From contig NZ_CP091800.1 in assembly GCF_022024235.1 (NCBI RefSeq), positions 486,001 through 550,000 of the forward strand: a DNA stretch of 64,000 nt, in the 5' to 3' direction. Each line of letters starts with the position of its first letter. The first letter of the stretch is position 1. Positions 1-64,000 of this stretch are shown here, piece by piece. Under the pieces are notes generated by a model. The model worked only from the letters and a program-made list of their open reading frames with translations. It had not been told where the DNA came from and ran no database searches. Made by a program: the position numbers and the translations under genes. Source of the stretch: Segatella baroniae B14 (GTDB taxonomy: Bacteria; Bacteroidota; Bacteroidia; Bacteroidales; Bacteroidaceae).

Positions 1-672
1 ATCTATCCATTCTTCTGCTGATTTATATTTCTTTTGGAAAAATTCGCTTACAGCTTTATGAGTAGCACCGTTATACATCATGAACTTGATGTTTCGCTTT
101 ACCCCCATTTGATAGCATTCTTCTGCAAACCTTATTCCACTTGTGTCTCGAAGCTGTATGGACAATTCGGAAAGATTGGCCAAAATGATGCCGAATTGTT
201 CATAGCAGTGGGCACGACGTGCTCTGCTAAGTCCTTCACGATAATACCAACGAGCTAAATAGTTACTACCTGCTTTATTTTCGTATATGCCTATAGCATT
301 AAATATGTGTGAAGCCAAGGTGTCGTTTTTCACGACATCAGCGCAGTGTTTGGCTTTCCATAAATAACGTAGCCCCTTTTCGCGATTACCGCTAAACAAA
401 TCTGCAATTCCCAAAAAGAAGTTTGCATAGCCTTCTCCAGTTTCATTTTTCTGGTCTTTAGAAGCTATTATAAGTCTTCGTGCGACAGCTTTCAAATGTA
501 AATCATCATATTCCCTATTGTACTTATTGCATATTTCAATTAAATCATGGATGCTCTTGTTAGCAAACTCTTTGTCTCCTGGTATATATGTCTTATTTTG
601 TGCCTTAATCGTAGTTAGGGTACACAACATGATTATCATTATGTATATAATACGTAAAGTTTGCTTCATCAT
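1..672 (-). CDS. TPR-type membrane regulator, N-terminal part (cut by window edge)
   Basis: An uninterrupted frame of 224 codons runs from ATG at 672 (or 669) leftward off the window. The first 24 residues are a hydrophobic export signal ending in KAQ. After it come helical, Tyr/Ala/Leu-rich repeats that look like tetratricopeptide repeats (for example segments with GYANFFLGIADLFSGNREKG and later ARWYYREGLSRARR). This layout, signal then TPRs, matches the sensor half of Bacteroidales one-component regulators that carry a transmembrane helix and a C-terminal AraC or LuxR HTH, like the gene at 31096-32085. The DNA-binding part lies outside the window, so the output domain is not known. A well-formed promoter lies about 80 bases upstream. 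I am sure of the gene and moderately sure of the class. Confidence 0.7.
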   Translation of the reverse strand, partial: MMKQTLRIIYIMIIMLCTLTTIKAQNKTYIPGDKEFANKSIHDLIEICNKYNREYDDLHLKAVARRLIIASKDQKNETGEGYANFFLGIADLFSGNREKGLRYLWKAKHCADVVKNDTLASHIFNAIGIYENKAGSNYLARWYYREGLSRARRAHCYEQFGIILANLSELSIQLRDTSGIRFAEECYQMGVKRNIKFMMYNGATHKAVSEFFQKKYKSAEEWID

Positions 673-750
673 ATTTGACTTAATTATGGTTTAACTTACT
701 CTTATAACAATGCGATGATATACTATTATCTATTTTTATTACTGTTATTG

Positions 751-781
751 CAAAGATAATGAAAATCAATATTCGAACAAA
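751..781 (-). promoter_or_regulatory. Promoter of the TPR regulator gene
   Basis: On the minus strand TTTG (781-778) and TATCTTTG (758-751) are 19 bases apart, the standard Bacteroidota -33/-7 arrangement. It would give a leader of about 75 bases. The rest of the gap 673-973 shows only AT-rich DNA and the hairpin at 882-928. Confidence 0.6.
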
Positions 782-881
782 GTAATTTCTTTGGAATAAT
801 TTGATTTGGCTTGTAATTTTTTGTTTTAATTGAGCTATTTGCCCTTTTATATGTACAATAATACAACCCATGAAAAACCGA

Positions 882-928
882 ATTCGCACACTCTTCAGTT
901 TACGATATCAACTTTCAAGTGTGCGAAT
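882..928 (-). terminator. Inverted repeat after the FKBP gene
   Basis: A perfect 11-bp inverted repeat (882-892 with 918-928) encloses a 25-base loop, about 45 bases after the FKBP stop codon. On the minus strand it is followed by a short T-run, so it fits a terminator for that gene. The long loop makes this uncertain, and a plus-strand T-rich run follows too. Confidence 0.45.
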
Positions 929-973
929 GTTTAAAGTTTTATTTTTTTAGGTGACGCAGTTTACAGGGTAACC

Positions 974-1372
974 TTATCCGATGCCGAGTAATTCTACTTC
1001 AAAAATAAGGGTACTACCTCCAGGAATACCTGGTTGAGAATATTTTCCATATCCTTTTTCTGCTGGGATATACAGTTCCCACTGGTCTCCTACATGCATT
1101 TCCTGCATCGCGATAATCCATCCGTCGATTAGTTCATTCAGTCTGATGGCGAAAGGAGCACCACCGCGACTGCTATCAAACTTTTTACCGTTGATAGTCC
1201 AGCCTGTATAATGAGCTGTTACGATACTTCGTTTACTAGGTTTTGGTCCATTTGCATCACCGCTCTTTAATACCTTATAATATATACCTTGAGGTAGTGC
1301 CATGACCCCCTCTTCTTTAGCTTTTTCTTCAAGCCATTTTTTGTTGGCTGCGGCGTATTCTCTTTTAACCAT
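974..1372 (-). CDS. FKBP-type peptidyl-prolyl cis-trans isomerase
   Basis: A 132-residue protein without a signal peptide, so probably cytoplasmic. It would catalyse cis-trans isomerisation of peptide bonds before proline. About 30 charged helical residues (a short N-terminal arm) precede a complete FKBP domain of about 95 residues. Family landmarks are visible: VTAHYTGWTINGKKFDSS, then P-F-x-I-R-L, then GWIIAMQEMHVGDQWELYIPAE, and the closing GYG-x-PGIPGGSTLIFEVELL. The Tyr, Asp, Phe and Trp residues that line the FKBP pocket are all present. It sits alone, convergent to nothing, with a 97-base gap from the phosphoesterase gene upstream. The domain call is secure; the client proteins cannot be read from sequence. 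Confidence 0.93.
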   Translation of the reverse strand: MVKREYAAANKKWLEEKAKEEGVMALPQGIYYKVLKSGDANGPKPSKRSIVTAHYTGWTINGKKFDSSRGGAPFAIRLNELIDGWIIAMQEMHVGDQWELYIPAEKGYGKYSQPGIPGGSTLIFEVELLGIG

Positions 1373-1469
1373 AGTCTTTATTGTTTTATTAATATATTCT
1401 CTTTACGATTGTCGTGTAGTGAGCGATATCATATAGCTTGAATCATATCAGACTATTTGTTTTATCGTT

Positions 1470-3434
1470 TCATTTTACTCTAGAAGAGTCTTTGCTAGAT
1501 TTTCTTACTCTTGTCGTGTCCTTGTTTGCATTTCTTATTTTAGAAGAATCTTTACTACCATTGTTTTTCATCAGGCTATCCTTACTATTAGACGTTTTAT
1601 TGTCAGTAGCTTTTTCGTTGGCCTTTTTCTCATAAAGAGCAGTTTCTATTTTAGTTTTCAGAATATCTGATGCATTATAATAGTGTGCATAGTTCTTATA
1701 AGGCTCCGTGATAACTTGCTTGCTGCTACAGGTATAGATGTTACCATAGCGATCGTAGGCTTTCACGATAATCTCTGTATTCTTATTTTTGGGCACATAA
1801 TAATACAGATGGTTCATAATCAAGAACCCATTATTCTTACTGACAAACCAGTAACTTACGCTTTGTGCATATTTGTGATGATAACCAGCGGCAAAAGCAT
1901 CTTGTCCCAATCCGCTGAGTCGTATCATCGGATATTCTTGTCCATCTTCAATGGCCACAATACGCCATTTAGAATCTGCATTAAAAACATTAGCGATGAG
2001 TACGCTACTATCTTGTGGCATAGTCCAATCATTCTGATATTTCTCACCATTAAAGTCGGTGTCACTCCTGAATAGTGTCATCTGAATATTGGCATCCATG
2101 AATGTACTCTTATAATAACAATTTAAGATGTCGGTACTTGAGAAATTATATACATAGTAACCGTTAGGCTCTCCCAGAATGTTCACATTCGACTGCCATA
2201 TATTACCACAAGCAGCAGCATGACAATGTTCCAATATATTAAGACCATGATAGTTGATCTCGTGATTTACAGCAAAGTGTGTATGTCCGCAGAATAATTC
2301 GTATCCTCCTCTGAAAGGTGCGAGTAGATGAAGAATCTCTATGAGTTTTGATGAATAATAATGACCCTTTTCTGTTGGGATATTCAGCGGTGTACGTTTG
2401 TTCTTCGGACGATTACCGAATGTAAACGGTATGTGATAATTCAAGATTACCTTTTTGTTCTTAGGAACCAACTTGAGGTCTTGTCTCAGCCAATTCATCT
2501 GTGACAGAGATAGTTCGCCCGGCTGATAATAACTGCCTTTTACAAAGTGTACATTATTAAAACAGACATAATGAACGTCACCACGGTCGAACGAGTAGTC
2601 AGTTGGTCCCCAACTTTCTTCCCATTTGTTTTTATATAGCTCTTTTCCATCTTGGTCATGATTTCCAATCACAGAGAACACTTTCATGCGCGAACTGCCG
2701 AGCGCTTCTCTGATCTGACGTTCCAATTTGCTATTATACCCGCCATAATACTGCACATCATCTCCCATACTGATGCCGTATACAGGTGTACCTTCAGGCA
2801 ATTTGCTAATCGTATTTTTGATATCCACCATGGTTTCTTCGGTGAAGCGCTGTACATCGCTCTTTTGTATCGGATTATCACTAGCGTCGGTATAATAGGG
2901 GCTATAAGCATTGGTTACCTGTGGATCACCGATAACAATCATGCGATAATTCGTTTCCTTACCTCCGGGAAGGCGTTTTAATACAAAGTTGTATACCCGT
3001 TTTTGGGTACTTGTACGCTGATAGAAATAAGCCGTGTTATCAGTTGCGGAATGAGTCGGGACCTCACAGTCTGCAGGTACAGTATAGTAGATAAATTTTG
3101 CGTTTTTATGCCGTTTAAATGCATATTCTCCTTTTTGATTAGTCTTAACGCAAGAGTAACCATCGCTGACTACCACTCCAGGCATTGCCATGCCTGCAGT
3201 ATCTTTTACACTACCTTTTATATAATAGGTAGAGTCTACATGAGGTTTTACGGAGTCGTGTCTTAGAGTATCTTTTGCAATGTGTTGCTGAAGTGGTGTA
3301 GGAATAGAGTCAGTTATGAGGCGTGTTCCATCCAGATGCTTACTACCCAGATATTTCATACCTAGGCTAGTAAGTGCTATAGCAAGGATGATACCGATAA
3401 ATGTATATATTGCTTTTTTCTTATTTTCCATCAT
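1470..3434 (-). CDS. Membrane-anchored calcineurin-like phosphoesterase
   Basis: A 654-residue exported metallophosphoesterase. An N-terminal hydrophobic segment (about 8-28) looks like a signal anchor. Residues about 70-150 form a carboxypeptidase-regulatory-like beta domain of the kind that precedes these enzymes. The catalytic domain starts near residue 163 and has the ordered metal-binding motifs GDPQ, GD-D (SMGDDVQYYG), GNHD, YHIPF and CGHTH. A C-terminal beta region of the type common in Bacteroides calcineurin-like proteins follows to about residue 590. The last 50 residues are a Lys/Ser/Asp/Asn-rich low-complexity tail. The substrate is unknown. ATG is doubled at 3434 and 3431; a TAACTTTG box ends only five bases before it, so the mRNA may have almost no leader. 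Confidence 0.88.
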   Translation of the reverse strand: MMENKKKAIYTFIGIILAIALTSLGMKYLGSKHLDGTRLITDSIPTPLQQHIAKDTLRHDSVKPHVDSTYYIKGSVKDTAGMAMPGVVVSDGYSCVKTNQKGEYAFKRHKNAKFIYYTVPADCEVPTHSATDNTAYFYQRTSTQKRVYNFVLKRLPGGKETNYRMIVIGDPQVTNAYSPYYTDASDNPIQKSDVQRFTEETMVDIKNTISKLPEGTPVYGISMGDDVQYYGGYNSKLERQIREALGSSRMKVFSVIGNHDQDGKELYKNKWEESWGPTDYSFDRGDVHYVCFNNVHFVKGSYYQPGELSLSQMNWLRQDLKLVPKNKKVILNYHIPFTFGNRPKNKRTPLNIPTEKGHYYSSKLIEILHLLAPFRGGYELFCGHTHFAVNHEINYHGLNILEHCHAAACGNIWQSNVNILGEPNGYYVYNFSSTDILNCYYKSTFMDANIQMTLFRSDTDFNGEKYQNDWTMPQDSSVLIANVFNADSKWRIVAIEDGQEYPMIRLSGLGQDAFAAGYHHKYAQSVSYWFVSKNNGFLIMNHLYYYVPKNKNTEIIVKAYDRYGNIYTCSSKQVITEPYKNYAHYYNASDILKTKIETALYEKKANEKATDNKTSNSKDSLMKNNGSKDSSKIRNANKDTTRVRKSSKDSSRVK

Positions 3435-3438
3435 ATTG

Positions 3439-3446
3439 CAAAGTTA
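3439..3446 (-). promoter_or_regulatory. -7 element abutting the phosphoesterase start
   Basis: TAACTTTG on the minus strand, with the first ATG only 5 bases downstream. No well-spaced -33 box was found (nearest TTG is 23 bases upstream). See the leaderless-transcript finding. Confidence 0.45.
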
Positions 3447-3551
3447 CTGCTTTTCTTGTAATCTTGTATCAAGTTTCAGCTTTTGTTCTTCAAATAAATG
3501 AAAGAAGCACAAGTTTTACGTCGTATAATTTATGATATATATTGTCGCTTA

Positions 3552-3866
3552 TTATATATATATAATGTGGAGTTCTTGGTTGACGATAAAATCAGCCTCA
3601 CCTCGTTCATCAGGAATGTATATCATGCGTAATCCTTGATAATCTTTTGGAACTCGCAAGTCTGTGCCATCGTATTGCAGATAATTCCATTTAGGTTCAC
3701 CAAAATCATAGGAATGGCCAGTTAGTATCAGTCGCATACCTACAGGATCGATTTCCCAATATCCACCACCGATACATTGATCACCTGGTTGGAGTAAGTC
3801 TTTGTGTTGGTCGACAAAACCGATTCGAAAGTTCCCGTTGCTACAAATAATAAATTTTGGTGCCAT
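3552..3866 (-). CDS. Conserved hypothetical small protein
   Basis: A 104-residue soluble protein without signal peptide or membrane segment and without a family I recognise. It is rich in Gly, Asp and aromatic residues and reads as an all-beta domain (CSNGNFRIGFVDQHKDLL near the start, GGYWEIDPVG in the middle). It starts 24 bases after the stop of the PAP2 phosphatase gene on the same strand, so the two are probably co-transcribed. Coding is supported by an intact frame between two genes and a normal amino-acid mix, but no function should be assumed. Confidence 0.7.
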   Translation of the reverse strand: MAPKFIICSNGNFRIGFVDQHKDLLQPGDQCIGGGYWEIDPVGMRLILTGHSYDFGEPKWNYLQYDGTDLRVPKDYQGLRMIYIPDERGEADFIVNQELHIIYI

Positions 3867-3890
3867 ATGATATCTATTTAAGTATATCGG

Positions 3891-4583
3891 TTATATATTA
3901 GTATGCATTAATGCCCACCATAGTAAACCAGCCCATGTCAAATAGAGGGTATAGTTGATGGCCTTTGGACAAATATCAGTAGTATAAAGTCCTAATTTAT
4001 TTTTCAGAAGTTTGTAGCCATAATATGCGAGGATGAAACCGATAACAGCTCCACAGAGAATATCTCCAGGATAGTGTACACCAAGATATATGCGTGAATA
4101 ACACATCAAAACCGCAAACAGTATGACAGAAATACGAGTTCGTTTATCCCTAAATGTACAACAAAGGAAAGTAACGATAGCTACCATATTAGCGGCATGA
4201 CTTGATACAAATCCATATTGTCCTCCTTTATAGTCATTGACATAATGGAGAAAGTGCTCTATCTCAGGACAATGAGAGGGGCGTAATCGAGCCACCCATG
4301 GTTTGATGAGTCCAGATGAAATCTGATCGCAAGCGGTAATAAGCAGTGCTATAAAGACGATCATTAAAACTTTATCTTTCGTTTTTCCTGGGTGATAATA
4401 GATCATGCTCATGACTAAAACTATCATTAAGAGAATCCAAGCTGGCATTCTACTATATTGATACCAGAACAAGTCCATGCAGGGTGAGCCATCAAAGTTG
4501 AGAAAAAGCATGAGGCTTTTGTCCACACGATCTAAATAGGATAACATTGCAGAATGTATAATAGCAATAAGTGTATAATACAT
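3891..4583 (-). CDS. PAP2-superfamily membrane phosphatase
   Basis: A 230-residue integral membrane protein with about six hydrophobic helices. The three-part PAP2 phosphatase signature is present in order: K-x6-RP (KPWVARLRPS), SSHAAN in place of PSGH, and SR-x5-HYPGD (SRIYLGVHYPGD) with the catalytic His. Such enzymes remove phosphate from lipid pyrophosphates such as undecaprenyl pyrophosphate, or from lipid A or phosphatidylglycerol phosphate; sequence alone does not choose between these. The first PAP2 motif is followed by a His/Cys-rich loop (SHCPEIEHFLHY). The gene heads a likely two-gene unit with the small protein at 3552-3866 and has a TAACTTTG box 34 bases upstream. Confidence 0.9.
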   Translation of the reverse strand: MYYTLIAIIHSAMLSYLDRVDKSLMLFLNFDGSPCMDLFWYQYSRMPAWILLMIVLVMSMIYYHPGKTKDKVLMIVFIALLITACDQISSGLIKPWVARLRPSHCPEIEHFLHYVNDYKGGQYGFVSSHAANMVAIVTFLCCTFRDKRTRISVILFAVLMCYSRIYLGVHYPGDILCGAVIGFILAYYGYKLLKNKLGLYTTDICPKAINYTLYLTWAGLLWWALMHTNI

Positions 4584-4616
4584 GAAGCTATAAATTGGTT
4601 TTTAAAAATGATACTG

Positions 4617-4624
4617 CAAAGTTA
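4617..4624 (-). promoter_or_regulatory. -7 element of the PAP2 gene
   Basis: TAACTTTG on the minus strand, 34 bases before the ATG at 4583. No clear -33 TTTG at the usual distance. Confidence 0.45.
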
Positions 4625-4698
4625 CTATAAATAAATGAATAATGTGAATGATCTAAAAGATAATACAGGCTTCGAATAGATTAATTAGGGTAAAATGC

Positions 4699-4735
4699 AA
4701 AAAATCCCCGCCTTCTTGCAAAGTCAGGGATTTTT
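4699..4735 (-). terminator. Terminator of the candidate small RNA
   Basis: A nine-base stem (4735-4727 with 4707-4699) with an 18-base loop. Read on the minus strand the stem ends in GGGATTTTTT. It would also shield the PAP2 promoter from upstream transcription. Confidence 0.55.
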
Positions 4736-4942
4736 CATAAGCGTATTTTTCTAGGTATTATTGTAAAGTAAAAAATATTCCCTCTCTTGTCTCGCGACAA
4801 GATAGGAAATTTACATAAAGAAAAATTTTTATTTTTTACTAGTTGAAGTATATATCTTTATAATTCTTGTTTGTCGTTTATCACGCGTCTCATTAGTCTC
4901 TACGTTCTTATTCTATATAAAGAACGTATTCCTATCAATTGT
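4699..4942 (-). ncRNA. Candidate small RNA of about 240 nt
   Basis: The minus strand has a complete small-gene layout with no credible reading frame. A canonical promoter (4977-4947) is followed by a 5' hairpin (9-bp perfect stem, 4928-4920 with 4909-4901). An 11-bp stem with one mismatch comes next (4806-4781), closed on this strand by GCGA, a GNRA tetraloop. The transcript ends in a hairpin with a T-run (4735-4699). The GNRA loop exists only on the minus strand, which argues for transcription in this direction. I could not match it to tmRNA, SRP RNA or RNase P RNA; 6S-like or regulatory RNA remain open. It fills most of the 560-base gap 4584-5142. Confidence 0.5.
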
Positions 4943-4946
4943 GGTG

Positions 4947-4977
4947 CAAAAGTAGTATTTTTTTTGTTATTTCCAAA
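4947..4977 (-). promoter_or_regulatory. Promoter of the candidate small RNA
   Basis: Minus-strand TTTG (4977-4974), 19 bases, then TACTTTTG (4954-4947). Its only downstream unit before the PAP2 gene is the non-coding stretch 4942-4699. It is divergent to the LuxR-type regulator gene. Confidence 0.6.
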
Positions 4978-5017
4978 AAAAATATTATCGAATTTATCTT
5001 AATTACAAAAAAATATG

Positions 5018-5025
5018 TAATTTTG
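5018..5025 (+). promoter_or_regulatory. -7 element of the membrane LuxR regulator
   Basis: TAATTTTG followed by CACC, about 118 bases before the ATG at 5143. No good -33 box is seen. It lies back to back with the small-RNA promoter. Confidence 0.4.
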
Positions 5026-5142
5026 CACCTTGAAAGGGGTCAAATAAAGAGTTTTTTATAAAAATCTATCCATAGAAGGACTCAAATCAATCAAGAAAAT
5101 AACCTCTTTGGAAGGATATATATATTGTGTTGTGTTAAACTT

Positions 5143-6150
5143 ATGAAAGAATTTAAACTCAAGGAATTTATTACCGAATTTATAGATTCTCGTACCAATA
5201 ATATGGAGGAACGACATCGGCTTATCGTTTTTATGATGACAATGTTTGTCGTGTTTATTGGTTTCCCATGTCATATTTTCGGACTTGTTGGTACCCCAAG
5301 TACCATCATGCGTTTGTTAAGTGCTATTTCTATATTTTCTTCAGCTACCTTAGTAATACTATATGTAAAGAGAAAGATAGAATTAGTTCCTGTTTTTACG
5401 ATTTTTGGAATTATTGGACAAGGAGTTCAGACTTTGAAGATTTTATTGCTCACTTTTTATGTGGGTGGTGATAGGTTCTATCTCATACCGTTAAATCATA
5501 CTATTTCTATGATTTATACCATGCTGTTTGTCATGGCCTATAGCAAAATTATGCCAACTATTATTACAGGTGTAAGTTTGACTACCTATATAATAAGTAT
5601 GACATACCTCAATGATGAAAAGTTATTTGCTTTTTTTGTTGTATTTTTCTTTGTTCAGTTTTTTATTTGTTTTGCTGGTTCTTTTACGCGACAGAGTTTT
5701 TATTCATTGCAGCAGCAAAATCAAAATTATCACATCAGCGAAAAAAGGTTAAATAGTTTGCTACGTCTGAAAAGAGATCACATAGAAGCTTATTTGAATC
5801 TTTGCCAGAATGACCATGCTTCAGATAAAGACATAGATCGTCTGTTTGCTATTCTTGATGATCGTTCTCAGCGTAATATTGTTAATGCAGTGAAAAAGAA
5901 AATGGCAGAAATGAAAGCTGAGAAATCTTCTTTGGTAGAGACTTTTACAGATTTTACTCCAACGGAAATAGAGGTATCTCGACTTATACTTTTAGATAAA
6001 AAGTTGAAAGAAATTTGTATTACGATGGGGAAGTCTGAGACGAATATCAACTCTGTGCGTTCACATATTCGAAAGAAACTGGGACTCAGTGCTAATGAAG
6101 TTTTAAAAGATGCTTTGGAAAGTAGAATAAAAACAAAAAATGTATTCTAA
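5143..6150 (+). CDS. Membrane protein with C-terminal LuxR-type HTH
   Basis: A 335-residue protein. About six hydrophobic helices occupy residues 25-185. A charged, probably coiled-coil linker follows, then a LuxR/GerE-type helix-turn-helix in the last 65 residues (FTPTEIEVSRLILLDKKLKE, then a recognition-helix region with INSVRSHIRKKLGL). It is best read as a membrane-bound one-component transcription regulator that senses something at or in the inner membrane. Six-helix sensors fused to LuxR HTH domains are common in Prevotella and Bacteroides, mostly with unknown signals. A TTG 18 bases upstream could extend the frame by six residues, but ATG at 5143 is the natural start. No partner gene is adjacent. 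Confidence 0.8.
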   Translation: MKEFKLKEFITEFIDSRTNNMEERHRLIVFMMTMFVVFIGFPCHIFGLVGTPSTIMRLLSAISIFSSATLVILYVKRKIELVPVFTIFGIIGQGVQTLKILLLTFYVGGDRFYLIPLNHTISMIYTMLFVMAYSKIMPTIITGVSLTTYIISMTYLNDEKLFAFFVVFFFVQFFICFAGSFTRQSFYSLQQQNQNYHISEKRLNSLLRLKRDHIEAYLNLCQNDHASDKDIDRLFAILDDRSQRNIVNAVKKKMAEMKAEKSSLVETFTDFTPTEIEVSRLILLDKKLKEICITMGKSETNINSVRSHIRKKLGLSANEVLKDALESRIKTKNVF

Positions 6151-6156
6151 ATTAAT

Positions 6157-6183
6157 AAAATGCGCCAAATTGGTGCATTTTAT
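6157..6183 (+). terminator. Terminator after the LuxR-type regulator
   Basis: AAAATGC pairs with GCATTTT and GCCA with TGGT around an AAT loop, 7 bases after the stop codon, followed by a T-containing run. Confidence 0.6.
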
Positions 6184-6258
6184 TGGGTTTATACCTTCTA
6201 TTTCACGTAACTTATCTCTTTTTTTACTTCTTTTGAAACAACTTATTGAAAAAAAGAT

Positions 6259-6266
6259 TATATTTG
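6259..6266 (+). promoter_or_regulatory. -7 element of the small membrane protein gene
   Basis: TATATTTG lies 48 bases before the ATG at 6314. A TTTG at 6232-6235 is 23 bases upstream, slightly farther than usual. Confidence 0.4.
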
Positions 6267-6313
6267 AGCCATTAAAAACCTTAAAGTATTAAATCTATTC
6301 CAAACTGTTTACT

Positions 6314-6604
6314 ATGAATACAACCGTTATCATTTTTTTAGTTGTGGTCGTGTTCGTTGCACTGGCCTATTTTAATTACTGGCATAGTCATCATTTCAAA
6401 ATAAAAGAGGAATCGATTAAGCCTACTGTGGAGAAAATTTTTGCCGAACAAGGAAAAACGATACTTCGGAAAAAAGATTTTATCCGGTTGGTTGCCCGTT
6501 CTTATAGCTGTGGCAGTAAGGAAGCCTTGTATATTTTAGGTTTGGCTCGTAGTATGTCTGTGGTAGAGGAAGATGGTAATAAGGTAAAACTTGTTGCTGC
6601 TTAA
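6314..6604 (+). CDS. Small single-span membrane protein
   Basis: A 96-residue protein with one N-terminal transmembrane helix (about residues 3-22), a His-rich stretch just after it (YWHSHHF), and a short charged cytoplasmic domain with the look of a small helical fold (KDFIRLVARSYSCGSKEALY). I do not recognise a family. The gene has its own promoter-like box and a strong terminator 67 bases downstream, so it appears to be a single-gene unit. Confidence that it is real is good because of this framing. Confidence 0.7.
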   Translation: MNTTVIIFLVVVVFVALAYFNYWHSHHFKIKEESIKPTVEKIFAEQGKTILRKKDFIRLVARSYSCGSKEALYILGLARSMSVVEEDGNKVKLVAA

Positions 6605-6670
6605 AAACTATTCAATCGACTAAGACCAAATCAAAAGTAGCAATATTTCAAATTTAAGGATTTTGAATAA

Positions 6671-6705
6671 AAAAAGGCGTTCAGCAATTTGCTGTAACGC
6701 CTTTT
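6671..6705 (+). terminator. Terminator of the small membrane protein gene
   Basis: Stem GGCGTT/AACGCC extended by CAGCA/TGCTG with an ATT loop, flanked by an A-run and a short T-run. The following DNA to 7250 is AT-rich with nothing I can assign. Confidence 0.75.
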
Positions 6706-7254
6706 GATTAATATCTCTTGTTAGAGATGTTTCATAGTGGAAATAAAGCTTCATAAGAGTTTAAAACTTTTATTGATTTAAAGCGAACTGTATCTGGAAA
6801 TCACTTCTAAATAACAGTTAAAACGAATAAATAAAATATATATAAAAACTTCAACTAAATTTCGTTTGATGATGCAAAGGTAAAATATAATTTTTTTAAA
6901 TCCAAATCTTTTTTAGGCTTTTTTTGATTTATACTTAAAAATGGCTGATTTGACTATTATTTAGTTCGATTTTGACTAATTTATTATTTATTTCTATGTT
7001 TTTAATGGTGCTTCATGGTAAATTGTTAATTTGTCTTGTCTCCATCAAGGTAAATCAAGGGGGTGTTTTTATTAGGTATTATTAGTATTTTCGATAGAGA
7101 AGGTTTTGTGTTCTTTTGCTTTAAATGAGTTTGGGGCATCTTATAGTCTAAGTGTCAATTCTTAATTATTCTCATTATTTTGATGACGATTTAATTTGTT
7201 TTTGCTACTATTATTATCATTTTACTATTTTTTCTTCATTTTTTTGGAAAAATA

Positions 7255-7286
7255 TTTGGTTAATTCGAATCTTCTTGGTAATTTTG
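7255..7286 (+). promoter_or_regulatory. Promoter of the RNA upstream of ldhA
   Basis: TTTG (7255-7258), 20 bases, TAATTTTG (7279-7286). It precedes a terminator at 7379-7415, not directly a gene. Confidence 0.65.
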
Positions 7287-7290
7287 CAGT

Positions 7291-7415
7291 ATTATAGTAA
7301 AGAAATTCCTATTTGACCTATTTTAGTAGGTTAAAATTAAACAGAACTAATTTTTTTCTCGTACATAATGTTGAAACCGAGTTCTTTGACTGTGAAGTCC
7401 GAGAGCTCTTTTTTT
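7291..7415 (+). ncRNA. Candidate small RNA or attenuated leader of ldhA
   Basis: About 125 bases lie between a canonical promoter and a hairpin with a seven-T tail. An 8-bp hairpin (7313-7320 with 7327-7334) lies near the 5' end. ldhA then has its own promoter after the terminator, so this could be an independent small RNA. It could also be a regulated leader whose read-through adds to ldhA expression. An open frame begins at 7368 and runs in phase into ldhA, but it crosses the terminator and the ldhA promoter, so I do not count it as coding. Confidence 0.45.
7379..7415 (+). terminator. Intrinsic terminator upstream of ldhA
   Basis: Stem 7379-7385 with 7402-7408 (one G-U pair), a TT/CG internal loop, GAC/GTC and a hexaloop, followed directly by seven T. 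Confidence 0.65.
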
Positions 7416-7425
7416 GTATTAAAAG

Positions 7426-7457
7426 TTTGGAAGTTGATTAATTATTTTCTATCTTTG
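7426..7457 (+). promoter_or_regulatory. ldhA promoter
   Basis: TTTG (7426-7429), 20 bases, TATCTTTG (7450-7457), 30 bases before the ATG at 7488. It decides the ldhA start against the longer in-frame extension to 7368. Confidence 0.75.
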
Positions 7458-7487
7458 AATAATCAACTAACTATTATTATATTGTAC

Positions 7488-8486
7488 ATGAAGAAAATTG
7501 CATTTTTCGACGCTCATAGTTATGATATGGTTTCATTTAATACATGGAACGAGTCTTTTGGTTTTGATATCCATTATTATAAAGAGCGATTGACGCTTGA
7601 TACAGTAGAACTTGCCAAAGGCAAAGATGCTGTTTGTGTGTTTGTCAACGATGAGTTGACCTCTGATGTTATCGATAAACTCGTAGAAAATGGTGTTAAG
7701 CTTATTGCTTTGCGTTGTGCAGGTTTTAATAATGTAGATTTAAAGGCTGCAAGAGATAAAATACGTGTTGTCCGTGTTCCAGCTTATTCACCACATGCTG
7801 TGGCTGAATATGCGGTAACCCTTATGCTAGCCCTTAATCGTAAGATCTATCGTTCTACTCAACGTACACGAGAGGGTAATTTCAGATTATCAGGACTTTT
7901 GGGTTTTGATATGTTTGGTAAAACAGCTGGAATTATTGGTATGGGGCGCATTGCCAAAGAGTTGATTAAAATCTTACGTGGTTTCGGCATGAATGTTTTG
8001 GCTTATGATAAATATCCTGATGTAAAGTTTGCAGAGGAAAATGGGGTAAAGATGGTTGCATTGCCTGAATTGTATGAAAATAGTGACATTATTTCTCTGC
8101 ATTGTCCTTTAACATTAGAAACGAAGCACATGATAGATCGTGATGCTATTGAAATGATGAAACCTGGTGTTATGATTATCAATACCGGTAGAGGTAAGTT
8201 AATTCGTACAGAAGATTTAGTAGAAGGCTTGCGTAGTCGGAAAGTAGGTAGTGCAGGACTTGATGTTTATGAGGAGGAAGCCAAATTCTTCTATGAAGAT
8301 CATTCCGACCGTATGATTAACGATGATTCATTGGCTTTGCTACTTATGATGCCCAATGTAATCATTACCTCTCATCAAGCTTTTTTTACAGAAGAGGCTC
8401 TTAAGAATATCGCCAATACAACACTTCAAAACATAAAAGACTGTTTTGAAGGTAAAGAATTGGTTAATGAAGTCAAACAGGAATAG
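7488..8486 (+). CDS. ldhA: D-lactate dehydrogenase (fermentative)
   Basis: A 332-residue NAD-dependent D-2-hydroxyacid dehydrogenase that would reduce pyruvate to D-lactate in the cytoplasm. It follows the E. coli LdhA pattern almost segment by segment: NESFGF near the start, ALRCAGFNNVDL, VRVPAYSPHAVAEYAVTLML, the NAD-binding GIIGMGRIAKEL, SLHCPLT, MIINTGRG, and the C-terminal TSHQAFFTEEAL containing the catalytic His. Catalytic Arg (NTGRGKLIRTEDL region) and Glu are in the expected places. Length is normal for the family. It is a single-gene unit with its own promoter and fits a fermentative anaerobe regenerating NAD. Confidence 0.93.
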   Translation: MKKIAFFDAHSYDMVSFNTWNESFGFDIHYYKERLTLDTVELAKGKDAVCVFVNDELTSDVIDKLVENGVKLIALRCAGFNNVDLKAARDKIRVVRVPAYSPHAVAEYAVTLMLALNRKIYRSTQRTREGNFRLSGLLGFDMFGKTAGIIGMGRIAKELIKILRGFGMNVLAYDKYPDVKFAEENGVKMVALPELYENSDIISLHCPLTLETKHMIDRDAIEMMKPGVMIINTGRGKLIRTEDLVEGLRSRKVGSAGLDVYEEEAKFFYEDHSDRMINDDSLALLLMMPNVIITSHQAFFTEEALKNIANTTLQNIKDCFEGKELVNEVKQE

Positions 8487-8492
8487 TTTTTT

Positions 8493-8527
8493 AGTAGGGA
8501 TAATTGTATTTTACAATTATCCCTGCT
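8493..8527. terminator. Hairpin between convergent genes
   Basis: A 16-bp stem with one G-U pair (8493-8508 with 8512-8527) and a 3-base loop lies just after the ldhA stop. It overlaps the last codons of the convergent GH97 gene. There is no T-run on either side, so it may protect 3' ends rather than terminate alone. Confidence 0.5.
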
Positions 8528-10388
8528 GAATTACCATCACGAATCCACCATTGGGCCATTCATGGAAAGTGCTTGGTATCTTCTTATATTTACTGATTTT
8601 CCACTCTTTGCTGTTATCTTCGAATACGGTTACTTCTTGGATAGATGAGAGCTTTATCTTTTGATTGAGACAACATTTTACGATACAGTTTTGGTCGGTT
8701 CCATTTATACCTGCGACAAACCAAGTTTTGCCTTTTCTTCGTGCGATGATAACATTTTTCCCAATATCACCCTTTATCAATTTCGTTTCATCCCAGGTTG
8801 AAGGAAGTTGGGATAAGAAACTTTGTACTTCTTGTGGTTGAGTCAGGTAACTTTCTGGTTTATCTGCCAAATGCTGTAAACCACTCTCAAAGAGTACTGT
8901 GAGTGCCAACTCATGTGCATTAGTAGTAATGTGAGGATGCTGTGAATTGCTGAAGGCACACGGAGTGTAATCCATAGATCCAATGATATTTCGGGTAAAT
9001 GGTAGGGTTGCGTTGTGGCAGGCAGCTTCGTGAGTAAAGGTAGGTACGTTATTATACCATTCCGCTCCATATACCGCCTCTGTGCTCATCAAGTTAGGGT
9101 AGGTGCGTTGCCACCCGCGCGGAATCGTTGCTCCATGAAAGTTAACCAGGAGATGATGTCTGGCCGCACATTCAAGCAAGTCGATGCAGTATTCCATATT
9201 CATTTGGTTGTCACCCGAAAAGAAATCGATTTTGACACCTGCAATACCCAGCTTTTCGCACCATGCAAATTCCTTTTCTCTATCTTCAGGTTTGTTGAGT
9301 CGAAATAGTGGAGTAGGAGCACCATTAGTCCAACCGACACTAGAATTGTACCAAATCATCGGTTTAACGCCTTTTTCGTGGGCATAGCGTATAGCATCTT
9401 CTATGGTTTTTCCATTTTTCATCTGATCCCATTCTGCATCGATGAGTACATAGGGTAGTTGTAGTGCTTTTGCCATGTCTACGTACTTTTGGATAATGGC
9501 ATAATCATTACTGCCATGGTTATATGCCCAGTATATCCATGATACGACACCTGGATTAATCCAACTCGTATCCTTTATTTTAGAAGGTTCAGATAAATCA
9601 GTAATTAAGGTAGATTCAACGAGTTTTTCTTTTTTACCTATCATCAGCACTCGCCATGGAGTATGCCAGTTCCCATGTATTTTTACATCGTTTTCAGCAG
9701 GAGTAACTTTAAACTGTTCTCCCTCGTTGTAAAGGCAAGAAGCACTCTGGTTACGTTCGATATTTGCCTCAGATATAAGAACATAGCAATCTTTTTGTGG
9801 TTCGAGCAAAGCTGGATAGCCCCATCGTTTTACATTACCATCAGTAGTGAGTTCGATACCCTGAAACAAACGTTTCGGTTTCATTTTATGCGAAGTCATT
9901 TCTGGGTATAGACTTTCATAAGCGTCAGTCCACTCCATCATCCAGCGTTTCATTCCTTCAGGTATACGATAACTGGTATATTCTTTTGGTACTTTCTCAT
10001 TTTGCAAGCCATTGATGACATATCTGAATGCAAGACCATCGTTAAAGAGTCGTAGTTGCAGATTGCCCAACTGATATTCCGTACCCTGATTGGTGCAATG
10101 ACTCTTTTTGCCGGTAAGCATCTTATAATCCTCTACAATTGGTTTTGTTGCAACAAATGACGGGGTAAATTCAGCTTTATCCATACCTATTTGGATATCC
10201 ATCATGTGTCGTTTGCAGTAGCTTACTTTCAGAGAATGACCTTCTACCGAGACCTTGATTTTACCATCTGGTGATATCGCCTGATTCGTGATTTGAGAAA
10301 CCTGCGTGACATGATTTGTATGGTTTGTCTTTGCATTTATACCGAACGAAAGAACGGACATTAAAGCGATACCTAAATATTTAATCAT
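8517..10388 (-). CDS. Glycoside hydrolase family 97 alpha-glycosidase
   Basis: A 623-residue exported enzyme (signal peptide in the first 20 residues). It has the GH97 layout: N-terminal beta-sandwich to about residue 275, a (beta/alpha)8 barrel with SWIYWAYNHG, LIDAEWDQ and KPMIWYNSS, and a C-terminal beta domain. The barrel carries VKIDFF near residue 388. An Asp here is the nucleophile of retaining GH97 members (BtGH97b alpha-galactosidase), whereas inverting SusB-type alpha-glucosidases lack it. STEAVYGAEWY supplies the likely acid/base Glu. Alpha-galactosidase is therefore favoured over alpha-glucosidase, by inference. ATG at 10388 overlaps the TGA of the upstream GH43 gene (ATGA); a start six codons earlier is possible. 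It is the last gene of a three-gene operon. Confidence 0.88.
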   Translation of the reverse strand: MIKYLGIALMSVLSFGINAKTNHTNHVTQVSQITNQAISPDGKIKVSVEGHSLKVSYCKRHMMDIQIGMDKAEFTPSFVATKPIVEDYKMLTGKKSHCTNQGTEYQLGNLQLRLFNDGLAFRYVINGLQNEKVPKEYTSYRIPEGMKRWMMEWTDAYESLYPEMTSHKMKPKRLFQGIELTTDGNVKRWGYPALLEPQKDCYVLISEANIERNQSASCLYNEGEQFKVTPAENDVKIHGNWHTPWRVLMIGKKEKLVESTLITDLSEPSKIKDTSWINPGVVSWIYWAYNHGSNDYAIIQKYVDMAKALQLPYVLIDAEWDQMKNGKTIEDAIRYAHEKGVKPMIWYNSSVGWTNGAPTPLFRLNKPEDREKEFAWCEKLGIAGVKIDFFSGDNQMNMEYCIDLLECAARHHLLVNFHGATIPRGWQRTYPNLMSTEAVYGAEWYNNVPTFTHEAACHNATLPFTRNIIGSMDYTPCAFSNSQHPHITTNAHELALTVLFESGLQHLADKPESYLTQPQEVQSFLSQLPSTWDETKLIKGDIGKNVIIARRKGKTWFVAGINGTDQNCIVKCCLNQKIKLSSIQEVTVFEDNSKEWKISKYKKIPSTFHEWPNGGFVMVIQQG

Positions 10389-11833
10389 TGTTGTCTTAAA
10401 TTCCATTTTGAGTTATCTGATTTAAAATTATATTCTGCCAAAGTTGGTGTACTATCGCCTGCAGAATACAAGCAATATTTTTTATTTTCGCCTTCGATTC
10501 CAGGTATGGCTTTCGGCATAATTCTGAAAGTGCCATCAGTGAGCTGCTCTATACGCCACAACTGTTCATCAGCTCCAGTATAAACTGTGCTAGCGATGAG
10601 TTCGCCATGAGCAGTAGCTGTGAGCATACGAGATGTTCCAGCAATTCCTATCGTATAATATGGTCCACCGAGATAGCCACCTTTTCCCTCTGCCGGTTTA
10701 ATTTCCCAGCGTTGATTAGGTCTGAACATATAATCATTACAGCGAATCCCGATTTCTCCTTTAGGCCATGTCTTTTCCACCTCTTCGAGACGCTGGCTGT
10801 CTATCGGTTTGGCTTCAGTCGTATCCTTCTGCCCCCAGAAATGTATCTCCTGAGGTATTCTGACGAAATCAGTAGCAAGCTCTAGTGCATATCCACGGCG
10901 TTCAGATTCTATTTCGTAGATGCCAGCCTTAAAGCGATTGCCAGCTTTAGGCCATCCATTTTTCCAGAGTAATGGTCTGATACCCAGTACACTTCTTCCA
11001 CCCTGATCGAAGTCTGCCTCGTAGTGGAGTGAAATAATCTCAACCCCTTCATCGATGCATACTCGTCCGAAATGTCCTGTACCCACTACTCTGTCGCCGC
11101 CAGCAACAACCATTTTTCCTCCACCGGCTAGCATATCTCTGCCGACGTTATCCACAAAGGGGCCATTTGGACTTTTAGAGCGACCACATATTATATTATA
11201 AGTAGAATTGACCCCATCGCAACAGGTACCGTGCGTACCCAGAAGATAATACCAGCCATCATGCTCTATCATATCTGTAGCCTCACAGTCGATAGCGATA
11301 TCTTTTTCAATATTACCCTCAACGCGTCTACCCGTTTTAGGGTCTAATTCTATTTGTCGGATATTGCCCCAATAGGTACCATAAGTTACCCATAGTTTTC
11401 CGGTCTTGGGATCAATAAACAGGCTTGGGTCTATGGCATCACAGTCTTCGAGGCCATCAGAATTAGCTACCTCTACGGGTGCTGTGTATTTGAAATCAGG
11501 TGATAGAGGATCGAGCGTCTTATTCCACATGGTCAGAATACGCCCATTATGTCCACCCATCAGTCCGCCACCCGTGGCACCATATATAACTAAGTATCGG
11601 TCTCCGATTTTCATCACATCGGGAGCGGCACCTCTTCCGGGTCTGACAGCTCCATCGTGCCATGTCCAGCCATCTTCAGAGATGAGTCCACCTTCACCCG
11701 TGCCAAAGGTGTAGTATTTTCCATCACAGGCCACGATTGTCGAGGGGTCGTGAATATAGGGTTCACCGATTTGAGCAGACACTTGTTGTGTAAGTGCCAA
11801 CATATATATATAGGATATTTTACGCCAGTTCAT
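10385..11833 (-). CDS. GH43 endo-arabinanase-like enzyme
   Basis: A 482-residue exported five-bladed beta-propeller enzyme. The GH43 triad is in place: base Asp in IHDPST, pKa-modulating Asp in DAIDPSLF, and acid Glu in CEATDM. The YGTYWGNIRQIELDPKTG stretch, followed by GTCCDGVNSTYNIICGRS, is typical of arabinan endo-1,5-alpha-L-arabinosidases. The last 160 residues form a further domain with W-x-I-x-P repeats (IRCNDYMFRPNQRWEIKPAE) that may be a lipocalin- or lectin-like add-on. The start at 11833 (MNWRKIS, signal peptide ending VSAQ) is chosen over an upstream ATG because the longer form would lack a signal and overlap the preceding gene's end. It is the middle gene of the operon, 19 bases after the larger GH43 gene. 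Confidence 0.85.
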   Translation of the reverse strand: MNWRKISYIYMLALTQQVSAQIGEPYIHDPSTIVACDGKYYTFGTGEGGLISEDGWTWHDGAVRPGRGAAPDVMKIGDRYLVIYGATGGGLMGGHNGRILTMWNKTLDPLSPDFKYTAPVEVANSDGLEDCDAIDPSLFIDPKTGKLWVTYGTYWGNIRQIELDPKTGRRVEGNIEKDIAIDCEATDMIEHDGWYYLLGTHGTCCDGVNSTYNIICGRSKSPNGPFVDNVGRDMLAGGGKMVVAGGDRVVGTGHFGRVCIDEGVEIISLHYEADFDQGGRSVLGIRPLLWKNGWPKAGNRFKAGIYEIESERRGYALELATDFVRIPQEIHFWGQKDTTEAKPIDSQRLEEVEKTWPKGEIGIRCNDYMFRPNQRWEIKPAEGKGGYLGGPYYTIGIAGTSRMLTATAHGELIASTVYTGADEQLWRIEQLTDGTFRIMPKAIPGIEGENKKYCLYSAGDSTPTLAEYNFKSDNSKWNLRQQ

Positions 11834-11852
11834 GATGTTATATTTTAGGTTA

Positions 11853-13946
11853 TTATTTGGTTTTGATAGTAATATTGGTAACCGGTTTGCCCGATTCGTG
11901 CACAAATCGCATACACATATCGCTCATTCCGGGACCATTGATGACAGCCACACGAACGATATTCTTACCTTTATGTAATGTAAGGCGTTGAGACATGCCA
12001 TCATCCTTTACCATGCGTCGGTCACTTTCCAGGGTAAGTACTGGAGCATTGTTAACCCACCATTGTGAAGCTCCGTTAGAACCGGCAGCCAATCGCACAT
12101 TTGGGATATCCTCTTGACATTCCACAATGGTAGTTGCCCAGAAGAGAACACCATACATAGACTTATTCAGACCAGAGGCAAATCGGAATAGTTTGGTATT
12201 AAATTGTTTGCTGTCTAGCGCATGCCATTTCAGTTTTTGATTAGTCTCTTTCCAATGGACAGTTTGTCCATCTTTAGGCATATTCTTAAAGAGCGTTTGA
12301 TAGTCCTTGCGGGCAAACTCTTGTTGCATGAAAGCATACGAGAAGATTAAATTACTGCGATTCGGTTTATTGATTGGTTCAAGTAATAACCATCGGTGAA
12401 TAAATCCTTCCTCATCGGGTGTCGAAAATGGATCTCGAAGTAGAGTCTGTGATGACGAACTCTTACCATCTATTTTCATAAAATAGTCCTCCAGCTTAGG
12501 TGCTTGCGGTACTTCTTCATCAAGAGCTAGGAATCGGAGCCAGTCGATTTGAACATTACCCGTATTGCAGACGATTTCGATATTACCGATGCATTTATTA
12601 GGTGCAGTAGTATTTGAGAGATTTTCTATTCCTTTGATGAAATGATCAGTTTTCAGATATTCTTCTGTCCATCGTGGTGCATCGACATCAAAAGTGGCAA
12701 TCTTCTTACCGTTGACGAGAATAGAAGCATTTCCTTTACCCATAACACGTATCACCATATTTTGCTTGGCGAGGGCAAAGTTTACATGCTCATAACTTAC
12801 CGAAGCCCCCTTTTTCAGATCTACCATCCATCCCATTTGTGGCATACGCTCAAAGATATAATCTATTTTTGCATTTCCTTTCAGAGAACTATACCGGTCT
12901 ATCTGTATGGGTTGAGTAGCATTACTGATACCCACACCTCTGAACGTCGGTTTTACCTCTTGTATGGTCCCGTCAGCATTAAAAGTTAGTTTATCGATAC
13001 ATACCGAGCGGTTTTTGTCGAAATGAGGGGATAAGTCGTTGTGGTGGTAAAACAAATACCATTGTCCCTGATAATTAACGATGCTATGATGATTAGTCCA
13101 GCATCCGTTAGCGTGTTCGCTCATGATGATACCTTTAAAATCCCATGGACCTAGAGGGTTATCGCTCATCGCATAAGCAAGTGTTTCGGTGCCTTTTTCC
13201 TTTCTTACCCATGGAAAGGTGAGGTAATATTTACCTTTATGCTTAAAGGCAAATGGACCTTCTTTGAAACCTTCTGGTAAACCTTTCATCTCAAACGGAG
13301 CCATTATTTGTTCCATGTCTTGTGGAGAAGGAGTATTTCCGGAAGGCATGTTGGCTTCAGGATGATATCCGACAATTTCTGTCATGTTATCTTGTAATTG
13401 GGCGCCACGTATACCCATTCCGGCCCAGTAAATATATGCTTTGCCATCGTCATCGAGAAGTACACAGGGATCTATGCCCATAACGCCAGCTATAGGTTGA
13501 GGCAGACAGGTAAACGGACCTTCTGGATGGTTTGCTGTCGCCACACCGATTGCAAAGCCTTTGCCTTCTTGGGGTGCATCGGGAAAATAAAAATAATATT
13601 TGCCATTCTTATATACACAGTCGGGTGCCCACATCGAATAGCCATCTTTCTTACCCCAAGGCACATCTTGCTGTGATAAGATTACCCCATGATCTGTCCA
13701 GTCTGTAAGATTATCAGTAGAATATACATGATAGTCTGCCATACAAAACCAGTCTTGTCGTTGACCTTGTGGGGCTACAATATCATGCGAAGGATAAAGA
13801 TACACCTTATTATTAAATACACGAGCTGTCGGGTCAGCAGTAAACTGTTCACTGATGATCGGATTTTGTGCTCGGCTAAGTTGGGGCAATAAGCAGAGTG
13901 CGGATACGATAATGCCTGCTTTGTGCCAGTTATTACGGTTTTTCAT
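11853..13946 (-). CDS. GH43 with CBM6-like domain (xylosidase/arabinofuranosidase type)
   Basis: A 697-residue exported protein (signal to about residue 26, ending RAQ). Residues about 30-345 are a GH43 propeller with base Asp in TADPTARVF, second Asp in MGIDPCVL and acid Glu in FKEGPFAF. The motif set is typical of beta-xylosidases and alpha-L-arabinofuranosidases that act on short oligosaccharides. Residues about 350-475 are a CBM6/36-type beta-sandwich (NMVIRVMGKGNASILVNGKK to VQIDWLRF). The last 215 residues form another beta-rich domain that I cannot name; its IHRWLLLEPI stretch resembles C-terminal domains of other Bacteroidota glycan enzymes. It is the first gene of a leftward operon with the endo-arabinanase-like GH43 and GH97 genes, suggesting attack on arabinose- or xylose-decorated side chains. 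Confidence 0.87.
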   Translation of the reverse strand: MKNRNNWHKAGIIVSALCLLPQLSRAQNPIISEQFTADPTARVFNNKVYLYPSHDIVAPQGQRQDWFCMADYHVYSTDNLTDWTDHGVILSQQDVPWGKKDGYSMWAPDCVYKNGKYYFYFPDAPQEGKGFAIGVATANHPEGPFTCLPQPIAGVMGIDPCVLLDDDGKAYIYWAGMGIRGAQLQDNMTEIVGYHPEANMPSGNTPSPQDMEQIMAPFEMKGLPEGFKEGPFAFKHKGKYYLTFPWVRKEKGTETLAYAMSDNPLGPWDFKGIIMSEHANGCWTNHHSIVNYQGQWYLFYHHNDLSPHFDKNRSVCIDKLTFNADGTIQEVKPTFRGVGISNATQPIQIDRYSSLKGNAKIDYIFERMPQMGWMVDLKKGASVSYEHVNFALAKQNMVIRVMGKGNASILVNGKKIATFDVDAPRWTEEYLKTDHFIKGIENLSNTTAPNKCIGNIEIVCNTGNVQIDWLRFLALDEEVPQAPKLEDYFMKIDGKSSSSQTLLRDPFSTPDEEGFIHRWLLLEPINKPNRSNLIFSYAFMQQEFARKDYQTLFKNMPKDGQTVHWKETNQKLKWHALDSKQFNTKLFRFASGLNKSMYGVLFWATTIVECQEDIPNVRLAAGSNGASQWWVNNAPVLTLESDRRMVKDDGMSQRLTLHKGKNIVRVAVINGPGMSDMCMRFVHESGKPVTNITIKTK

Positions 13947-13994
13947 TATTATAGGTTTGTACGTTCGAATTAAAGATATAAGTTTTTATACTTG

Positions 13995-14002
13995 CAAATA
14001 TA
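13995..14002 (-). promoter_or_regulatory. -7 element of the GH43/GH43/GH97 operon
   Basis: TATATTTG on the minus strand, about 49 bases before the ATG at 13946, in the divergent region shared with the GH31 gene. No clear -33 box. Confidence 0.45.
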
Positions 14003-14128
14003 CCATTTCTTTTCATAAATACCATGGAGTAAGGACGAGAATATCATTCAGGTTATGAAATTTTTAGCATGTGAAATAATACACAAAATATATGGTATAT
14101 TTCGCAAAGTTTTTCTTTGAAATCTCGG

Positions 14129-14136
14129 TATCTTTG
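14129..14136 (+). promoter_or_regulatory. -7 element of the GH31 gene
   Basis: TATCTTTG, 34 bases before the ATG at 14171. No -33 TTTG at the standard distance, which would fit an activator-dependent promoter. Confidence 0.5.
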
Positions 14137-14170
14137 CAAGAAAAATATTGAATAACCTATATTTTGTAAA

Positions 14171-16387
14171 ATGCAACGTTTTAATTTAACTATTTTATCA
14201 CTATTCATGGTACTCACGTCTATGGGGCAGGAACGTTTGCCGGGATGGCAGCAAGAACTGACCCAAGTAGACCGTAATGCGATTCGTGTACGTTATTATC
14301 CGAAGGTTAACTCTTCAGATAGTAAAAAATTACCCACTTTACCCGATTGGCTTTATGAAGGAAGAGCCGATAAAACCTATCAAGCTCAGGGAAATTCGCG
14401 TAAAAATCGTGACAAAGGAAAAGAGAAGATAAAGGTATCTTTCGATCAGGCTAAAAATGAGATACAATTTATGAACCCAAAAGGAGAAGTCGTTTTCCGT
14501 GATATCAATCGCCGCTTGGAAAATGGAAGAGCTTCGCTCACCTTTGCTACAGATTCTGATGAGTATCTTTTTGGACTGGGACAATTTCAGGATGGATATA
14601 GTAATGTACGAGGGTTGTCGAGACGACTTACTCAGGTGAATACTCAGATATCTATTCCGATGTTGATCTCAAGTAAGGGCTATGGTATCCTCTGGAATAA
14701 TTATGGTATGACAGAATATAATCCATGTTCATACCATATTAATTTAGTAAAGCGCGGGGGCAAAGGTATACAGGATGTTGTAGAGGTAACTTCTACAGAA
14801 GGAGGAAAAAAGGAAGTGCGTGAAAGACATATCTTTGAAGCCGATCTGACCATAACAAAGGCTGGTGATTATTCTCTACTGCTTGATGTAGGACAGAAAA
14901 TGGCTCGCAGACATCATCTGTTAATCGATGGAAAAACTGTAATTGATATGCAAAATATCTGGCTACCCCCAACCGCTTCGAGTATCGTGCATCTCGAAGC
15001 GGGTGTGCACCATTTACAGGCAGAGTTGACGAAAGACGATCGCCCTGTGCTTTATTATGATATGGTGAAGAATAGCACCACCTTTTCTTCACCTGTGGCC
15101 GATGCTGTAGATTATACCGTATTTGTTGGCACTCCGGATGAAATTATCGCTTCTTATCGCAGACTTACAGGTGAATGCCCTGTTATGCCATCATGGGCTT
15201 TGGGATATATACATTGTCGTGAACGCTTCCACTCGTCAGACGAAATAATACAGACGGCTAATCGATTTCTACAGGAACAAATGCCACTTCGTATGATTGT
15301 GCAAGACTGGCAGTATTGGGGCAGATATGGTTGGAATTCGATGAAGTTTGATGAACAATATTACCCTAATCCGAAAGCGTTAACCGATAGTTTGCATCGT
15401 TTGGGTGTAAAACTGATGGTATCTGTCTGGTCTAAAATCGACCGAAATTCTGAAGTCGGCAAGCAAATGGCAGCTGACAACTATTATATCAAAAATACAG
15501 ACTGGATAGATTTCTTTAACCCTAAAGCTGCAGAAGCCTATTGGAAAAATTTTAATGAGCGCTTGGTTCCGCTGGGAATAGATGCTTGGTGGCAGGATGC
15601 TACCGAACCCGAAAATGATGATTTGGCGGGTCGTATGGTCAACCAAGAACAATGGTCGGGTGAGCAAGTGCGCAATGTCTATCCGCTTCTTGTCAACAAG
15701 ACGGTATACGAAGGATTAATGAAGGCAGGAAAAACACCGATGATACTTACTCGATGCGGTTTCCCTGGTATTCAGCGATATGGAAGTGCCCTCTGGAGTG
15801 GCGATGTCGGTAACGATTGGGAGACTTTTCGCCGACAGATAACTGCAGGGTTGGGATTGCAAGCTGCAGGTATACCTTGGTGGACTTATGATGCCGGTGG
15901 ATTCTTCAGACCAGGAAATCAGTATACTGATCCAAACTATATCGAACGTATGTTGCGATGGATTCAGACGAGTGTTTATCTTCCTCTTATGCGTGTTCAT
16001 GGGTATATGAGTAATACAGAACCATGGAATTATGGTGAAAAGGCTCAACAGATCATAGCTGCTTGTATACATGAGCGTGAACAACTTCGCCCATACATCG
16101 AGCACTGTGCTAAGCGTATATCTTCTGAAGGGTATACGATTATGCGTCCACTTGTTTTCGATTTTGCCAATGATCAAGAGGCTCTTCGACAAAAATATGA
16201 ATATATGTTTGGTGATAAATATCTTGTAAGTCCGATAACAGAACCTAAGGTTACGACTTGGACCACTTATCTGCCGAAAAATAAAAAGGGATGGCGCGAC
16301 CATCGTACAGGTAAGTGGTATGCTGGAGGACAATATGTTACAACTCGAGTAGACTTAACCGCAATACCTATATTTGAACGTCAATAA
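14171..16387 (+). CDS. GH31 alpha-xylosidase-like enzyme, short C-terminus
   Basis: A 738-residue exported GH31 enzyme (signal peptide ending about residue 19). The N-terminal beta-sandwich is interrupted near residues 225-300 by a PA14-like insert (ADLTITKAGDYSLLLDVGQK to GVHHLQAELTKD), as in alpha-xylosidases acting on xyloglucan oligosaccharides. The barrel carries nucleophile Asp476 in DAWWQDATEPEND and acid/base Asp545 in LWSGDVGNDW. The protein stops at AIPIFERQ, exactly where family members usually continue with the C-terminal beta-sandwich domains, and a terminator follows 15 bases later. It is divergent to the GH43/GH97 operon and presumably part of the same glycan response. Activity of the shortened form is uncertain. 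Confidence 0.87.
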   Translation: MQRFNLTILSLFMVLTSMGQERLPGWQQELTQVDRNAIRVRYYPKVNSSDSKKLPTLPDWLYEGRADKTYQAQGNSRKNRDKGKEKIKVSFDQAKNEIQFMNPKGEVVFRDINRRLENGRASLTFATDSDEYLFGLGQFQDGYSNVRGLSRRLTQVNTQISIPMLISSKGYGILWNNYGMTEYNPCSYHINLVKRGGKGIQDVVEVTSTEGGKKEVRERHIFEADLTITKAGDYSLLLDVGQKMARRHHLLIDGKTVIDMQNIWLPPTASSIVHLEAGVHHLQAELTKDDRPVLYYDMVKNSTTFSSPVADAVDYTVFVGTPDEIIASYRRLTGECPVMPSWALGYIHCRERFHSSDEIIQTANRFLQEQMPLRMIVQDWQYWGRYGWNSMKFDEQYYPNPKALTDSLHRLGVKLMVSVWSKIDRNSEVGKQMAADNYYIKNTDWIDFFNPKAAEAYWKNFNERLVPLGIDAWWQDATEPENDDLAGRMVNQEQWSGEQVRNVYPLLVNKTVYEGLMKAGKTPMILTRCGFPGIQRYGSALWSGDVGNDWETFRRQITAGLGLQAAGIPWWTYDAGGFFRPGNQYTDPNYIERMLRWIQTSVYLPLMRVHGYMSNTEPWNYGEKAQQIIAACIHEREQLRPYIEHCAKRISSEGYTIMRPLVFDFANDQEALRQKYEYMFGDKYLVSPITEPKVTTWTTYLPKNKKGWRDHRTGKWYAGGQYVTTRVDLTAIPIFERQ

Positions 16388-16401
16388 AGATGAAAAAGTA
16401 A

Positions 16402-16428
16402 AAAAAGCTGGCATTTGCCGGCTTTTTT
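16402..16428 (+). terminator. Terminator of the GH31 gene
   Basis: An 11-bp stem (16402-16412 with 16417-16427, one G-U pair), a 4-base loop and a six-T run. The next gene's -7 box begins two bases after the T-run. Confidence 0.75.
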
Positions 16429-16429
16429 G

Positions 16430-16437
16430 TATCTTTG
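16430..16437 (+). promoter_or_regulatory. -7 element abutting the hydrolase start
   Basis: TATCTTTG ends five bases before the ATG at 16443, so the start of transcription should fall at or within a base or two of the start codon. Its -33 region would lie inside the GH31 terminator. Confidence 0.5.
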
Positions 16438-16442
16438 CAGAC

Positions 16443-17396
16443 ATGAAAAAGATATTTCTGTCGATATTGACTATATTCCTACTGTTGGTTGTCCTTATGA
16501 TAGCTGGCAGTTTCTATATGTTGAGTTACTCCCTTACTCCTGAGAACAATAAGGGACGTAACATCACCAAGATGTATGCTCGACTTTACCAAGATCATCC
16601 TGATATGAAACCCTGGGTTGATTCGTTGCAGCAAGCACATGCTTTTCATGATACCATAATCGTGGCCCAGGATGGTGATCGCCATGCAGCTACGTGGATT
16701 CCTTCATCGTCGGGTTCTCATCGTGTAGCATTTCTTATCCATGGCTATACAGATAGTTATGTGCGCATGTTACCTATCGCTCGCATCTATTATCAGATGG
16801 GATATAATGTCTTCTTGCCTGATCTTCATGGTAATGGTCGCAGTGAAGGAGAAGCGCAGCAGATGGGGTGGAAAGACCGACTTGATGTAGAAGAGTGGAT
16901 ACCTATTGCCAATACTCTCTTTGCGGATAGTACGGGAACAACCCAAATGGTTCTTCATGGTGTTTCTATGGGAGCGGCTACAACGATGTGCATCAGTGGA
17001 GATCAAACACCTTCGTATGTAAAATGTTTTGTAGAAGACTGTGGGTATACCAGTGTGTGGGATGAATTTAGTGAACAATTGCATGAGCAGTTCTCTCTTC
17101 CTGATTTTCCTCTGTTATATACAACTTCGATACTTTGTGATATACGTTATGGATGGAATTTTACAGAGGCTTCGCCTATAGAACAAGTTAAGAAGAGTAC
17201 TAAACCAATGCTTTTTATTCATGGTAGTAATGATTCTTTTGTGCCTACTCGCATGGTTTACCCTTTATATAAGGCCAAGTCTGGTATAAAAGAATTGTGG
17301 GTCGCACCAGGTTCTAAGCATGCTCGGAGTCAGTCTGATCATCCTGAAGAGTATGCAAGAAAAGTTGAGGGCTTTGTCTCTCGATTTGTCCATTGA
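16443..17396 (+). CDS. Membrane-anchored alpha/beta hydrolase
   Basis: A 317-residue serine hydrolase. The first 25 residues are a strong signal anchor (KKIFLSILTIFLLLVVLMIAG), placing the enzyme on the periplasmic side. The alpha/beta-hydrolase core shows the oxyanion-region LIHGYTDS, nucleophile elbow G-V-S-M-G-A, acid Asp in HGSNDSFVP and catalytic His in GSKHARSQSDHPEEY. The type resembles the BEM46/YfhR-like hydrolases; the substrate may be an acyl ester, but nothing here fixes it. An in-frame ATG at 16374 would overlap the GH31 gene and give no signal peptide, so 16443 is preferred. A terminator separates it from GH31, so co-function with glycan use is not implied. Confidence 0.87.
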   Translation: MKKIFLSILTIFLLLVVLMIAGSFYMLSYSLTPENNKGRNITKMYARLYQDHPDMKPWVDSLQQAHAFHDTIIVAQDGDRHAATWIPSSSGSHRVAFLIHGYTDSYVRMLPIARIYYQMGYNVFLPDLHGNGRSEGEAQQMGWKDRLDVEEWIPIANTLFADSTGTTQMVLHGVSMGAATTMCISGDQTPSYVKCFVEDCGYTSVWDEFSEQLHEQFSLPDFPLLYTTSILCDIRYGWNFTEASPIEQVKKSTKPMLFIHGSNDSFVPTRMVYPLYKAKSGIKELWVAPGSKHARSQSDHPEEYARKVEGFVSRFVH

Positions 17397-17421
17397 TTAT
17401 ACGTAGTCTGTAATCATGCAA

Positions 17422-17454
17422 GAAAGGCACTACCTTTATTGGTAAGTGCCTTTC
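17422..17454 (+). terminator. Terminator of the hydrolase gene
   Basis: AAAGGCACT pairs with AGTGCCTTT, with inner ACC/GGT around a short loop, 26 bases after the stop. The rest of the gap to 17800 shows nothing I can assign. Confidence 0.65.
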
Positions 17455-17801
17455 CAATCCGCTAAAAAATGCAATTCTTAATGATCTAGAATACACAAAT
17501 TTTTGATTTTCATGTCCCCTGTCCTAAAATCACTTCCAAGGCAGATTACCTTCTAATGCCATTAACTCTCAAATATGTATAGTGCTAATATATGTTTTTT
17601 AGCAATAATAAGCAACCAAAAATCGGTCAAGACTGATTTCTGTGCTATAATTGAAAAAAATATATCCTTTTTTGACAATTTTCTGTCTTCTTGTTGAAGG
17701 CTAATAGTGATGTTACTTCTTCGTATTGATACGCTTATCGCCTCATGTAGTATCACCAGATTTTATCGGTTTATATTGAGTAAAAATATTTCGTATATTC
17801 T

Positions 17802-17833
17802 TTTGTGTTTTTCATAATTTTTGCCTAAATTTG
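17802..17833 (+). promoter_or_regulatory. dsbD promoter
   Basis: TTTG (17802-17805), 20 bases, TAAATTTG (17826-17833), giving a leader of about 70 bases before the ATG at 17909. Confidence 0.65.
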
Positions 17834-17908
17834 CATTTGGTAATTAGAAGAGAAAAAGTATCAGATTTATAATTTGATATCGTATTTAATGAGAAGTTTA
17901 AAATTAAA

Positions 17909-19999
17909 ATGAAGAAAAAAATTTGGATGTTGCTTGTTGCACTGGTGTTAGTGCTTTCTGTTCAAGCTCAGATGCTGAATCCTGTTAAATTTACTACTCA
18001 GTTGAAAATAGGTAATTCGGCTCAAGCTGAAATTATCTTTACGGGTAAGATTAATCCTGGATGGCATGTATATTCTACTAATTTAGGTAATGATGGCCCT
18101 ATCTCGGCCACTTTTAATGTGAATAAGTTGGATGGTGTTCAACTTGTTGGCAAGCTTATGGCAAGAGGCCACGAAATTAGTAATTATGATAAGTTGTTTG
18201 GTATGACACTTCGCTATTTTGAGGGGAGTGTTACTTTTGTGCAAAAAGTTAAGTTTACCAAACCGAATTATTCCATAGATGCTTATTTGGAGTATGGAGC
18301 ATGCAATGATCAAAACTGCTTGCCTCCAACTTCTGTGGATATCAACAAAAGTGGTAAGAGTCCTGCTGTAGATGGTGATGCCAAGGCTCAAGAAGCTCAG
18401 GCTTTATCAGCAGAGATACCTGCTGCAGGTGGACAAATGGATGTAGCAGACCAAGCAGCTTTATCCAAAATGAAGGCCGACTCGTTAGCACAAGTTAAGG
18501 CTGATAGTGCTGCAGAAGCAGCTGTCGCTAAAATGTCAAAAGCAGAAAAGGATATTCTGTGGCAACCCGTAATAAAGCAGTTGCAAGCTTTTGGTGGTAC
18601 AAGTGATATAGCTAATCACTCCTTAATATATATATTCTTCATGGGATTTTTAGGTGGTCTTCTTGCATTGGTGATGCCATGTATTTGGCCTATTATCCCA
18701 ATGACAGTAAGTTTCTTCTTGAAGCGTGCAAAGGACAATCGTCAGAAGGGTATACGGGATGCGATTACATATGGTGTTTCTATTGTTGTTATTTATTTGG
18801 CATTGGGTATTTTAGTAACCGCAATCTTCGGCCCAAGTACACTTAATTCTTTAGCAACAAATGCCATCTTCAATATATTCTTGTTTGCTTTGCTGGTTAT
18901 TTTTGCATTGAGCTTCTTCGGATGGTTTGAAATAAAACTTCCTGATAGTTGGGCGAATAGGGTAGACAGTAAGGCCACTGCAGCCACAGGTGTGCTGTCT
19001 ATCTTCTTGATGGCTTTCACTCTTGTATTAGTCAGTTTCTCATGTACAGCACCTATCGTAGGTTTACTGCTTGTAGAGACCGTTACTTCTGGTAATTGGT
19101 TAGGTCCAGCCTTGGGTATGTTTGGTTTTGCCTTGGCGCTTGCTGTACCATTTACCCTCTTTGCTCTATTCCCATCACTGATGAAAAAGAGTCCAAAGAG
19201 TGGTGCCTGGATGGAACAGATTAAGATCGTGTTAGGATTTATTGAATTAGCTTTTGCCTTGAAGTTCTTTAGTGTAGCCGATTTAGCTTACGGTTGGCAT
19301 TTGCTTGATCGTGAAGTGTTCTTGAGTCTTTGGATAGCGATATTCCTTTTCATGGGATTGTATCTTATCGGTGTGCTCAAGTTTAGAGTGGACGAAATCG
19401 GCGGTGAATTAAATCGTCCAATGCCAGTGCCAAGTATCATGTTGGGTTTATGCGCATTTGCCTTCTCGATCTATTTGGTACCAGGACTTTGGGGGGCTCC
19501 ATGTAAGGCGGTAAGTGCTTTCGCACCTCCGATGAATACGCAAGATTTTAATCTGAATACCAAGACTGTTGAGGCTCATTATACCAATTATGAAGAGGGT
19601 ATGGCTGCCGCTAAGGCACAAGGCAAGCCTGTGCTGATAGACTTTACGGGTTTTGGTTGTGTTAACTGTCGTAAGATGGAGGCAGCTGTATGGACAGATC
19701 CTCAAGTTGCAGAAAAGTTAGAGAAGGATTATGTCTTGATCAGTCTCTTTGTTGACGATAAGACTCCATTAGCAGAGCCGATTAAGGTGAATGAAAACGG
19801 TGTAGAGCGTACTCTTCGTACCATTGGTGATAAGTGGAGTTATTTGCAGAGCCACAAGTTTGGTGCTAATGCTCAACCATTCTATGTCGCTGTCGATAAT
19901 GCTGGTAATCCATTGAACTCAGCTTATGGCTACAAAGAAGATGTACCAGCTTATCTCGATTTTCTTGATAAGGGCTTAGCTACTTATCAGAAGAAATAA
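17909..19999 (+). CDS. dsbD: Thiol:disulfide interchange protein DsbD
   Basis: A 696-residue inner-membrane reductant transporter that would pass electrons from cytoplasmic thioredoxin to periplasmic thiols. The order is standard: signal peptide (ends VQAQ), N-terminal alpha domain with the Cys pair in YGACNDQNCLPP, an Ala/Lys-rich linker (about 155-205), an eight-helix membrane domain with the paired Cys in MPCIWPIIP and SFSCTAPIVG, and a C-terminal thioredoxin-like domain with the active site GCVNCRKM. All six redox cysteines are present. Length is slightly above E. coli DsbD because of the linker. It stands alone with its own promoter and terminator. The closely related ScsB-like name is the only real alternative. 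Confidence 0.92.
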   Translation: MKKKIWMLLVALVLVLSVQAQMLNPVKFTTQLKIGNSAQAEIIFTGKINPGWHVYSTNLGNDGPISATFNVNKLDGVQLVGKLMARGHEISNYDKLFGMTLRYFEGSVTFVQKVKFTKPNYSIDAYLEYGACNDQNCLPPTSVDINKSGKSPAVDGDAKAQEAQALSAEIPAAGGQMDVADQAALSKMKADSLAQVKADSAAEAAVAKMSKAEKDILWQPVIKQLQAFGGTSDIANHSLIYIFFMGFLGGLLALVMPCIWPIIPMTVSFFLKRAKDNRQKGIRDAITYGVSIVVIYLALGILVTAIFGPSTLNSLATNAIFNIFLFALLVIFALSFFGWFEIKLPDSWANRVDSKATAATGVLSIFLMAFTLVLVSFSCTAPIVGLLLVETVTSGNWLGPALGMFGFALALAVPFTLFALFPSLMKKSPKSGAWMEQIKIVLGFIELAFALKFFSVADLAYGWHLLDREVFLSLWIAIFLFMGLYLIGVLKFRVDEIGGELNRPMPVPSIMLGLCAFAFSIYLVPGLWGAPCKAVSAFAPPMNTQDFNLNTKTVEAHYTNYEEGMAAAKAQGKPVLIDFTGFGCVNCRKMEAAVWTDPQVAEKLEKDYVLISLFVDDKTPLAEPIKVNENGVERTLRTIGDKWSYLQSHKFGANAQPFYVAVDNAGNPLNSAYGYKEDVPAYLDFLDKGLATYQKK

Positions 20000-20047
20000 G
20001 TTTTTCTATATATTCGTATAACCACTATATTTATATATATTCCACAA

Positions 20048-20083
20048 AGTCACTTGTGCTGTTGAAGTACGGGTGGCTTTTTT
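20048..20083 (+). terminator. dsbD terminator
   Basis: A 12-bp stem with several G-U pairs (20048-20059 with 20067-20078), a 7-base loop and a run of six T. Confidence 0.65.
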
Positions 20084-20121
20084 AATGTTTTATTTTTGTC
20101 ATCGCTTATTTGAAAAAATAT

Positions 20122-20135
20122 TGTGTACGTACACA
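20122..20135. promoter_or_regulatory. 14-bp perfect palindrome, possible operator
   Basis: TGTGTACGTACACA is a perfect dyad in otherwise AT-rich DNA. Its centre lies 67 bases upstream of the -33 box of the repeat-rich RNA. The position suits an activator or a dimeric repressor, but no cognate regulator is next to it. Confidence 0.35.
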
Positions 20136-20194
20136 TTTTTCTTGATTTAAAACAAGAAAAGGCCTAAAATCGATGATTTTTCTATTTTTTTATG

Positions 20195-20223
20195 TTGTAA
20201 AACACAAAAAAGTTGTACTTTTG
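20195..20223 (+). promoter_or_regulatory. Promoter of the repeat-rich RNA
   Basis: TTG (20195-20197), 18 bases, TACTTTTG (20216-20223), followed by CAG. No start codon with a usable frame follows. Confidence 0.6.
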
Positions 20224-20227
20224 CAGT

Positions 20228-20438
20228 GTCATAAGAAAAATAGTTTTAGGTTAAAGATTGTTTAGGTTTAGTATTAGGTTATAAAGGTTATATAAAGATT
20301 GTCAGTGGACAAAGATCTTAGGTATTATGTTTTAGGTAATAAAGATTATTTTAGGTTTAATAATGATGTTTAAGAGGATTCGGCCGTGAGGCTGGACCTC
20401 ATGCCAAAGGCGGGGAGTTTCTCTTCGCTATTTTTTTT
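20228..20438 (+). ncRNA. Candidate non-coding RNA with TTAGGT repeats
   Basis: About 210 bases between a promoter and a strong terminator, without a reading frame of note. The first 130 bases contain six copies of TTAGGT (20246, 20262, 20274, 20319, 20332, 20351). AAAGATT is interleaved at 20253, 20294 and 20341. The 3' part is G+C-rich and structured: a hairpin GGCCGTGAGG/CCTCATGCC (about 20382-20405) and then the terminator stem. The contrast between an AT-rich repeated 5' half and a folded 3' half is unlike the surrounding intergenic DNA. Family not recognised; tmRNA, SRP and RNase P hallmarks are absent. Confidence 0.55.
20410..20438 (+). terminator. Terminator of the repeat-rich RNA
   Basis: An 8-bp stem (20410-20417 with 20421-20428, two G-U pairs), a TTT loop, then TA and eight T. 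The remaining 260 bases to the GH28 promoter show nothing further I can assign. Confidence 0.7.
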
Positions 20439-20699
20439 ATATATATACTCTATACTTCTTTCGGTTTACATTTAGGCTTTTTTATTTTAGATTAGAATTT
20501 ATCCATTTCAAGGAATTAATTGTTTCCTTAGAAGTATTAGTGAGACAGTATATTTATACTTCATGTAATCTAAATATTCCTTTGTTTTCTTAGTCATTGT
20601 ATTATCTAAACAAGCAATTTTGTTAGCAATAAGCACAATTTTGATAAAAAATCATAGTCTAATGAACAAATTTAGCCCCTTTTAAGTACGCGTTTATCG

Positions 20700-20707
20700 T
20701 AACTTTG
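20700..20707 (+). promoter_or_regulatory. -7 element of the GH28 gene
   Basis: TAACTTTG, 58 bases before the ATG at 20766; no -33 box at the normal distance. Confidence 0.5.
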
Positions 20708-20765
20708 CATTCAAAATAGATTGAAAGAAAGTAATTTACCAAAACAAATCGTTTTACTTTAATAA

Positions 20766-22145
20766 ATGAACAAATTAATAATAGGAATCATTAGTCTGTT
20801 GATGATAGGCAATGTTCAATGTTTAAGCGCTTTTGAAATTCCTCATGTAGAGCAACCTACTTTTGCTAACTATGAGGTTAGTATTATTGACTTTGGCGCA
20901 CAATGCGGGCCTGATCATGTTAATACCATGGCGATTAACCAAGCAATAAAAGCTGTAAGTCAGCATGGAGGTGGTAAAGTAATTATACCAGCAGGTTATT
21001 GGATGACAGGTGCTATAGAAATGCAGAGTAATGTGAACCTTTATTTGGATTATAACGCATTTGTTTCTTTCACTACCAATATTTCAGATTATCGATTAGT
21101 AGATACCGATTTTGAGGGTAGTCCATCAAAGCGTTGTATTGCTCCTATTTCAGGTACGCATCTTCAGAATATTGCTATTACGGGTCATGGTGTTTTTGAT
21201 GGTTCCGGTGAACGTTGGCGTCCAGTAAAGCGTAGTAAACTGACAAGCGCGCAGTGGAAGAATTTTACCTCTCGTCCTGGTTCTGTCAATAAGAAAGGTG
21301 ATGTTTGGGAGCCAGATAGCAATGCTGCTAATATTCGTCCGGTACTGCTTAATTTCACATCTTGTAAAAATGTGAAACTCGAGGGAGTAACCTTTAAGAA
21401 TTCACCAGCGTGGTGTGTGCATCCTTTGTTATGCGAAAATGTGACGATTGATAATATTAAGGTAAATAATCCTTGGTATGCTCAGAATGGTGATGCCCTG
21501 GATGTTGAGTCTTGCAAAAATGTAGTGATTATCAATAGCCTTTTTGATGCAGGTGACGATGCTATCTGTATCAAGTCGGGCAAAAACGAGGCTGGTCGTC
21601 GCCGTGGTGTACCATGTGAGAATGTATATATCAAGAATAATACTGTACTTCATGGTCATGGTGGCTTTGTTATCGGAAGTGAAATGTCTGGTGGCGTAAA
21701 GAATATCTATATATCAGATTGTACTTTTATTGGTACAGATGTAGGTTTGCGATTCAAGAGTGCCCGTGGTCGTGGTGGTGTCGTAGAAAATATATATATC
21801 GACCGTATCAATATGAAGAATATTGTAAACGAGGCGATAACTATGAACCTATATTATTCTTCAAATGGTAAACCTGCAGAACGTACTGATGTAAATGAAG
21901 GTACACCTGTCTTTAGAAATATTGAAATGAAAAATCTGTTAGTAGAAGGCGCAGGTAAATCATTCTATCTCTATGGTCTGCCAGAAATGCCACTCGAAAA
22001 TATTAGCATTCAAAATATGCGTGTTTCAAAGATTGCAGAAACGAGTAGTATTAACTATGCTAAAAATATCAAGATAGAAGGTTATCAGGCTAGTGATGCC
22101 AAGCATATTGTTGTATCCAATAGTTCTGCTGTAAAAATCAAGTAA
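20766..22145 (+). CDS. GH28 polygalacturonase-family pectinase
   Basis: A 459-residue exported right-handed beta-helix enzyme (signal peptide to about residue 22). The four GH28 signatures appear in order: NGDALD (about 241-246, equivalent to NTD), AGDDAICIKSG (about 262-272), GHGGFVIGSE (about 297-306) and LRFKSARGRGG (about 328-338, equivalent to RIK). The N-terminal INQAIKAVSQHGGGKVIIPAG is also usual. The family hydrolyses galacturonic-acid linkages in homogalacturonan or rhamnogalacturonan; the subset with a long N-terminus like this is usually exo-acting, which is an inference here. It stands alone, outside any SusC/SusD locus in the window, but would complement the GH105 domain at 42-44 kb. 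Confidence 0.9.
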   Translation: MNKLIIGIISLLMIGNVQCLSAFEIPHVEQPTFANYEVSIIDFGAQCGPDHVNTMAINQAIKAVSQHGGGKVIIPAGYWMTGAIEMQSNVNLYLDYNAFVSFTTNISDYRLVDTDFEGSPSKRCIAPISGTHLQNIAITGHGVFDGSGERWRPVKRSKLTSAQWKNFTSRPGSVNKKGDVWEPDSNAANIRPVLLNFTSCKNVKLEGVTFKNSPAWCVHPLLCENVTIDNIKVNNPWYAQNGDALDVESCKNVVIINSLFDAGDDAICIKSGKNEAGRRRGVPCENVYIKNNTVLHGHGGFVIGSEMSGGVKNIYISDCTFIGTDVGLRFKSARGRGGVVENIYIDRINMKNIVNEAITMNLYYSSNGKPAERTDVNEGTPVFRNIEMKNLLVEGAGKSFYLYGLPEMPLENISIQNMRVSKIAETSSINYAKNIKIEGYQASDAKHIVVSNSSAVKIK

Positions 22146-22216
22146 CACAGCAGTAAAGATCAACTTAACTATTTATACAAATTTAAGCTCTGTCGAGCAG
22201 AATAGTCATTCTATAA

Positions 22217-22256
22217 TATAGCGATATCGGTTTTGTCTATAGCCGGTATCGCTATA
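22217..22256 (+). terminator. Hairpin after the GH28 gene
   Basis: A 14-bp stem with one G-U pair (22217-22230 with 22243-22256) and a 12-base loop, 71 bases after the stop. There is only a weak T-run, so RNA stabilisation is an alternative to termination. Confidence 0.5.
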
Positions 22257-22294
22257 ATTCATAATGTTCTGTAGGTAGCTATCGCTAAATTCCA

Positions 22295-22302
22295 TAACTT
22301 TG
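22295..22302 (+). promoter_or_regulatory. -7 element of the transporter/exporter pair
   Basis: TAACTTTG, 22 bases before the ATG at 22325. Confidence 0.5.
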
Positions 22303-22324
22303 CAATCGTAAACTTAAATGAGTT

Positions 22325-24013
22325 ATGGAAATTGTAGAGAATCTTTTCAAGGGCTTCCCTGAATTATGGGGTGGTGGTGTAGCCCACTCAGTGATGATAC
22401 TGTCACTGGTCATTACGTTGGGTTTGTGTTTAGGTAAGTTAAAGGTAAAAGGCGTTTCTTTAGGACTAGCCTGGATTTTGTTTACAGGTCTGGTTTTCGG
22501 GCATTTTAGTCTTAATCTTGACGAACATTTGCTCCATTTTCTTAAAGAATTCGGTTTAATACTTTTTGTTTATTCAATCGGTTTGGAAGTAGGTCCTGGT
22601 TTTTTCTCCTCATTCAGACGAGGTGGTAAAGCACTAAATGGTCTTGTTGCTATTGTGATAGCGATAAGTTTAGTTACGGCCATCGCTATTTTCTATATCT
22701 CTGGTTCGCCAATTACAACTATTGCTGGTATTCTTTCAGGTGCAGTAACTAATACACCAGGTTTAGGAGCTGCTCAACAGGCCTATAGCGATTTGCGTCA
22801 TATCGATGCACCGACGATTGCTAGTGGCTATGCTGTAACTTATCCTATGGGTGTACTTGGAGTTATTATCTCATTTATTATCCTTCGTTTTGTGCTACGC
22901 ATTCGTCGTGAAGAAGAAGAGAAAGACGCAGAACGAGGCATGGGCCATCTTGAAGATATTACCCTGAATACATTTTCAATAGAAATATGTAATCCTGCTG
23001 TTGATGGTGCTACTGTAAAACATGTACACGATTTGCTGAAACGAGATTTTATGATTTCTCGTATTATGCGACAAAACCAGAATATCAAGCATGAAGTGGT
23101 TAATGGTCATACCGAACTGCATGTTGGTGATACCTTATTAATAGTAGCTCGTCCAGCCGACCAAGATCCTATCTGTGCATTGATGGGTAAATTATCAGAT
23201 ATCGATTGGAATGAACAGAATAGTGAATTGATTTCACGTCGTATCTTGATTACGCGTTCTTCTATAAATGGTAAAACAATAGGTCAGTTGAAAATACGCT
23301 CACAGTTTGGTGCCAATATTACCCGTGTTAATCGTTCAGGGGTAGACTTGGTTGCAACCTCACATCTCAAACTTCAGATGGGCGATCGTGTCACCGTAGT
23401 GGGCGACGAACTATCCATTAGTCATGTAGAAAACATGATGGGTAACTCTTTGAAGCGACTCAATGATCCTAATCTGATTCCTATTTTCCTTGGAATAGTC
23501 CTTGGTTGTTTCTTGGCAAATGTTCCATTCTTCATTCCTGGCATACCAGAGCGCTTACGTCTTGGATTGACAGGTGGTCCACTGATTATTGCAATTTTGA
23601 TGGGCTATTTTGGTCCTAAATATAATCTTGTCACCTATAACACCATTAGTGCAAACTTAATGTTACGTCGTTTTGGACTTTGTATTTTCCTTGCAGGAGT
23701 GGGCTTAGGAACAGGTCATGATTTTGTACAGACTGTAGTATCAGAGAGTGGACTTATCTGGATACTATATGGTTTGGCTATTACAATGATACCTATTTTA
23801 CTTGGCGGCATCATAGGCCGTTATGTTTTTCATATTAATTATTTCACACTGATGGGCGTACTCGCAGGTGCCAATACTAATCCTCCTGCTTTAGCTTATG
23901 CCAATGAGATGACACCTAGCGATACGCCATCAGTGGGATATAGTACGGTATATCCATTTGCAATGTTCTTACGCATTGTCACTATTCAGATATTAATCTT
24001 TGTTTTTGGATAA
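22325..24013 (+). CDS. AspT/YidE-type putative transporter
   Basis: A 562-residue inner-membrane protein with two hydrophobic halves of about five helices each, separated by a soluble region. Both halves carry the duplication hallmark, a glycine-rich GAVTNTPGLGAAQQAY (about residue 140) and GVLAGANTNPPALAYA (near the C-terminus), as in the aspartate:alanine exchanger family. The soluble centre (about 210-380) holds two TrkA-C-like domains (LLIVARPADQD and MGDRVTVVGDEL). The substrate is unknown; amino-acid exchange is the family precedent. The ThrE-type exporter starts 29 bases downstream, so the two probably form an operon related to amino or organic acid traffic. Confidence 0.85.
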   Translation: MEIVENLFKGFPELWGGGVAHSVMILSLVITLGLCLGKLKVKGVSLGLAWILFTGLVFGHFSLNLDEHLLHFLKEFGLILFVYSIGLEVGPGFFSSFRRGGKALNGLVAIVIAISLVTAIAIFYISGSPITTIAGILSGAVTNTPGLGAAQQAYSDLRHIDAPTIASGYAVTYPMGVLGVIISFIILRFVLRIRREEEEKDAERGMGHLEDITLNTFSIEICNPAVDGATVKHVHDLLKRDFMISRIMRQNQNIKHEVVNGHTELHVGDTLLIVARPADQDPICALMGKLSDIDWNEQNSELISRRILITRSSINGKTIGQLKIRSQFGANITRVNRSGVDLVATSHLKLQMGDRVTVVGDELSISHVENMMGNSLKRLNDPNLIPIFLGIVLGCFLANVPFFIPGIPERLRLGLTGGPLIIAILMGYFGPKYNLVTYNTISANLMLRRFGLCIFLAGVGLGTGHDFVQTVVSESGLIWILYGLAITMIPILLGGIIGRYVFHINYFTLMGVLAGANTNPPALAYANEMTPSDTPSVGYSTVYPFAMFLRIVTIQILIFVFG

Positions 24014-24042
24014 CATTATAAAATAGATTCATTATAGACCTT

Positions 24043-25437
24043 ATGAAATCAACTCTTATTACAACGCCTGATGCATGTTTGCTGCATCGTAAGTTAGATT
24101 TATTATTGCGCACAGGTAGTCTGCTCATGGATTCTTCAGCAGATACAGCTCGTATTATGCGTAATTTAAATCGTACGATGAAATATTTGGATTTAGATGA
24201 TAAGCATCTTCACATGAACATCGATTATAGCATATTGATGGTCAACTATTCAGATGAGACACATTCTTTTACAAAGTTCCGTCGTTGTGATACCCATAAA
24301 ATCGATATGACTGTCATTACAGCTGTAAGTCATTTAACTTGGGAGGCTATACGTAATAATTATTCTTTGGATGAGTACGAGAAAAAACTAGATGAGATAG
24401 AACATGGTCCACGTTATTATACACCGTGGCAGATAGCAGTAGCAGCAGGTTTTGCCTGTGGAGGATTCTGTGTACAGTTTGGTTGTGACTGGCCTGCATT
24501 TTTTTATGCATCAATAGCAGCTATATTGGGCTTTCGTCTTCGTATGTTCTTAGGTGCTAAGCACATGAATGCCTATATCTGTATAGGTATATCTGCTTTT
24601 GTTGCCACGATTCTGGCTTGGCTATCCTCTTACATTTCGTTATCGCCAACTTTGCAGCGTGTCGTTCCGGCATTTATGCATTCTGATACCCCTTGGCATC
24701 CTTTGATGGCATGTACATTGTTTATCGTACCTGGAGTACCTTTGATAAATTTTGTCAGTGATATGCTCTGTGGACATATTCAGACGGGTTTTGTAAGAGC
24801 GCTTAATACCTTACTTATCGTTATCGCTATGGCTTTTGGTATCGGTTTTGCCATTCAGATATTTGGTATTAATAACTTTGTTACTAATTTGTCGATGACC
24901 CCTCATCATACTTACGTAGAGTTTGCTATTGCAGCAGCAATTTCCGCTATGGGTTTCTCCACGATTTTCAATACGCCTTATAAGATGTTGCCAATCGTAG
25001 CTATGGGTGGAATTATCGCGGTTTGTACACGTAATTTTGTAAATCTTGGTCCAAGTAATGGTAATTTTGGTCTTGATCAGGGCTTAATTATGGGTTCTTT
25101 GGCTGGTAGTGTACTTGTAAGTTTAATTATTGTGTTCATATCACATCGTGTACATATTCCTCATCAGTGTATTTCCATTCCTAGTGTTATACCTATGGTG
25201 CCAGGAGTGCTTATGTATCGTGCATTGTTTGCTTTTATAGAGATGAAGGGTGTAGTTGGTGAAGTTACTAACGGTATGCATAACCTCATGATGGCAAGTA
25301 TGGCCATTCTGGTGATAGCGATAGGTACATCCCTACCAAATATCTTTAAGCATCATTTACTAGAGAGTAAACGTAAATTAAGATATTACGATTTATTGCT
25401 AGAACGTAGAAAAGAAAATCAAAATCATGTGGGGTAG
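24043..25437 (+). CDS. ThrE-family threonine/serine exporter-like protein
   Basis: A 464-residue protein with a soluble N-terminal domain of about 125 residues followed by about ten membrane helices. This is the fused form of the ThrE family, in which the DUF1212-type N-terminal half and the C-terminal half are in one chain. Visible landmarks are LDLLLRTGSLLMDSSADTAR near the start (the conserved small-residue and Asp pattern), GFACGGFCVQFG, IVPGVPLINFVSDMLCGH (first half) and IPMVPGVLMYRALF (the corresponding motif of the second half). It would export threonine, serine or related small metabolites. It lies 29 bases after the AspT-type gene and 41 bases before the LysR gene. Confidence 0.85.
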   Translation: MKSTLITTPDACLLHRKLDLLLRTGSLLMDSSADTARIMRNLNRTMKYLDLDDKHLHMNIDYSILMVNYSDETHSFTKFRRCDTHKIDMTVITAVSHLTWEAIRNNYSLDEYEKKLDEIEHGPRYYTPWQIAVAAGFACGGFCVQFGCDWPAFFYASIAAILGFRLRMFLGAKHMNAYICIGISAFVATILAWLSSYISLSPTLQRVVPAFMHSDTPWHPLMACTLFIVPGVPLINFVSDMLCGHIQTGFVRALNTLLIVIAMAFGIGFAIQIFGINNFVTNLSMTPHHTYVEFAIAAAISAMGFSTIFNTPYKMLPIVAMGGIIAVCTRNFVNLGPSNGNFGLDQGLIMGSLAGSVLVSLIIVFISHRVHIPHQCISIPSVIPMVPGVLMYRALFAFIEMKGVVGEVTNGMHNLMMASMAILVIAIGTSLPNIFKHHLLESKRKLRYYDLLLERRKENQNHVG

Positions 25438-25449
25438 GCAATAAAATTG

Positions 25450-25457
25450 TATCTTTG
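25450..25457 (+). promoter_or_regulatory. -7 element of the LysR gene
   Basis: TATCTTTG, 21 bases before the ATG at 25479. It suggests the regulator can be transcribed apart from the exporter gene. Confidence 0.5.
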
Positions 25458-25478
25458 CAGCGTTATATTTAGGATAAT

Positions 25479-26387
25479 ATGGAAATAAGACAACTCAAAT
25501 ATTTTTTAAAGGTAGCCGAAACGCTTAACTTCTCAGAAGCGAGTCGGCGCCTATTTATCACTCAGAGTACTCTTTCACAGCAAATTAGTCATTTGGAAGC
25601 TGAGATTGAACTTCCGCTTTTCGAGCGTAGTGGGCGAGGGGTATTCCTTACGGAAGCAGGAAAAGAACTTATTCCTTATGCACTTAAGGCAGTGTCTGCT
25701 ACCGAGTCGTGTATGGATCATATTAATGATCTTAAGAAAATGCTTACGGGTGAACTCAATATCGGTGTAACTTATTCATTTCGTACGATTATGATGGATA
25801 CGATGATTGACTTCTTGAAGGCTTATCCAGGAGTTAAACTGAATATTATATATCGTTCGATGGAGGAGTTGATGTTGATGCTGAAGAGCAGACAACTTGA
25901 TTTTGTTCTTGCTTTCAGTCCGCTAAAATTTGATTCAGAAATAGATAGTAGAGTTATTTTTAGTAATCGAGTGGCTGCAGTTGTTAAAGATGGACATCCA
26001 CTTTCTCAGCAGCAGAGTGCACGATTGGAAGATTTGGAACGATACGATCTTGTACTTCCTGCTAGAGGACTGCAGGCTCGTAATGCATTTGATAAGCTGG
26101 TAGATCGGAAAGACTTGCATCTTCGAGTGAAGGTTGAGGTTAATAATGTAGATATTATTTTCAAACTATTGCATCGAAGTAATTATGTGGCAGTGTTGTC
26201 AGAATCTACGGTATTACATGAAGATGGGTGTGTTTCTATTCCTATTGATGTTCCTGATAATCGCATGGAGGGATGTATTCATGTGCTTAAAGATGCTTAT
26301 ATAAAGAATTCTGCTCAGGAGTTTATTAGGATGTTATGTCAGTCCACTTCTATTCTTATGAATTTTGCATTGAAGGATATTTTATAA
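25479..26387 (+). CDS. LysR-family transcription regulator
   Basis: A 302-residue cytoplasmic regulator. The N-terminal winged helix-turn-helix is typical (MEIRQLKYFLKVAETLNFSE, then ASRRLFITQSTLSQQISHLE). A periplasmic-binding-protein-like effector domain follows from about residue 90 (GELNIGVTYSF). The CysB/CbbR-like layout and length are normal. The effector is unknown; the adjacent transporter/exporter pair is the natural candidate target by neighbourhood. A strong terminator ends the unit directly after the stop codon. Confidence 0.92.
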   Translation: MEIRQLKYFLKVAETLNFSEASRRLFITQSTLSQQISHLEAEIELPLFERSGRGVFLTEAGKELIPYALKAVSATESCMDHINDLKKMLTGELNIGVTYSFRTIMMDTMIDFLKAYPGVKLNIIYRSMEELMLMLKSRQLDFVLAFSPLKFDSEIDSRVIFSNRVAAVVKDGHPLSQQQSARLEDLERYDLVLPARGLQARNAFDKLVDRKDLHLRVKVEVNNVDIIFKLLHRSNYVAVLSESTVLHEDGCVSIPIDVPDNRMEGCIHVLKDAYIKNSAQEFIRMLCQSTSILMNFALKDIL

Positions 26388-26434
26388 AAAAAGAAAACAA
26401 GCAGGCTATCACAGCTTGCTTGTTTTCTTTTTTC
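26386..26434 (+). terminator. LysR terminator
   Basis: A perfect 15-bp stem (26389-26403 with 26417-26431) with a 13-base loop, flanked by A- and T-runs; it works in both directions. Confidence 0.8.
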
Positions 26435-26544
26435 CTAAATGTGTAAAGTGCATAGTCAGCTATTGATTACGAGAGGCTGACATACGACTTTCATAGAATA
26501 CATGTACATACCATTGATATGAGTTTATACTAATATTATATTCC

Positions 26545-26619
26545 TCTAAAAAAGGACACGACATCCCGTCGTATCCTTTCTGTAACATCTTTTATCATAG
26601 GATGTTATGATCTATTTAT
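26545..26619 (-). ncRNA. Candidate small RNA of about 75 nt
   Basis: On the minus strand a promoter-like pair (26655-26625) is followed by a 7-bp hairpin (TAACATC/GATGTTA). A second hairpin of 11 pairs with one mismatch comes next (26579-26551) and ends in TTTTTT. No reading frame fits. The layout is that of a short, fully structured regulatory RNA in the 560-base gap 26388-26947. Confidence 0.4.
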
Positions 26620-26624
26620 ATGTA

Positions 26625-26655
26625 CAAAGGTACATGATTTATAGTATATGTGCAA
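26625..26655 (-). promoter_or_regulatory. Promoter of the 75-nt RNA candidate
   Basis: Minus-strand TTG (26655-26653), 20 bases, TACCTTTG (26632-26625). Confidence 0.4.
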
Positions 26656-26774
26656 TGACTTTCTATGGGTTATATAGATTGTGGTTATCGGTAAATTCGA
26701 TATGCTACTGATTCAATAAAGATTTTCGGTTTTATATACAAGGGGTTTCAGATATAATACTTATCTTTGCCATG

Positions 26775-26858
26775 ATATAATGTTCAGCATGTTGATTATT
26801 ATAAATCTCGATTAACTTTAAAAATGGGGTGTCCTTCTTTGCAAGGTCACCCTTTTTA
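26775..26858 (+). ncRNA. Weak candidate small RNA of about 85 nt
   Basis: TATCTTTG at 26762-26769 (no good -33 box) is followed, about 55 bases on, by a terminator-like hairpin (GGGTG/CACCC and CCTT/AAGG around a hexaloop, 26827-26852) with a T-run. An 11-codon frame (26780-26815) lies inside. It could be a small RNA or an orphan terminator. Confidence 0.3.
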
Positions 26859-26884
26859 AAATGTTATTTTAGAGAGATAATAAA

Positions 26885-26922
26885 AAAAGGATGTATACGC
26901 TATGAAGTGTATACATCCTTTT
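26885..26922. terminator. Bidirectional terminator after the RGG-tail gene
   Basis: A perfect 14-bp stem (26885-26898 with 26909-26922) with a 10-base loop, 26 bases beyond the stop of the minus-strand gene, with A/T runs on both sides. Confidence 0.75.
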
Positions 26923-26947
26923 AATGATATGATTTATATCTTGTTTC

Positions 26948-27646
26948 TTATTTATCAAAGTTATCTTCGATATTGTTATCGCTATTATAATTTGCAGTGT
27001 TATTATTATAGCCACCATTGTTATAGCTATTATAACCGCCAATGTGGTTATTAGAATTGTATCCACCACGGTTGGTGTTGTAGCCGCCACCACGGTTGGC
27101 ACCATAACCACCACCTCGAGAATTATATCCACCACGATTGGTATTATATCCACCATTGCGATTAGCGTTATAGCTGCCACCACGATTGGCACCATAGCCG
27201 CCACCGCGAGAATTATATCCACCACGGTTGGTATTGCCATAAGATGGACGACGGTTATTATTATATGATGGACGAGAAGGTCTTCTGCTTTGCTGTTCAT
27301 TCTGTTTTTCATCTTCAGCTTCGCTATTTTCGTCATCATCATTTTTTATTTCGAAGAGCCAACCTTTAGCAGGAGAAAAACGTTCTCCTGGGTCTACATG
27401 ATATTTCTGTTTACCCATCTGAAAGAGTTTTAAATCCTCTTCCCAGCTATTTTCGGTTATTGCTTCTTTTTCTATTGTAATGTAATAGATGAGTGACTTT
27501 TGTTCTCCTTCTTCTGCCCATGGTGCACGATTAGGATTGAGTACGATTATTCGTGCTCTACCATCTTTTAAATAACGAGTACAAATTAAGTCAGCATTTT
27601 CTGAATCACGGGGAATTACGAGATATGCGTATTTTCTATATGCCAT
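26948..27646 (-). CDS. Protein with RGG/GY-rich disordered tail
   Basis: A 232-residue protein without signal peptide. Residues 1-101 form a compact alpha/beta-looking domain that I do not recognise (starts AYRKYAYLVIPRDSENADL; ends GWLFEIKN). Residues 102-116 are acidic. Residues 117-232 are low-complexity and almost entirely Gly, Asn, Tyr, Arg and Ser, with seven RGG triplets (141-195) and an identical 18-residue repeat at 140-157 and 170-187. Tails of this type bind RNA and drive condensate formation in eukaryotic proteins. That makes RNA binding plausible here, but it is inference. The gene stands alone with a long leader, its own promoter and a terminator. Confidence 0.8.
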   Translation of the reverse strand: MAYRKYAYLVIPRDSENADLICTRYLKDGRARIIVLNPNRAPWAEEGEQKSLIYYITIEKEAITENSWEEDLKLFQMGKQKYHVDPGERFSPAKGWLFEIKNDDDENSEAEDEKQNEQQSRRPSRPSYNNNRRPSYGNTNRGGYNSRGGGYGANRGGSYNANRNGGYNTNRGGYNSRGGGYGANRGGGYNTNRGGYNSNNHIGGYNSYNNGGYNNNTANYNSDNNIEDNFDK

Positions 27647-27675
27647 TTTTGAGATCCTTCCTTACTTTCAGATTT

Positions 27676-27712
27676 TAGTTGTTTTGATTTTTAAAATCGT
27701 TCTAGTTGTTTT
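27676..27712 (-). repeat. Paired decamer in the leader of the RGG-tail gene
   Basis: AAAACAACTA occurs twice on the minus strand (27712-27703 and 27685-27676), 27 bases apart, in the leader just before an unusually purine-rich ribosome-binding stretch (AAGGAAGGATC). Possible binding sites for an RNA-binding regulator. Confidence 0.35.
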
Positions 27713-27855
27713 ATTGTTATCTTGTTTATATTCTTTTTATATCTTAGCAATTTATTGTCTTTATTTCGCATTTCACTTCTCTATTTTAAATTATACAAAG
27801 AGTATTTCAGAGATGTTACATAATGCATGATAGTCTTTGCCGATATTTGTGGATA

Positions 27856-27887
27856 CAAAAATATAAAAAAAAACTAGAGTTTGCAAA
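27856..27887 (-). promoter_or_regulatory. Promoter of the RGG-tail gene
   Basis: Minus-strand TTTG (27887-27884), 20 bases, TATTTTTG (27863-27856), predicting a leader of about 205 bases before the ATG at 27646. Confidence 0.55.
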
Positions 27888-27964
27888 TATTTATCTTAAC
27901 TTTGAGCTAAAAAATATTAATTTTGTTAGATTGTAAGGGGTTGCTTGTAAATTTATTAATAAAA

Positions 27965-27997
27965 ATAGGGTTCAGTGGTTAATAAACTGAACCCTAT
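27965..27997 (-). terminator. Terminator of the nrdD-nrdG operon
   Basis: A perfect 11-bp stem (27965-27975 with 27987-27997) with an 11-base loop and a T-run on the minus strand, about 50 bases after the nrdG stop. Confidence 0.75.
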
Positions 27998-28048
27998 CGT
28001 CATGATTGTAATATAAATGTATATTGATTATGAATAATTTTTTTGGAG

Positions 28049-28543
28049 TTAGATGTCTAATTCTTGCAAAACAATCTTTCCTTCTTGAAGTGATTTCTTG
28101 ACATTTATGATACGCTGGTTGCTTGATCCTCTAAATACAAGGTCTTCGTCTCTCAATGCCTTGACGAAAGGACCGTCGACAAGTACATCGACTAATTCAA
28201 GTAGTTTCCGTTGCCTCTTGTCTTTTATTAAGTGCTCATAGGTGAATCCACTGAAGCACCAAATGGTTTTGTTGGTTTCTTTTCGTATCGCTTCAGCCAA
28301 TTCGGCAAAACCCTCAGGCTGGAACATAGGGTCACCTCCAGAGAAAGTAACATTAGCATAAGGGTCAGCCTTAATAATTTTCATGATGTCCTCTGTAGAC
28401 ATTTCATGTCCGGCAGTGATATCCCATGACTGTGGATTGTGACATCCCGAACAGGCATTAGGACATCCCGCACAGTAGATGGTGGTTCGAAAACCTGGTC
28501 CATCTACCATCGTATCTTCTATGATGTCAAGTACCGAAATCAT
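28049..28543 (-). CDS. nrdG: Anaerobic ribonucleotide reductase activase
   Basis: A 164-residue radical-SAM protein. The cluster motif CxxxCxxC is at Cys27, Cys31 and Cys34 (AGCPNACSGCHN), following VDGPGFRT, which is typical of NrdG. The SAM-binding FSGGDPMFQ follows. It uses S-adenosylmethionine to place the glycyl radical on NrdD. Its ATG overlaps the NrdD stop by one base (TAATG), so the two are translationally coupled, and the shared terminator follows. Length is normal for the short NrdG form. Confidence 0.95.
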   Translation of the reverse strand: MISVLDIIEDTMVDGPGFRTTIYCAGCPNACSGCHNPQSWDITAGHEMSTEDIMKIIKADPYANVTFSGGDPMFQPEGFAELAEAIRKETNKTIWCFSGFTYEHLIKDKRQRKLLELVDVLVDGPFVKALRDEDLVFRGSSNQRIINVKKSLQEGKIVLQELDI

Positions 28544-30762
28544 TAATCTTGTTTACCAATATGAGTTACGCGATCATTTAATTCGGCTAATTTGGCTCCA
28601 TTCCAACGGTCGGTTGTACCTACCAGATAGCCTGTGATACGCTGAAGTTTATCGATATGTTTGCTTCCACACTTTGGGCAAACCTCCATGTTAGCGTCTG
28701 CATTCTCGTAGCCACAATCCATACATCTGTTACGATTATGATTTACACTACCATAGCCCATGTTCAGTTTGTCCATCATGTCTACCACACTCATAATAAC
28801 TTGTGGGTTGTGTGTTGCATCACCATCTATCTCTACATAGAAGATGTGTCCGCCACGAGTTAAGTTATGGTAAGGCGCTTCTACTTCAGCTTTATGACGA
28901 GCAGAGCACTTGTAGTATACTGGTACGTGATTTGAGTTCGTATAATATTCACGATCGGTAACACCTTCTATTATACCATATTGCTTACGATCATACTTGG
29001 TAAATCTTCCGCTCAAACCTTCTGCTGGTGTAGCGAGGATACTATAATTATGTTGATATTTCTCAGAGTAGTCGTTAGCTCTGTCGCGCATATAAGTAAC
29101 AATCTTCAAGCCCAACTCTTGTGCTTTTTCGCTTTCGCCATGATGAACACCGATAAGTGCTTTCAGACATTCAGCTAATCCGATGAAGCCGATACCCAGG
29201 GTTCCTTGATTAATGACACTCTCTATAGTATCATTAGGGCCTAGATTCTCACATCCGTTCCATAATTTAGTCATCAAAAGAGGGAACTGTTTTGCGTAAG
29301 CTGTCTTTTGGAATTGGAAACGCTCATCAAGCTGTTTCGCAGTTACATCGAGCAAATGATCGAGTTTTGCAAAGAAGCAATCGATACGTTCCTGCTCATT
29401 TTTTATGCTCATACACTCGATAGCGAGGCGAACGATATTAATGGTAGAGAAACTTAAGTTACCGCGACCAACAGAAGTCTTTTCGCCGAAACGATTTTCA
29501 AATACGCGTGTACGACATCCCATGGTAGCAACTTCCCACTTATAGCGCTCTGGATCGTTAGCATTCCATTTTTCATTCTGATTGTATGTTGCGTCGAGAT
29601 TTAGGAAATTTGGGAAAAATCTACGTGCAGTTACTTTGCATGCGAATTTATATAAGTCGTAGTTACGATCTTCGGGTAAGAAGTTTACACCTCTCTTCTT
29701 TTTCCAAATTTGAATAGGGAAGATTGCGGTCTCGCCATTACCAACTCCTTCATAGGTAGACTGAAGCAATTCGCGCATGATGCAACGACCTTCAGCCGAA
29801 GTATCCGTACCATAATTAATAGAAGAGAATACAACCTGATTACCACCACGAGAGTGAATGGTATTCATATTATGTATAAATGCTTCCATAGACTGATGAA
29901 CGCGATTTACCGTTTTGTTAATGGCATGCTGTTTCAAGCGATCATCACCCTCAAGACCATCGAGATCTTGAATGAGATAGTCATCGATAGGAGCATCCAG
30001 GAGGTGCTTTAAGTCTTGGCCTGTTAGTTTTTCTAGATTTACGATTTCTTCCTGATAACTAGAACGTACATAAGGTGCAAGATAGAAGTCAAAAGCAGGT
30101 ATAGCCTGACCTCCATGCATTTCGTTCTGACAGGTTTCAAGTGAGATACATGCTAAAACAGCAGCAGTCTCAATGCGCTTAGCTGGACGAGAACTACCAT
30201 GACCCGCAACAAAGCCATTTTTGAGAATATTATCAAGTGGATGCTGTACGCATGTGAGTGACTTCGTAGGATAGTAATCTTTGTCGTGAATGTGCAAATA
30301 GTTTTTCTTTACGGCATCACGAACATCGTCAGACAATAAAAAGTCGTCTACGAAGGGTTTAGTGCTTTCAGACGCGAATTTCATCATCATGCCGGCAGGG
30401 GTGTCGGCATTCATATTAGCGTTTTCTCTGGTAACATCGTTTTTCTGGATATTTACGATTTCCATGAAAACATCACGTGTTTTTGCTTTTCTGGCAATTG
30501 ATCTCTGGTTGCGATAGGCGATGTACTTCTGAGCTACGTCCTTGCGCGCACTTTTCATCAGTTCAACTTCAACCGCGTCTTGGATAGCTTCGACAGACAT
30601 CTGAGATTTACCCTTTGTAGCAATATGGTCTGTAATCTTTTGGATTAAAACATCGTCTTCACCCTTATCAGTAACAAGCATAGCTTTGCGGATAGCTGAC
30701 TTGATTTTGACATCGTTAAATCCCACGATGCGACCATCTCTTTTTACTACTGTCTGTATCAT
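28543..30762 (-). CDS. nrdD: Anaerobic (class III) ribonucleoside-triphosphate reductase
   Basis: A 739-residue glycyl-radical enzyme that makes deoxyribonucleoside triphosphates from ribonucleotides without oxygen. Residues about 3-90 are an ATP-cone allosteric domain (KRDGRIVGFNDVKIKSAIRK). The ten-stranded barrel core follows (HIHDKDYYPTKSLTC, GRGNLSFSTINIVRLA). A zinc-ribbon with two Cys pairs (CMDCGYENAD, VCPKCGSKHI) precedes the radical loop RITGYLVGTTDRWN, whose Gly carries the radical. All hallmark parts are intact. It heads the operon with nrdG. Its presence indicates anaerobic growth. Confidence 0.96.
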   Translation of the reverse strand: MIQTVVKRDGRIVGFNDVKIKSAIRKAMLVTDKGEDDVLIQKITDHIATKGKSQMSVEAIQDAVEVELMKSARKDVAQKYIAYRNQRSIARKAKTRDVFMEIVNIQKNDVTRENANMNADTPAGMMMKFASESTKPFVDDFLLSDDVRDAVKKNYLHIHDKDYYPTKSLTCVQHPLDNILKNGFVAGHGSSRPAKRIETAAVLACISLETCQNEMHGGQAIPAFDFYLAPYVRSSYQEEIVNLEKLTGQDLKHLLDAPIDDYLIQDLDGLEGDDRLKQHAINKTVNRVHQSMEAFIHNMNTIHSRGGNQVVFSSINYGTDTSAEGRCIMRELLQSTYEGVGNGETAIFPIQIWKKKRGVNFLPEDRNYDLYKFACKVTARRFFPNFLNLDATYNQNEKWNANDPERYKWEVATMGCRTRVFENRFGEKTSVGRGNLSFSTINIVRLAIECMSIKNEQERIDCFFAKLDHLLDVTAKQLDERFQFQKTAYAKQFPLLMTKLWNGCENLGPNDTIESVINQGTLGIGFIGLAECLKALIGVHHGESEKAQELGLKIVTYMRDRANDYSEKYQHNYSILATPAEGLSGRFTKYDRKQYGIIEGVTDREYYTNSNHVPVYYKCSARHKAEVEAPYHNLTRGGHIFYVEIDGDATHNPQVIMSVVDMMDKLNMGYGSVNHNRNRCMDCGYENADANMEVCPKCGSKHIDKLQRITGYLVGTTDRWNGAKLAELNDRVTHIGKQD

Positions 30763-30809
30763 TATTAATTAGAAATTTAAGTTGTAAATAGCATTTGAAA
30801 ATCTATTTG

Positions 30810-30817
30810 CAAAAGTA
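30810..30817 (-). promoter_or_regulatory. -7 element of the nrdD-nrdG operon
   Basis: TACTTTTG on the minus strand, about 48 bases before the ATG at 30762; no -33 box at the usual distance. In the rest of the gap up to 31095 I see only AT-rich DNA and a weak inverted repeat at about 31023-31048. Confidence 0.45.
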
Positions 30818-31095
30818 ACTAATATTTCAATAGGGTGTACCTTTTGGATAACTTTTTTAGTGTTAAAATATGTCAAGTGCCTGATTATCAAGCATCTACA
30901 AAATAAAGTGGAAAACTTTTTGTTTATTTTTACAAAATGTGTTTTCCAAAAATGTTTTTTTTAATGTTTCACGCAGCATTAAAATTTTGGGCATAGTTTG
31001 TAAAGCGCAACAGCTATGTAAGATAAGTGTTTGACTTTAAGCACTTAACTCGTTTGGATTAAATAAATAGTGATTTCAATGTTTCACAGAAAGCC

Positions 31096-32085
31096 TTATT
31101 TTTCTTCTTGTGAAATTGTTCTATATTCTGTTGGTGACATACCATATCGCTCTTTGAAAAGACGTGTAAAAGTACCTCTGCTTCTGTATCCACAGAGTTC
31201 TGCAATCATTGAAATATTATATTTATCTTCAGATAATAGTTGGGCTGCATAACGTAGTCGATAATTATCAATAAATTCTTTTGTACTCTTTCCGCTACAC
31301 TGTTTTATAGCATCATCGATATAGCAGTGATTGGTGCCGATGAGTTTGGCTAATTTTGTACGATTGAGCTCTGTTTCTGAGAAGATTTTGTCTTCTTCCA
31401 TGAGTTCACATAATTTGCGATATATGTTTTCAGAAGGTGATAAAATAGCTTTAGATTGGCATAAAACTTCTTTTTCTTCTAGTTTTTCAACCCTTTCTTC
31501 TATTTTTATTTTCTTAAAAAGTTTTCTATTTTTGTCCTTCAAAATTTTATGATAGCATATAGTTATTCGAGACAAAATAAAGAGAAGTATCAGCAGAATA
31601 CTGATAATGATTATTGTAGTTTGTTGTGAGTGTAATATTGATTTTTGTTTATCTATCGTAAATTGTTTTTCGTTATTTTGTTCCCGTATCAGTAATGCTT
31701 GTGTTTGAGCATTTTTATCTATAAGACTGTCGTTGATCAGCAATATATGTTCATATAGTTGTATAGCTTCTTTATATCTTCCGGTGTTGGCCAAAGAGTA
31801 TGCTTTGTTTCTTAATAAATGAGTATAGTTGATGCTGATGGTATCTTTTTTGCTATATTCAGGTAAGATTGCTGCAATCATCTTCAGCGCTTTTTCCGGT
31901 TGATTAGATTCTGTATAATAATCTATAATGTTTTTTTTGACTTGTGAGGCTTTGGCATAAGCTGTATTTTCAATCAACCTATATATATAGGTGTCATCAG
32001 ATATGTCTACTGGTTCATTTATACAGCTTGTCATAACTATGAAGTTTATTGCCATAAAGGCTAAAGCAATTATTTTCTTTTCCAT
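31096..32085 (-). CDS. Membrane-anchored AraC-type regulator with TPR sensor
   Basis: A 329-residue one-component regulator. The N-terminal signal ends in a lipobox-like VMTSC (Cys about residue 21). Residues about 25-145 look like two to three tetratricopeptide repeats (YSLANTGRYKEAIQLYEHIL), presumably periplasmic. A transmembrane helix spans about 150-172. A coiled, highly charged linker leads to an AraC-type double HTH in the last 100 residues (LAKLIGTNHCYIDDAIKQC, then ISMIAELCGYRSRGTFTRLFKERYGMSPTEYR). It would convert an envelope signal directly into transcription. It is an orphan gene between nrdD and the polysaccharide locus, and its target is unknown. It resembles the cut gene at the left window edge in layout. 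Confidence 0.82.
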   Translation of the reverse strand: MEKKIIALAFMAINFIVMTSCINEPVDISDDTYIYRLIENTAYAKASQVKKNIIDYYTESNQPEKALKMIAAILPEYSKKDTISINYTHLLRNKAYSLANTGRYKEAIQLYEHILLINDSLIDKNAQTQALLIREQNNEKQFTIDKQKSILHSQQTTIIIISILLILLFILSRITICYHKILKDKNRKLFKKIKIEERVEKLEEKEVLCQSKAILSPSENIYRKLCELMEEDKIFSETELNRTKLAKLIGTNHCYIDDAIKQCSGKSTKEFIDNYRLRYAAQLLSEDKYNISMIAELCGYRSRGTFTRLFKERYGMSPTEYRTISQEEK

Positions 32086-32111
32086 TATTATTCGCTTGAT
32101 TACAAGTGCCG

Positions 32112-32119
32112 CAAATATA
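32112..32119 (-). promoter_or_regulatory. -7 element of the AraC-type regulator
   Basis: TATATTTG on the minus strand, 26 bases before the ATG at 32085; no clear -33 box. Confidence 0.45.
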
Positions 32120-32194
32120 CATATTTTTGATGAAACATAGTCTATGTAACAGGTAAATTGATAGAATCATATTTTATTTTGTCTAAATAGTATA

Positions 32195-32232
32195 ATAAAA
32201 AAGATGCATCAGATGTTATTCTGGTGCATCTT
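32195..32232 (-). terminator. Terminator of the hybrid regulator gene
   Basis: A 13-bp stem with one G-U pair (32201-32213 with 32220-32232), a 6-base loop and a T-run on the minus strand, about 260 bases beyond the stop of the hybrid two-component gene. The DNA between (32233-32495) holds nothing else I can name. Confidence 0.6.
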
Positions 32233-32495
32233 CTAATTCTTAATCAATTCTTATATTGATAAATATTAAAATTCTAACAATCAAGGTCTTTTTCTTTCGC
32301 TTTAGTTGAAGTTTCATCTTATATAATTTATCATTCGCTTATGACAATGCTTTATTTTTTACTGTTGCAAAAATAGTAAATATGAATGTTTTTTGTTTCT
32401 CAAAAAGTATTTATTAGTAATAATTTGTATTTTTAGAGCAAAATTAAATCCTTTAAATACCATGAAGGCTTGATATCCACCATCTTGTCCACCAT

Positions 32496-35400
32496 TCATT
32501 CCACTTTCGAATATTCTTTAGGAGATACTCCAAATTCCTTTTTGAAGCATTTAGAGAAATATTTTGGTGTATTGAATCCTACCATGAGCGCCAAGTCAAC
32601 AACATGAATTCGTGGTTGTTGAGTTAGTATTTCTGACGCTTTCAGCATACGTATATGTGTGATATATTCCACAATGCTTTTTCCGGTGAGGGCTTTAATT
32701 CGATTGTATAGGGTACTGGAACTGATGTTAAGATCCTCTGCTAATTGTTCTCTACCATATTCTGCATCTTCGATATGGTCATGAATAAGTCGATTAACAT
32801 GGTTGATGAAGATTTGATCGGGATTACTAATATGCTTATTGGTATGTAGGTTGAGTTTGAAGTCCTCTGTTTCTTGAATGAGTCGTTGTATATTTTTACG
32901 ATTATCCAGCAGATTAGCTATTCTCATTTTCAGTTCCTCCATGCTGAATGGTTTGTTCATGAAATCATCAGCGCCAGCTTCCAATCCCTTATTTTTATCT
33001 TCTGTGGTGGTTTTTGCTGTCAATAAGACAACCGGTATGAGTTGATAATCATGATTTGTTTTGATTAGTCTTGTTAGTTCCAGACCGTCCATGATAGGCA
33101 TCATGATGTCTGAAATGACCAAGTCAAGACTCTCTTTTTGTATGATATTCCATGCCTGACTGCCATTTTTGGCTGTTATGATGTGATATAGGTTGCCGAG
33201 TATTTTTTGCATGAGTTGCAATAATTCCAGATTATCCTCGACTATCAGGATAGTATAATTTGTCTTTCTTTTAGGTTTGGGTGGTATGACGATTGCCATT
33301 TTTTCAGTTTGTTTTTTTTCGTCTCCGTTATGGTTGATGCATCCTTCTTTTTTAGCGACGATACCGGTTTGATCGATTTCATCTGCAGTATAATCACTTT
33401 TACGGATGGGGAGTGTTACTCGAAATGTGGTACCTACGTTTTGCTTACTTTCATAGGTAATCGTGCCATGATGCAGTCTTACCAGTTGGTTCGTGATGGC
33501 TAATCCGAGACCTGTTCCCTCAGTTTTTACTTTGCGATAATCACCATCGAGAAATCTGCTATATAGATTTTTTTGTTTGTTTTTTGCTATTCCTATACCT
33601 TGATCTTCTACTTCCAGTATAATGTTAGCAGCATGTAACTTGAGTCTTACTTTTACTTCTCCTCCAGGTCGATTGTATTTGAAGGCATTTGAAAGCAGAT
33701 TATATATAATTTTATCTAGTTTGTCAGGGTCAAACCAGGCGAGTGTGTAGCTATTGGGTATTTGTGTTTTTAATATATTATTTCTGTGTACTCCCATCGG
33801 ACCGATGTTTTCGCATTCTTGGCGAACGAAGGCTGCAATATCCCCTTTACTTACCTGAAGCTTTAGTTTACCAGCTTGACTTTTTCTCATTTCTAGTATC
33901 TGTCTGAATAGTCTACTTAATCGTTTTACATTATTCTGAATAATAGCATAGTCGTCATCTAGTTGTGGCACTCTGTCTTTCATTTGGTCTATTGCCGCAG
34001 AGATTACAGTTAGAGGGGTTAGCAGTTCGTGGGTAATGTTGGTAAGAAAGGCATTCATGTTAGCTTTATTACGATCCTGAATACGTCTTTGATACATTTT
34101 TTGTATGATATATATGATTCCTAATAGAAGGAGCAGATATATAGCTTTTGCACCTGTCGAAGCATACCATGCCGGTAATACGTTCACTTTCAGTTCATAG
34201 CCCATATCATGCCATATACCCGTATTATCCATAGCTCTTACATGTAGTTTGTAGTTACCTGAAGGTAGGTTTTGGAATATTGCTCGGTGTTTGTTGTTGG
34301 TCAGATATTGCCAGTGTTCATCATATCCTTCCAGTTTGTAGGCATATTTATTGTGCTCTACGTCGGTATAGTTGAGCAAAGAGAAGTTGAAACTTATTTT
34401 TCTGATCGTTGAAGGGATAGTTATTTCTCGACAGTATTGTGCTGTTAGAGTTGTTATTTCTTCTCGTTTAGTCGAGTCTAACTCTTCGAGCGATGCGTCA
34501 TCTATCAATATATCTGATAGGATAAGATGAGCTTGTTGCTCTGGGGTTCGATCTATTTTTTCTGGAGTAAGTGAGAGTATCGTGTTATGCTGCCCCCAAA
34601 ATAGTTCATCTTGATATTTGTAGGTGCTGCCGGCAGGAAAAAAAGTCTCGCCTATACCATCTGCTTCTGTATACGTCGTTACGATAGGAGAGGCGTTATG
34701 GCTGAAATCCAGTTTTACCAGACCGTAGTTGGTCGTTAGCCAAATATGATGTTTGTTGTCTTCGTTAATGGCATATATACATTCTCCATCGATGTGATAT
34801 TTACGATTGAGTGATATAAACCGATCTTGTTCTGCCTGATAGAGAAAGAGTCCACTACTTGCTGATATGGCCCATAACCTGTGGTAACTATCTTCAAAAC
34901 AGGCCGTTGCGTCGTTAATGGCGAAATTCCCATTTTGTTGGCAGTATTGATGAAATTGCAGTTGATTACCTTTCTGTTTGTTTTTTCTGATGCGTATAAT
35001 ACCTTCATTGTCTGTAGATACCCACATGTCGCCATGATGGTCTTCTGTGATGTTTCTTACATCTACGAAACTGAAATCTTTTCCTTTTTCCTGAATTTTC
35101 AGAATGGTACCTTTGCCGTTTGGATAAACGATGCTTAATGCAGAGCGCTGGCCTATCCACATCGTGTGATCGCGACTTTGGTATAGTGTATTCACAAAGT
35201 TGTCAGCAATATATGGGGTAGTGGGAGCACTCAACACTCGAGCAGGTTTGTTGTCATATCTGATAATTACACCAAAACTGCCGTTGGCCAACCAAATTTC
35301 GCCATTATCTCGTTTGATAATAGATGATATTTTAGTACTTAACACGTTTTGAGGTACATTTTCTAAACCTGTTATATCTTGATTATATAGAGTGGTATTG

Positions 35401-36563
35401 GTTTGCCGATTATATAATGCCAAACCGTAAGGATTTAGTCCTAGCCACATGGTGTTACCGTCGGCTGTGTAGATACAGTTGATAGCATTGATTAAAAAAG
35501 GAGCTCGATTGAGATCGATTTGTGCACGACTGAATGGAGTGGGATTCGTGTTTACCGGTATGATGCCATAATTCATGGTGCCCACCCATATATTATGGTT
35601 TTGATCGGTGAGCAGGCAGTAGCAGAAATCCAGTCGGGTATGACCGAGCGAAGTATATTTTTGCCATTTTTCCTGAGGTTTATTCATATCAAGCAGTGCG
35701 ATGCCCTCTCGGCTACAAGCCCATATCATATTTTGTTTTGTATCCTCTAGTATATGATAATAAGTATCAAAATCATGAGTCTTATAGGGATAGCTTATGA
35801 TATCAGGTTGTTGTATTCGTTCTGGGTGATTTAGTCTTTGCATACCTTCTCCCCAACTGCCCACCCATAATCGCTTTTTGTGGTCGAAGACTAGGGAATA
35901 GACCGAATTTTTGTTATTGATAGGTGGATAGGCATAGAAAATATTTGAATTTGGTTTCATGCGATACAGGCCATTGCTCCAGGTTCCCAAATAGAGTACA
36001 CCATTGTTGTCTTCTGTAAATGTCTTCACGCTACCTATAAATTGGCGTATTTTTTTACCTGATGGCGTAATGACCCAGGAATTTTGTGTTGTGTAATTAT
36101 GAAAACTGTCATTTTGGGCATCGTAATAAGTTACACCATTATCTGTACCTATCCACAAGCGTCCCTTGCGGTCTATATATAAGGTATAAATCACACGCTG
36201 ATTTTCTTTCGGTAAGAAATAGGTTTTAAATTTTCCTGTTTTTTTATCCATTCTCACTAGACCACCACGAGTACCTATCCACAGATGATCATTATGGTCT
36301 TCTTCTATACACAGTATATTATTATTAGGTAGAATTTTGGGTGTAAAGGCATTACTGACATATGATTTTACGGTATAACCATCATACGATTTCAGACCAA
36401 CATTAGTACCCATCCACATCATACCTTGTTGATCCATAAAGAGGCAGTGAAGTTCTTCTGAGGGCATTGTTCTCAGTATGGGCATTAGACGGTAAGGAAA
36501 AGATTCTGCCATAACAATCATGGTAATAAACAATAGCAGAATGATGGATATGTATTTTTTCAT
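32496..36563 (-). CDS. Hybrid two-component system regulator of the polysaccharide locus
   Basis: A 1355-residue sensor-regulator in one chain. After a signal peptide (about 1-19) come 12 or so beta-propeller repeats of the Reg_prop type (MDQQGMMWMGTNVGLKSYDG, and many W-x-G-T/W-V-G-T copies), then a Y_Y_Y domain (about 755-815) and one membrane helix (about 825-845). The cytoplasmic part has a HisKA box (FLTNITHELLTPLTVI), a HATPase domain (DQGIGIAKN and GTGLGLAI), a receiver domain (ILIVEDN, phospho-Asp in ISDIMMPIMDG, Lys in MNKPF) and an AraC-type HTH (ALMVGFNTPKYFSKCFKKEF). It should bind a released oligosaccharide in the periplasm and switch on the divergent SusC operon. Confidence 0.95.
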   Translation of the reverse strand: MKKYISIILLLFITMIVMAESFPYRLMPILRTMPSEELHCLFMDQQGMMWMGTNVGLKSYDGYTVKSYVSNAFTPKILPNNNILCIEEDHNDHLWIGTRGGLVRMDKKTGKFKTYFLPKENQRVIYTLYIDRKGRLWIGTDNGVTYYDAQNDSFHNYTTQNSWVITPSGKKIRQFIGSVKTFTEDNNGVLYLGTWSNGLYRMKPNSNIFYAYPPINNKNSVYSLVFDHKKRLWVGSWGEGMQRLNHPERIQQPDIISYPYKTHDFDTYYHILEDTKQNMIWACSREGIALLDMNKPQEKWQKYTSLGHTRLDFCYCLLTDQNHNIWVGTMNYGIIPVNTNPTPFSRAQIDLNRAPFLINAINCIYTADGNTMWLGLNPYGLALYNRQTNTTLYNQDITGLENVPQNVLSTKISSIIKRDNGEIWLANGSFGVIIRYDNKPARVLSAPTTPYIADNFVNTLYQSRDHTMWIGQRSALSIVYPNGKGTILKIQEKGKDFSFVDVRNITEDHHGDMWVSTDNEGIIRIRKNKQKGNQLQFHQYCQQNGNFAINDATACFEDSYHRLWAISASSGLFLYQAEQDRFISLNRKYHIDGECIYAINEDNKHHIWLTTNYGLVKLDFSHNASPIVTTYTEADGIGETFFPAGSTYKYQDELFWGQHNTILSLTPEKIDRTPEQQAHLILSDILIDDASLEELDSTKREEITTLTAQYCREITIPSTIRKISFNFSLLNYTDVEHNKYAYKLEGYDEHWQYLTNNKHRAIFQNLPSGNYKLHVRAMDNTGIWHDMGYELKVNVLPAWYASTGAKAIYLLLLLGIIYIIQKMYQRRIQDRNKANMNAFLTNITHELLTPLTVISAAIDQMKDRVPQLDDDYAIIQNNVKRLSRLFRQILEMRKSQAGKLKLQVSKGDIAAFVRQECENIGPMGVHRNNILKTQIPNSYTLAWFDPDKLDKIIYNLLSNAFKYNRPGGEVKVRLKLHAANIILEVEDQGIGIAKNKQKNLYSRFLDGDYRKVKTEGTGLGLAITNQLVRLHHGTITYESKQNVGTTFRVTLPIRKSDYTADEIDQTGIVAKKEGCINHNGDEKKQTEKMAIVIPPKPKRKTNYTILIVEDNLELLQLMQKILGNLYHIITAKNGSQAWNIIQKESLDLVISDIMMPIMDGLELTRLIKTNHDYQLIPVVLLTAKTTTEDKNKGLEAGADDFMNKPFSMEELKMRIANLLDNRKNIQRLIQETEDFKLNLHTNKHISNPDQIFINHVNRLIHDHIEDAEYGREQLAEDLNISSSTLYNRIKALTGKSIVEYITHIRMLKASEILTQQPRIHVVDLALMVGFNTPKYFSKCFKKEFGVSPKEYSKVE

Positions 36564-36591
36564 GTATTGAGTAAAAATGAAGTTTTGAGTG

Positions 36592-36625
36592 CAAATTTAG
36601 ATTAAATTTTTAAGAAATTATCAAA
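36592..36625 (-). promoter_or_regulatory. Promoter of the hybrid regulator gene
   Basis: Minus-strand TTTG (36625-36622), 22 bases, TAAATTTG (36599-36592), 28 bases before the ATG at 36563. The -33 end touches the paired operator repeat, so autoregulation is possible. Confidence 0.5.
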
Positions 36626-36627
36626 AT

Positions 36628-36666
36628 ATTCACGAATTGTTCCCTATAATTCACGAATTGTTCCCT
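36628..36666 (+). promoter_or_regulatory. Tandem 18-bp direct repeat, likely regulator binding site
   Basis: ATTCACGAATTGTTCCCT occurs twice without mismatch (36628-36645 and 36649-36666), 21 bases apart, i.e. two helical turns. It sits between the divergent regulator and SusC genes, 72 bases before the SusC start. AraC-type HTH outputs of hybrid regulators bind such paired direct repeats. Only a weak -7 (TTTTTG near 36689) follows, as expected of an activator-dependent promoter. Confidence 0.65.
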
Positions 36667-36737
36667 CTTTTTTAAGAAAATAAGACCATTTTTGCGATAC
36701 AAACCTAATTTATACAATAATCTAAATATCTATTGTT

Positions 36738-39700
36738 ATGAGAAGTAGTAACCAATATTTCCACACAAGAAAGTTTGTCTTTCTGATGGCGATGATTGCA
36801 GGACTTCCTTCACTGCCACTTACGACTAAGGCAGCTGAAACGGTTCAGTTGACGAATCAGGCCGAAAAAATATCCGGCCAAGTGTTAGACCAAAATGGAG
36901 ATCCTGTTATCGGTGCGACTATTAAAGTTAAAGGAACCACTACTGGTACAGTGACTGATTTAGATGGTAACTTTACCATTAATGCTCATTCGGGTAGTAC
37001 GCTCGAAGTTTCTTACATTGGTTATAAGACGATGCAGGTTAAAGCTGCTAATCATGCGGTTATTAAAATGCAAGAAGATAGTAAAAATCTGAATGAGGTG
37101 GTCGTTGTCGGTTATGGTACGATGCGTAAAAAGGATCTCACCGGTTCTGTTGTTCAGATTGATCCTAATAAGATAGCCGATCAAAATCCGGGAAGTGTAC
37201 AGGATATTCTTCGTGGCACTCCAGGTCTTCAGATAGGTTTCGATTCTTCTGCTAAGGGTGCAGGGGCTTCTATCCAGTTACGTGGTCAGAATTCTCTTTA
37301 TACAGATGGCTCTCACAACTCACCATTGATTATTCTCGATGGTATGCAGTTTAATGGTGAACTTTCTGAAATTAATCCTGATGACATTGCTCAGATTGAT
37401 GTTTTAAAAGATGCTTCTTCAGCAGCTATTTATGGTGCTAAAGCTGCTAGTGGTGTATTGATTATTACGACAAAGAAGGGTAAAGTAGGTAAACCGGTTA
37501 TTAATGTCAGCATGAATCTTGCTGCAAATACCAAGGCTCATTACCGTAAGGTATTTAGTGCTAGCGATTATATGAGATATCGTGAGGACTGGTTTAAAGC
37601 TCAGACGTATGGTTATGACGAAAATGGCAACTGGGGGTATTATGGTAAGGATAGTGGTGTACCTGCTGGTTATTATGATAATGTAAATAATATCAGTCAG
37701 TATGGTCTGACAGAGGAACAATGGGCTACTATGGGTGCTAAGACTCTGCAGAGTGGTGAATCTATCCAGTCGCTTTATGCTCGCAGAATGGGTCTTGACG
37801 CTGATGCCGCTCTTGTTATGCAAAATTATCTTGCTGGTAAGAGTTATAATTGGGAGGATGCAACATTCCGTACAGGTTTTAATCAAGACTATGATGCTAG
37901 CGTTTCTGGCGCTTCCGATCGGGTAAATTATTATCTCAGTTTCGGATATCTGAAGAATCAGGGTGCTATTCAAGGTGATAACTATAGTGCTTATCGTGCC
38001 AATATGAAGATCTCTGCAGATATTACGAATTGGTTGCAGATTGGTGCAAATGTTAATTTCCAGGATCGTACGGATACTTCTTCACCAGTTCCGCTGGGTA
38101 CTAATTATTGGGATAATAACCAGTTGAGAGAGTCTCCTTATGCTCAGCGTTATAATGAGGATGGTACAGAGAATCAGTATCCTCGTAGTGGTAATCCTAC
38201 CAATGGAGGTTACAATTATCATTTTGATCAACAGTTTATCAAGCTTAATAAGGGTTATACGACATTAAATACCATTTTCAATGCAAAGGTAACTCTGCCG
38301 TTCGGGTTCACATACCAATTTAATATTGCTCCACGCCTGCAGTGGTTCTATGACCGCTATCACATGTCTGCAGAGCTGCCAAACAGTGATCCTGCAACAC
38401 GAGGAGTAAACCGTAATTCATCTAAGACATACGATTATAGCCTCAATAATACTTTGACATGGGATAGAGTATTCAATAAAGATCATCATGTTACGGTGAC
38501 TTTGGTACAAGAGGCTGAGGAAAATAAGTACTGGAGCGATAATATTTCAGCTCGTAATATTACTCCTACTGATGTCTTGGGATATCATTATATCTCTGGT
38601 GCCAACAAGGCACAAAGTAGTTTTTCTACGAATGATACCCATTCTACTGCAGCGGCTTATTTAGGGCGATTGTTCTATGGTTATAAAGATCGGTATATGT
38701 TTACGGGTACTGTCCGTCGAGACGGTTATTCGGCTTTCGGTCAGAACAATCCATGGGCTACATTCTGGTCGATGGGTGGTAGCTGGGTCTTCTCTGAAGA
38801 AGATTTTGTCAAGAAGAGTATGCCATGGTTAGATTATGGTAAGCTGAGAGTATCTTATGGTACTAATGGTAACCGTTCTCTCTCTAATACTTATCTGGCA
38901 CTTTCAGACTTGGCTAATGGTGGTCTTTATGCTTATTATAAATATGGATCTACTTCGCAAGAAGTTATTAATGCTTTGAGTATTAATCGTCTGGGTAATC
39001 CTAACTTGGAGTGGGAAAAGACTTCTTCATGGAATATTGGACTCGACTTTTCTGTGCTCGATCAGCGACTTACGGGTAGTATCGATTGGTACACGAAACG
39101 TACTCATGATATGATTATGCGTCAGCGTCTGCCTAACTTCACCGGTTTTAGCAGTATTACTACTAACTTGGGTGAGGTTACCAATAGTGGTATTGAACTC
39201 ACCCTCAATTCTCGTAATATTGATACTGAGAATTTTAAATGGAATACCTCGGTAGGCTTCTCTTACAATAAAAACAAGATTAAGCATCTGTATTACGAGT
39301 ATGACGAAGAGGGTAAGGAAATAGATGATACCAGCAATGGTTGGTTTATCGGTAAGCCTATTGGAGAAATTTGGTATTGGAAAACTGATGGTATCTGGCA
39401 AGTTAATGAAGCGGAAGAGGCAGCCAAGGTAAATCAGAAGCCTGGAGACCCAAAGGTCGTTAATAGCTATACTGAAGACGATAAAATCAATGCTGATGGC
39501 ACCCGTACACCGGTTTATAATGATAACGACCGTGAATATCTAGGTACCACCCAACCTCCTGTATACTGGAATATGCGCAATGATTTCACCTTCTTCAAAG
39601 ACTTTACCTTCTCTTTCTCTATGTATTCTTATATGGGGCATAAGAGTTTGTCTGGCGAATGGCTGAATAATGATAATTCCGGTTCTATGTTTACAAATAC

Positions 39701-40013
39701 TTGTAATGTATACGATAAGGAATACTGGACTCCTGACAATCCAACCAATGATTATGCTCGATTGAATGCCGTTGGCCCTTCTGGCGTAACTGGAATCCAG
39801 AAGCTATATAACCGGTCATTTGTACGTCTTGACAATATCACTTTTGGCTACACACTGCCTAAGGCATTGACCATGAAATGGGGTATACAGCGTGTACACG
39901 TAAGTGCTGGTATCAACAATGTCTTTACTATCAGCAGTTGGAAGTATGGTGATCCTGAAACAGGCGGATTTTCTAATCGTCAGTTCCAGTTCGGTCTTAA
40001 TGTAACATTATAA
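36738..40013 (+). CDS. SusC-like TonB-dependent outer-membrane transporter
   Basis: A 1091-residue outer-membrane importer of oligosaccharides. After a long signal peptide (about 1-33) comes a carboxypeptidase-regulatory-like domain (ISGQVLDQNGDPVIGATIKV), then a TonB box (NEVVVVGYGTMRKKDLTGSV), a plug domain (PGSVQDILRGTPGLQI; IDVLKDASSAAIYGAKAASG) and a 22-stranded beta-barrel ending in an aromatic strand (RQFQFGLNVTL). Length and motif order are standard for SusC. The SusD gene starts 14 bases downstream. Expression is presumably switched by the divergent hybrid regulator through the repeat at 36628-36666. Confidence 0.96.
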   Translation: MRSSNQYFHTRKFVFLMAMIAGLPSLPLTTKAAETVQLTNQAEKISGQVLDQNGDPVIGATIKVKGTTTGTVTDLDGNFTINAHSGSTLEVSYIGYKTMQVKAANHAVIKMQEDSKNLNEVVVVGYGTMRKKDLTGSVVQIDPNKIADQNPGSVQDILRGTPGLQIGFDSSAKGAGASIQLRGQNSLYTDGSHNSPLIILDGMQFNGELSEINPDDIAQIDVLKDASSAAIYGAKAASGVLIITTKKGKVGKPVINVSMNLAANTKAHYRKVFSASDYMRYREDWFKAQTYGYDENGNWGYYGKDSGVPAGYYDNVNNISQYGLTEEQWATMGAKTLQSGESIQSLYARRMGLDADAALVMQNYLAGKSYNWEDATFRTGFNQDYDASVSGASDRVNYYLSFGYLKNQGAIQGDNYSAYRANMKISADITNWLQIGANVNFQDRTDTSSPVPLGTNYWDNNQLRESPYAQRYNEDGTENQYPRSGNPTNGGYNYHFDQQFIKLNKGYTTLNTIFNAKVTLPFGFTYQFNIAPRLQWFYDRYHMSAELPNSDPATRGVNRNSSKTYDYSLNNTLTWDRVFNKDHHVTVTLVQEAEENKYWSDNISARNITPTDVLGYHYISGANKAQSSFSTNDTHSTAAAYLGRLFYGYKDRYMFTGTVRRDGYSAFGQNNPWATFWSMGGSWVFSEEDFVKKSMPWLDYGKLRVSYGTNGNRSLSNTYLALSDLANGGLYAYYKYGSTSQEVINALSINRLGNPNLEWEKTSSWNIGLDFSVLDQRLTGSIDWYTKRTHDMIMRQRLPNFTGFSSITTNLGEVTNSGIELTLNSRNIDTENFKWNTSVGFSYNKNKIKHLYYEYDEEGKEIDDTSNGWFIGKPIGEIWYWKTDGIWQVNEAEEAAKVNQKPGDPKVVNSYTEDDKINADGTRTPVYNDNDREYLGTTQPPVYWNMRNDFTFFKDFTFSFSMYSYMGHKSLSGEWLNNDNSGSMFTNTCNVYDKEYWTPDNPTNDYARLNAVGPSGVTGIQKLYNRSFVRLDNITFGYTLPKALTMKWGIQRVHVSAGINNVFTISSWKYGDPETGGFSNRQFQFGLNVTL

Positions 40014-40027
40014 AAAGGAGCAAAAAC

Positions 40028-42043
40028 ATGAAAATCAATTCAAAAAATATATTCCGCACAAGTGCTGTGTTAGCCTTTGCAGGAACCATGGTGGGCTGTA
40101 CGAGTGACTTCCTAAAACAGGACCCATTGTCATTTTATGAACCAGGTACTACCTATACCACAGAAGCCGGACTTCAGTCAGCGTTGGCTCAATGCGACAA
40201 ACAGTTGAAAACATATCGTATCGATGGTAACTGGAATAATGTAGGTATCTTTACTAACTATCTCATGTCTGATGTTGGTATGTATGCCAAGACCGATATG
40301 GGTGGCGGTTTCCAAGATAACTTTGATGCCAAACTTACGCCAACCTCTGGTATGGCTTCTGGTGGTGATGCTAATTATATGCAGCGTTTTTGGGATCAGG
40401 GATATAGTATGGTGAAGTATGCCAACTCTATTTTGAGCTATGTAGATCAGGTAGATGGGCTTTCTAATGAACTGCGTGACGCTTATAAGGGACGTGCTTA
40501 TTTCCATCGTGCGTATGCTTATTATAATCTCTGTCTTCAGTTTGGTGATATCCCTTTGGTAACCAAGTTGATAGCTTCGCCTAAACGTAACTATCGTTCT
40601 ACCAGTAAGGAAGCTGTTTTTCAGATGTTAGTACACGATTTGGAATTTGCTGTTGCGCATGTTCCTTCTCAGAGTAAGATGAGCTATGTAGGTCAGGTGA
40701 ATCAAGAAGCTTGTATGCAGTTGCTTATCAAGTGCTATCTTGTTACAGGTGAATATGCTAAAGCCGAGCAGACTGCTACCGATCTGATTAATAATCATGG
40801 TTTAAAACTGATGACTGAGAGCTTTGGTACCTGGCAACCTTCTGGTAATGAGAATACCTGGAAGGTGGAACGCAATGTTGTATGGGATTTACATCGTACC
40901 CCTAATATTGCTGACCCAGCCAACAAGGAAACCATCATGATGATTGTCAATTCTAATGATGAAGACTTCACTACCTATAATGTGATGCGTGCTTGTTTTG
41001 CACACTGGAGTAATAGTGTTATCCGTGATCCTCATGGTATGGCTACTCCTGGTAATAACATCGCCCGCAACAATAGCAATTATAATGATACACTCGACTG
41101 GGTGCGTGCTGCTGGTCGTGGTATTGCCGTTAATCGTACCTCTTTCTATTATAATAAGACCATTTGGAGCTATGATGGCGAGACAGATTGGCAAGATCTT
41201 CGTCATAATCGTAAGGTTGGTAACTGGATGGAGATGGAAGATTTCAAATATAACAATCCGAAGTCTGAGTGCTATGGTCAGCATTATCAGCTTTATGCCG
41301 ATAAAGACTATGCTGATGGCAATGGTAAAGTGCTTGTACATAAGGGTGATTTGCTCTGTTCTGATACTATTCGTAGCTGGTATCCTACACCTTTATATCA
41401 GTTGTATATCTTAGATACTCCTAACGAGAATAATATGGGAGCTAATCAGTTCCAGGGTGCTTCTGGTAAGGGTGCCAATGGTGATATGTATCTTTTCCGT
41501 CTGGCAGAAACCTATCTGCTCCGTGCTGAGGCTCGTCTCTATCAGAAGAATCCTGCAGGGGCAGCAGAAGATGTTAATGCTATCCGTAAGCGTGCTAATG
41601 CTAAAAAGATGTATACTACTGTAAATATTGGTGATATCATGGCTGAACGTGCTCGTGAACTTTATCTCGAAGAGTTCCGTCAGGCTGAAATGGTTCGTGT
41701 ATCATGGTGTTTGGCTAAGAGTGGTATTGCTGATGAATGGGGTAACACTTACGATCTTAATACTTGGGATAAGCAGGAAGGTACTGATCTCTCGGGTGGT
41801 AGCTATTGGTATCGTCGTTGTACTACTTATAATGTGTTTAATCACGATTATGGTAAAGGTCAGCAGGGTAACCAAACTTTTGAATATAAGATTAACAAGC
41901 ATAATCTGTTCTGGCCTATTCCTAATTCTGCTATTACGGCGAATAACCAAGGTCAACTTCGACAGAATTATGGCTATGATGGTTACAGCGATGCTATCCC
42001 AATGTGGACTAATTGGGAAGATGCTGTGGCAGACGAGCAGTAG
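40028..42043 (+). CDS. SusD-like surface glycan-binding lipoprotein
   Basis: A 671-residue lipoprotein that caps the SusC barrel and binds the incoming glycan. The signal ends in a lipobox with Cys24 (GTMVGCTSD). The TPR-like RagB/SusD fold is evident: YKGRAYFHRAYAYYNLCLQF (the conserved R-A-x-x-Y-x-x-L stretch), then EACMQLLIKCYLVTGEYAKA, LAETYLLRAEARLYQKN and AERARELYLEEFRQAEMVR. The C-terminal LFWPIPNSAITAN ending is the usual SusD signature. At 671 residues it is longer than the family's typical 500-600. It is followed by a folded RNA element (42072-42124) and the GH43-GH105 gene. Confidence 0.95.
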   Translation: MKINSKNIFRTSAVLAFAGTMVGCTSDFLKQDPLSFYEPGTTYTTEAGLQSALAQCDKQLKTYRIDGNWNNVGIFTNYLMSDVGMYAKTDMGGGFQDNFDAKLTPTSGMASGGDANYMQRFWDQGYSMVKYANSILSYVDQVDGLSNELRDAYKGRAYFHRAYAYYNLCLQFGDIPLVTKLIASPKRNYRSTSKEAVFQMLVHDLEFAVAHVPSQSKMSYVGQVNQEACMQLLIKCYLVTGEYAKAEQTATDLINNHGLKLMTESFGTWQPSGNENTWKVERNVVWDLHRTPNIADPANKETIMMIVNSNDEDFTTYNVMRACFAHWSNSVIRDPHGMATPGNNIARNNSNYNDTLDWVRAAGRGIAVNRTSFYYNKTIWSYDGETDWQDLRHNRKVGNWMEMEDFKYNNPKSECYGQHYQLYADKDYADGNGKVLVHKGDLLCSDTIRSWYPTPLYQLYILDTPNENNMGANQFQGASGKGANGDMYLFRLAETYLLRAEARLYQKNPAGAAEDVNAIRKRANAKKMYTTVNIGDIMAERARELYLEEFRQAEMVRVSWCLAKSGIADEWGNTYDLNTWDKQEGTDLSGGSYWYRRCTTYNVFNHDYGKGQQGNQTFEYKINKHNLFWPIPNSAITANNQGQLRQNYGYDGYSDAIPMWTNWEDAVADEQ

Positions 42044-42071
42044 ATCTTTAGTTCATAACATATAGATATGT

Positions 42072-42124
42072 CCTCCGTCATGTGTCTTGGTCCCTGTGTT
42101 GGGGCATCGGGCATATTGCGGAGG
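42072..42124 (+). other. Intergenic RNA hairpin in the polysaccharide operon
   Basis: CCTCCG (42072-42077) pairs with CGGAGG (42119-42124). Inside, ATGTG pairs with CATAT, and CCC/GGG close a small loop. There is no T-run, so it is not a typical terminator. In this position it could stabilise or separate the susCD message from the enzyme message. Confidence 0.45.
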
Positions 42125-42191
42125 CTTATCGTGTCGATTCTAAATGCTTAAATAGTATATATGTTTATTATAAGAGATAAGAACCTAGACT

Positions 42192-44435
42192 ATGATGAGG
42201 AAAATTTACATGGTATTTGCCTTGCTTTCTTGTATGATGATGTCTGTTCAGGCTAAAACAGACGGTCAGATTCATCCTGGAGCTATTTGGCACGACAATC
42301 GGGGAATTCATATTAATGCGCATGGTGGCGGCGTTATGCAGTATAATGGAACCTATTATTGGTTTGGTGAGCATAAAGCTGAAAACACAAGTAGTGCTTT
42401 AGTTGGGGTGACTTGTTATACGAGTAAAGATCTGGTGCATTGGAACTATCAGGGGGTAGCTCTTTCGGTTAGTGATCAGCCAGGTAGTGATATTGAAAAG
42501 GGATGTATCTTGGAACGCCCTAAAGTGGTATATAACGAAGCTACTGGTAAGTTTGTGATGTGGTTTCATCTCGAACTGAAAGGGCGTGGCTATGCGGCAG
42601 CACGTTATGGTGTGGCTGTCAGCGATAATCCTGCTGGTCCTTATCGCTTCCTGCGTTCCGAACGTTCATGTGCCGGACTTTATCCGCAAAATTTAGCGCA
42701 TCGTATGTCTGTATCCGATTATCGTAAAGGTCTGAAGATGGGATGGTGGACACCTGCTTGGCAGAATCTTGTAAAACATGGTCTCTATATTGAGCGTGAT
42801 TTCGATAATGGACAGATGTCACGTGATCAGACTATTTTTGTCGATGATGACGGTAAGGCTTACCATGTCTTTTCTTCAGAAGAAAATCTTACCCTCCATA
42901 TCGCCGAACTTAATAAGGATTATACGGCAGAGACTGGCCGCTACTGGACGATGGCTGAAGGGGGACAGAATGAAGCACCGGCTGTCTTCAAGCATGGCGA
43001 TACGTATTGGATGATTACGAGTGGATGTACGGGCTGGGCTCCTAATAAAGCTCGTATGTTTTGGGCTAAGTCTATTACAGGACCTTGGCATCAGGTTGAT
43101 AATCCATGCCGTGGACCAAAGTCTGATATTACTTTCGGCGGGCAGAGTACATTTGTGCTTCCGGTTCTTACCCAAAAAGGTACAGAGTATATCTTTATGG
43201 CCGATATATGGCGCCCTCAGCATCCTAATGATGCTCGTTATATTTGGTTGCCTATCGATTTTGATACAGCTGGTACTCCGGTGATTCATTGGCAGGATGC
43301 CTGGACTCCTTCTAAACCTGTTCTCAAAAGGGCTGTTAAGAATGATGCTCTTACGGTTAGGAAGCAAGAGGTGTTAAGTTATATTCAGCTTGTTAATGAC
43401 TATTGGCAGGCTAATAATAAGCCAGAAGTTCGTAGCTTCTGGGATCATGCCGCTTACCACACTGGTAATATAGCTGCTTATCAGCTTACCGGTAACCGTT
43501 CCTGGTTGAATTATTCTTCTACTTGGGGTGAGTATAATAAGTGGATGGGGGCTCGAGAATCAAATCCGGCTAAGTGGAAATATCTCAAATATGGAGAAGG
43601 ACAGGATTATGTTCTTTTTGGCGATTGGCAGATTTGTTTTCAGACGTATCTTGATCTTGTGGCTATTGAACAGGGTGGTTATAGTCGTAAGATGATGGAA
43701 GACCCACGTGTGGCTCGTGCCATTGAAGTTATGGGATATGAAGCTGACAGTAAAGTTCACGATTATTGGTGGTGGGCTGATGCGCTTTATATGGTTATGC
43801 CGGTGATGACGAAAATGTATAAGATGACTGGCGATGAGAAATATCTTGATAAACTTTATGAGAACATCTGTTATAGCGATAGTATTATGCTTGATGAGGA
43901 GACAGGACTTTATTTCCGCGATGGCCGTTATGTTTACCCTAAACATAAGACAAATAGTGGCAAGAAAGATTTCTGGGCAAGAGGTGATGGTTGGGTGTTG
44001 GCCGGTTTAGCTAAGGTATTACAAGATATGCCTTCCGATTATCGTCATTATCGATTCTTTTTGGAGAAGTATAAGAAATTAGCCAAGTCGGTTGCCGCTT
44101 TACAGCAAAAAGAAGGCTATTGGACTCGTAGTATGATGGATGCAGAACAGGCACCTGGCCCTGAGACTAGTGGTACTGCCTTTTTTACTTATGGCTTGTT
44201 ATGGGGAATCAATCACCAGATCTTGTCGGCTAGGGAATATATGCCTGTAATCAATCGTTCATGGCATTATCTCACGAAAACTGCCATTCAAGATAATGGC
44301 AAATTGGGTTATGTTCAACCTATTGGTGACAGGGCTATTCCTGGCCAGGTTATTAATGCTGATAGTCAAGCTAATTTTGGAGTAGGGGCATTCCTTCTTG
44401 CTGCTACTGAGTATTATTACTATTTAAGTAAATAA
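42192..44435 (+). CDS. GH43-GH105 two-domain glycan hydrolase
   Basis: A 747-residue exported fusion (signal peptide to about residue 21). Residues about 25-385 form a GH43-type propeller with INAHGGGVMQYNGTYYWFGE, ERPKVVYNEATGKFVMW and SRDQTIFVDDDGKAYHVF. This pattern is closest to the GH43 subfamilies that hold exo-beta-1,3-galactanases, not to arabinanases. Residues about 395-747 are an (alpha/alpha)6 GH105 domain: WWADALYMVMPVMTKM with the catalytic Asp, DFWARGDGWVLAGLAKVL and GPETSGTAFFTYGL. GH105 hydrolyses unsaturated uronic acids left by lyases. Both active-site regions look intact. As the only enzyme of the locus it probably removes galactose-type residues and an unsaturated uronate from the same pectic or arabinogalactan fragment. 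Confidence 0.88.
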   Translation: MMRKIYMVFALLSCMMMSVQAKTDGQIHPGAIWHDNRGIHINAHGGGVMQYNGTYYWFGEHKAENTSSALVGVTCYTSKDLVHWNYQGVALSVSDQPGSDIEKGCILERPKVVYNEATGKFVMWFHLELKGRGYAAARYGVAVSDNPAGPYRFLRSERSCAGLYPQNLAHRMSVSDYRKGLKMGWWTPAWQNLVKHGLYIERDFDNGQMSRDQTIFVDDDGKAYHVFSSEENLTLHIAELNKDYTAETGRYWTMAEGGQNEAPAVFKHGDTYWMITSGCTGWAPNKARMFWAKSITGPWHQVDNPCRGPKSDITFGGQSTFVLPVLTQKGTEYIFMADIWRPQHPNDARYIWLPIDFDTAGTPVIHWQDAWTPSKPVLKRAVKNDALTVRKQEVLSYIQLVNDYWQANNKPEVRSFWDHAAYHTGNIAAYQLTGNRSWLNYSSTWGEYNKWMGARESNPAKWKYLKYGEGQDYVLFGDWQICFQTYLDLVAIEQGGYSRKMMEDPRVARAIEVMGYEADSKVHDYWWWADALYMVMPVMTKMYKMTGDEKYLDKLYENICYSDSIMLDEETGLYFRDGRYVYPKHKTNSGKKDFWARGDGWVLAGLAKVLQDMPSDYRHYRFFLEKYKKLAKSVAALQQKEGYWTRSMMDAEQAPGPETSGTAFFTYGLLWGINHQILSAREYMPVINRSWHYLTKTAIQDNGKLGYVQPIGDRAIPGQVINADSQANFGVGAFLLAATEYYYYLSK

Positions 44436-44450
44436 TTCTAAAAATAGGTA

Positions 44451-44507
44451 GGTGTTTTTAAGTAAATAGATGTTTATTTACTTAAAAACACCCTCTATTT
44501 ATTTTTT
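44451..44507 (+). terminator. Terminator of the polysaccharide operon
   Basis: A perfect 18-bp stem (44451-44468 with 44475-44492) and a 6-base loop, followed by a T-rich run. It starts 15 bases after the GH43-GH105 stop. The remaining gap to 44780 is AT-rich without a gene. Confidence 0.85.
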
Positions 44508-44785
44508 TTCTATCGTATCCTTCTTTTATTCTCACTATTTGCTATCAATTTGACACTTTGCTATTTTATACTTTACAATTATTCTTTTTTGACCAATTTT
44601 CATGCTTGTTAAGTACATTTCTCTGTCTTTACTTTCATCAAATTGAAAGTTTGTGCCCTTTAAATCCCTTTAAATCCTTGCTGTTTTAAATTTCAAGGTG
44701 TTTTAAGGTTTGGTTCTTAATGAAGACTCATTTCAATCTGTTTTTTCGTAAACAGTTCATTTATAGGCGTTTTAACAAAAAAATG

Positions 44786-44816
44786 TTTGGCACTTTAAAA
44801 AATAGTTATAATTTTG
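44786..44816 (+). promoter_or_regulatory. Promoter of the fimbrial operon
   Basis: TTTG (44786-44789), 19 bases, TAATTTTG (44809-44816), about 80 bases before the first ATG. It is the only strong promoter I see before a run of at least eleven closely spaced genes. No flanking invertible repeats of convincing length were found. Confidence 0.7.
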
Positions 44817-44895
44817 CAGCGTTTTCAAGAAATGATTTATTTCTAGGCATGTATGAAAGTATGTATTTAAGTTGATAGTATACAAAATTAAGCGA

Positions 44896-46257
44896 ATGAT
44901 TATGTTGAAGTTTCTTGCTACTTTGGGTTTCCTATCTCTAGTAGTAACTCCCATTACTGGACAAAACAAATCAAATTTTAGACAACCAGCAGAGTTTCCT
45001 TTCGTGTTGGTTTCAGATTCAGGTGCAGTGGCTCCTGTGATTTCTGATTCATTATTTGATCAGGCATCTCGAGGTATTCGTTTTCGTGTTAATAAGACAT
45101 ACTTGATAAAAGATCAGCCTTTTATTTCCCTTTATAATGATAGTTTACTGTCTTGGGCGCATGATAACAATTTGCGTTTAAGTAAGGTTTATATTCGTGG
45201 TGCTGCTTCTCCAGAAGGACCTTATGACAATAATAAGTATTTGGGTAAGGCTCGTGCTGCTCGTTTAGTGGAGTTCCTCGACCGTGATGGCAGTCTAAAA
45301 AAGGCTAACGAAGTTCTTTCTTCTGGTATCAATGAAGATTATGCTTACCTGATTACTTTAATGAAAGAAGCTAATGATCCCGGATATCCGGAAGTGGAGG
45401 CTATGTGGAATGCATGTGGTCATAGTGAACCTAAGATGAAGATGAGATTGATGCAGGCTTATAAGGGTAAACTGTGGAAACGTCTTCTTGATCAGTATTT
45501 CCCAATACTTCGTCAGGCTCGTGTTATGTTATGGTATACCACTCGCTATAATCTTCATATTGGTAATCTCGGACAGTTATATCCTCATATGATGCTGGCT
45601 GATTTGCCTGATTTGCAAGTGCCACGTTCTGATCGTTCGCCTAAATATGCACGTCGACATCTTATCGCCCTTCGTACCAATTTGCTTCATGATTTCTTCT
45701 ATATGCCTAACTTCGGAAAGGCTTTTGGTATGAATGTTCAGTTGGAATACTATCCTCTTACGGGGCATTATACCTATAATGCGGGATTTACTTATACTAA
45801 TCATCGTCATTGGGAGGATTACCAGTTTTTTCAGATTCGTGATCTTCGCTTAGAACTTCGTCGCTATTTTGTTGGTGGTGGAGAATTTATAGGTCCTTTT
45901 CTCAGTGCTTATGCTAATGGTACTTTCTATGGTATTGGTTTAAGCCAGACTAAAGGTTGGGAAGGTGAAGGTGGTGGTGCCGGTATCGGTATCGGATACA
46001 CGTGCAAGTTGAATCGTAAGGGGTCCCTTCGTCTTGAGTTTAATGCCGAATTCGGTGGTTTTTATACTGAGTATGATCCTTATATATATGGTAATCCGAT
46101 TACGGGTACCAAAGATGGTCTTTACTATTATGACTATTATGGTAAAGCCAGCGATTTTAAGGAGCGTCAGCATAGTCGACTTTGGTTAGGTCCTACCAAT
46201 GCAGGTATCCACCTTACTTATGATATCATTTACCGAAAGAAGAAGCAAATCAGATGA
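44896..46257 (+). CDS. OmpA-like/DUF3575 outer-membrane protein of fimbrial operon
   Basis: A 453-residue exported protein (signal to about residue 23, ending ITGQ). Residues about 45-130 resemble an OmpA-type domain (IRFRVNKTYLI, then VYIRGAASPEGPYDNNKYLG with RAARLVEFL). From about 210 onward the chain is a DUF3575-type beta-barrel (HLIALRTNLLHDFFYMPN; LELRRYFVGGGEFIGPF) ending in an aromatic strand. DUF3575 proteins regularly open fimbrillin operons of Bacteroidales, so an outer-membrane assembly or anchoring role is inferred. An in-frame TTG at 44872 gives a longer form; ATG at 44896 is preferred. Its stop overlaps the next ATG by four bases (ATGA). Confidence 0.8.
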   Translation: MIMLKFLATLGFLSLVVTPITGQNKSNFRQPAEFPFVLVSDSGAVAPVISDSLFDQASRGIRFRVNKTYLIKDQPFISLYNDSLLSWAHDNNLRLSKVYIRGAASPEGPYDNNKYLGKARAARLVEFLDRDGSLKKANEVLSSGINEDYAYLITLMKEANDPGYPEVEAMWNACGHSEPKMKMRLMQAYKGKLWKRLLDQYFPILRQARVMLWYTTRYNLHIGNLGQLYPHMMLADLPDLQVPRSDRSPKYARRHLIALRTNLLHDFFYMPNFGKAFGMNVQLEYYPLTGHYTYNAGFTYTNHRHWEDYQFFQIRDLRLELRRYFVGGGEFIGPFLSAYANGTFYGIGLSQTKGWEGEGGGAGIGIGYTCKLNRKGSLRLEFNAEFGGFYTEYDPYIYGNPITGTKDGLYYYDYYGKASDFKERQHSRLWLGPTNAGIHLTYDIIYRKKKQIR

Positions 46258-47420
46258 AAAAGAAAATTTCTTATATAGTAATAATCATTTTAACGGCGCT
46301 TACCTCGCTTACATCTTGTATCGAACCGCCTTTGTATTTGCCGGGTGAAGAACTGCAGATTGTTATGCCTGAGGTATATACTGATATTGATGTTGCCTGG
46401 GATGTAGAAACTGATATTCAGGTAAAATGGCATTATGGATGGGATAAAGAAGATACTGAGCTTTTTGATTCTCTAGGTTATCCGATGCCTACAGTCCTGG
46501 AAGTTCGTCGTCTTTATAATGGTCAGTATGCTGATGGTAATGTTATAAGTACTGATGCTTTTACTACGACCAAGAGTACCTTTAGAAAATATTTTGAATT
46601 CGGCTATTATGATATGCTCTTTTGGTCGGATGTTGATAAAGATAATGATGTAGCTCCAAATCTTCAAATTAATGAACAGGATGTTCAGGCTGTTCAAGCC
46701 TATACTAAGGGTAATCATGGTATGTATGGTTTGGATATTGACTCTATTGATACCACTAAGGTTATAGGTCTTCATGATCAGCCTGAGATGTTTTATGGTG
46801 CCTTTCCACAGGATATTTACATCTCTACCGATTTACGCGATTATGAGTACGATTCTATAAATAATGTGTACATAAAGCATATCGAAGCTAAACTGAAACC
46901 TTTAGTTTATGTTTATCTCTTTCAGATAGTGCTTCATAATAATCATGGTATTGTACAGGCTGTAGATGGTAATGCGGCTATCTCCTCTCTTGCTGGAAGT
47001 GTCAATGTAAACACTGGTCATACTGGTGAGGAGCCTAGTATGGTTTATATGAACACCCGTATGAAGCAAAATATCGATGTCGATGGTGAAAACTGTGATA
47101 TTATTGGTGGCCGTCTGAATACTTTTGGTCTTTGTGATATGGATCGTTATGATGCGGAGCGTGGTACTACTTATCAGGGTGGACAGCCTAATTTCCATAA
47201 CTATATTTATTTTGATATGACCTTAGCTGATGGCTCTGTGAAAACGTATCGTTATGATGTAACCGATCAGATGCAGGCTAATGCTTATGGAGGTATTATC
47301 ACTCTTCATGTCGACTGTGAGAGTCTTGAACCGATTTATAATGATGCTAATAAGATGAGTGGTCTTTTCATACCAACTATTGAAGATTATGAAGAAGTTA
47401 TCTGGCATGTCGAAATATAA
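46254..47420 (+). CDS. Mfa2/FimB-like (DUF5119-type) lipoprotein
   Basis: A 388-residue lipoprotein: signal followed by the lipobox LTSC (Cys22) and IEPPLYLPGEEL. The body is all-beta, with two halves like fimbrillin-fold proteins (IDVAWDVETDIQVKWHYGWD; YVYLFQIVLHNN; IYFDMTLADGSVKTYRYDVT). The extended N-terminal EPP-x-L start and position as second gene, coupled to the DUF3575 gene by ATGA, match the FimB/Mfa2 or DUF5119 lipoproteins of Bacteroidales fimbrial loci, which anchor or cap the fibre. It lacks the TRA motif of the later subunits, which fits an anchor that is not proteolytically matured. The exact family name is uncertain. Confidence 0.7.
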   Translation: MKKKISYIVIIILTALTSLTSCIEPPLYLPGEELQIVMPEVYTDIDVAWDVETDIQVKWHYGWDKEDTELFDSLGYPMPTVLEVRRLYNGQYADGNVISTDAFTTTKSTFRKYFEFGYYDMLFWSDVDKDNDVAPNLQINEQDVQAVQAYTKGNHGMYGLDIDSIDTTKVIGLHDQPEMFYGAFPQDIYISTDLRDYEYDSINNVYIKHIEAKLKPLVYVYLFQIVLHNNHGIVQAVDGNAAISSLAGSVNVNTGHTGEEPSMVYMNTRMKQNIDVDGENCDIIGGRLNTFGLCDMDRYDAERGTTYQGGQPNFHNYIYFDMTLADGSVKTYRYDVTDQMQANAYGGIITLHVDCESLEPIYNDANKMSGLFIPTIEDYEEVIWHVEI

Positions 47421-47456
47421 GAAAATAATCGTTAAGAATATATCCGAATCATAGTA

Positions 47457-48659
47457 ATGTATAATTTTAAAAAGTCTAAACTAGGCGTAATGGCAACGAT
47501 GGTATTTGCTGGTGCTTTGGGCTTGTCAAGCTGTACCTCGGGTAGTGATGCTGATGAGGAGTATACAGGTAATTTAGACCCTGTAGGCTTCAGTCAGGTC
47601 GCTATTCAGTCGTTAAAGAGCAATGCCACCGAAGCTACAAGTAATTCCCCTCTGACACAGGGGTTTATGGTGAGCCTTTGGAAGGGTTTTGCTACCAGTA
47701 GCCAACAAACGCTCATGGATATGTACGAAGTGAAATACCTTACGGACAATTGGACAGGTTCTTATTCTTGGTCGTATGTGGGTACTACTGCTGATGGCTT
47801 CAGTAAAGAGCAGCGACAGACTTATTGGGATACGAACAAGATGCCATACCGTTTTTATGCACTTACACCTTATCCAACAGATGCTACCGGTTTTGTTTTA
47901 TCCGACACTCAGTTAACTTTGCCGTTGTCTGCTCAGTTCACGTATCAGACAAGTACTAATGGAAATATTTCTGAAGGTCGCGAAGATTATCTTCCAGCTC
48001 AAGTAGAGCGACAGGCTAGTGGTAAAGATTACGATGTGATGATCGACAATGGAACCAAGCAGATTAATACGGGTAGCACTACGCTCAACCGTTCGGTGGC
48101 TTTACCTTTTCATCATTTTACCTCAAAGGTGCGGTTTGGCATTTATACCGAGTCGATCGTATCTACAGAAGAAGCGCTACCGGTTACAGATATTGTCATC
48201 AAGGTTGTTTCGGATAATTTTGCTACATCGGCGATGGGCTATCAAGCCAACCTCAGTACGGGCGATATGCTTTCTGGCAGTTTTACACAATTGACACGTC
48301 AAAATGGTGTTGTACTGCTTACCACAGATTCAAGTAATGCGAATGACAACAATATCCTTCAAGCGAATAAAGATACCAAAGCCTATATGATGCGATGCCC
48401 AGAGGGGCTGCTACAGATACCTCAGAGTGGCGTAATGCTCACAATTAGTTTTAAGGTGGGCTCGAAAGAATTTACAGACATACCATTGACGGTAACCGAA
48501 GGCGATGAAACGATGACTTCATTTACATGGAATCCTAATACGCTCTACACCTACCTGATTAAGGTAAAAGACCTGGTTAAGGCGGATATCGAATGTACTG
48601 CAACGATAGAAGATTGGGATTACATTTATTCGACAATTAACACTGATCTTGAAAAGTAA
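47457..48659 (+). CDS. Fimbrillin-family lipoprotein lacking the RA maturation motif
   Basis: A 400-residue lipoprotein with lipobox LSSC (Cys26). The all-beta fimbrillin fold ends in the recurrent strand IECTATIEDWDYI. Unlike every later fimbrillin in the operon, it has no Arg-Ala motif after the lipid cysteine: the equivalent stretch reads IQSLKSNATEA. If maturation by an Arg-specific protease is needed for polymerisation, this subunit would stay membrane-attached and act as anchor or terminator. It starts 36 bases after the DUF5119-type gene and shares its strand and operon. Confidence 0.78.
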   Translation: MYNFKKSKLGVMATMVFAGALGLSSCTSGSDADEEYTGNLDPVGFSQVAIQSLKSNATEATSNSPLTQGFMVSLWKGFATSSQQTLMDMYEVKYLTDNWTGSYSWSYVGTTADGFSKEQRQTYWDTNKMPYRFYALTPYPTDATGFVLSDTQLTLPLSAQFTYQTSTNGNISEGREDYLPAQVERQASGKDYDVMIDNGTKQINTGSTTLNRSVALPFHHFTSKVRFGIYTESIVSTEEALPVTDIVIKVVSDNFATSAMGYQANLSTGDMLSGSFTQLTRQNGVVLLTTDSSNANDNNILQANKDTKAYMMRCPEGLLQIPQSGVMLTISFKVGSKEFTDIPLTVTEGDETMTSFTWNPNTLYTYLIKVKDLVKADIECTATIEDWDYIYSTINTDLEK

Positions 48660-48714
48660 CATAATTAATAAATATTGCGATATAATCTAAAAGAATAAGT
48701 ATACGTAAAATAAA

Positions 48715-50757
48715 ATGAAGAAGCTTAATTACCTCATGTTTGCGGCTGCGACCGCCATGTTTGCTACTAGTTGTAGTACCGATAGTTTGGAAGCTTTGAT
48801 TCCAGACAGTGAAAAAACCGCTATTGAGTTTGGTGGTAGTTCTGCACAGGTTACTCGTGCAGGATTGAGTAAAGCCAATCCAACGAATGTTGTGATGCAG
48901 ATCAAAAGTCAGAAAAAGGGTAGTACCGGTAATAATAATGTCCGTGTAACTCGTACTGTGGCTACAGCTTCTGCAGATAACACTTATGATGACACATCAT
49001 ACTCTACATTATCTTTTTTAAATGATTATCAGCGTTATTGGGATGATGCGTATGGTCGTGATGCTGAACTTTCTGTTTATGCGATAGCTGTTCCTGGTAA
49101 AACGACTGATTCTAAGGCTGCAGAAGATAAACTTAAAGCAAGTACTTCTACTTGGTCTTCTGAAGAGTTATCACACACTGTAGATTGGACTGTTTCTACA
49201 GCTCAGACTAATACAACTCTTGCTGATGAGGATCTTATCTTCAGTAATAATATCAGTGGTGACAACAAGATGAAATTCAAGCTTAAAGATCCTAATGACG
49301 AGGATGGTGCTGGTACGTTTGATTCTGGTAACTTGAATTTTACTCACGCTTTGTCTCGTATTACGATTAATTTGAAGAGAGGTGCAGGTTTCTCTGGTGA
49401 AAATACATTCCAGTTTGCTACTGATACTAATGTTTCTCTTAACGCTATGCCTGTAGGGGGTACACTTGATTTGGCTTCTGGTGAGTGGACAACTACTTCT
49501 ACTGCTACTGTATCTTCTATGTACAAGGCTAGTGCTATTACAGGTTCTGCTGCTAACGAGTATAAAGATTATAAACTGATGGCTCAGGTATTACCAGGCA
49601 AGATTTATACTGATGGTGATGTGAATAAGGAACTCAGCTTTACTATTGATGGTAACCAGTATACCATTTCATCTGATATGATGTTTGATGCTTTGAACGT
49701 TGCAGATGTAAAGGCTTCAGTAACTAAACTTACTGATACGAATATCACATTAGAGAAGGGATTGAATTATACATTCAATATTACTGTAAACAAGACTGGT
49801 GTAAACGTTACTGCTAGCATTCAGGATTGGACTCCAATTTCAGCAGAAGATTTAGATTTGACTAACGATAATATCAAGGTTTCTGTTTACGATACAGAGA
49901 ATGATCATATTAGTGATTTCGAACTTTATCGTTCTGTTGTAGATAATGAGGATAATTCAGATGGAACTTATGCTTCTAGAGGTAATGCTACTTGGTATTA
50001 TCAGGATAACCAAACTTATTATAATTTCCGTTCTACCTCTAATGTAACGAGCTTGAATTCTGATCTGAAGAGTTTTGCGATGACAGCAGGTTCAACAGAC
50101 TATCAGTGGGGTGCACCATTGAAGGCTAATGCGATTACTGCTGGTGTAACTCCTAAGTACGATACAGAAAATGGTTACAATGACTTAATCTTTGGTCAGA
50201 TTGGTGCTACTTCTAGTACTATTAATATGACTCAGTTCCACATGATGAGCAAGGTAACCGTAAAGCTCACTTCTGAACCAAAAGATGATAAAGATGATAA
50301 CCAGAAAGTAGACTTAACTGGTAGCAAGGTATATATTACTCGCATTAATAAAGATGGTGAAGTTCTCATGGCTACAGGTAAGATTACATCATCTAATCTG
50401 CAGAAAGACTTGGAGATGACTCCAGAAACTAACACAACATCTTATATTTATAATATGAGTGTTGTACCTCAGACATTGGTTCGTGGTACTTCTGATGCAG
50501 ATTATATCGGTATCCGTATTGAGACTGCTTCAGGTAAGTCTATTTACTACTACGAGAAGCTTAGCGATGTGAAAGCTTCTGATGCAACTACTAGTCAGAA
50601 TAATAAAACTGGTGAGTCTATTTCTTACTGGTATCCAGGTCATCACTACACGTATGTATTTAATATCCTCAAGACTGGTGTTAATGGTGTTACCGCTTCT
50701 TTGGTAGATTGGACTACGGTAACCGGTGCAACACAGAATATCTCTCTCGAGGATTAA
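48715..50757 (+). CDS. Tandem two-domain fimbrillin-family lipoprotein
   Basis: A 680-residue lipoprotein with Cys20 in ATSC and the motif QVTRA with Arg48. Two fimbrillin-like domains follow one another. The first ends near residue 370 with NKTGVNVTASIQDWTP and the second near the C-terminus with LKTGVNGVTASLVDWTT, so each half closes with the same strand and a DW pair. Single fimbrillins are usually 300-450 residues, so the doubled length fits an internal duplication. By analogy with Mfa1/FimA fibres, it could be the main stalk subunit or a spacer. First of three consecutive two-domain genes. Confidence 0.82.
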   Translation: MKKLNYLMFAAATAMFATSCSTDSLEALIPDSEKTAIEFGGSSAQVTRAGLSKANPTNVVMQIKSQKKGSTGNNNVRVTRTVATASADNTYDDTSYSTLSFLNDYQRYWDDAYGRDAELSVYAIAVPGKTTDSKAAEDKLKASTSTWSSEELSHTVDWTVSTAQTNTTLADEDLIFSNNISGDNKMKFKLKDPNDEDGAGTFDSGNLNFTHALSRITINLKRGAGFSGENTFQFATDTNVSLNAMPVGGTLDLASGEWTTTSTATVSSMYKASAITGSAANEYKDYKLMAQVLPGKIYTDGDVNKELSFTIDGNQYTISSDMMFDALNVADVKASVTKLTDTNITLEKGLNYTFNITVNKTGVNVTASIQDWTPISAEDLDLTNDNIKVSVYDTENDHISDFELYRSVVDNEDNSDGTYASRGNATWYYQDNQTYYNFRSTSNVTSLNSDLKSFAMTAGSTDYQWGAPLKANAITAGVTPKYDTENGYNDLIFGQIGATSSTINMTQFHMMSKVTVKLTSEPKDDKDDNQKVDLTGSKVYITRINKDGEVLMATGKITSSNLQKDLEMTPETNTTSYIYNMSVVPQTLVRGTSDADYIGIRIETASGKSIYYYEKLSDVKASDATTSQNNKTGESISYWYPGHHYTYVFNILKTGVNGVTASLVDWTTVTGATQNISLED

Positions 50758-50802
50758 TACGAAATCATCTTAAATTCAAAAATTAATTTCAACAATTAAT
50801 TA

Positions 50803-52845
50803 ATGAAATTAAATACAACATACATATCTCTCATTTCACTGCTCACGCTGACTGCGTGTAGCAGTGACTTGTCGGATATTCTCAACGGTAATTCGGGTAA
50901 AGAGGAAGTGACCTTTACGACAACGAATTTGGAATCTTCTGTCGTTACTCGTGCTGGTTTCGCAGATGGTAATACTGCCATTTTTGCGAAGATGAAAAGC
51001 GAAGCGGATAACAAAACGACTCAATGGACTGCTACAACTTTGTTGGCAAGCAAAGATACAACGAATAGTGAGACATCAACAAGTAGTGTATCATATAATA
51101 CGGTGTCTGATACTCGTTTTTGGGATGATACCCATGGACGAGATGCGAATATTTCTGTATATGCTGTTGCTATAGCAAATAATAGTGAAACGACCAATAC
51201 GGCAAGCTCTCTTTTATCAGCTCCTAATCAGTGGACAGATGCTACAGATACGAATTCTGGTCTGTCCTTTGATTATACTGTTTCTACTGCTCAGAATGTA
51301 GCTACAACTTCTTTTGATCAGTATGATCTTGTTTATAGTAACAATATTACGAATGGTACAACGGACGCTCGTTTGAAGTTTACTCGTTCTTCTGATTCTG
51401 ATAATGGTCATACGGGGTCTTTTGACAAAGGTAGTCTTCTGTTTAATCATGCGCTTACTAAGATTACGGTTAATCTTCTTAAGGGTAATGGTTTTGAGGG
51501 TGACTTCGTCTCAGCCAAGACTTCTGTGATGATTGGCTCTTCTGCTAATCAGCCTACATTAAAAGGTAATTTTGATGTGGCATCAGGCGAATGGGAGTTA
51601 GATGAGAATACGAAAGGTGAAGTTTCTGCTACAGTAGGTACTTTATTGAATTCTTATGATGTAGATAATGCTACTTATGATGTTATTCCGACGAATGCTA
51701 TCGTCATGCCGGGTTATACTTTGCGTCAGTCGAATACCAATACTGCGCTTACGATTAATGTATCCGATAACTTATATTATGTGAGCGAAGCTAATTTGTA
51801 TGCGGCTCTTCAAAAGGTGTTGTCGCTTTCGGAGAGTTCTTATGCAATGGCTCAAGGTTATCATTATATTTTCAATATTGAGTTGAATAAAACGGGAATT
51901 AAGGTTACTGCTTCTTTGGCAAAGTGGAATTCTGTTGTTGGTGAAACGCAGAATCCATCTAATGCTCGTATTTCTGTTGAATTCCTCAATGTTGATGGTA
52001 GTTCAGCTCAGAGTAAAGTTAATTTGTATCGTCTCCTGGATGAGGCTTCTGAGATTTCTGATGATTATGTCGGCATGAACTGGAATGGTAATTACGGTTC
52101 GGCTGCTACGGTAGAAACAAACGGTACTACAAACTGGTATTTTGATAGTAATAAGAGTTATTATCATTTCAGAACGACGAATGTGACTCCTACTCGGGTT
52201 TCAGCAATGACTGCAACCAATAATGATGGTGGGGATTATGTGCCGATTTCTAGTGGTAAAAGAAATGCAAGCGATCCTATTTGGGGCGCTCCTATGAAGG
52301 GTAATACTATTCGCTATTCGTCTACTAGTGGTTTTACGGATTGTTTGATATCTGCCATTGGTCCTACTTCGAATATGATTCATCTTACCCAACTTCACAT
52401 GTTGTCTCAGCTGGATATTTATTTGACTACTACGACAGGTACTGATGCTGTAACTCTTGAAGGTTCTACGGTGGTTATTACTGGTATGAGTCCTGAAGGA
52501 CAGGTGTTGATGGGGTCAGGTAAGATTAATGCTACAGATTCTGTGACAGATGTTACCATGACTGCTCCTTCTGCAGGAACTGTGGCTACAACACCTTTTA
52601 CTTGGGATGTCGTTCCGCAGACTCTTTCTCATATAGGGTTGATTATTACGACAGGTGATCATAATAAGTATGTCATTTCTGATTTGAGCAAAATCGTAGA
52701 GACGGGTACTTCATCTACGATTTCTGAGTGGATTCCCGGAACACATTATACATATACCTTCGATTTGAGGAAGACTGACGTTAAGGCTTCTGTAAGTCTC
52801 GCTGATTGGACAACCAAGTCAGCAAGCGCTCCCGTTTGGTTCTAA
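50803..52845 (+). CDS. Tandem two-domain fimbrillin-family lipoprotein
   Basis: A 680-residue paralogue of the preceding gene product with the same length. The lipobox is LTAC (Cys19) and the motif VVTRA has Arg50. Domain one closes with NKTGIKVTASLAKWNS near residue 370 and domain two with RKTDVKASVSLADWTT near the end. Other shared segments are RFWDDTHGRDANISVYA (compare YWDDAYGRDAELSVYA upstream) and QWGAP/IWGAP-K before the second half. The similarity implies tandem gene duplication. It probably assembles in the same fibre. Confidence 0.82.
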   Translation: MKLNTTYISLISLLTLTACSSDLSDILNGNSGKEEVTFTTTNLESSVVTRAGFADGNTAIFAKMKSEADNKTTQWTATTLLASKDTTNSETSTSSVSYNTVSDTRFWDDTHGRDANISVYAVAIANNSETTNTASSLLSAPNQWTDATDTNSGLSFDYTVSTAQNVATTSFDQYDLVYSNNITNGTTDARLKFTRSSDSDNGHTGSFDKGSLLFNHALTKITVNLLKGNGFEGDFVSAKTSVMIGSSANQPTLKGNFDVASGEWELDENTKGEVSATVGTLLNSYDVDNATYDVIPTNAIVMPGYTLRQSNTNTALTINVSDNLYYVSEANLYAALQKVLSLSESSYAMAQGYHYIFNIELNKTGIKVTASLAKWNSVVGETQNPSNARISVEFLNVDGSSAQSKVNLYRLLDEASEISDDYVGMNWNGNYGSAATVETNGTTNWYFDSNKSYYHFRTTNVTPTRVSAMTATNNDGGDYVPISSGKRNASDPIWGAPMKGNTIRYSSTSGFTDCLISAIGPTSNMIHLTQLHMLSQLDIYLTTTTGTDAVTLEGSTVVITGMSPEGQVLMGSGKINATDSVTDVTMTAPSAGTVATTPFTWDVVPQTLSHIGLIITTGDHNKYVISDLSKIVETGTSSTISEWIPGTHYTYTFDLRKTDVKASVSLADWTTKSASAPVWF

Positions 52846-52864
52846 AAACAATACAAGATTATAA

Positions 52865-54805
52865 ATGATGACATTAAAATATTCCATAGTTTCGTTATCT
52901 GCATTGATGCTTCTGGCAAGTTGTTCATCAGACGACTTAACAAACGAAAACGCTTCAGATCGTCTGGCTTTGAGTTTCGATGCCTCTTTGAGTTCTGCTC
53001 AGGTTACACGTGCCACAGCTAATTCTTTTGACACAGGTGAAACCTTGTATACTTTTGTTCAGCATGTTGATGCTTATAATCAATTGGTTAGTATCGATGA
53101 CCGTTCACCACGAATGGTAACTTTGACTGTTGGCAGTGATATGACTAGCGTTACTTCTACAGAAGATCTCTATTGGGATGATTTCAGCCTTGGTGGCGGC
53201 GATGATGATACGAATCTTCGTAAGTCTGGTCATGGCTTACGTAGTTACTATGGATATGGTTATAATGGTGGTACACCGAGTACGGCGCTTGTGGATAGTA
53301 CAGGCGTGTTGGGTTGGACTGCTCCTACTACTCAGAATTCTGCAGAGATTGTTCAGCATGCTGATTTGCTTTGGTCGTCTACTCAGCCTAAGGTGGTTTA
53401 TAACCATGAATCTTCTTCTGCCAAAAGTGGAACCGGCACATTGTCTGTTCCTTATACTCATGCGATGAGTGAATTTACTATCGAATTGGTTGCAGGTGAT
53501 GGTTTTACATCGAATACTACTTTTGCAAATACTACCGTTACATTGCATCAGATGAATACGGTTGGTACCTTTACAGCTCCTTCTGCAACGGTCTCTGGTG
53601 GTACAGAAGCAGACATCACGATGTATAAAAGTTCTATGTCTGCAGATCGTAGTACTTTCGTAGCGATGACTGTTCCTGGTACTGATTTGGCTGAAGGTGA
53701 GTCCTTTATTACCATTACTGATGCCGATGGCAATAACTATCATCTGAATGTTACGCAGGCTATGTTGTCTACAGGTGAATCAAATTGGGGGAGCGGTCTT
53801 GCTACTGTTACATCTGAAAGTGCTACAACTTATGCCACTCAGCCTGGTTATAATTATCACCTTACGGTAAAACTCGCCAAGCAGGGTATTACTGCTGAAG
53901 CTTCTTTAGCAGATTGGCAAACGGTTACGGCTACTGGTGATGGTGTTATTGATTTTTCAGCTGATGTAACCACTCAGAACGCCACAGAAGGCTTAACTTC
54001 TGGCGATACTTTTGATCTGTGGATGGTACAGGATGCAACTGATTATACCTATGGAGAAAAGTCTTCTTTGGTTTCTTACAATGGTACTGGCTTGTCTTTA
54101 GCACCCTCTCTTTATTGGCCTAACGGAACAGATAAGTTCTTCTTCCGCGCGCAAGCGAATAGAAGTGTAGAGGGTGCTCTCTCTGGAAATATTTCAGAAC
54201 CAACTACGGTTTCTCAGGGTGAAGATCGTATGTGGGCTACCACAAAGGCTGCGGATGGTTACGATGAAGGTGCTTCTTTGAGTCCTCGTACGGGTAATGT
54301 ACCTTTGTTGTTCAGCCATATCATGAGTAAAATCAGTGTTGTCCTTAAAACGCCTGTGGCTGCATCTGGTGCTGCTGATGCGAATACGAAGCATGTTAAC
54401 TTGGAGGGTGCTACGATCTCTATCAGTAATGTATATCCTTCAGGTACAGTTGATATCCATAATGGTAGTATTACACCAAGTGGCACAAAGGCTGCCATTA
54501 CAACTACCGAGGGTATTGCTGCAGATGCAGTCAAGACAGAAGAAAGCTATAACACGGCAGCAGCCTTGACCGATTATATCGTTGTTCCACAGTCTACTTC
54601 TGCTATGGTTTTGACGATAACACTGGGCGATGGTACAGTCTATAAAATCAATCTGAATAGTGATACTGATCTTGATAAATGGGTTAGAGGCAAAGCGTAT
54701 GTGTATACTATTACGCTTGAGAAGGAAGCTGTTACTGTAGCCGGTTTGGTTAAAAATTGGGAGGATGTTACAGGTAGTGGTAAGGCGATCTTGGAGTGGG
54801 ATTAA
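52865..54805 (+). CDS. Tandem two-domain fimbrillin-family lipoprotein
   Basis: A 646-residue lipoprotein with Cys20 in LASC and motif QVTRA with Arg49. Again two beta domains: the first closes with LAKQGITAEASLADWQTV near residue 355 and the second with LEKEAVTVAGLVKNWEDV at the end. It is more diverged from the two preceding genes than they are from each other. ATG is doubled at 52865 and 52868. The gap to the previous gene is 19 bases. Confidence 0.82.
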   Translation: MMTLKYSIVSLSALMLLASCSSDDLTNENASDRLALSFDASLSSAQVTRATANSFDTGETLYTFVQHVDAYNQLVSIDDRSPRMVTLTVGSDMTSVTSTEDLYWDDFSLGGGDDDTNLRKSGHGLRSYYGYGYNGGTPSTALVDSTGVLGWTAPTTQNSAEIVQHADLLWSSTQPKVVYNHESSSAKSGTGTLSVPYTHAMSEFTIELVAGDGFTSNTTFANTTVTLHQMNTVGTFTAPSATVSGGTEADITMYKSSMSADRSTFVAMTVPGTDLAEGESFITITDADGNNYHLNVTQAMLSTGESNWGSGLATVTSESATTYATQPGYNYHLTVKLAKQGITAEASLADWQTVTATGDGVIDFSADVTTQNATEGLTSGDTFDLWMVQDATDYTYGEKSSLVSYNGTGLSLAPSLYWPNGTDKFFFRAQANRSVEGALSGNISEPTTVSQGEDRMWATTKAADGYDEGASLSPRTGNVPLLFSHIMSKISVVLKTPVAASGAADANTKHVNLEGATISISNVYPSGTVDIHNGSITPSGTKAAITTTEGIAADAVKTEESYNTAAALTDYIVVPQSTSAMVLTITLGDGTVYKINLNSDTDLDKWVRGKAYVYTITLEKEAVTVAGLVKNWEDVTGSGKAILEWD

Positions 54806-54843
54806 TCAGTTCCCGCTCTACACTTGTAAATGAAGATAGGATT

Positions 54844-56046
54844 ATGGATAAAATGATGAGATGTCGTTCATTATATATAGGGTTATCATTGCTGTTGACA
54901 GCATGCTCTGCTTCTGATTTCGACGGTGGCTCTACTCCAGAGACATCCACAGATGAAGTGGTAGGGCAGACGGTATCTTTCACTGTTAATGAGGCTGTAA
55001 GTCGTGCTACCTCTACGATTGCTATGGATAACGATGGTCGTTTTGTATGTAGTATGTATTATCACTCTAAGAATGGGGATACCAATGATAGTGCCTATGA
55101 TATGGCTGCAAGTTCTACTGCTTGGCTAAAGATAAATGCTAGTGGTACGCCTGTTTATTGGAATAAGGATTATACGACAGAGAATGTTACTACCAACGAG
55201 GATGGTGACGATACGAGTGCTGGAAAGTTTTATTGGCAAAACCGTTTGAGTCATGTCTTTCTGGCTCTTGCTGACTATAATCAGCTCACGACTAATACCT
55301 ATAATTCGGGTGCTCAGGGTGCCCTGAAGATGTATCCTGATGGCGATAATAAGGATGATAAGACCCTGATGGTCAATGGTAACACATTAGCGAATGATAG
55401 TTCGATAAATGTTTACGATTTGACGAGAGGGGATAAGACGAGCATGGCCGAACAGCCTGATCCTATCGTTGCTCTTACCGCTCAGGTGCCTGCTAATTAT
55501 ATCAGCAATACAGTTGCGCTGACCTTTAAGCATCAGTTTGCTCAAGTACAGGTTAATGTTTTTAATGACCGTTCTGCCGACCAGTCTGTCAGTCTTACAT
55601 CTGAACTGATTACGAAAGTAGAACTGATAGATGTTTCTACTGAGGGATATGTGTATAATCGAATCAATGAAGATGGTTCTGTGAATGCCACTGTGAGCAA
55701 TACGATAACCCCGAATGAAGATGATACGCCAGTAACCGCATTCGAGATGTTTTCGATGAGTACTCCTGCATCGGGAGCTGTCAAGTCTTATCAGGCGATA
55801 GCCTTTGGCTCCCTTCGTAAGATACGTATTACTTGGAAGGAAAGTACAGATGATGATGCCATTGAGCACGTTACTACTTATACCCTGGATACGGGTAAAA
55901 ACACGTTGGCAAGTGGTAAGAAGTATACCTATAATATCTACCTCATTCGTAGTTCGCTGGTATCGCTCAAACCAACCATTACCGACTGGACTTTAGATAA
56001 AACGTATTCGTCTGAAGCTACTATTTCAGACGATACAGAGGATTAA
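54844..56046 (+). CDS. Single-domain fimbrillin-family lipoprotein
   Basis: A 400-residue lipoprotein: lipobox LTAC (Cys21) and motif AVSRA with Arg54. One fimbrillin-like domain follows, closing with SSLVSLKPTITDWTLD. An in-frame ATG at 54796 would overlap the preceding gene and bury the signal peptide, so ATG at 54844 is taken. At this size it is comparable to the classical major or accessory fimbrillins. It lies between the two-domain group and the group with C-terminal repeat domains. Confidence 0.8.
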   Translation: MDKMMRCRSLYIGLSLLLTACSASDFDGGSTPETSTDEVVGQTVSFTVNEAVSRATSTIAMDNDGRFVCSMYYHSKNGDTNDSAYDMAASSTAWLKINASGTPVYWNKDYTTENVTTNEDGDDTSAGKFYWQNRLSHVFLALADYNQLTTNTYNSGAQGALKMYPDGDNKDDKTLMVNGNTLANDSSINVYDLTRGDKTSMAEQPDPIVALTAQVPANYISNTVALTFKHQFAQVQVNVFNDRSADQSVSLTSELITKVELIDVSTEGYVYNRINEDGSVNATVSNTITPNEDDTPVTAFEMFSMSTPASGAVKSYQAIAFGSLRKIRITWKESTDDDAIEHVTTYTLDTGKNTLASGKKYTYNIYLIRSSLVSLKPTITDWTLDKTYSSEATISDDTED

Positions 56047-56082
56047 CGCACAGTATAAATTATATAGTAAGTATACATTATC

Positions 56083-58950
56083 ATGAGCATACAAATGATG
56101 CAACATACGAAACATATTGGTTCATGGCTTATCAGCCTTCTGGCGATGTTACTGCTGACAGGTTGTGGTGAAGATATCACTGCCGAAGGAACAGATGATA
56201 TTCTGGCAGGCGATGCTGTACAGTTTACTACCTATGTGCAGACCCCGGTAACCCGTGCTACTTCTCAAGACGAATTAACGGATGAGATGAATTCCAACTA
56301 TAAGATTATTGAGAGTGGTTATAAGCTGTCGGTGTCTATGCTTCAGAAACTCACTGGTGTTTCTGAGGGTGAAGTAGATACATCGATTGTGGCTACGGGT
56401 ACCTATACATCTACGAATAATGCCAATGGTATCTTGAGTGGTTCATCTTTATATTGGCCAGATACACAGAATCGTTATGGTTTTAAGGCTGAAGCGGGAA
56501 GTGATGTGATAAAAGCCGATCAGTCGCAGTATACAGAAGGGTATTTGCAGCAAGATAAACTCTTGGGGTTTGGTTATTTGCCTTTGTATTATTCAGATCC
56601 TAGCCAGATGGATCAGGTAGATGCTGCTAATTATCATACTGCCAAAGATTGGAAAGCTGGCATCAAGAGCTATAATAATATTACGGATAATAGTGATGCT
56701 ACTAAGCGTATACCTTTATATATGAAGCATCAGCGTGCCAAGATTACCGTTATTCTGAAGGCAGCAGACGATTTTCCTGTAGAAGATTTACAGTATAATC
56801 AGTATCCTTCTGCTTTGTCTGCTACCATTTACTCGTATACAGAAGGTAAGGATGAAGCTGATGTCGAAATTTCTCCTTATACTTATGAATATACTTGGCC
56901 TGAGGGGCTTGAACATGCTGGTGATAAGACGACAGCATTTACTGCCGTAGTTAATCCTTACGATTATGCAACTCATTCTTCTAAGGTTATCATTCGTATT
57001 GTCATAGCCAACCAGAAGTTTACTTTTATGGCAGCCAATGAGGCGAATACAGAAAATAGTAGTGCCTATAATCTTACTGCTGGCAAGCATCTTATCATTA
57101 CCGCTACACTCTCGCGCGATCAGCGTAAAGTGGCATTCACTGCCAATGTGCAGGATTGGGAGTCTGAACCGGCTGTCGAGGCGAATACCGATGAGTTTGG
57201 AGGTAATGGTAATACAATTCAAATTGTGGATAAGGCTACTCTGATAGAATTCCTTACTTCTACTACTGAGTATAATACTGCTGGTGGAGTAGGTGTCGTT
57301 GCTGCTGAATCTATTGATTTAGATGAGGATGAAGATTGGGATGGGTCAAAATATCGACTCAACGGTACGTTGAATCTTGCTGGTGCAACGATTTTGACAA
57401 AGCATCAGATGCTCGATACGATTGCTTCTACGGGTAAATTGGTGAATGGTACTATTTCTGTGAAGGCTGGTTCTTCTTTACCTTCTGCAGTGGCAAGTAT
57501 TAATTCGGGTACTATTGATAAGTTGGATATTGTAGCGGATAAGACCTCAACGATTGCTCAAGCTACAGTTGCTGGTCTTGTAGAAAAGAATGATCAGGGT
57601 ACGATTTCTAATTGTACATCCGATCTTCCGGTTTATGGTGTTCTTCCTGATCAAGCTTCTGAGGCTTATGTCGGTGGTATTGCTGGTACATCTCTCAGTG
57701 CTACTGTAGATGGTATTACTACCCGTGCCATCATTGATAATTGTACGGTAAATGCCCGTATTGATGGAGCTGATGGTGTCAAGGGTGGTGGTATCGTTGG
57801 TTCTGCCGATGGTAAAGTTACAAATTGTACCAATGATTATGGTATTACCTTACTGCAGGATGCTGATAACTTTAAGAATATCGTGCAGCATGCTGCTACT
57901 GAGAATACAGAATTTACGGGAAACGCATGGCCTACTATAGCAGAAAATCGTTTGAGTAGCGTGAATGTCGATAATGCTGTGGCTGAGTCTGATCGTTATA
58001 CTGCAGTTATTGATCGTCAGGCTGAGTTGAGAGAATCGTTTACTTCATTTTATAATGCTGCGAATAATAAATATCGATTGGCTGACAGTTTCGAATTGAA
58101 AGACTGGAATCATTATAATAGCACGAATGGTTATGAGTCTACTGCGGATGAAATACATACCAAGTATAATGATTATAGTGCCAACTATCTGCTTGAAGGT
58201 AATCATAAGACGATTACGACCGATGGTATGATCTTTAATACTATCAGCAATGCGATAAGCAATCTTCAGGTGAAGTTGTCTGCTAACTTGATTGCAACTC
58301 CTCATACCACTTCTGGTATTCAGGATGGTCTTGATGGTTATGCTCCGGTGGCTTTTGCAGTAGCTGGTAGCAATGCTGTGCTGAGTAATGTTAACGTTAC
58401 CTCAGATTACTATGTTCAGTCGGCTAACCCATCTGGAGTTGTGGTGTGGGCTTACGATGGAGCTACGATACAAAACTGTAAGAGTAATGTGCCTGTACAG
58501 GTATGGTTGGCGTCTACTGTAGACAAAGATGCTAACCATTTTGCAGGAGGCATCGTTGCGTCTGCTTATGATGCTTCTATTATGAGTTGTAGTTATTCTC
58601 GTGCTGATAATACGCTTTTCGTCAATACTTCTGACGATTATACTTCTACTTCTACCACAGGCGCTTCTACCGGTGTGGCTTATTATGGTGGTATTCTTGG
58701 TGGACCAAGTGCAAAGGGTTCTTCTGCTACAGGGACAATTCTTATTCAAGATTGTTCCAGCAATTTCAGTACTCCAACTACCACTAATGCGTATAAGGGT
58801 TCTATCTTAGGTACAGGTGTTTATAGTAGTAATACTTATATCAGTGCTGATTGTAGGGGTAACTGGTGGCCTGCTTTGTCTTATCCTGTAGGTACTGGAG
58901 GCGCATCCCTTGTTGGAACGAAGAATGCTGTTACACCTTCTTTTGAATAA
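56083..58950 (+). CDS. Large fimbrillin-like lipoprotein with repeat-rich C-terminus
   Basis: A 955-residue lipoprotein with Cys28 in LTGC and motif PVTRA with Arg58. A fimbrillin-like domain ends near residue 370 (RKVAFTANVQDWESE). The remaining 580 residues are rich in short beta turns with GLUG-like units (YVGGIAGTS; KGGGIVGSADGKVTNCTND; FAGGIVASAYD; YYGGILGGPS), which suggest a right-handed beta-helix. Such C-terminal regions occur in adhesins, so a tip or side adhesin is inferred. It has several Cys in SNCTS/QNCKS-type units that recur at the same place in the repeats. Ligand unknown. Confidence 0.78.
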   Translation: MSIQMMQHTKHIGSWLISLLAMLLLTGCGEDITAEGTDDILAGDAVQFTTYVQTPVTRATSQDELTDEMNSNYKIIESGYKLSVSMLQKLTGVSEGEVDTSIVATGTYTSTNNANGILSGSSLYWPDTQNRYGFKAEAGSDVIKADQSQYTEGYLQQDKLLGFGYLPLYYSDPSQMDQVDAANYHTAKDWKAGIKSYNNITDNSDATKRIPLYMKHQRAKITVILKAADDFPVEDLQYNQYPSALSATIYSYTEGKDEADVEISPYTYEYTWPEGLEHAGDKTTAFTAVVNPYDYATHSSKVIIRIVIANQKFTFMAANEANTENSSAYNLTAGKHLIITATLSRDQRKVAFTANVQDWESEPAVEANTDEFGGNGNTIQIVDKATLIEFLTSTTEYNTAGGVGVVAAESIDLDEDEDWDGSKYRLNGTLNLAGATILTKHQMLDTIASTGKLVNGTISVKAGSSLPSAVASINSGTIDKLDIVADKTSTIAQATVAGLVEKNDQGTISNCTSDLPVYGVLPDQASEAYVGGIAGTSLSATVDGITTRAIIDNCTVNARIDGADGVKGGGIVGSADGKVTNCTNDYGITLLQDADNFKNIVQHAATENTEFTGNAWPTIAENRLSSVNVDNAVAESDRYTAVIDRQAELRESFTSFYNAANNKYRLADSFELKDWNHYNSTNGYESTADEIHTKYNDYSANYLLEGNHKTITTDGMIFNTISNAISNLQVKLSANLIATPHTTSGIQDGLDGYAPVAFAVAGSNAVLSNVNVTSDYYVQSANPSGVVVWAYDGATIQNCKSNVPVQVWLASTVDKDANHFAGGIVASAYDASIMSCSYSRADNTLFVNTSDDYTSTSTTGASTGVAYYGGILGGPSAKGSSATGTILIQDCSSNFSTPTTTNAYKGSILGTGVYSSNTYISADCRGNWWPALSYPVGTGGASLVGTKNAVTPSFE

Positions 58951-58959
58951 TTCGATTTT

Positions 58960-60801
58960 ATGGATATGAATAAGAAATATAGTTATCTTTTGGTATTTGT
59001 TGCACTCCTCTTGATGGGGTGCTCAGACCATCTTGCTGATGATGCAGGAACGTCAGATTCTGCCTTTGATGCGTCTGATATTCAGGTTGGTTCTGTCCAA
59101 TTGACTACCGATGCTGATGGGGTTACGGCTACTACGCGTGCTACAGCAGCGGTCGATGTGGATTATTTGAAGGCATATCTTGAACGCGGACTTCCTATTC
59201 GCTATAGTCAGGAACTAACTCCTACTGCATTTCAGTTTGCTAATCTCCAATTGACGGGAGATGATTATACCATCACTGATTGGGAAACTGAAACGCCTGC
59301 GAAATGGCTCTATAATGGTAAGCACTATTTTCAGAGTACTGCTTGGCCTACAGCTATTATCGGTGCAACTGGAGATGGTACTACCTTTGATGCGGCTGAT
59401 CAGAGTGGTGATAACTATACAGCTCTGAGCGAAGCTTTAGCCATTTCACCTTCTTTTCAAGTGAGTGCTACAGTGGGTAAGATTACGATACCTTATTCAC
59501 ATCGCATGGCGCGTGTTATCGCTTATATTCTTATCGATTCTACGATGAATACGACACTGAAGAATTATAAGGTCTCTTCATCGGGCGAAACGACTGATGC
59601 TGATGATCCTACGAATACGGGTATCCGTTTTAAGGGGGTTAAGGTGCTCAATTATCTTGACTCGCTTTCTACGAATCTGTCTCATGGGGTAAACGTATAT
59701 TTTCCTCGATGGACTTCAGTAAAGAGTGTCATTCCACATTATGTGGGTGAGTTTGCGAGCTATGATCATGCTGGACAGACGAATCTCGATGATGAGCGTT
59801 TTGTCTATTATTATGATAGCGAGAACAAAACGTATATTTTCCCGAGTGATGCCGAGGCTTGGAATAAAGCGAAGGCTTCTGTGGATAATCAAGAGTCTCA
59901 ATATGAGGTTTTTGATTTAGGGGGTAAGGTTCCTGTTTACGATATTCTGGTTCGCCCTACCTACACGGCTAAGGATAGTGTGATGTATGATGAGCTCGAG
60001 GATATGGCTTCTGTTGCGGCTTTAACGAATAGTGTAGAGTTTGAACTTGAGTTGGAGAATGGCTTGAAATATACCAAGACGGTGAACATTGATCTTGATA
60101 TGAATAAGGAAACTGTAATCTACTTGCGTATCGGTAAAGAGGCTGTTGATTATCAGGCGACTGGTCAGCTTAAATGGGAAGAGACTGTGGGTTCACAGGC
60201 GTATTATGGTCTTGATAATACTGCCGAATTTACGCTTTCGCAGGCGGGTAGCAGTTGGCAGCGTGCTTATACGAATACGTCTAACAGTGTTACCACGGTT
60301 GCTGATGCTCATACTTACGATAAGCAGTATCTGAGTGATACTGACTGGGTAAGTTATTTCTTGCAAGCGACTGAAAAGGGAGAACATCACGGCGATTACT
60401 TTATCTTAAATAGTGATGTCACCATCGATGTTAGTGAACTCCCTGCTGATTTCGTTTTTACGGGGCATTTGGATGCTCAGGGACATACGATTACGTTGAC
60501 AGATTCTAAGAATACAGGTAGAACTTATATCTTTGATGGTATTAATGGTGAATATAATACTGTGCAAGAGAGCGATGAAACTCAGGTGTGGGAGGCTAAT
60601 GTTCACAAAGAAACATATAATGGCGGTACTACCTATATTTGGGTGCCAACCATAGGGTGGCGTGCCGAAGTTCTCAACACTGCCATTAGCGGTGGTCGTC
60701 TGTATAAAAGTAATGCTATCGTAACGGGTAATGTGAATAACTGTAGCGACGCTTCGGATGATGTGATTAATCATACCCCTACAACGTTGCCTACTTATTA
60801 A
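58960..60801 (+). CDS. Fimbrillin-like lipoprotein with short extra C-terminal domain
   Basis: A 613-residue lipoprotein with Cys21 in LMGC and motif TTRA with Arg60. The N-terminal fimbrillin-like domain closes with EAVDYQATGQLKWEET near residue 410. The final 200 residues contain the start of a beta-helix-like unit (FVFTGHLDAQGHTITLTDSK) but no clear repeats after it. The end may be a compact variant of the C-terminal region of its neighbours. The gap to the previous gene is 9 bases and to the next 3 bases, so translation is probably linked. Confidence 0.75.
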   Translation: MDMNKKYSYLLVFVALLLMGCSDHLADDAGTSDSAFDASDIQVGSVQLTTDADGVTATTRATAAVDVDYLKAYLERGLPIRYSQELTPTAFQFANLQLTGDDYTITDWETETPAKWLYNGKHYFQSTAWPTAIIGATGDGTTFDAADQSGDNYTALSEALAISPSFQVSATVGKITIPYSHRMARVIAYILIDSTMNTTLKNYKVSSSGETTDADDPTNTGIRFKGVKVLNYLDSLSTNLSHGVNVYFPRWTSVKSVIPHYVGEFASYDHAGQTNLDDERFVYYYDSENKTYIFPSDAEAWNKAKASVDNQESQYEVFDLGGKVPVYDILVRPTYTAKDSVMYDELEDMASVAALTNSVEFELELENGLKYTKTVNIDLDMNKETVIYLRIGKEAVDYQATGQLKWEETVGSQAYYGLDNTAEFTLSQAGSSWQRAYTNTSNSVTTVADAHTYDKQYLSDTDWVSYFLQATEKGEHHGDYFILNSDVTIDVSELPADFVFTGHLDAQGHTITLTDSKNTGRTYIFDGINGEYNTVQESDETQVWEANVHKETYNGGTTYIWVPTIGWRAEVLNTAISGGRLYKSNAIVTGNVNNCSDASDDVINHTPTTLPTY

Positions 60802-60804
60802 AGT

Positions 60805-63387
60805 ATGATGAAGATGAAAAGATCAACGATATTTTTGCTATTGGCTACATTCCTGATGGTGGGTTGTAGCGAGAGCGATTTTGGAGGAAGTGAGCAGAAT
60901 AGTCTTTTGGGCAAGGCTGTTAATTTCGATGCCTCTATCTCTGATGCCTTTGTTACGCGTGCCACATATTATCATGATGGTTCGTTTAATGAGGGTGATC
61001 ATCTCACTATTTTCCGTCAGGAGGCTGTCAGTGGTAGTTCTACTCAGTTTAGTTCTGATACCGAGATTTCTCGTGTTTATTCGCTTCAGGGTGAATATGC
61101 CAGTACGGTTAATCTGGGTACGAGTTGGAAAGTGTTGACGGGGGCTACGGGTACGTATGCTGACAAGAGGTCTTTTGTTCAAACGGCTGCCGACTCATTG
61201 GTATGGGAAAATGGCTCAACGGTTCGCTTCCGTGCTTGGGGACGTAGTAATCTGGCTAATGTCCTGAATAACTCGAAGACTAATAAGGCTTCTTTTTATC
61301 CAGACTATACTTTGTCGGATTGGATTACGGTATCTGGACCTACTGAGACAATCCCGATGAAATTACTCCATTTGGCTTGTCGTATCGGTTTCGCACCAAA
61401 GTCGGGTAACGAACTTGCTGGTATCGAACTCTGTACGGAGGCTTCTGATTATGTTGATGATACCGAGGAAGGGGGGCTTACGGCTGTAGAAAAGGCGAAA
61501 GCTGTCGAAGATGCTTATCACACGATGTGTATGCCGGCAGGTGTCAATATGAGTAATGGTACGCTCTATGGTCTTACGCAAAATCATTATACTAATACTT
61601 CTGATTTCTCTACTATCGAGTCTTCTTCTGTTATATCATCTGCTGCAGAAGATGGTCTTGTGCCTTTTGGCTTGTTGTCTGCTGATGAGATAGTTAATTT
61701 GGTGGAGCATCCACAATTTATGGCTGTTGATGGTCGACGTTATATGATTTCTATTCCGTATCTTATGGATAACGGTACCGATCAGGGTAGTTATATCCAC
61801 CTTCCGGCTTATACTCGTTTCCGTGTCCGACTGAAAGATGTGAATAATGGTGACCAGGCGGCTACGACGAATACGGAGGGTTCTTATCATATTCTTACTA
61901 TCGGTGAAGTGGAAAACAATGGTACCAAGGTTTTTGCTGATGGTATCGATTTGATGCCAGGGTATAGTTATCTTTTTACGGTTGGTTATAAGTATGGCAA
62001 GTTTACCATGTCGGTTAATAAAAGTCTTTCATGGACCGAGCAGGATGCGGTTGCCGCTGAAACGGCTTCTGCTGATGGTAGTATTGCGACAGCGAAGTAT
62101 GATTGGTGGAAAAAGGCTCTTTTTGATGCTTATACGAATCTTAAGAATGGTAAGACAAGCAGTTATTTGCCTGAATTTAAAATAGGTAGTGCTGAAGAAT
62201 TCCTCGAGTTTATTCATCTCGTTAATGGTACGGCTGCTACCTATACCAGTGGACTTACCCTGAATGGTGAACCTGAAGAAATTTTGTATCCGAATGCTAC
62301 TTGGACGAAAGATGATGAAACTGATGAAGAGGGTAATGCTGTAACCGTTACCGAGGAAGAGGCTCCAGGATATGTGTTCTATTGGCATTATCAACCTGCC
62401 AGCAGTACTACTGCGGCTAAGTTTTACCGCTCTTATCTCACTGGTCCGTATTCGTTCTATGAGAAGAATTTGAATACCAAACCTCATTTTAAGATTACGC
62501 TTACTGCCGATATCGATTTGCAGGATGTGGAGATACCTGCTATCGGTAATAGTGCGGATCATCCTTTCGAAGGTGTCTTTGATGGTGCCGGTCATACGCT
62601 CAAAAATGTTTATGTCAATGGTGGTTGTCTCTTTGGTTATGTGAAGGGGGCTGCTATCTCTAATCTGAAGATAGAGAGCAACCATACTACTTCACTTCTC
62701 AACACTGCTACAGCCGATAAGGAACATGCGGTGTATATTGCAGGTGTATCTGTGAATGCTCCTACTACTCATGCGATTGCACATACAGTGACAGGTTTGG
62801 GGTATGTCGTAGGGTGTGTTCATGAGGGAACTGCTTCTGGTGCTTTGGTGGGTACAGCTAGTAATCTGTATATGTATGGTTGTATGGAGACGGGTAGTGG
62901 ACTTACTTCTGGTGCGGGAGCTCTTCTGGACCGTTATGCTTCGGGCAGTACTGCTTTCTTTGCACCGTTGTCTTCATTGACTTGGGGGCGGTTCATGTGT
63001 AATTATTATGATACACAGCGCTCTACTGGTGTGAATGCCGTAGGTACATCTTCTGTAACTTATTTGCCACAACAGTATATCCGTGGTGCACATTCTCATG
63101 TGCTGAAGGCTAAGGTTGATAATTTGCTTAGTGGTGATGTTAATTATAATTCGCTCACAAGTCGACAAAAAGAGGAAATGTACGGCTTGGCACCATGGAA
63201 GGCGATGAACTATGCTATTTATAAATATAATACATCGGTTATCGGACAGTCTTATCCTTGTAATATGCAGTATAATGCCGGTGCCAGTCTTATTTACGAC
63301 AACCGTTATCCGCAGTTATCATCAGGTGCGCCAAACAGTGCCACTTATTCTGCTTCTTCTTATAATGTCTTGCTCCAAAATAATTAA
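60805..63387 (+). CDS. Large fimbrillin-like lipoprotein with repeat-rich C-terminus
   Basis: An 860-residue lipoprotein with Cys21 in MVGC and motif FVTRA with Arg52. The N-terminal fimbrillin-like domain closes with GKFTMSVNKSLSWTEQ near residue 410. The C-terminal half contains a beta-helix-type region (FKITLTADIDLQDVEIPAIG; FEGVFDGAGHTLKNVYVNGG; LFGYVKGAAISNLKIE). Together with the genes at 56083 and 58960 it forms a set of three with the same order of parts: lipobox, RA motif, fimbrillin domain, beta-helix-like module. A role as alternative or stacked tip adhesin is inferred. Confidence 0.78.
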   Translation: MMKMKRSTIFLLLATFLMVGCSESDFGGSEQNSLLGKAVNFDASISDAFVTRATYYHDGSFNEGDHLTIFRQEAVSGSSTQFSSDTEISRVYSLQGEYASTVNLGTSWKVLTGATGTYADKRSFVQTAADSLVWENGSTVRFRAWGRSNLANVLNNSKTNKASFYPDYTLSDWITVSGPTETIPMKLLHLACRIGFAPKSGNELAGIELCTEASDYVDDTEEGGLTAVEKAKAVEDAYHTMCMPAGVNMSNGTLYGLTQNHYTNTSDFSTIESSSVISSAAEDGLVPFGLLSADEIVNLVEHPQFMAVDGRRYMISIPYLMDNGTDQGSYIHLPAYTRFRVRLKDVNNGDQAATTNTEGSYHILTIGEVENNGTKVFADGIDLMPGYSYLFTVGYKYGKFTMSVNKSLSWTEQDAVAAETASADGSIATAKYDWWKKALFDAYTNLKNGKTSSYLPEFKIGSAEEFLEFIHLVNGTAATYTSGLTLNGEPEEILYPNATWTKDDETDEEGNAVTVTEEEAPGYVFYWHYQPASSTTAAKFYRSYLTGPYSFYEKNLNTKPHFKITLTADIDLQDVEIPAIGNSADHPFEGVFDGAGHTLKNVYVNGGCLFGYVKGAAISNLKIESNHTTSLLNTATADKEHAVYIAGVSVNAPTTHAIAHTVTGLGYVVGCVHEGTASGALVGTASNLYMYGCMETGSGLTSGAGALLDRYASGSTAFFAPLSSLTWGRFMCNYYDTQRSTGVNAVGTSSVTYLPQQYIRGAHSHVLKAKVDNLLSGDVNYNSLTSRQKEEMYGLAPWKAMNYAIYKYNTSVIGQSYPCNMQYNAGASLIYDNRYPQLSSGAPNSATYSASSYNVLLQNN

Positions 63388-63391
63388 GTCA

Positions 63392-64000
63392 ATGAAGAAA
63401 TTAGCATATATTCTTATGTCAGCTCTTGTCTTGGTATCCTGTTCGCAGAATGAGGATTTGCAGACTGCATCGTCTGAAAAGGGCTTAACTCTCACCACTT
63501 CTGTTTCTGCTTTCGATGGTGAGGAAACAACTCGTGCCACGGTAGATGGTACAACTTTCTTTGCGGGTGAACGTATGAAACTGAAGGTTATTTGCCCGTT
63601 TGTTTCTACTACTGAGATCGGGGAGACGACCTGGGGGCATAGTAGTGACGGATTCTGGCTTATGAAGTGGGATGATAGTAGTAGTTCATGGATTAATCTT
63701 ACGACCATCGATGATGTTGATGTCGAAGGGAAGTATACCGTATCTACTCCTTGGAGTATTTTTGACCAGTATGAGGCACAGCAGACTCCTTATGTCTATA
63801 CTGCTTCTACTTGGTCTGAGAATGTGGAGTTTCTTGCTCCATCGGGCAGTCTTATCAATCAGTATAGTTATGTGTTCTATGCCGATCAAAGTCTGCTGGC
63901 CAATTATCAGAAGTCTGATTTGCTTTGGGCGCAGACGATTATGCAGACGGGATCATATCGTGTTCACCTCGATTTTCAGCATGTACTGAGTTGTATGGAG
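63392..64000 (+). CDS. Fimbrillin-family lipoprotein, N-terminal part (cut by window edge)
   Basis: An open frame of 203 codons starting at ATG 63392, 4 bases after the previous stop, and running off the window. Signal with lipobox LVSC (Cys17) and motif TTRA with Arg48, then a typical fimbrillin-like beta region (FAGERMKLKVICPF; SYVFYADQSLL; YRVHLDFQHVLS). Its presence shows that the operon continues beyond 64 kb. Confidence 0.8.
   Translation, partial: MKKLAYILMSALVLVSCSQNEDLQTASSEKGLTLTTSVSAFDGEETTRATVDGTTFFAGERMKLKVICPFVSTTEIGETTWGHSSDGFWLMKWDDSSSSWINLTTIDDVDVEGKYTVSTPWSIFDQYEAQQTPYVYTASTWSENVEFLAPSGSLINQYSYVFYADQSLLANYQKSDLLWAQTIMQTGSYRVHLDFQHVLSCME

Follow-up and report, generated by a model that had tools for sequence, protein, structure and literature searches.

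A candidate FopS-related small RNA gene with reiterated putative seeds, one of seven sister copies, and its complementarity to SusC leaders

Positions 20228–20438 of the DNA analyzed here look like a real, unannotated small RNA (sRNA) gene, one of seven sister copies in its genome. This DNA (the window) is a stretch of 64 kb, G000:C2:486001–550000, and its source, the own genome (G000), comprises 3.63 Mb on two contigs. Judged by its sequence, the window RNA is a multi-seed relative of FopS that scores below the FopS cut-off. We consider it probable that this FopS-related RNA acts in trans through its UUAGGU seeds and lowers expression of some SusC/PUL genes, its own transcription being driven by a regulator of the Crp/Fnr type. 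Computation established the anatomy of the gene, its family, an upstream element at fixed spacing, covariation in the core members of the family and the complementarity of UUAGGU to SusC leaders.

Results

An RNA gene with single-stranded repeats and a folded 3′ end

The gene sits between a DsbD-type gene (17909–19999) and a GH28 gene (20766–22145; Pfam). A sequence-only reading had described a promoter, six TTAGGT and three AAAGATT units, a hairpin and a terminator, with no reading frame, and sequence inspection, pattern positions and folding placed all of these features where they had been claimed (Table 1). The TTAGGT words start at 20246, 20262, 20274, 20318, 20332 and 20351, and the AAAGATT words at 20253, 20294 and 20341. 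Across the 64 kb, TTAGGT occurs 23 times on the + strand and 4 times on the − strand, and solely at this gene do at least four copies fall within 120 nt. The claimed absence of a reading frame also held, as the + strand of the RNA carries no credible ORF; its four ORFs of at least 15 codons (ATG, GTG or TTG starts) span only 22–29 codons each, and those from 20386 and 20401 extend through the terminator.

Table 1. Features of the RNA gene and of its upstream region (window coordinates)
Feature	Position	Strand	Basis or remark
Palindrome 1, TGTGTACGTACACA; centre about −99.5 from inferred start	20122–20135	.	Element pattern
Palindrome 2, FNR-box-like, TTGATTTAAAACAAGA; centre about −79.5	20142–20157	.	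Element pattern
Bacteroidota promoter: TTG (20195–20197), 18-nt spacer, TACTTTTG (20216–20223), CA	20195–20225	+	
Small RNA gene, about 211 nt	20228–20438	+	Start from promoter and FopS copy L093; end from terminator U run
Best predicted pairing segment, with SusC leader G000:C1:425152–428325	20243–20272	+	−28.4 kcal/mol
Unstructured repeat region: six TTAGGT (proposed seeds), three AAAGATT (no role assigned)	20246–20356	+	
Degenerate FopS R1′-type seed, GTATTAGGTTATAAAGGTTATATAAAGATTG	20271–20301	+	Local score to FopS seed, 0/500 dinucleotide shuffles
GUGA-capped hairpin	20374–20400	+	Folding
Intrinsic terminator hairpin and U run	20409–20438 (hairpin 20409–20429)	+	Folding

Folding agreed with the proposal that single-stranded repeats precede a structured 3′ core. 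The 5′ 139 nt are on a par with shuffled sequence (z −0.03), and the 3′ 75 nt reach −29 kcal/mol (z −3.5, equalled by 1 of 200 shuffles) as a GUGA-capped hairpin and a terminator hairpin that precedes the U run. The matching 3′ parts of three paralogues are also structured (z −4.5, −4.4 and −3.7), three paralogues form a hairpin like the GUGA one, with an outer stem, an internal loop and a capped inner stem, and a CC-GNRA-GG version of it is present in other family members. The sequence-only reading had left room for a known housekeeping RNA; because no Rfam family reached its gathering score in the window, no such identity was found. Sub-threshold Rfam matches (snoR17, SpF11, JA01, VrrA and others; E 3.5–9.3) look like A+T-rich chance and were rejected.

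Seven family members share an upstream double palindrome at fixed spacing

BLAST within the own genome found paralogues that, with the window copy, form a family of one plus six elsewhere. The word GATTGTTTAGGTT, at no more than one mismatch, occurs at 13 places in this genome, seven of which are family members and six of which are not. All seven members carry an upstream TGTG..CACA-like palindrome followed by TTGAT..CAAG; in the window copy the latter is TTGAT..TCAAG, which resembles an FNR box. A degenerate pattern of this double palindrome matched seven times in 3.63 Mb, each time at one of the seven family genes, and a reversed control pattern did not match in the own genome.

The distance from the end of palindrome 2 to the end of the −7 box is 68 nt in the window gene. 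Of 149 genomes of the genus, the own one among them, 95 had a match to the element pattern; these 95 include some false positives in coding DNA (5 of 28 loci parsed). The control pattern gave a single match. From this search we took 29 same-genus loci, of which 23 have a −7 box in range, five lack one and look like coding DNA, and one was unparsed. In all 30 parsed loci, namely these 23 and the seven of the own genome, the element and the −7 box are 68 or 69 nt apart; left out of this count, among L064–L092, are L066, L074, L081, L087 and L088 (no −7 box) and L083 (unparsed), and three further loci parsed with a spacing of 68 went uncounted (L017, which is the same place as L065, L024 and L033). 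In a second locus set, collected with the core seed described below and overlapping partly with the 149-genome element set, the strict element lies 66 or 67 nt from the end of TTTG in 50 of 50 cases. The FNR-box-like sequence and its position suggest that a Crp/Fnr-type activator probably binds the double palindrome and serves all seven copies as well as one FopS copy.

At least one TTAGGT was found in 20 of the 23 same-genus element loci, within the sequence inspected, and is missing from three family members (L079, L085 and L086). Against 100 relatives (own included), the window copy had no convincing full-length match among the matches listed; the longest of these, in G003, is weak (query 27–213, 68% identity, E 0.002). 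A phage origin was considered and rejected: 38 phage records gave short, weak matches, none covering 80% of the query, and 37 of these were Enterococcus phages, with matches mostly in LysM, peptidase or aggregation-factor genes. Two family members have a small ORF downstream of the repeat part, a membrane-protein-like one of 24 aa (MGITMMIAWIAAFTASGYVVKRFE) in L058 (G000:C1, about 2.125 Mb) and a small, likewise membrane-protein-like one of 27 aa in L079 (G140).

The structure of the core member is conserved by covariation

One member of the own genome, L059 (C1:2.392 Mb), has close relatives in many genomes, and we refer to it as the core member. Its first ~55 nt are nearly invariant (GGTTAATAGATTGTTTAGGTTAGTAGTAATAGATTTAGGTTTTTAGTTATT); after them come a CC-GNRA-GG hairpin, then a linker and the terminator. 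The exact 22-nt seed of the core member occurs in at least 118 contig stretches; among the matches listed, 78 of 80 titles carry Prevotellaceae names and two do not. The names in these 78 titles are Prevotella, Segatella, Hoylesella, Hallella, Leyella or Xylanibacter, the last five of which belong to the Prevotellaceae, or Prevotellaceae itself, and on this basis we call the own genome Prevotella-like. Enough upstream sequence was available for 77 of the 80 loci listed; 50 have the strict element, 19 the relaxed TTGAT..TCAA only, and 8 neither.

A MAFFT alignment of four 3′ modules from the own genome put the stems out of register and was rejected. Covariation was therefore measured on core members, in an alignment of the 11 of 14 core loci with the AGTTAAACATA linker (L070, L082 and L089 left out). 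Compensatory changes were found at 12 of the 23 pairs of hairpin and terminator, mostly in the terminator (10 of 14, compared with 2 of 9 in the hairpin). Paired cells make up 96.4% of this alignment, a share that none of 500 shuffles attained (85.8%), and 38–48% when the structure is slid out of register, a comparison in which the true register is favored over the slid versions since the structure was derived from the same 11 sequences. The core-member structure is under selection at the RNA level; this result holds for core members, and we claim no covariation for the window copy. A long-range pair in core members, UGUUUAG/UUAAACA, is neither supported nor refuted because it never varies. 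The 11 aligned loci show no variation in the linker that follows the hairpin, AGTTAAACATA; being complementary to TGTTTAG, a word of the seed, this linker could possibly mask the core seed within the same molecule.

The window RNA resembles FopS and lies below its cut-off

As described in PMC11697453, FopS (RF04319) of Bacteroides thetaiotaomicron comprises multicopy paralogous sRNAs with a single-stranded 5′ seed followed by a terminator; the same source reports that FopS-10 pairs around the susC start and so prevents translation. The own genome holds two true FopS copies (G000:C1:2250619–2250686 and G000:C1:283138–283208; 76.7 and 75.5 bits, gathering score 56). The window locus falls below the FopS cut-off and is absent from the eight matches of the FopS model in this genome at E up to 10. 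It has FopS-like traits: it is multicopy, has computed complementarity to SusC starts, shares its genome with the two FopS copies, and displays in its unstructured 5′ part a degenerate, non-identical copy of the FopS R1′ seed (UAUUAGAUUUAAGGUUA..AAAGAUUG; Table 1). Across the family, a FopS-seed signal at 25 of 500 shuffles or better was found in 19 of 30 loci and was not found in 11 of 30. Unlike FopS, which has a 71-position model and a single terminator hairpin, the window RNA is about 211 nt long, has several seed words rather than one, ends in a separate GUGA (GNRA) hairpin and a terminator, has the double palindrome upstream, and resides in a genome in which a PF00076 (RRM_1) search gave no match, a result that tells against its being bound by RbpB.

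The FopS copy at C1:2250619 carries an FNR-like palindrome (TTGATTTAAATCAAGA) at the family's 68-nt spacing, and none was found upstream of the copy at C1:283138. The idea that such an element is a general FopS feature was dropped, as the strict pattern occurs in just 2 of 30 FopS loci of relatives; one further near-match was seen by eye.

We compared the window RNA with three other systems. GibS (RF04182, PMC7366714) shares an unstructured, seed-bearing 5′ part. The same-genus member L065 aligns end-to-end with the GibS model at 32.7 bits (E 0.0069 for a short stretch; gathering score 115) and scores 23 bits with the FopS model; in the own genome, the window gene is absent from the 10 GibS matches at E up to 10. 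The Segatella copri sRNA SrcF (El Mouali et al. 2024) is reported, in a summary given by PMC11814227, to affect nutrient-uptake genes and PULs. SrcF, compared by description only, is likewise a Prevotellaceae sRNA, and L272, one of the loci with the core seed, comes from Segatella copri; should SrcF prove to be the core member, this sRNA family would in part be known already. In the literature searched we recognized no published description of this family. The closest working analogue is LhrC1-5 of Listeria, for which PMC4132741 describes five co-controlled copies, each with three redundant short pairing motifs, that impede translation of their targets. LhrC1-5 are alike in being multicopy with reiterated motifs, and differ in motif (UCCC), targets and phylum; no homology is claimed.

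The complement of the repeat word marks SusC leaders in two genomes

The idea that leaders in general share a consensus able to pair with the repeats was rejected, ACCTAA being present in only 5 of 181 leaders, and a SusC-specific test was therefore made. The own genome has 35 SusC matches at E up to 1e-20; the 33 over the family cut-off formed the SusC set, and the other two were dropped. Comparison leaders (175) came from the window and a sample of 20 × 20 kb, and gene starts for these tests were those of a crude ORF caller. The word A[CT]CTAA lies within 60 nt upstream of the start in 14 of 33 SusC leaders vs 5 of 175 others (p 2.8e-9), two of these five being near-identical neighbors; on the opposite strand it was found in 1 SusC and 2 other leaders. 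Because the motif was first seen by eye in this genome, it was fixed beforehand for a second genome, G024, which is for the same reason the sole clean test. There A[CT]CTAA occurs in 14 of 41 SusC leaders (one, L217, has no usable upstream sequence and is counted as a miss) vs 6 of 142 others (p 1.6e-6), and on the opposite strand in 0 SusC and 2 other leaders.

In each of the two genomes A[CT]CTAA ranks first of 120 letter permutations. ACCTAA, the exact complement of TTAGGT, is found in 8 of 33 SusC leaders vs 3 of 175 others in the own genome and in 9 of 41 vs 1 of 142 in G024. TTAGAT is not present in the window RNA, so the ATCTAA half of the sites needs G-U pairs with UUAGGU. The word is missing from most SusC leaders (19 of 33 and 27 of 41), and the leader counts are not fully independent, as leaders may share ancestry. 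AAAGATT was also tried as a second seed and found no support in either genome, its complements AATCTTT, AATCTT and CAATCT occurring in 0 of 33 and 0 of 41 SusC leaders.

Duplex energies, computed over −40 to +9, point the same way (other leaders sampled, 66 of 175 in the own genome and 80 of 142 in G024; L217 dropped). Against SusC leaders the 5′ part of the window RNA beats all dinucleotide shuffles (0 of 30 as good in the own genome, 0 of 40 in G024), while against other leaders shuffles were as good in 17 of 30 and 19 of 40. For the 3′ part, shuffles were as good on SusC leaders in 18 of 30 (own) and 33 of 40 (G024); on non-SusC leaders this part had a slight advantage over shuffles in the own genome (3 of 30 as good) and none in G024 (17 of 40). 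Among relatives of the window RNA, the own core member had 0 of 30 shuffles as good on SusC leaders and 25 of 30 on others, the own FopS 1 of 30 and 4 of 30, and L065, the member native to G024, 0 of 40 and 1 of 40, with stronger pairing to SusC (p 3.7e-4). The SusC leader listed in Table 1 is the one predicted to pair most strongly with the window RNA, at about −37 to −15; other family members have different best SusC leaders. A placement of this best target in a pectin operon was rejected, as the operon's third gene had no Pfam match.

Several loci touched by these searches deserve a record. A gene of ~1350 codons with a signal-peptide-like start (window 32495–36563, − strand) adjoins a SusC gene at about 36867–40010 (+ strand), and the leaders of the two each contain an A[CT]CTAA word; that the former encodes a sensor-type regulator is only a guess. 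In L126 (G000:C2, about 645 kb), nearly identical neighbor genes at 5305–5848 and 6019–6568 have the same leader end with ACCTAA. In the assembly, the signal-peptide start of the SusC gene L154 (G000:C2:438242–441358) seems to lie in another frame than the rest of the gene.

Discussion

Since the window RNA contains a degenerate FopS seed and A[CT]CTAA marks SusC leaders, we consider it most likely that the TTAGGT words serve as repeated antisense seeds aimed at the translation starts of SusC mRNAs, and not as a protein sponge. The sequence-only reading had suggested that the repeats could be a sponge for an RNA-binding protein or a small RNA; the FopS-seed match, and the enrichment of the TTAGGT complement on the sense strand upstream of SusC starts in two genomes, make this not the best reading. 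In a sponge, the UUAGGU and AAAGAUU repeats would titrate an RNA-binding protein (RRM/RbpB-like or other) in the manner of CsrB. Many similar short words do lie within an unstructured stretch, the AAAGAUU words have no mRNA target signal, PMC11697453 reports that RbpB, of the RRM_1 class, binds FopS RNAs in Bacteroides, and G024, a same-genus genome with the sRNA family, carries an RRM_1 protein. The own genome, however, has no RRM_1 match, such proteins occur in 2 of 11 same-genus genomes by PF00076, and a protein sponge does not predict that the UUAGGU complement should be enriched in SusC leaders; we regard this explanation as unlikely. By PF00076, the sole basis of the RRM counts, RRM_1 proteins are present in 25 of 121 sampled genomes of the GTDB family vs FopS proper in 102 of 121 (97 over cut-off, including all 11 of the genus), and FopS-type RNAs thus often occur without RbpB-type proteins.

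The enrichment in SusC leaders could also be read as that of an RNA competitor or buffer, whose repeats bind SusC leaders or other RNAs without repression, for example in competition with FopS. FopS and the window family share a seed vocabulary and both match SusC leaders; the repeats, however, have the same sense as the FopS seed and are not its complement, and would therefore not capture FopS itself. This reading seems to us decidedly unlikely. Less credible again is a small-protein leader or its remnant, which would derive the family from 5′ leaders of small membrane-protein genes and assume loss of the ORF in the window copy: L058 and L079 do carry a membrane-protein-like ORF after the repeats, but a terminator closes both the window copy and the aligned core members, in which no comparable ORF was seen, and the core structure is selected as RNA, which together make such an origin very improbable. 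Chance A+T-rich repeats with a fortuitous promoter and terminator, for which an A+T-rich intergenic setting and a low complexity that makes weak BLAST matches common would speak, can practically be set aside, given that seven members have the upstream element at fixed spacing, that the control pattern did not match in the genome and that none of the 500 shuffles equalled the FopS-seed match.

We therefore return to antisense seeds against SusC as the preferred reading. The gene would encode a trans-acting regulatory sRNA of a Prevotellaceae family related to FopS. We infer that it is transcribed, from a promoter of the sigma-ABfr type together with the double palindrome at about −80 and −100, and that one Crp/Fnr-type activator, answering to a signal of its own, probably serves all seven copies and the one FopS copy. 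The unstructured 5′ ~140 nt would display the UUAGGU seeds, which in vivo may pair, some G-U wobbles included, to sites of the A[CT]CUAA type that lie no more than ~60 nt upstream of the start codon in mRNAs for SusC, the outer-membrane glycan importer. Such pairing is predicted to hinder ribosome entry, so that repression would be the sign of the effect and some polysaccharide-utilisation operons would be expressed less as a result. The 3′ GNRA hairpin and terminator would end the RNA and probably protect it.

A broader proposal, which we put forward tentatively and think less likely true than false, is that the Prevotellaceae have a dedicated SusC-silencing regulon, in which one Crp/Fnr-type regulator would switch on multi-seed sRNAs tuned to different SusC leaders, and in this genome one FopS copy as well, with no RRM protein involved. 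It takes the double palindrome as fixed at −80/−100 and used for little else.

Which glycans gut Bacteroidota can live on depends on their SusC importers. Should this reading hold, the Prevotellaceae would own a wide, unannotated post-transcriptional layer over SusC, built on reiterated seeds and one shared signal, and specific sRNA–SusC pairs would be predicted. It would also suggest that FopS-type control can exist without RbpB, and the fixed spacing of the element makes its putative regulator directly searchable.
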